Shown here piece by piece: positions 1 through 12,846 of a DNA stretch of 12,846 nucleotides. The position numbers were made by a program, and so were the translations under genes. The notes under the pieces were generated by a model. It saw nothing but the letters and a program-made list of their open reading frames with translations. It was not told the origin of the DNA and searched no databases. Source of the stretch: an uncultured Nocardioides sp. (GTDB taxonomy: Bacteria > Actinomycetota > Actinomycetes > Propionibacteriales > Nocardioidaceae); assembly GCF_946885725.1 (NCBI RefSeq), contig NZ_CAMPGZ010000122.1:1-12846 (forward strand). The letters are read 5' to 3'. Each line of letters begins with the position of its first letter. Positions within the stretch are counted from its first letter, which is position 1.

Positions 1-735
1 ATCCGTACGTCGGGACGTGTGGTCGCCGACGCGACCGAGGCGGCGCCGGTGAGCGAGGTCGAGCGCAGGTTCAGCCGCTTCCGGGCCGACCTGGTCGAGG
101 GCGTCCGGGTGGTCGGGGCCTCGCGCACGCTGCGGGTCGTACTGGTCTTCGCGCTGATCACTGCCGCCGGCGAGGGCGTCATGGGCACGTTGTTCGCTCC
201 GTTCGTCAACGACGTGCTCGGCGGCAGCGGCCGCGCCTACGGTCTGATCGCCGGGTCACAGGCGGTGGGCGGCGTGGTCGGCGGCCTGGTCGCGGCGGCC
301 ATCGGCCACCGGCTGTCCCCGGCCCTGCTCCTCGGCGCCGGCGCGATGACGCTCGGCGTCATCGACCTCGCGATCTTCCTGTACCCGCTCGCGCTCGGCG
401 AGACGTGGTGGCCCGCTCTGGCCGGGATGATGGTGGTCGGCCTACCCGCCGCGCTGACCACGGCCGGCTACACCACGCTCTTCCAGCGCGCCACCGACGA
501 CGCCAGCCGCGGACGCGCGTTCAGCCTCCTCGCGCTCACCCGCACGGTCGCGGTCCTGGTCGGGACCACGCTCGCCGGCCTCCTCGGAGACCGCCTGGGA
601 ATCATGCCGGTGCTGGCGTACCAGGGAGTCGGGTACGTCGTCGCCGGCGCGGTGGTCCTGCTGGCCCTCCGGCTCGGGCCACCTCAGGCGCCGGCGGTGG
701 CGAGCCTGGCCAGCAGCAGCGGCCGCGCCGGGTGA
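1..735 (+). CDS. MFS transporter, C-terminal part (5' end outside window)
   Basis: The open frame runs in from the window edge with no stop, so the GTG at 19 is probably internal. 244 residues are visible. A charged cytoplasmic loop (residues about 15-40) is followed by roughly six hydrophobic segments: VVLVFALITAAGEGVM, YGLIAGSQAVGGVVGGLVAAA, LLLGAGAMTLGVIDLAIFL, WPALAGMMVVGLPAALTTA, TVAVLVGTTLAGLLG and GVGYVVAGAVVLLAL. This matches the second six-helix half of a major facilitator superfamily permease. The cytoplasmic loop FQRATDDASRGRAFSLL resembles the short-loop region seen in drug-efflux-like MFS proteins. The substrate cannot be inferred. The gene is convergent with the GAF regulator and their coding ends overlap by 52 bp (684-735), leaving no room for an intergenic terminator. 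MFS class is fairly sure; anything beyond that is not. Confidence 0.85.
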   Translation: MRTSGRVVADATEAAPVSEVERRFSRFRADLVEGVRVVGASRTLRVVLVFALITAAGEGVMGTLFAPFVNDVLGGSGRAYGLIAGSQAVGGVVGGLVAAAIGHRLSPALLLGAGAMTLGVIDLAIFLYPLALGETWWPALAGMMVVGLPAALTTAGYTTLFQRATDDASRGRAFSLLALTRTVAVLVGTTLAGLLGDRLGIMPVLAYQGVGYVVAGAVVLLALRLGPPQAPAVASLASSSGRAG

Positions 736-1916
736 CGCTCGGGCAGAGCGGTCAGGGCCACCTCCACGACCTCCGTGTCGTACGGCGCCAGCGAGCTGTA
801 GCGAAGCACCGCGGCCGGCCGTGGCTGGGCCAGCAGCGCCTCGCGCACGGCGACGGCGACGTACTCCGCGAGCTCGACCAGGGCCGGTGACGTCGTGCCC
901 GGGAACAGCTCGCCCCCGAACACCTCGACCGCCGCCTCGACGTCGCCGGCCCGGAGCAGGTCGAGCACCCGGTCGACGTCGGAGTCGACCGGCATCATCA
1001 GCCGGTAGGGCCGCGACGCGAGCTGGCCGCCGAGCGCGCTGCGCAGGTGCGAGATCTCGGCCTTGAGCGTCGACATCGTCACCGCCGCGTCGCCGTACAG
1101 CAGCGCGTGCAGCTGCTCGAGCGTGAGCCCCTCGGGGTGCAGCGCGAGCAGCGCCACGATCTCGGACTGCCGGCGGGTGAGCAGCAGGCGGCTGCCGTCG
1201 AGCACGACCTCGACGCGGCCGAGCAGGGTCAGCTCGAGGCCGTCGTTGAAGGACGCTCCGCCGCCGTTGCGGCGCGGCACGGCCGTGGTCGGCAGCGCGT
1301 TCTCGAGCAGCCGCGCCATCACGCGCGCGGTGGCGAGCCCGATCGGGTGCGTGCGGTCCCAGGTCGTCGACAGGTCGATCACCCCGAGCTGCTCACCGGT
1401 GACCGGGTCGTGCACGGGCGCCGCCCAGCACACCCAGTTGTGCACGATCGGCGCGAAGTGCTCGGCGCTGAACACCATCGAGGGCCGGGAGTTCACGTTG
1501 GCCAGGGCCAGGGCGTTGGTGCCCACGGCGGTCTCCGACCAGCGCCCGCCGGCGACGAAGTTCACCGACTCGGCCTTGCGGCGCATCACCCGGCCGCCGT
1601 ACGTCCAGAGGATGCGGGTGTCGGCGTCGGTCACGGCCAGCACGAGGTCGCCGTCGTCGGCGGTGCGCCGCAGCTCCTCCTCGATGCGGCTGACCGCGAC
1701 CGAGAGCGGCGACTCGGCGAAGAACGTGCGGGTGTCGTCCTCGTCGGCCATCGGCGCCTCGGGGACGTCGGGCGTGATCGCCGACCCGGACCGCTGCCAG
1801 GACCGCAGGATCTCGTCGCGCACCTCGCCGAAGGCGTCGCCACCCTCCACGAACGCCGTCCAGGCGCGGACGGCGTCGACGCGCCGGCCGTGCAGCTCGT
1901 GCCGGGACGTCGACAT
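684..1916 (-). CDS. GAF-domain transcriptional regulator with C-terminal winged-helix-like domain
   Basis: 410 residues. The N-terminal half resembles AcoR-type activators: an RSWQRSG motif (about 39-44), then a GAF domain (about 70-205) with the family signature GGRWSETAVGTNALALA (123-139) and the strand motif LGVIDLSTTW. In AcoR relatives this part is followed by a sigma-54-contacting AAA+ domain. Here there is none. Instead, residues 227-310 (LELTLLGRVEVVLDG, LTRRQSEIVALLALHPEGLTLEQL, STLKAEISHLRSALGG) look like an OmpR/SARP-type winged helix. The C-terminal 100 residues are unassigned helices. It is probably a cytoplasmic ligand-sensing DNA-binding regulator; the ligand is unknown. The ATG at 1916 overlaps the XdhC stop as TGATG, implying translational coupling, and no clear ribosome binding site is visible. 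It is the last gene of the seven-gene run. Its 3' end overlaps the convergent MFS gene. Confidence 0.85.
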   Translation of the reverse strand: MSTSRHELHGRRVDAVRAWTAFVEGGDAFGEVRDEILRSWQRSGSAITPDVPEAPMADEDDTRTFFAESPLSVAVSRIEEELRRTADDGDLVLAVTDADTRILWTYGGRVMRRKAESVNFVAGGRWSETAVGTNALALANVNSRPSMVFSAEHFAPIVHNWVCWAAPVHDPVTGEQLGVIDLSTTWDRTHPIGLATARVMARLLENALPTTAVPRRNGGGASFNDGLELTLLGRVEVVLDGSRLLLTRRQSEIVALLALHPEGLTLEQLHALLYGDAAVTMSTLKAEISHLRSALGGQLASRPYRLMMPVDSDVDRVLDLLRAGDVEAAVEVFGGELFPGTTSPALVELAEYVAVAVREALLAQPRPAAVLRYSSLAPYDTEVVEVALTALPERHPARPLLLARLATAGA

Positions 1917-3049
1917 CAGTGGTGGATCCGGTCGTCGAGCTCGGCCAGGCGCTTCCCTCCGCCGCCCCACTGCAGCGCGATGATCTCGGCCGCGATGCTG
2001 ACCGCGGTCTCCTCCGGCGTGCGCGCTCCGAGGTCGAGCCCGATCGGCGAGGACAACCGCGAGAGCTCCTCCTCGGTGAGCCCGGCCTCCTGCAGCCGCT
2101 TGAGCCGGTCGTCGTGCGTGCGCCGCGAGCCCATCGCGCCGACGTAGCCGACCTCGGGCAGCCGCAGGGCCACCTCGAGCAGGGGTACGTCGAACTTCGG
2201 GTCGTGCGTGAGCACGGCGATCACCGTGCGCCGGTCGATCCGGCCGGCGTCGGCCTCGGCCTTGAGGTACTTGTGCGGCCACTGCACGACCACCTCGTCG
2301 GCCGCCGGGAACCGGCTGTGGGTCGCGAACACCGGCCGCGCGTCGCACACGGTGACGTGGTAGCCGAGGAAGTCCCCGATGCGCGCGACCGCGGCGGCGA
2401 AGTCGATCGCGCCGAACACCAGCATCCGAGGCGGCGGCGCGAACGCCCACACGAACACGCGCATGCCCTCGCCGCGGCGCTCGCCGTGGGGTCCGTAGGT
2501 CAGCGTCTGGTGGTGCCCGGCGGCGAGAAGGCCGCGGACGTCGTCGACGACGGCGTCGTCCATGCGGTCGCTGCCGAGCGAGCCCTCGACCGGCGTGGCG
2601 TTCTCGACGTCGGCCGGCCGCACGACCACCCGCTTGCCGACCCGGGCGGGGTCGGGGTGCTCGATGATCGTCGCGACCGCGACCGGGCGCTTCGCCTCGA
2701 TGTCGGCCGCGATGGCGCCGAGCTCGGGGAACGTCTCCTGGTCGACCTTCTCGACGAACACGTCGAGGATCCCGCCGCACGTCAGCCCGACCGCGAAGGC
2801 GTCGTCGTCGCTGACGCCGTACCGCTGCAGCACCGGGGTCCCCTCGGCGACCACTGACTGGGCCAGGTCGTAGACCGCGCCCTCGACGCAGCCGCCCGAC
2901 ACCGAGCCGACCGCCTCGCCGGACGGACCGACGAGCATCGACGCCCCCGGCGGACGCGGCGCGGACCGGAAGGTCGCCACGACCGTGCCGACCCCGACCG
3001 TCTTGCCCTCCTGCCACCACTGCAGCAGCTCGGGAAGCACCTCACGCAT
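1916..3049 (-). CDS. XdhC/CoxI family molybdenum-hydroxylase maturation protein
   Basis: 377 residues from the ATG at 3049. The N-terminal XdhC_CoxI domain (about 1-75) carries GSVSGGCVEGAVYDLA (48-63). A second conserved block is GLTCGGILDVFVE (88-100). The C-terminal Rossmann-like XdhC_C domain (about 205-350) has VFGAIDFAAAVARIGDFLGY, CDARPVFATHSRFPAADEVV, VLTHDPKFDVPLLEVAL (279-295) and GAMGSRRTHDDRLKRL (304-319). In characterised relatives XdhC binds molybdenum cofactor and helps sulfurate and insert it into xanthine-dehydrogenase-type enzymes. I chose ATG 3049 because GAGGTGG lies 6 nt upstream; a TTG at 3055 in the same frame would have that site directly against it. The start lies inside the end of the VWA gene (8-nt overlap). 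The neighbouring MoxR, VWA and nucleotidyltransferase genes support the role. No hydroxylase subunit is visible nearby. Confidence 0.92.
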   Translation of the reverse strand: MREVLPELLQWWQEGKTVGVGTVVATFRSAPRPPGASMLVGPSGEAVGSVSGGCVEGAVYDLAQSVVAEGTPVLQRYGVSDDDAFAVGLTCGGILDVFVEKVDQETFPELGAIAADIEAKRPVAVATIIEHPDPARVGKRVVVRPADVENATPVEGSLGSDRMDDAVVDDVRGLLAAGHHQTLTYGPHGERRGEGMRVFVWAFAPPPRMLVFGAIDFAAAVARIGDFLGYHVTVCDARPVFATHSRFPAADEVVVQWPHKYLKAEADAGRIDRRTVIAVLTHDPKFDVPLLEVALRLPEVGYVGAMGSRRTHDDRLKRLQEAGLTEEELSRLSSPIGLDLGARTPEETAVSIAAEIIALQWGGGGKRLAELDDRIHH

Positions 3050-4225
3050 CGGCAACCACCTCGATCAGCTCTGCGAACGCCGCCAACGAGTGACCCGCGA
3101 CGAAGTGGTCGACGTGGTCGAGGGCGGCGACGATTCCCTGCTGCACGGGCTGGTAACCCGCGCGGCCGACGTGCGGGTTGACCCACACGACGGAGTGCGC
3201 GAGGGCGTGCAGCCGGCGCATCTGTGCGGCCAGCAGCGCGGTGTCACCGCGCTCCCAGCCGTCGCTGAAGACCACGACCACGGCGCCGCGCGCGAGCCCG
3301 CGCTGGCCCCAGCGGTCGAGGAAGATCCGGAGTGTCTCGCCCAGTCGGGTGCCGCCGGACCAGTCCGGCACCGTCCGGCCCGCCGCGACGATCGCCTGGT
3401 CGGGGCTGCGCAGCCGCATCGCCCTGGTGACGCGGGTGAGCCGGGTGCCGATGGTGAACACCTCGGCGTTGGAGCCGGTGGTCATCACGAACCGGTGTGC
3501 GAGCCGGAGCAGCGCGTCGGCGTACGGGCTCATCGACCCGGACACGTCCACGAGCAGCACCACCCGCCGCGGTTTCGTCGTACGGCGTCGCCAGGCGATC
3601 TCGGCCGGCTCCCCCATCCGCTGCAGCGAGCGGCGCATGGTCCGGCCGGCGTCGATGTCGCCGCGGTGCCACGGCTGCCGCCGGTGCGCCCGGCGGCGGG
3701 GTGCGCGCGGGCGCAGCTGCTCGAACAGGGCGGCGAGCCGGGCCCGCTCGGCGGGCGGCATGTCCCCGATGTCGCGGTGCCGCAGCACCTCGACGTCGCT
3801 GGCCCGGGCGCGCAGCGGGTCGTCGTCGCGCTGGCTGCCCTCGCCGGCGCCGCCGTGGTCGAGCGACGCCCGGGTCTGCGGCGCCTGCTGCTGCTGGCCG
3901 GGACGCGGCCGCGGCTGGTCGTCGCCGAGGAACCAGGCGGTGAACACCTGGTCGTAGCGGTCCAGGTCGTCGGGGCAGCCGCAGAGCGTGGCGCGGCCGG
4001 CCCAGTAGGTCGCCCGTCGGTCGTCGAGCCCGACGACGGCGGTGGCGGCCAGGAACGACTGGGCGCGGTCCATCGTGACCGGTACGCCGGCGGCCCGCAG
4101 CGCGCGAGCGAACCCGAGGAGGAGCTCGTCCGGGGCGTGCGCCGGCCGGTCGTCGGCAGGGTGGTCGAGCCTGTCGAGACCACCACCTACCGGGTGGTCG
4201 AGCTCGTCGAGACCACTCACGCTGG

Positions 4226-4229
<4 letters not shown>
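3042..4229 (-). CDS. CoxE-like VWA domain protein
   Basis: 395 residues. After a variable N-terminus comes the conserved start of the family (DELLLGFARALRAAGVPVTMDRAQSFLAA split over residues 34-62), a polar linker rich in Q, R and D (about 104-145), an arginine-rich stretch (172-190), and a VWA domain (about 221-385). The metal-ion-dependent adhesion site is intact: D228-x-S230-x-S232 in LLVDVSGSMS, T294 in SGGTRLGE, and D323 in VVVFSDGWERGD. CoxE-type proteins work with MoxR-type ATPases (CoxD) to mature the metal site of CO dehydrogenase-like Mo hydroxylases, and this gene directly follows such an ATPase with an ATGA overlap (4226-4229). Odd feature: residues 6-27 are two 11-residue repeats (GLDELDHPVGG, GLDRLDHPADD) encoded by a palindromic repeat pair. 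The ATGA junction supports start 4229 despite this unusual leader. Confidence 0.9.
4161..4216. repeat. REP-like tandem palindromic repeat inside the VWA gene
   Basis: Two 23-nt units, 4161-4183 and 4194-4216, are identical at 21 of 23 positions, with a 33-nt period (11 codons). Each has outer arms GTGGTC...GACCAC and an inner TCGAGC..GTCGA core, so each can fold into an imperfect hairpin. On the coding (minus) strand they read GTGGTCTCGAC..GCTCGACCAC. I recall similar GTGGTCTCGACAGGCTCGAC units as common dispersed elements in Nocardioides-type genomes; that is memory, not a search. The period keeps the reading frame open, adding about 22 residues to the protein N-terminus. Confidence 0.75.
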
Positions 4230-5122
<893 letters not shown>

Positions 5123-5135
5123 GCCTCGAGCCTAC

Positions 5136-5732
5136 TCACGGCCGGAACTCTCCGGGCGTGTCCACGTCACGACCGGTCGCCAAGTCACCGCACTCGACGG
5201 TCAGCACGTCCCGGTCGCGCAGGTAGTCGCGCGCCCCGCGGTCGCCGGTCGCGGTCTCCACGACGCCGGCCCAGTGGTCGCGGCCGAGCAGCACCGGATG
5301 CCCAGGCACCCCGTCGTACGACGCCCGCGCCAGGGAGTCGCTGCGGTCGTCCGCGGCGAGCACCCGGGCGACCACCGCCTCATCGACGTCGGGCAGGTCG
5401 ACGAGCGACACGAGCGCGGCCGTGACGTCGTCCCGGCCGGCCGCCAGCGCACTGAGGCCCGCGCGCAGAGAGGCGCCCATTCCTTCGGCCCAGTCCTCGG
5501 CGACGACCACGTCGACCGCGGGGTCGACGCACCAGCCGTCCTCGTCGAGGATCGCGCGGACCTCGTCGGCGGCGGCGCCGAGCACGACCGTGACCAGGTC
5601 ACAGCCGCCGTCGAGCAAGCGGCCGAGCGCGCGGTCGACGTACGGGACGTCGCGTTCGTCGCGCAGCAACGCCTTCGGCGTACCCATGCGGCGGCCGGCC
5701 CCGGCCGCGAGCAGGAGGCCCGCGACGCTCAT
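5136..5732 (-). CDS. MobA/MocA-like molybdenum cofactor nucleotidyltransferase
   Basis: 198 residues, the usual size for MocA/MobA-like NTP transferases. The nucleotide-binding signature LAAGAGRRMGTPKALL spans residues 8-23. EDWAEGMGASLRAGL (79-93) matches the N/D-W-x-x-G-M-G-x-S-L block of the CTP-using MocA group. A metal-binding aspartate sits in VDLPDVD (111-117), and GHPVLLGRDHW (144-154) and the C-terminal DVDTPGEF are further family motifs. MocA adds CMP to molybdopterin to give the cytosine dinucleotide cofactor used by xanthine-dehydrogenase/CO-dehydrogenase-type enzymes, which fits the XdhC and CoxD/E-like genes downstream. CTP rather than GTP specificity is inferred from the motif and context. 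Start ATG 5732 overlaps the dipeptidase stop as ATGA. Confidence 0.9.
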   Translation of the reverse strand: MSVAGLLLAAGAGRRMGTPKALLRDERDVPYVDRALGRLLDGGCDLVTVVLGAAADEVRAILDEDGWCVDPAVDVVVAEDWAEGMGASLRAGLSALAAGRDDVTAALVSLVDLPDVDEAVVARVLAADDRSDSLARASYDGVPGHPVLLGRDHWAGVVETATGDRGARDYLRDRDVLTVECGDLATGRDVDTPGEFRP

Positions 5733-6826
5733 TTGGCGCAGGACTCCATGTCGTGCATCGCGCGCAGCACGTTGCCGGAGCCGATCGCGTGCAGGTCCGC
5801 CTCGCGGTAGCCGCGCGACCGCAGCTCGTCCCAGAGCAGCGGGTAGCCGGACACGTCCTCCATCCCGGCCGGGAAGTTGGACGCGCCGTCGTAGTCGCCG
5901 CCGAGGCCGACGTGTGCGAGACCCGCGACCTCGCGGACGTGGTCGACGTGGTCGGCCACCTCGGCGACCGTCGGCGGCGCGGGCGCGACGTTGGTGCGCT
6001 CGCGCATGATCGGGTCGACGTCGTCGAAGCTGCGCTCGTCGAGGCCGCGCTCGCGGGCGACGGCGAGGCAGTCGTGGTACCAGTCGACCCATGCCTGGCT
6101 GATGAAGAACGACGGGAACCCGATCATGCAGACGCCGCCGTTGGTGGCGAGCGACTGCAGCACGTCGTCGGGCACGTTGCGCACGTGACCGGCCACCGCG
6201 CGGGCGCTGCTGTGGCTGAAGATCACCGGCGCGATGGTCGCGTCGAGGGCCTGGCGCATCACGTCGTCGGAGACGTGCGAGAGGTCGACGAACATGCCGA
6301 GCGCGTTCATCTCGTGCACGACCTCGAAGCCGAAGTCCGACAGGCCGCCGAGCACGCGGTGGTCGGTGGCGGAGTCGGCCCACGGGACGTTCTGGTTGTG
6401 CGTGAGCGTCATGTAGCGCGCGCCCCGCTCGTGCATCGACCGCAGCGTGTCGAGCGACGAGTCGATCGAGTGGCCGCCCTCCATGCCGATCAGCGACGCG
6501 AGGCGGCCGTCGGCGATCGCGGCCTCCGTCTCGTCCGCCGTACAGCAGAGGGTGAAGTGCTGCGGGTACGTCGACGCGAGGGTGTGCACGAAGTCGATCT
6601 GCTCCTCGGTGGCGCGGACCGCGTCGGGGCCGGGCAGGTCGCCGGGGACGTAGACCGACCAGAACTGGCCGACCACGCCGCCGCGCGCGAGCCGGGGTAC
6701 GTCGGTGTGCACGGACGGCTCACCGCCGACGAGGTCGACCGCGGACAGGTCGTAGCCGCAGTGGTCGCGCAACGTCCAGGGCAGGTCGTTGTGACCGTCG
6801 ATGACGGGCACCGGGGCAGCGGTCAC
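5729..6826 (-). CDS. M19 family membrane dipeptidase-like zinc hydrolase
   Basis: 365 residues, full length for peptidase family M19 (renal dipeptidase type). The binuclear zinc ligands are in place: H12-x-D14 in DGHNDLPW, E116 in GMEGGHS, H184 in DLSHVSD and H205 in SHSSARAV. R216 (VAGHVRN) and D311 (GGDYDG) match the substrate-binding arginine and catalytic aspartate of the family. GNVLRAM near the end is also typical. The start is GTG 6826, 4 bp after the GntR stop, with GGTGAG four bases upstream. There is no signal peptide, so it is probably cytoplasmic. Family members cleave dipeptides, some D-amino-acid-containing; the substrate here is unknown. Its place between a GntR regulator and cofactor-maturation genes is curious and suggests a catabolic pathway whose other enzymes lie elsewhere. 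Confidence 0.93.
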   Translation of the reverse strand: MTAAPVPVIDGHNDLPWTLRDHCGYDLSAVDLVGGEPSVHTDVPRLARGGVVGQFWSVYVPGDLPGPDAVRATEEQIDFVHTLASTYPQHFTLCCTADETEAAIADGRLASLIGMEGGHSIDSSLDTLRSMHERGARYMTLTHNQNVPWADSATDHRVLGGLSDFGFEVVHEMNALGMFVDLSHVSDDVMRQALDATIAPVIFSHSSARAVAGHVRNVPDDVLQSLATNGGVCMIGFPSFFISQAWVDWYHDCLAVARERGLDERSFDDVDPIMRERTNVAPAPPTVAEVADHVDHVREVAGLAHVGLGGDYDGASNFPAGMEDVSGYPLLWDELRSRGYREADLHAIGSGNVLRAMHDMESCAK

Positions 6827-6830
6827 CGGC

Positions 6831-7583
6831 TCACCGGTTGCGGGTCACGGGGGTGTTGGGACGCGACAGCGGCATCCACAGCGTGTAGCGGTCGGCGCGG
6901 AACGTCGACCGGGAGACCTCGATCGCGATGCTCCCCGCGAACGCGCGGCGGGCGATGCGCAGCACCGGCTGGCCGGCCTGGATGCCGAGCAGCTCGGCCT
7001 CCTCCGGACGCGCGAGAGCGGCGTCGACGGAGTCCTCGCCCCAGGTCGGCAGCAGGTCGCGCCGCCTGAGCTCGTCGTACAGGCTCTCCGGCAGTGGCTG
7101 GTCGAGGAAGTTCGGCACGATGCTGTCGGCAAGGTAGGCGTCCTCGATGCACATCGGCGTCCCGTCGGCGAGCCGCAGCCGCTGCCAGTGCACGACCTTG
7201 GCGCCCTCGGGGATCTCCAGCGCGCGGGCGACGCCGGGGCCGGCGGCCTCCATGCGGGCGAGCAGCGTGCGCGCGCCGGCCTTCATGCCGCGGCGGCCCA
7301 TCTCCTCGGTGTAGCTGGACAGGCGTACCTGGACGTCGATCTTGGCGCGGGCCACGAACGTGCCGCGGCCGGGCACCCGCTCGAGGAGGCCCTCGGAGAC
7401 GAGAGCGTCGAGGGCCTGCCGGACGGTCATCCGGGCCACCCCGAAGTGCTGGACGAGCTCGCGCTCCGACGGAGCCGGGCTGCCCGGCTCGGCACCCTGG
7501 ATCAGCCCCCGGACGTATTCCCGGACCTGCACGTGCTTGTGCACGGTCTGGCGTGGTCGATCTGGAGTCGCCACGTCGCCCAT
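6831..7583 (-). CDS. GntR family (HutC/UTRA type) transcriptional regulator
   Basis: 250 residues. A GntR winged helix covers about 14-78, with PSERELVQHFGVARMTVRQALDALVSEGLLERVPGRGTFV as the recognition block (38-77). A UTRA ligand-binding domain covers about 95-240 (YTEEMGRRGMKAG, VVHWQRLRLADGTPMCIEDAYL, AFAGSIAIEVSRSTFRADRY). HutC-type proteins are usually ligand-released repressors that control their own operon. I prefer ATG 7583 over the in-frame ATG 7613: GGAGGT lies just upstream of 7583, while 7613 has none and would sit in the likely -10 box. It is the first gene of the operon, followed by the dipeptidase after 4 bp, so it probably autoregulates the dipeptidase and Mo-hydroxylase maturation genes. 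The ligand is unknown. Confidence 0.92.
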   Translation of the reverse strand: MGDVATPDRPRQTVHKHVQVREYVRGLIQGAEPGSPAPSERELVQHFGVARMTVRQALDALVSEGLLERVPGRGTFVARAKIDVQVRLSSYTEEMGRRGMKAGARTLLARMEAAGPGVARALEIPEGAKVVHWQRLRLADGTPMCIEDAYLADSIVPNFLDQPLPESLYDELRRRDLLPTWGEDSVDAALARPEEAELLGIQAGQPVLRIARRAFAGSIAIEVSRSTFRADRYTLWMPLSRPNTPVTRNR

Positions 7584-7608
7584 CGCACCTCCCTCGGCTC
7601 GACTCACC

Positions 7609-7614
7609 ACCATA
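7609..7614 (-). promoter_or_regulatory. Candidate -10 box (TATGGT) for the GntR-dipeptidase-maturation operon
   Basis: On the minus strand TATGGT fits the actinobacterial TANNNT -10 pattern, 25 bp before ATG 7583. No convincing -35 is visible. The ribosome binding site GGAGGT follows at about 7592-7587. This placement would make a short leader and supports the downstream start for the regulator. Confidence 0.4.
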
Positions 7615-7631
7615 GCCGCATCGAGTGCGGC
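7615..7631. promoter_or_regulatory. Candidate operator palindrome for the GntR regulator
   Basis: GCCGCA-TCGAG-TGCGGC is a perfect hyphenated palindrome with 6-bp arms and a 5-bp spacer, lying directly against the candidate -10 box on its upstream side. A GntR-type dimer bound there would block the promoter. It does not match the common GT-N-TA-N-AC HutC core, so operator identity is inferred from position and symmetry only. Confidence 0.4.
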
Positions 7632-7690
7632 CGGGGGAAGCCGGAAGAAGCGCGATGGGCGACCAGTGGCGGCCTTTACCGCGGGTATGT

Positions 7691-7719
7691 CCGGGTCTCG
7701 CCGGCGGCCTTACCCGGCG
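7691..7719 (-). terminator. Weak candidate terminator after the ABC permease
   Basis: Just past the TAG stop of the permease, CGCCGG (7699-7704) pairs with CCGGCG (7714-7719) around a 9-nt loop. Alternatively CCGGGT (7691-7696) pairs with ACCCGG (7712-7717). There is no T tract. The stems are short and mutually exclusive, so this is tentative. The interval 7584-7720 otherwise holds only the GntR promoter elements. Confidence 0.25.
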
Positions 7720-7720
7720 T

Positions 7721-10273
7721 CTACTCGGTGGCGATCGCCTGCAGTACGTCGAGCTTCGCGGCGCGACGGGCCGGGAAGACCGCCGCGAGGACTCCGACGA
7801 AACCGGCGGCCACGACGTAGCCGCCGAGCTGCAGGACCGGCACGGTGATCACCTCGAGGCCCTCGTCCGCCAGCGTCGACATCAGCGCGAGCCCGAAGAC
7901 GATGCCCATGCCGACGCCGAGCACGGCGCCGAGCACGGCGATCGCGATCGCCTCGAGCCGGATCATCCGGCGCAGCTGGCCGCGGCCCAGGCCGATCGCC
8001 CGAAGCAGGCCGACCTCGCGGGTCCGCTCGATCACCGACAGCGCCAGCGTGTTGACGATGCCGAGCACCGCGATCACCAAGGCCAGGCCGAGCAGCGCAT
8101 AGATGATGTAGAGCATCTGGTCGATCGGCGCACGCTGCTCGTCGGCGAAGCCCTGCTGGTCCTTGACCGTCACCGTCGGCAGCTCGGCGGTCTGCTTCTC
8201 GATCGTCTTCTGCAGCGCGGCCACGTCCGTGCCGGACTCGGTCTGGATCAGCAGGTAGTTGTCGGCCTCGCGGAAGCCGACGTCCTTCAGCGTCGAGAGC
8301 GTGAGCGTGAAGGGGTACGACAGCACCGGGTTGTTGTCGGCGGTGTAGATCCCCGCGACCTCGAGCGCCTTCTCGCCGGTCGGGAAGCCGATCGTCACCT
8401 CGTCACCGACCCCGACGCCCTCGTCCTCCGCGCGGCTGTCGGAGATCAGCACCTTGCCGTCGTCGAGGTCGGTGAGCTCGCCTTCGACCATCGGCACGTT
8501 GGCGACCTGGCGCAGGGACACCGGGTCGACGCCCATGACGCCCTGGCCGTGGCCGTCCACCTGCGCGATGGCGTAGCGCAGCCGGCTCACCGACGCGACG
8601 CCGTCGGTCTGCTCGATCGTGTCCGCGACGGAGGTGGAGAACGGCACGCCGATCACGTTGGAGACGACGAGGTCGCCGTAGAAATTCTCCTCGATCGTCT
8701 CGTCGACGCTGTCCTTCGCGGACGAGCCGAGGATCGACATCGTGGTGACCAGCGCGAGGCCGATCATCAGCGCGGAGGCGGTGGCCGCCGTACGACGCGG
8801 GTTGCGCAGGGCGTTCTGCCCGGCGAGGTTGCCGACCGTGCCGTAGATCTTGCGGTAGACCAGCGCCGACAGCGCGACGACCGGCCGGCTGATCACCGGG
8901 CTCGCGGCCGCCACCCCGAGCAGCACGGCGAGGATGCCGCCACCGACCCACCAGCCGGGGCTCGGGACGTCGGCCAGCAGGCCCGCGCCCATGGCCACGG
9001 CGCCGACCGCGATCAGCGCACCACCCGTGACGAGCCGCCAGTGCAGCGCGGACTCCGGCATCGCCACGTCGTCGCGCAGGGCGGCGACGGGAGCGATCCG
9101 AGCCGAGCGCCGGGCCGGGATGTACGCGGCCACGACGGTGACGAGGATGCCGACGGCGTACGCCGCGATCGGGGTGCGCGCCGCGATGATCAGCTCCTGA
9201 CCGCTCAGGTCGAGGCCGAACGTCGCGAACAGCGCGCGGATGCCCATCGCCAGCACCACGCCCAGGCCGAGCCCGATCGTGGAGCCGACCGCACCGAGCA
9301 CGACCGCCTCGAACATCACCGACCGGGTGACCTGCCGGCGCGAGGCGCCGATCGCCCGCAGCAGGGCGAGCTCGCGGCTGCGCTGCGCGACCAGGATCGA
9401 GAACGTGTTGACGATCAGGAACGACCCGACCACCAGCGCGATGCCGGCGAAGATCAGCAGGAACGTGCCGAGGAAAGAGATCGCCTCGACCAGGTCGGAG
9501 GCGGCCTCGTCGGCGGCCTCGTCGCCGGTGACGGCCTCGAAGCCCTTCGGCAGCGCCGCGGCGACCTCGTCGCGCAGCTCCTCCTGGCTGACGCCGTCCT
9601 CGGCGGTGACCCAGACGTCGTTGAAGACGTTCTCGCCCTCGGTGAAGAGCTTCTGCGCGGTCTTGGTGTCGAACACCGTGATCGTCGCGCCGTTGGTGGA
9701 GCCGCCGTCGGCGAACTCGGCGATCCCGACCAGCGTGGGCCGCAGCACGGCCTCCGAGCTCGACGTCACGAGGTGGACCTGCTCGCCGATCTCGTAGCCC
9801 GCGCGCTCCGCCGTACCGGCGTCGATGGCGACCTCGTCGCCGTTGCGCGGCGGGTGGCCCTCAGTGACAGCGAGCCCCTCGAGGCCGTGCGCGGCCGGAG
9901 CGTCGCTCCAGTTGGCACCGATGCCGGGCGCGCCCTGCCCGCCGATGACCTTGCCGTTCTCGCCGACGACGAACGTGCTGAACGAGTTGACGTTGCCGTC
10001 GGCGCGGGCGGCGCCGTCGACCTTCGCGAGGTCGTCGACCAGCGAGGCCGGGACGGTGCGGGTGGTGGCCGGTCCGTCGTCGTTGTTGGTGCCGGACGGG
10101 CGCACCACGACGTCGCCGACGGACGAGGCGAAGATCGCGTCGAAGCTGCGGCTCAGCGTGTCGGTGAAGATCAGCGATCCCGCGACGAACGCGACGCCGA
10201 GCACGATCGCGAACGTGCTCATCAGGAGGCGCAGCTTGCGCCCCAGGAGTGACTTCCATGCAGCCTTGAACAT
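7721..10273 (-). CDS. ABC transporter permease, MacB/FtsX type, duplicated
   Basis: 850 residues. Two copies of the MacB_PCD-FtsX arrangement are visible. The N-terminal helix is about 17-37 (LMSTFAIVLGVAFVAGSLIF), followed by a periplasmic-type domain (38-265) and an FtsX core (268-395) with helices near 268-292, 320-350 and 370-387. A linker has helices near 415-433 and 443-465. A second amphipathic start (QNALRNPRRTAATASALMIGLALV, 486-509) leads to the second extracellular domain (518-715) and FtsX core (718-840). Each core has the ERTREVGLLRAIG-type coupling motif (SRELALLRAIGASRRQV at 299-315; ERTREVGLLRAIGLGRGQL at 749-767). About ten membrane helices are predicted by eye. Such proteins form exporters or mechanotransmitters with a LolD-like ATPase. 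ATG 10273 overlaps the ATPase stop as TGATG. The substrate is unknown. Confidence 0.93.
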   Translation of the reverse strand: MFKAAWKSLLGRKLRLLMSTFAIVLGVAFVAGSLIFTDTLSRSFDAIFASSVGDVVVRPSGTNNDDGPATTRTVPASLVDDLAKVDGAARADGNVNSFSTFVVGENGKVIGGQGAPGIGANWSDAPAAHGLEGLAVTEGHPPRNGDEVAIDAGTAERAGYEIGEQVHLVTSSSEAVLRPTLVGIAEFADGGSTNGATITVFDTKTAQKLFTEGENVFNDVWVTAEDGVSQEELRDEVAAALPKGFEAVTGDEAADEAASDLVEAISFLGTFLLIFAGIALVVGSFLIVNTFSILVAQRSRELALLRAIGASRRQVTRSVMFEAVVLGAVGSTIGLGLGVVLAMGIRALFATFGLDLSGQELIIAARTPIAAYAVGILVTVVAAYIPARRSARIAPVAALRDDVAMPESALHWRLVTGGALIAVGAVAMGAGLLADVPSPGWWVGGGILAVLLGVAAASPVISRPVVALSALVYRKIYGTVGNLAGQNALRNPRRTAATASALMIGLALVTTMSILGSSAKDSVDETIEENFYGDLVVSNVIGVPFSTSVADTIEQTDGVASVSRLRYAIAQVDGHGQGVMGVDPVSLRQVANVPMVEGELTDLDDGKVLISDSRAEDEGVGVGDEVTIGFPTGEKALEVAGIYTADNNPVLSYPFTLTLSTLKDVGFREADNYLLIQTESGTDVAALQKTIEKQTAELPTVTVKDQQGFADEQRAPIDQMLYIIYALLGLALVIAVLGIVNTLALSVIERTREVGLLRAIGLGRGQLRRMIRLEAIAIAVLGAVLGVGMGIVFGLALMSTLADEGLEVITVPVLQLGGYVVAAGFVGVLAAVFPARRAAKLDVLQAIATE

Positions 10274-11124
10274 CAGACCTGCGCCCCCGCGAGGTCGTCG
10301 TCCTGGCGGGCGACGCGGTCGACCTGCCGCGCGTCCATGCGGGTCATCCGGTCGAGCACGGTCTCGCGGTCCGGGTTGCGGATCTCGTCGACGACCTTGC
10401 CGTCGGCGAGGAAGACCACGCGGTCGGTGAACGCCGCCGCCACCGGGTCGTGGGTGACCATCACGATGGTCTGGCCGAACTCGTCGACCGACCGGCGCAG
10501 CAGTGCGAGCACCTCTGCGCCCGAGCGGCTGTCGAGGTTGCCGGTCGGCTCGTCGGCGAACACGATCGACGGCCGGCTCGCGAGCGCCCGCGCCACGGCG
10601 ACGCGCTGCTGCTGGCCGCCGGAGAGCTGGTTGGGCCGGTGGTCGAGCCGGTCGCCGAGGCCGACGGTCTCGATGACGGTGCGGTACCAGTCGGCGTCGG
10701 GCTTGCGGCCGGCGATGGAGAGGGGCAGCAGGATGTTCTCCTCGGCGGTCAGCGTCGGCACCAGGTTGAACGACTGGAAGACGAAGCCCACCTGGTCGCG
10801 ACGCAGACGGGTCAGCTCCTTGTCCTTGAGCTTCGACAGGTCGGTGTCGCCGATCAGCACCTGCCCGCTGGTGGCGGTGTCGAGCGCCGCGCAGCAGTGC
10901 ATCAGCGTCGACTTGCCGGACCCGGACGGGCCCATCACGGCGGTGAACTCGCCCCGGTGCAGGTCGAGGGTGACGTCGTCGAGCGCGACCACCTTCGCCT
11001 GGCCGGAGCCGTAGGTCTTGGTCAGGTTCCGCACCCGGGCGGCCGGCCCTGCGTGCGAGCCGGCGCGTGCTGCTGCGCCCGAGGCCCCTGAGGTAGTGGT
11101 GTGCGTAATGCTCGTGTCGGTCAC
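10273..11124 (-). CDS. ABC transporter ATP-binding protein, MacB/LolD type
   Basis: 283 residues from GTG 11124. The nucleotide-binding domain follows a 28-residue polar, Thr/Ala-rich leader. Walker A is GPSGSGKST (65-73), the Q-loop FVFQSFNLVPTLTAEENI (114-131), the signature LSGGQQQRVAVARAL (167-181), Walker B SIVFADEPTGNLDSRSG (186-202) and the H-loop VMVTHDPVAA (221-230, H225). The LolD/MacB branch is marked by FNLVPTLTAEENILLPL and DEPTGNLD. It energises the duplicated FtsX permease directly downstream, with which it is translationally coupled (1-nt overlap). An open frame extends 60 codons upstream, but GTG 11124 has AGAGGA about 8 nt before it and the upstream residues look non-coding. 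The C-terminal tail (253-283) is charged. The export substrate is unknown. Confidence 0.95.
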   Translation of the reverse strand: MTDTSITHTTTSGASGAAARAGSHAGPAARVRNLTKTYGSGQAKVVALDDVTLDLHRGEFTAVMGPSGSGKSTLMHCCAALDTATSGQVLIGDTDLSKLKDKELTRLRRDQVGFVFQSFNLVPTLTAEENILLPLSIAGRKPDADWYRTVIETVGLGDRLDHRPNQLSGGQQQRVAVARALASRPSIVFADEPTGNLDSRSGAEVLALLRRSVDEFGQTIVMVTHDPVAAAFTDRVVFLADGKVVDEIRNPDRETVLDRMTRMDARQVDRVARQDDDLAGAQV

Positions 11125-11302
11125 GACGGTTCCTCTCTCGTCCCATCCGCGCGCGGCCGTCCCAGGGCCGTGGCATCGTCGGGGACAACGATCCCGGCAT
11201 CCGGATCGTCCCGGTACCGGATTCCCCACCCCACGATCCCTGGCCCACCCCTGATCCGACCCTGACCATCCGGTGCAGATCTGTCCGGGTCCGCCCCTGA
11301 CC
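11125..11302 (-). promoter_or_regulatory. Repeat-rich promoter region of the ABC exporter operon
   Basis: No gene is seen here. The interval holds a perfect palindrome CCGGTACCGG (11211-11220), an inverted repeat CGATCC/GGATCG (11189-11208), and ATCCGG/CCGGAT arms flanking the palindrome. Direct repeats follow: TCCGACCCTGACC (11255-11267) and TCCGCCCCTGACC (11290-11302), 12/13 identical, plus a weaker CCCACCCCTGATC (11244-11256). On the transcribed strand these read GGTCAGGGxCGGA, spaced 35 and 11 bp. They look like binding sites for a regulator, but I cannot place a -35/-10 pair with confidence. Confidence 0.35.
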
Positions 11303-11315
11303 AACCCGGGTGCCC

Positions 11316-11394
11316 CGTCGCTGCGCGACAGACCGCCGAGGGGTCAATAAATCAGCCTCGTGGGCGGCGTGTCGGTGCAGAGCTGACTCCTCGA
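11316..11394 (+). repeat. 79-bp structured repeat, copy 1
   Basis: The architecture is a hairpin (11317-11329, GTCGC-TGC-GCGAC; loop GCA on the other strand), 5 nt, then a 59-bp core (11336-11394). The core starts CCGAGGGGTCA and ends TGACTCCTCGA, an inverted repeat with two mismatches against the perfect ends of copy 2. It is 52/59 identical to the reverse complement of 12201-12259. The invariant 28-bp block is 11352-11379. An AT-rich patch (AATAAAT) stands out in GC-rich surroundings. It lies downstream of the AlkB-like gene in inverted orientation to copy 2. Confidence 0.85.
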
Positions 11395-11404
11395 CCGGAC
11401 GTTT

Positions 11405-11447
11405 CACTCGCGTCACGACGTGGCTGCACGACGTCCTGATGCGAGTG
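11405..11447 (-). terminator. Imperfect long hairpin downstream of the AlkB-like gene
   Basis: Outer arms CACTCGC (11405-11411) and GCGAGTG (11441-11447) are perfect. TCA/TGA and GACGT (11417-11421)/ACGTC (11431-11435) continue the stem, giving about 15 pairs out of 17 around a 9-nt loop. It lies 66 bp past the AlkB-like stop and may end that transcript. There is no T tract. It could also be a regulatory element of the ABC operon. The rest of 11448-11512 shows nothing further. Confidence 0.4.
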
Positions 11448-11512
11448 CCTGGCTGACTCCGTGCGTCCGTGACCAACCCACGTGCTGGCGGGTGTGCTCG
11501 GTCGTCCTGTGA

Positions 11513-12148
11513 CTAGCGGACGTTGAACGGGCGGTACTGGATGCTGATGCGAGGTCCGACGGCGCGATTGGTCTTGAGCACCGCGTGCTCCCAGGTGCGC
11601 TGGCAGGAGCCACCCATGACGAGCAGGTCGCCGTGGCCCATCGCGAAGGAGATGGAGGCACCGCCAAGGCGCGGCCGGAGCGAGAGTCGGCGGGTGTCGC
11701 CGAGGGAGACGATCGCGACCATCGTGTCCTCGAGCTTGGAGCGGCCGATGGTGTCGCCGTGCCAGGCGACGCTGTCGCGGCCGTCGCGGTAGTAGCAGAG
11801 ACCCGCGGTCACGAACCGCTCGCCGAGCTCGGGCTGGTAGTGCCGACTCAGCGCCTCTCGGGCCTCGACGAGCGCCGGGTCGGGTAGCTCGTCGTGCTCG
11901 CCGTAGAAGCAGAGCAGGCGCGGCACGTCGACGACCCGGTCGTACATCTGCCGGCGTTCTGCGTACCACGGCACGTCGCGCACGAGGCGGGCGAACAGGT
12001 CGTCGGCGCCGCGCAGCCAGCCCGGCCGGACGTCGACCCACGCACCCCGGTCGAGCACGTGCCGCTGAACCTCGCCGTCGAGGGCCCCGACGGTCACGTG
12101 GTCGGCCGCGGGCTCGTCGAACAGGGTGGTCTGGAAGTCGACACTCAT
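11513..12148 (-). CDS. AlkB-like 2-oxoglutarate/Fe(II)-dependent DNA-repair dioxygenase
   Basis: 211 residues. The double-stranded beta-helix core is recognisable. Iron ligands are H-x-D in VAWHGDTIG (about 128-136) and the distal histidine in TWEHAVLK (about 183-190). The 2-oxoglutarate-binding R-x5-R is GPRISIQYRPF near the C-terminus. Other AlkB motifs are CYYRDGRDSVAWHGD, the nucleotide-recognition lid region PWYAERRQMYDRVVDVPR, and SISFAMGHGDLLVMGGSCQRTWEH. AlkB enzymes oxidatively remove alkyl lesions such as 1-methyladenine and 3-methylcytosine. I chose ATG 12148 because an in-frame GTG at 12175 lies inside the LexA-like box; no strong ribosome binding site is visible for either. The gene stands alone, bracketed by the two 79-bp repeats, and is probably damage-inducible. 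Confidence 0.92.
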   Translation of the reverse strand: MSVDFQTTLFDEPAADHVTVGALDGEVQRHVLDRGAWVDVRPGWLRGADDLFARLVRDVPWYAERRQMYDRVVDVPRLLCFYGEHDELPDPALVEAREALSRHYQPELGERFVTAGLCYYRDGRDSVAWHGDTIGRSKLEDTMVAIVSLGDTRRLSLRPRLGGASISFAMGHGDLLVMGGSCQRTWEHAVLKTNRAVGPRISIQYRPFNVR

Positions 12149-12167
12149 GGGACGAGCGTACGTCCAT

Positions 12168-12183
12168 TCGAACACATGTTCTA
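12168..12183. promoter_or_regulatory. LexA (SOS) box-like operator upstream of the AlkB-like gene
   Basis: TCGAAC-ACAT-GTTCTA differs by one base from the actinobacterial LexA consensus TCGAAC-N4-GTTCGA. It ends 19 bp before ATG 12148, a repressor position near the likely transcription start. Placement before a DNA-repair gene makes a true site likely. Binding itself is inferred. Confidence 0.7.
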
Positions 12184-12200
12184 GTGCGCCTCGCCTGTCA

Positions 12201-12279
12201 CCGAGGGGTCAAATGTGCACCGACACGCCGCCCACGAGGCTGAATTAATGACCCCTCGGCGTCATGTCGCGAAGCGACA
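12201..12279 (-). repeat. 79-bp structured repeat, copy 2
   Basis: This is the inverted counterpart of 11316-11394. The 59-bp core (12201-12259) has perfect 11-bp ends, CCGAGGGGTCA and TGACCCCTCGG. Five nt later comes a perfect 6-bp hairpin TGTCGC-GAA-GCGACA (12265-12279). GCGAAGC is the classic extra-stable DNA mini-hairpin. The core also offers a competing pairing, since CGAGG near one end can pair with either the terminal or an internal CCTCG. It sits between the groEL terminator and the AlkB-like promoter. Confidence 0.87.
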
Positions 12280-12296
12280 GGCCCGACGGAGACACG

Positions 12297-12330
12297 AGCA
12301 AGGCCCCTGCCGTGCGGCAGGGGCCTTGCT
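12297..12330 (-). terminator. groEL terminator hairpin
   Basis: AGCAAGGCCCCTGCC (12297-12311) and GGCAGGGGCCTTGCT (12316-12330) form a perfect 15-bp stem with a 4-nt loop, 42 bp past the groEL stop. There is no T tract on the minus strand, which is common for actinobacterial terminators. It separates groEL from the AlkB-like gene on the same strand. Confidence 0.85.
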
Positions 12331-12339
12331 GGTGGAGAG

Positions 12340-12361
12340 GGGTGTTGCCTGGGTGTTGCTA
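12340..12361. repeat. 11-bp tandem repeat in the groEL 3' untranslated region
   Basis: GGGTGTTGCCT (12340-12350) is followed directly by GGGTGTTGCTA (12351-12361), 9 of 11 bases identical including the first nine. It lies between the groEL stop and its terminator. No function is evident. Confidence 0.5.
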
Positions 12362-12372
12362 GAGCGGATGGA

Positions 12373-12846
12373 TCAGAAGTCCATGCCGCCCATGCCGCCG
12401 TCGGCACCGCCGGGCATGGCCGGCTGCTTCTCGGGCTTGTCGGCCACGACGGCCTCGGTGGTGAGGAACAGCGCGGCGATCGACGCGGCGTTCTGCAGCG
12501 CCGAGCGCGTCACCTTGGCCGGGTCGATGATGCCGGTGGCGATCATGTCGACGTACTCGCCGGTGGCGGCGTTGAGACCGTGGCCGGCCTCGAGGTTGCG
12601 CACCTTCTCCGCCACAACGCCGCCTTCGAGGCCGGCGTTGACCGCGATCTGCTTGAGCGGAGCCTCGGACGCGAGCCGCACGATCTGGGCGCCGGTGGCC
12701 TCGTCACCCTCGAGGTCGAGCTTCTCGAACGCCTTGCCGGAGGCCTGGACGAGGGCCACGCCACCGCCGGCGACGATGCCCTCCTCGACGGCCGCCTTCG
12801 CGTTGCGAACGGCGTCCTCGATGCGGTGCTTGCGCTCCTTGAGCTC
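12373..12846 (-). CDS. groEL: Chaperonin GroEL (60 kDa), C-terminal part
   Basis: 157 codons plus stop are visible and the frame continues past the window edge with no start. The sequence is near-invariant for Gro[37 protein letters not shown] (the GGG hinge/ATP-site block), [62 protein letters not shown], ending [16 protein letters not shown]. GroEL forms the 14-subunit folding chamber with GroES and ATP in the cytoplasm. The GGMGGMDF tail is the ordinary housekeeping (GroEL2/Cpn60.2-like) form and not the His-rich tail of actinobacterial GroEL1. This fits a copy that need not be beside groES, but the upstream region is not visible. It is followed by a strong terminator. Confidence 0.97.

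Follow-up and report, generated by a model that had tools for sequence, protein, structure and literature searches.

The window, by which we mean the whole stretch of 12,846 nucleotides analysed, carries an alkB-like gene coding for a 2OG-Fe(II) oxygenase of 211 amino acids (11513-12148, minus strand; Pfam PF13532, gene call and homologues). Its left neighbour is an ABC transporter ATP-binding gene (10273-11034, minus strand; PF00005 and gene call), and on the other side lies the 3' part of groEL, cut by the window end (12373-12846, minus strand; PF00118 and 92% identity to genome G377). Two copies of a repeated element border alkB. Copy 1 occupies 11316-11394 on the plus strand, with an outer hairpin and 5 nt at 11316-11335 and a palindromic core at 11336-11394; copy 2 occupies 12201-12279 on the minus strand, with its core at 12201-12259 and its outer hairpin and 5 nt at 12260-12279. 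The segment between them spans 11395-12200, and its alkB part (11529-12187) lies on the opposite strand relative to the flanking genes in G377, G462 and G717. Upstream of alkB the sequence contains a box, TCGAACACATGTTCTA (12168-12183), which we take to be SOS/LexA-like; by eye, a similar box precedes alkB in G377, G462, G717 and G720, and alkB may therefore be SOS-regulated. A G+C-rich hairpin between groEL and copy 2 (12300-12331) is probably the groEL terminator; comparable hairpins were seen by eye downstream of groEL in G377, G462 and G717.

The two copies, each of 79 nt, are identical at 67 of 79 positions, and form the longest inverted repeat listed in the window (80 nt, 86%; the runner-up measures 43 nt, 77%). 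The best ungapped inverted 80-mer found in the interval 10801-12846 has 69 matches, whereas 30 first-order Markov shuffles reach 49 at most, and the pair is not due to chance. The first-pass annotation had described such a pair, and re-measurement bears out its figures for the cores, which comprise the last 59 nt of each copy: 52 of 59 positions agree, and the longest unbroken block common to both copies is the 28-nt TCAGCCTCGTGGGCGGCGTGTCGGTGCA. The proposed plan of hairpin, core and 11-bp terminal inverted repeat holds for both outer hairpins (stems of 5 and 6 bp) and for the terminal repeat of copy 2 (11/11), but in copy 1 that repeat pairs at 9 of 11 positions. As had also been claimed, the copies enclose exactly one gene, alkB. 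RNA folding of copy 2 is better than that of shuffled sequences (z -3.0 and -3.8), and that of copy 1 is no better (z -1.5 and -0.4). An Rfam search of window positions 11200-12400 gave nothing above gathering score; one of three sub-gathering matches, to COG2908 RNA, overlies copy 1 (16.9 bits against a gathering score of 58.7). Among 45 copies taken from four further genomes, none adjoins the outer hairpin motif (a different 5-bp stem is present at L049), indicating that the core of about 60 bp is the unit of the family and that the outer hairpin is so far confined to the window.

Comparison with relatives, which were reached via alkB, a gene whose best homologues bear Nocardioides or Nocardioidaceae names where they are named, reveals that the gene itself is the rearranged part of the locus. 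Of 46 relatives' loci reached with the in-frame alkB protein, 17 have ABC or groEL beside alkB, and the remaining 29 show neither neighbour. Counted by gene, ABC is opposite to the window arrangement in 14 relatives and the same in 1, and groEL is opposite in 7; counted by genome, alkB runs opposite to the window in 16 of 17 informative relatives and in the same direction in 1 (G720). Among seven genomes of the genus of G717 that were compared, G377, G462 and G717 carry ABC and groEL on one strand and the alkB segment on the other, and no match to alkB was obtained in G718 or G719. Relative to most relatives, then, the window has its alkB inverted, a new finding of this analysis.

The borders of the rearrangement were placed against G377, the closest relative (ABC 94%, groEL 92% and alkB 89% identical). 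Similarity ends at window position 11291 and restarts at 12303; the alkB match in between covers 11529-12187. Copy 1 begins 24 bp past the first of these points and copy 2 ends 23 bp short of the second, which puts an element 23-24 bp inside each end of the rearranged stretch. Window positions 11395-11512, beside copy 1, are without counterpart in G377. The covariance model of the element (see below) finds no copy at the border places of G377, G462, G717 and G720 (best score 12.7 bits, E 0.6). The G377 junction that precedes the alkB promoter is similar to the right half of copy 2, with 3 of 1000 shuffles scoring as high, and copy 1, with 13 of 1000, the stretch having been picked after looking; it is perhaps a decayed copy of the element. 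In the same genome the 382-bp spacer between alkB and groEL (L012) seems to contain a short open frame missing from the window.

We searched for the element beyond this locus. Used as a DNA query, it matches 20 of 341 genomes of one bacterial family at E <= 0.01, with two places each in G575, G377 and G512, a weaker one in G717, and mostly short, weak matches in the others. A pattern anchored on GGCGTGTCG and allowing up to 3 mismatches finds 32 places in G512, 8 in G575, 6 in G377 and 2 in G717, and the same pattern read backwards finds 0 in these four genomes. Forty-seven pattern-matched copies, 32 of them from G512, were aligned (A1, which omits L056, L058, L065, L068 and one strand of L052), and from this alignment the covariance model R1 was built. 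It scores copy 1 at 72.2 bits (11332-11398) and copy 2 at 74.2 bits (12197-12263). R1 matches 61 of the 341 genomes at E <= 0.01, nine of them with at least 14 matches each and two with 7, in a count that scored up to 15 places per genome under strict filters and in which a palindromic place may count once per strand; the model is expected to miss other arm dialects. It finds 8 distinct places in 400 kb of G717 (E <= 4.4e-6, with a weaker one at E 0.058) and 20 in 399 kb of G575 (E <= 0.0021). Class-wide, 8 of 296 genomes match at E <= 0.001; three were already among the 61, and the other five, G083, G170, G274, G160 and G291, have 8, 6, 5, 1 and 1 matches. The copies sit at many other genes, contradicting the idea that the repeats exist only in connection with alkB.

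Searches of plasmids and phages with a 91-bp query gave weak matches only, and a pattern scan of viral contigs gave 0. A pattern scan of genome contigs returned 5 stretches unlike the element outside the pattern itself, from which it follows that this pattern missed the family. Close pairs of oppositely oriented elements also lie at G157:C18:193456/193543, G157:C7:284212/284296 and G663:C180:4064/4554.

An arm, a variable part, a centre, a second variable part and the opposing arm make up the palindromic element, which measures about 60 bp. Most copies have a near-constant centre, CGGCGTGTCG, on which the search was itself anchored. Because the pattern is anchored on GGCGTGTCG and R1 was built from pattern matches, there is some circularity in the search as regards the centre, which is absent from about 8 of 39 model hits read (L111, L113, L114, L116, L117, L119, L121 and L125). 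The arms vary from genome to genome, reading GAGGGGTCA/TGACCCCTC in the window, GAGACG in G512, GACCCGTCA in G717, and GAGCAGACGCAAAAGCCCC in G083 and G170. In a second set of 36 chosen copies (A2, made up of 28 of the 39 model hits, with 11 dropped, and 8 other copies), 89.5% of arm cells are paired; shuffles give 75.3%, none of 500 reaching the observed value, and arms slid out of register pair in 27.1-45.1% of cells. Changes occur on both sides in 8 of 12 arm pairs. RNAalifold on A1 pairs only 9 columns with a small covariation term of -0.35. The pairing in A2 shows that arm complementarity is kept despite genome-specific arms, for which a role as RNA, as single-stranded DNA or as the site of a dimeric protein may be the reason.

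The arms were also examined as words. Each of the 8 exact arm words that occur in 400 kb of G717 falls within an element; of 29 arm words with one mismatch, 14 lie in inverted pairs, against 3 in the reversed control, indicating that some looser half-units exist. Half-units in direct or mixed tandem were seen at L149:9815-9935 (G575), L117 (G167), L121 (G697), L114 (G711) and, beside alkB, L194 (G720). A DNA-uptake-like single word was rejected, since the arm 12-mers do not appear among the words listed as most over-represented in G717 and G575; a word inside the G575 element, TCACTGATTCCC, is over-represented in that genome. The element leaves unexplained the over-represented 12-mers TGTAACGCGGTG/TAACGCGGTGTC (8 times) and CCGGATATCCGG (10 times) of G575 and GATAGTCCGTGA (6 times) of G717.

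Placement relative to genes was scored for 63 copies with a home-made gene caller: 50 with both neighbours called, 3 in genes, 8 without a neighbour, and the window's own 2. Convergent junctions account for 16 of the 50, co-directional ones for 31 and divergent ones for 3. Measured against a baseline of 445 junctions from G575 and G717 only (77 convergent, 252 co-directional and 116 divergent), copies are depleted at divergent junctions (p 0.0003) and over-represented at convergent ones (p 0.008). In G575, 10 of 17 left-hand 3' neighbours stop no more than 3 nt away from the element. A two-domain coding sequence of G717 contains one copy (L137:7616-7682), and near the same place G718 and G377 have palindromes with other arms, which may reflect concerted arm change or repeated insertion. 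Another G717 copy overlaps the start of a carboxylase gene, at a site that is unoccupied in G718, G377 and G462; no target duplication is visible at this one site, where the flanks are not cleanly alignable. With its dispersed copies, its bias toward 3' ends and a G717 site empty in three congeners, the family conforms to the REP/MITE-like kind among the origins first suggested for the pair.

This placement raises the question whether the elements are selected, functional 3'-end hairpins, terminators or protectors of mRNA, and not selfish DNA, the alkB flip being unrelated to them. Such a function would suit the bias toward 3' ends, the avoidance of divergent junctions, the stop codons crowded against the element in G575 and the compensatory changes in the arms. 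It sits poorly with a patchy distribution, in which 61 of 341 genomes match and nine hold at least 14 matches, and with the copies found within or at the start of coding sequences. Furthermore, co-directional copies occur in both orientations (18 along the direction of the genes and 13 against it), no T-run was seen by eye to follow the hairpins, and copy 2 of the window lies past groEL's own hairpin and upstream of alkB. We consider this explanation unlikely as a full account; the family itself we would class as REP-like non-autonomous DNA that may also serve as a 3'-end hairpin.

Our preferred reading, which we regard as reasonably probable, is that a REP-like repeat is present here in two copies and that recombination between them flipped alkB. 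Dispersed palindromes of about 60 bp, with complementary genome-specific arms and mostly a CGGCGTGTCG centre, would accumulate by the 3' ends of genes; in the lineage of the window, two copies would have come to flank alkB in opposite orientation, and recombination between the inverted copies would have flipped the 0.8-kb segment. alkB, usually divergent from ABC and convergent with groEL, would in this way have become co-directional with both, keeping its own SOS-like promoter. Since the SOS-like box is part of the segment and is carried along with alkB, the gene may keep its regulation. The family, its covarying arms, its bias toward 3' ends, the altered orientation and the element at each border are observed; recombination as the cause of the flip, and the spread of the family as non-autonomous DNA by way of some enzyme, are what we infer from them. 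An assembly artefact is an unlikely source of the flip, the longest perfect block of the copies being 28 bp.

Against the preferred reading stands G720, which shares the window's alkB direction relative to ABC with no recognisable element nearby, so that alkB can evidently change direction without such a pair. None of the relatives' loci compared shows the presumed ancestral state, an unflipped alkB between two elements. At another inverted pair, L127 of G717, the enclosed gene is unflipped in G718, the single readable relative. The stretch 11395-11512 that G377 lacks, the failure of copy 1 to fold better than shuffles and the slight covariation that RNAalifold reports on A1 also count against the reading.

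A gene between inverted repeats, oppositely oriented in most relatives, could also be a live invertible switch, in which the segment flips within the population and alters alkB expression. No invertase gene is known beside the segment, though, the copies differ at 12 of 79 positions, and the SOS-like box lies within the segment and would travel with alkB; we judge a switch very improbable. Least credible of all is a composite mobile unit with alkB as its cargo, raised earlier on the strength of two inverted copies that enclose exactly one gene, and which we reject: in-frame alkB protein occurs in 313 of 341 genomes (E <= 1e-60), the ABC or groEL neighbourhood is kept in 17 of 46 relatives examined, and the pair is absent from all 30 relatives' alkB loci inspected, L217 alone having a 26.5-bit match about 840 bp from alkB.

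Returning to the repeat reading, we can extend it tentatively: a trans-acting enzyme other than a RAYT would recognise the CGGCGTGTCG centre, the arms would drift as complementary dialects, spread would be directed to 3' ends, and inverted pairs would flip genes. We think it rather doubtful that this holds as a whole. A common centre, paired genome-specific arms and high-copy carriers beside close non-carriers mean that comparing genomes offers a route to the missing enzyme. How REP-like repeats that lack a RAYT spread is not known, and this family offers a handle on the problem. The alkB locus adds a gene inversion with a copy at either border; short repeats of this sort would then be a source of local change in gene order, and repeats of the REP-like hairpin kind may be able to flip genes.

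The family was not found described in the open-licence literature, judged by titles and abstracts. Small elements that are dispersed, carry terminal inverted repeats and contain no gene are known as MITEs. The element resembles them in being small, geneless, dispersed and bounded by terminal inverted repeats, but it differs in its genome-specific arms, and the one unoccupied site inspected shows no target-site duplication. Of ten genes lying between or next to elements, nine fall into ordinary families and one into none, and no longer element with the same ends or a transposase was found among them. The position of copies after stop codons prompted a comparison with integron attC sites, which were rejected, as the attC core is not in the consensus.

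A REPIN is an inverted pair of related half-units that make one larger palindrome, and its usual partner is a RAYT. The element is alike in pairing inverted half-units in one palindrome, most clearly in G717, but its half-units are not hairpins with a GTAG foot, and no RAYT accompanies it in 11 of 11 carriers. A search for RAYT-type transposases (Y1_Tnp, PF01797) matched 0 of 31 genomes, these 11 included, against 5 of 14 control genomes, and membership of the RAYT-linked REPs was rejected on this ground.

The nearest likeness is to the GTAG and CGTC REPs, which Di Nocera et al. 2013 (PMC3733652) present as short dispersed palindromes, uneven among species, lying mainly between unidirectional or convergent genes, near 3' ends, with some within genes. 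CGTC REPs are reported there without a dedicated transposase, and how they spread without a RAYT is given as an open point. The word 'actinobacteria' does not occur in that paper, although untagged REP-like repeats of M. tuberculosis are mentioned. Our element is likewise a dispersed, multi-copy, intergenic palindrome, and its 3'-end-biased placement agrees with the pattern reported for REPs (PMC3733652). It departs from the REPs so described in measuring about 60 bp instead of 20-40 bp, in lacking a constant unpaired GTAG or CGTC foot tag in A1 and A2, where CGTC appears only within the paired arm of some genomes, and in having the centre as its most constant part, with arms that vary by genome. 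On account of its length, its want of a foot tag or a RAYT and its genome-specific arms, we place the family beside the named REP super-families, as a variant of the REP theme and not as a member.
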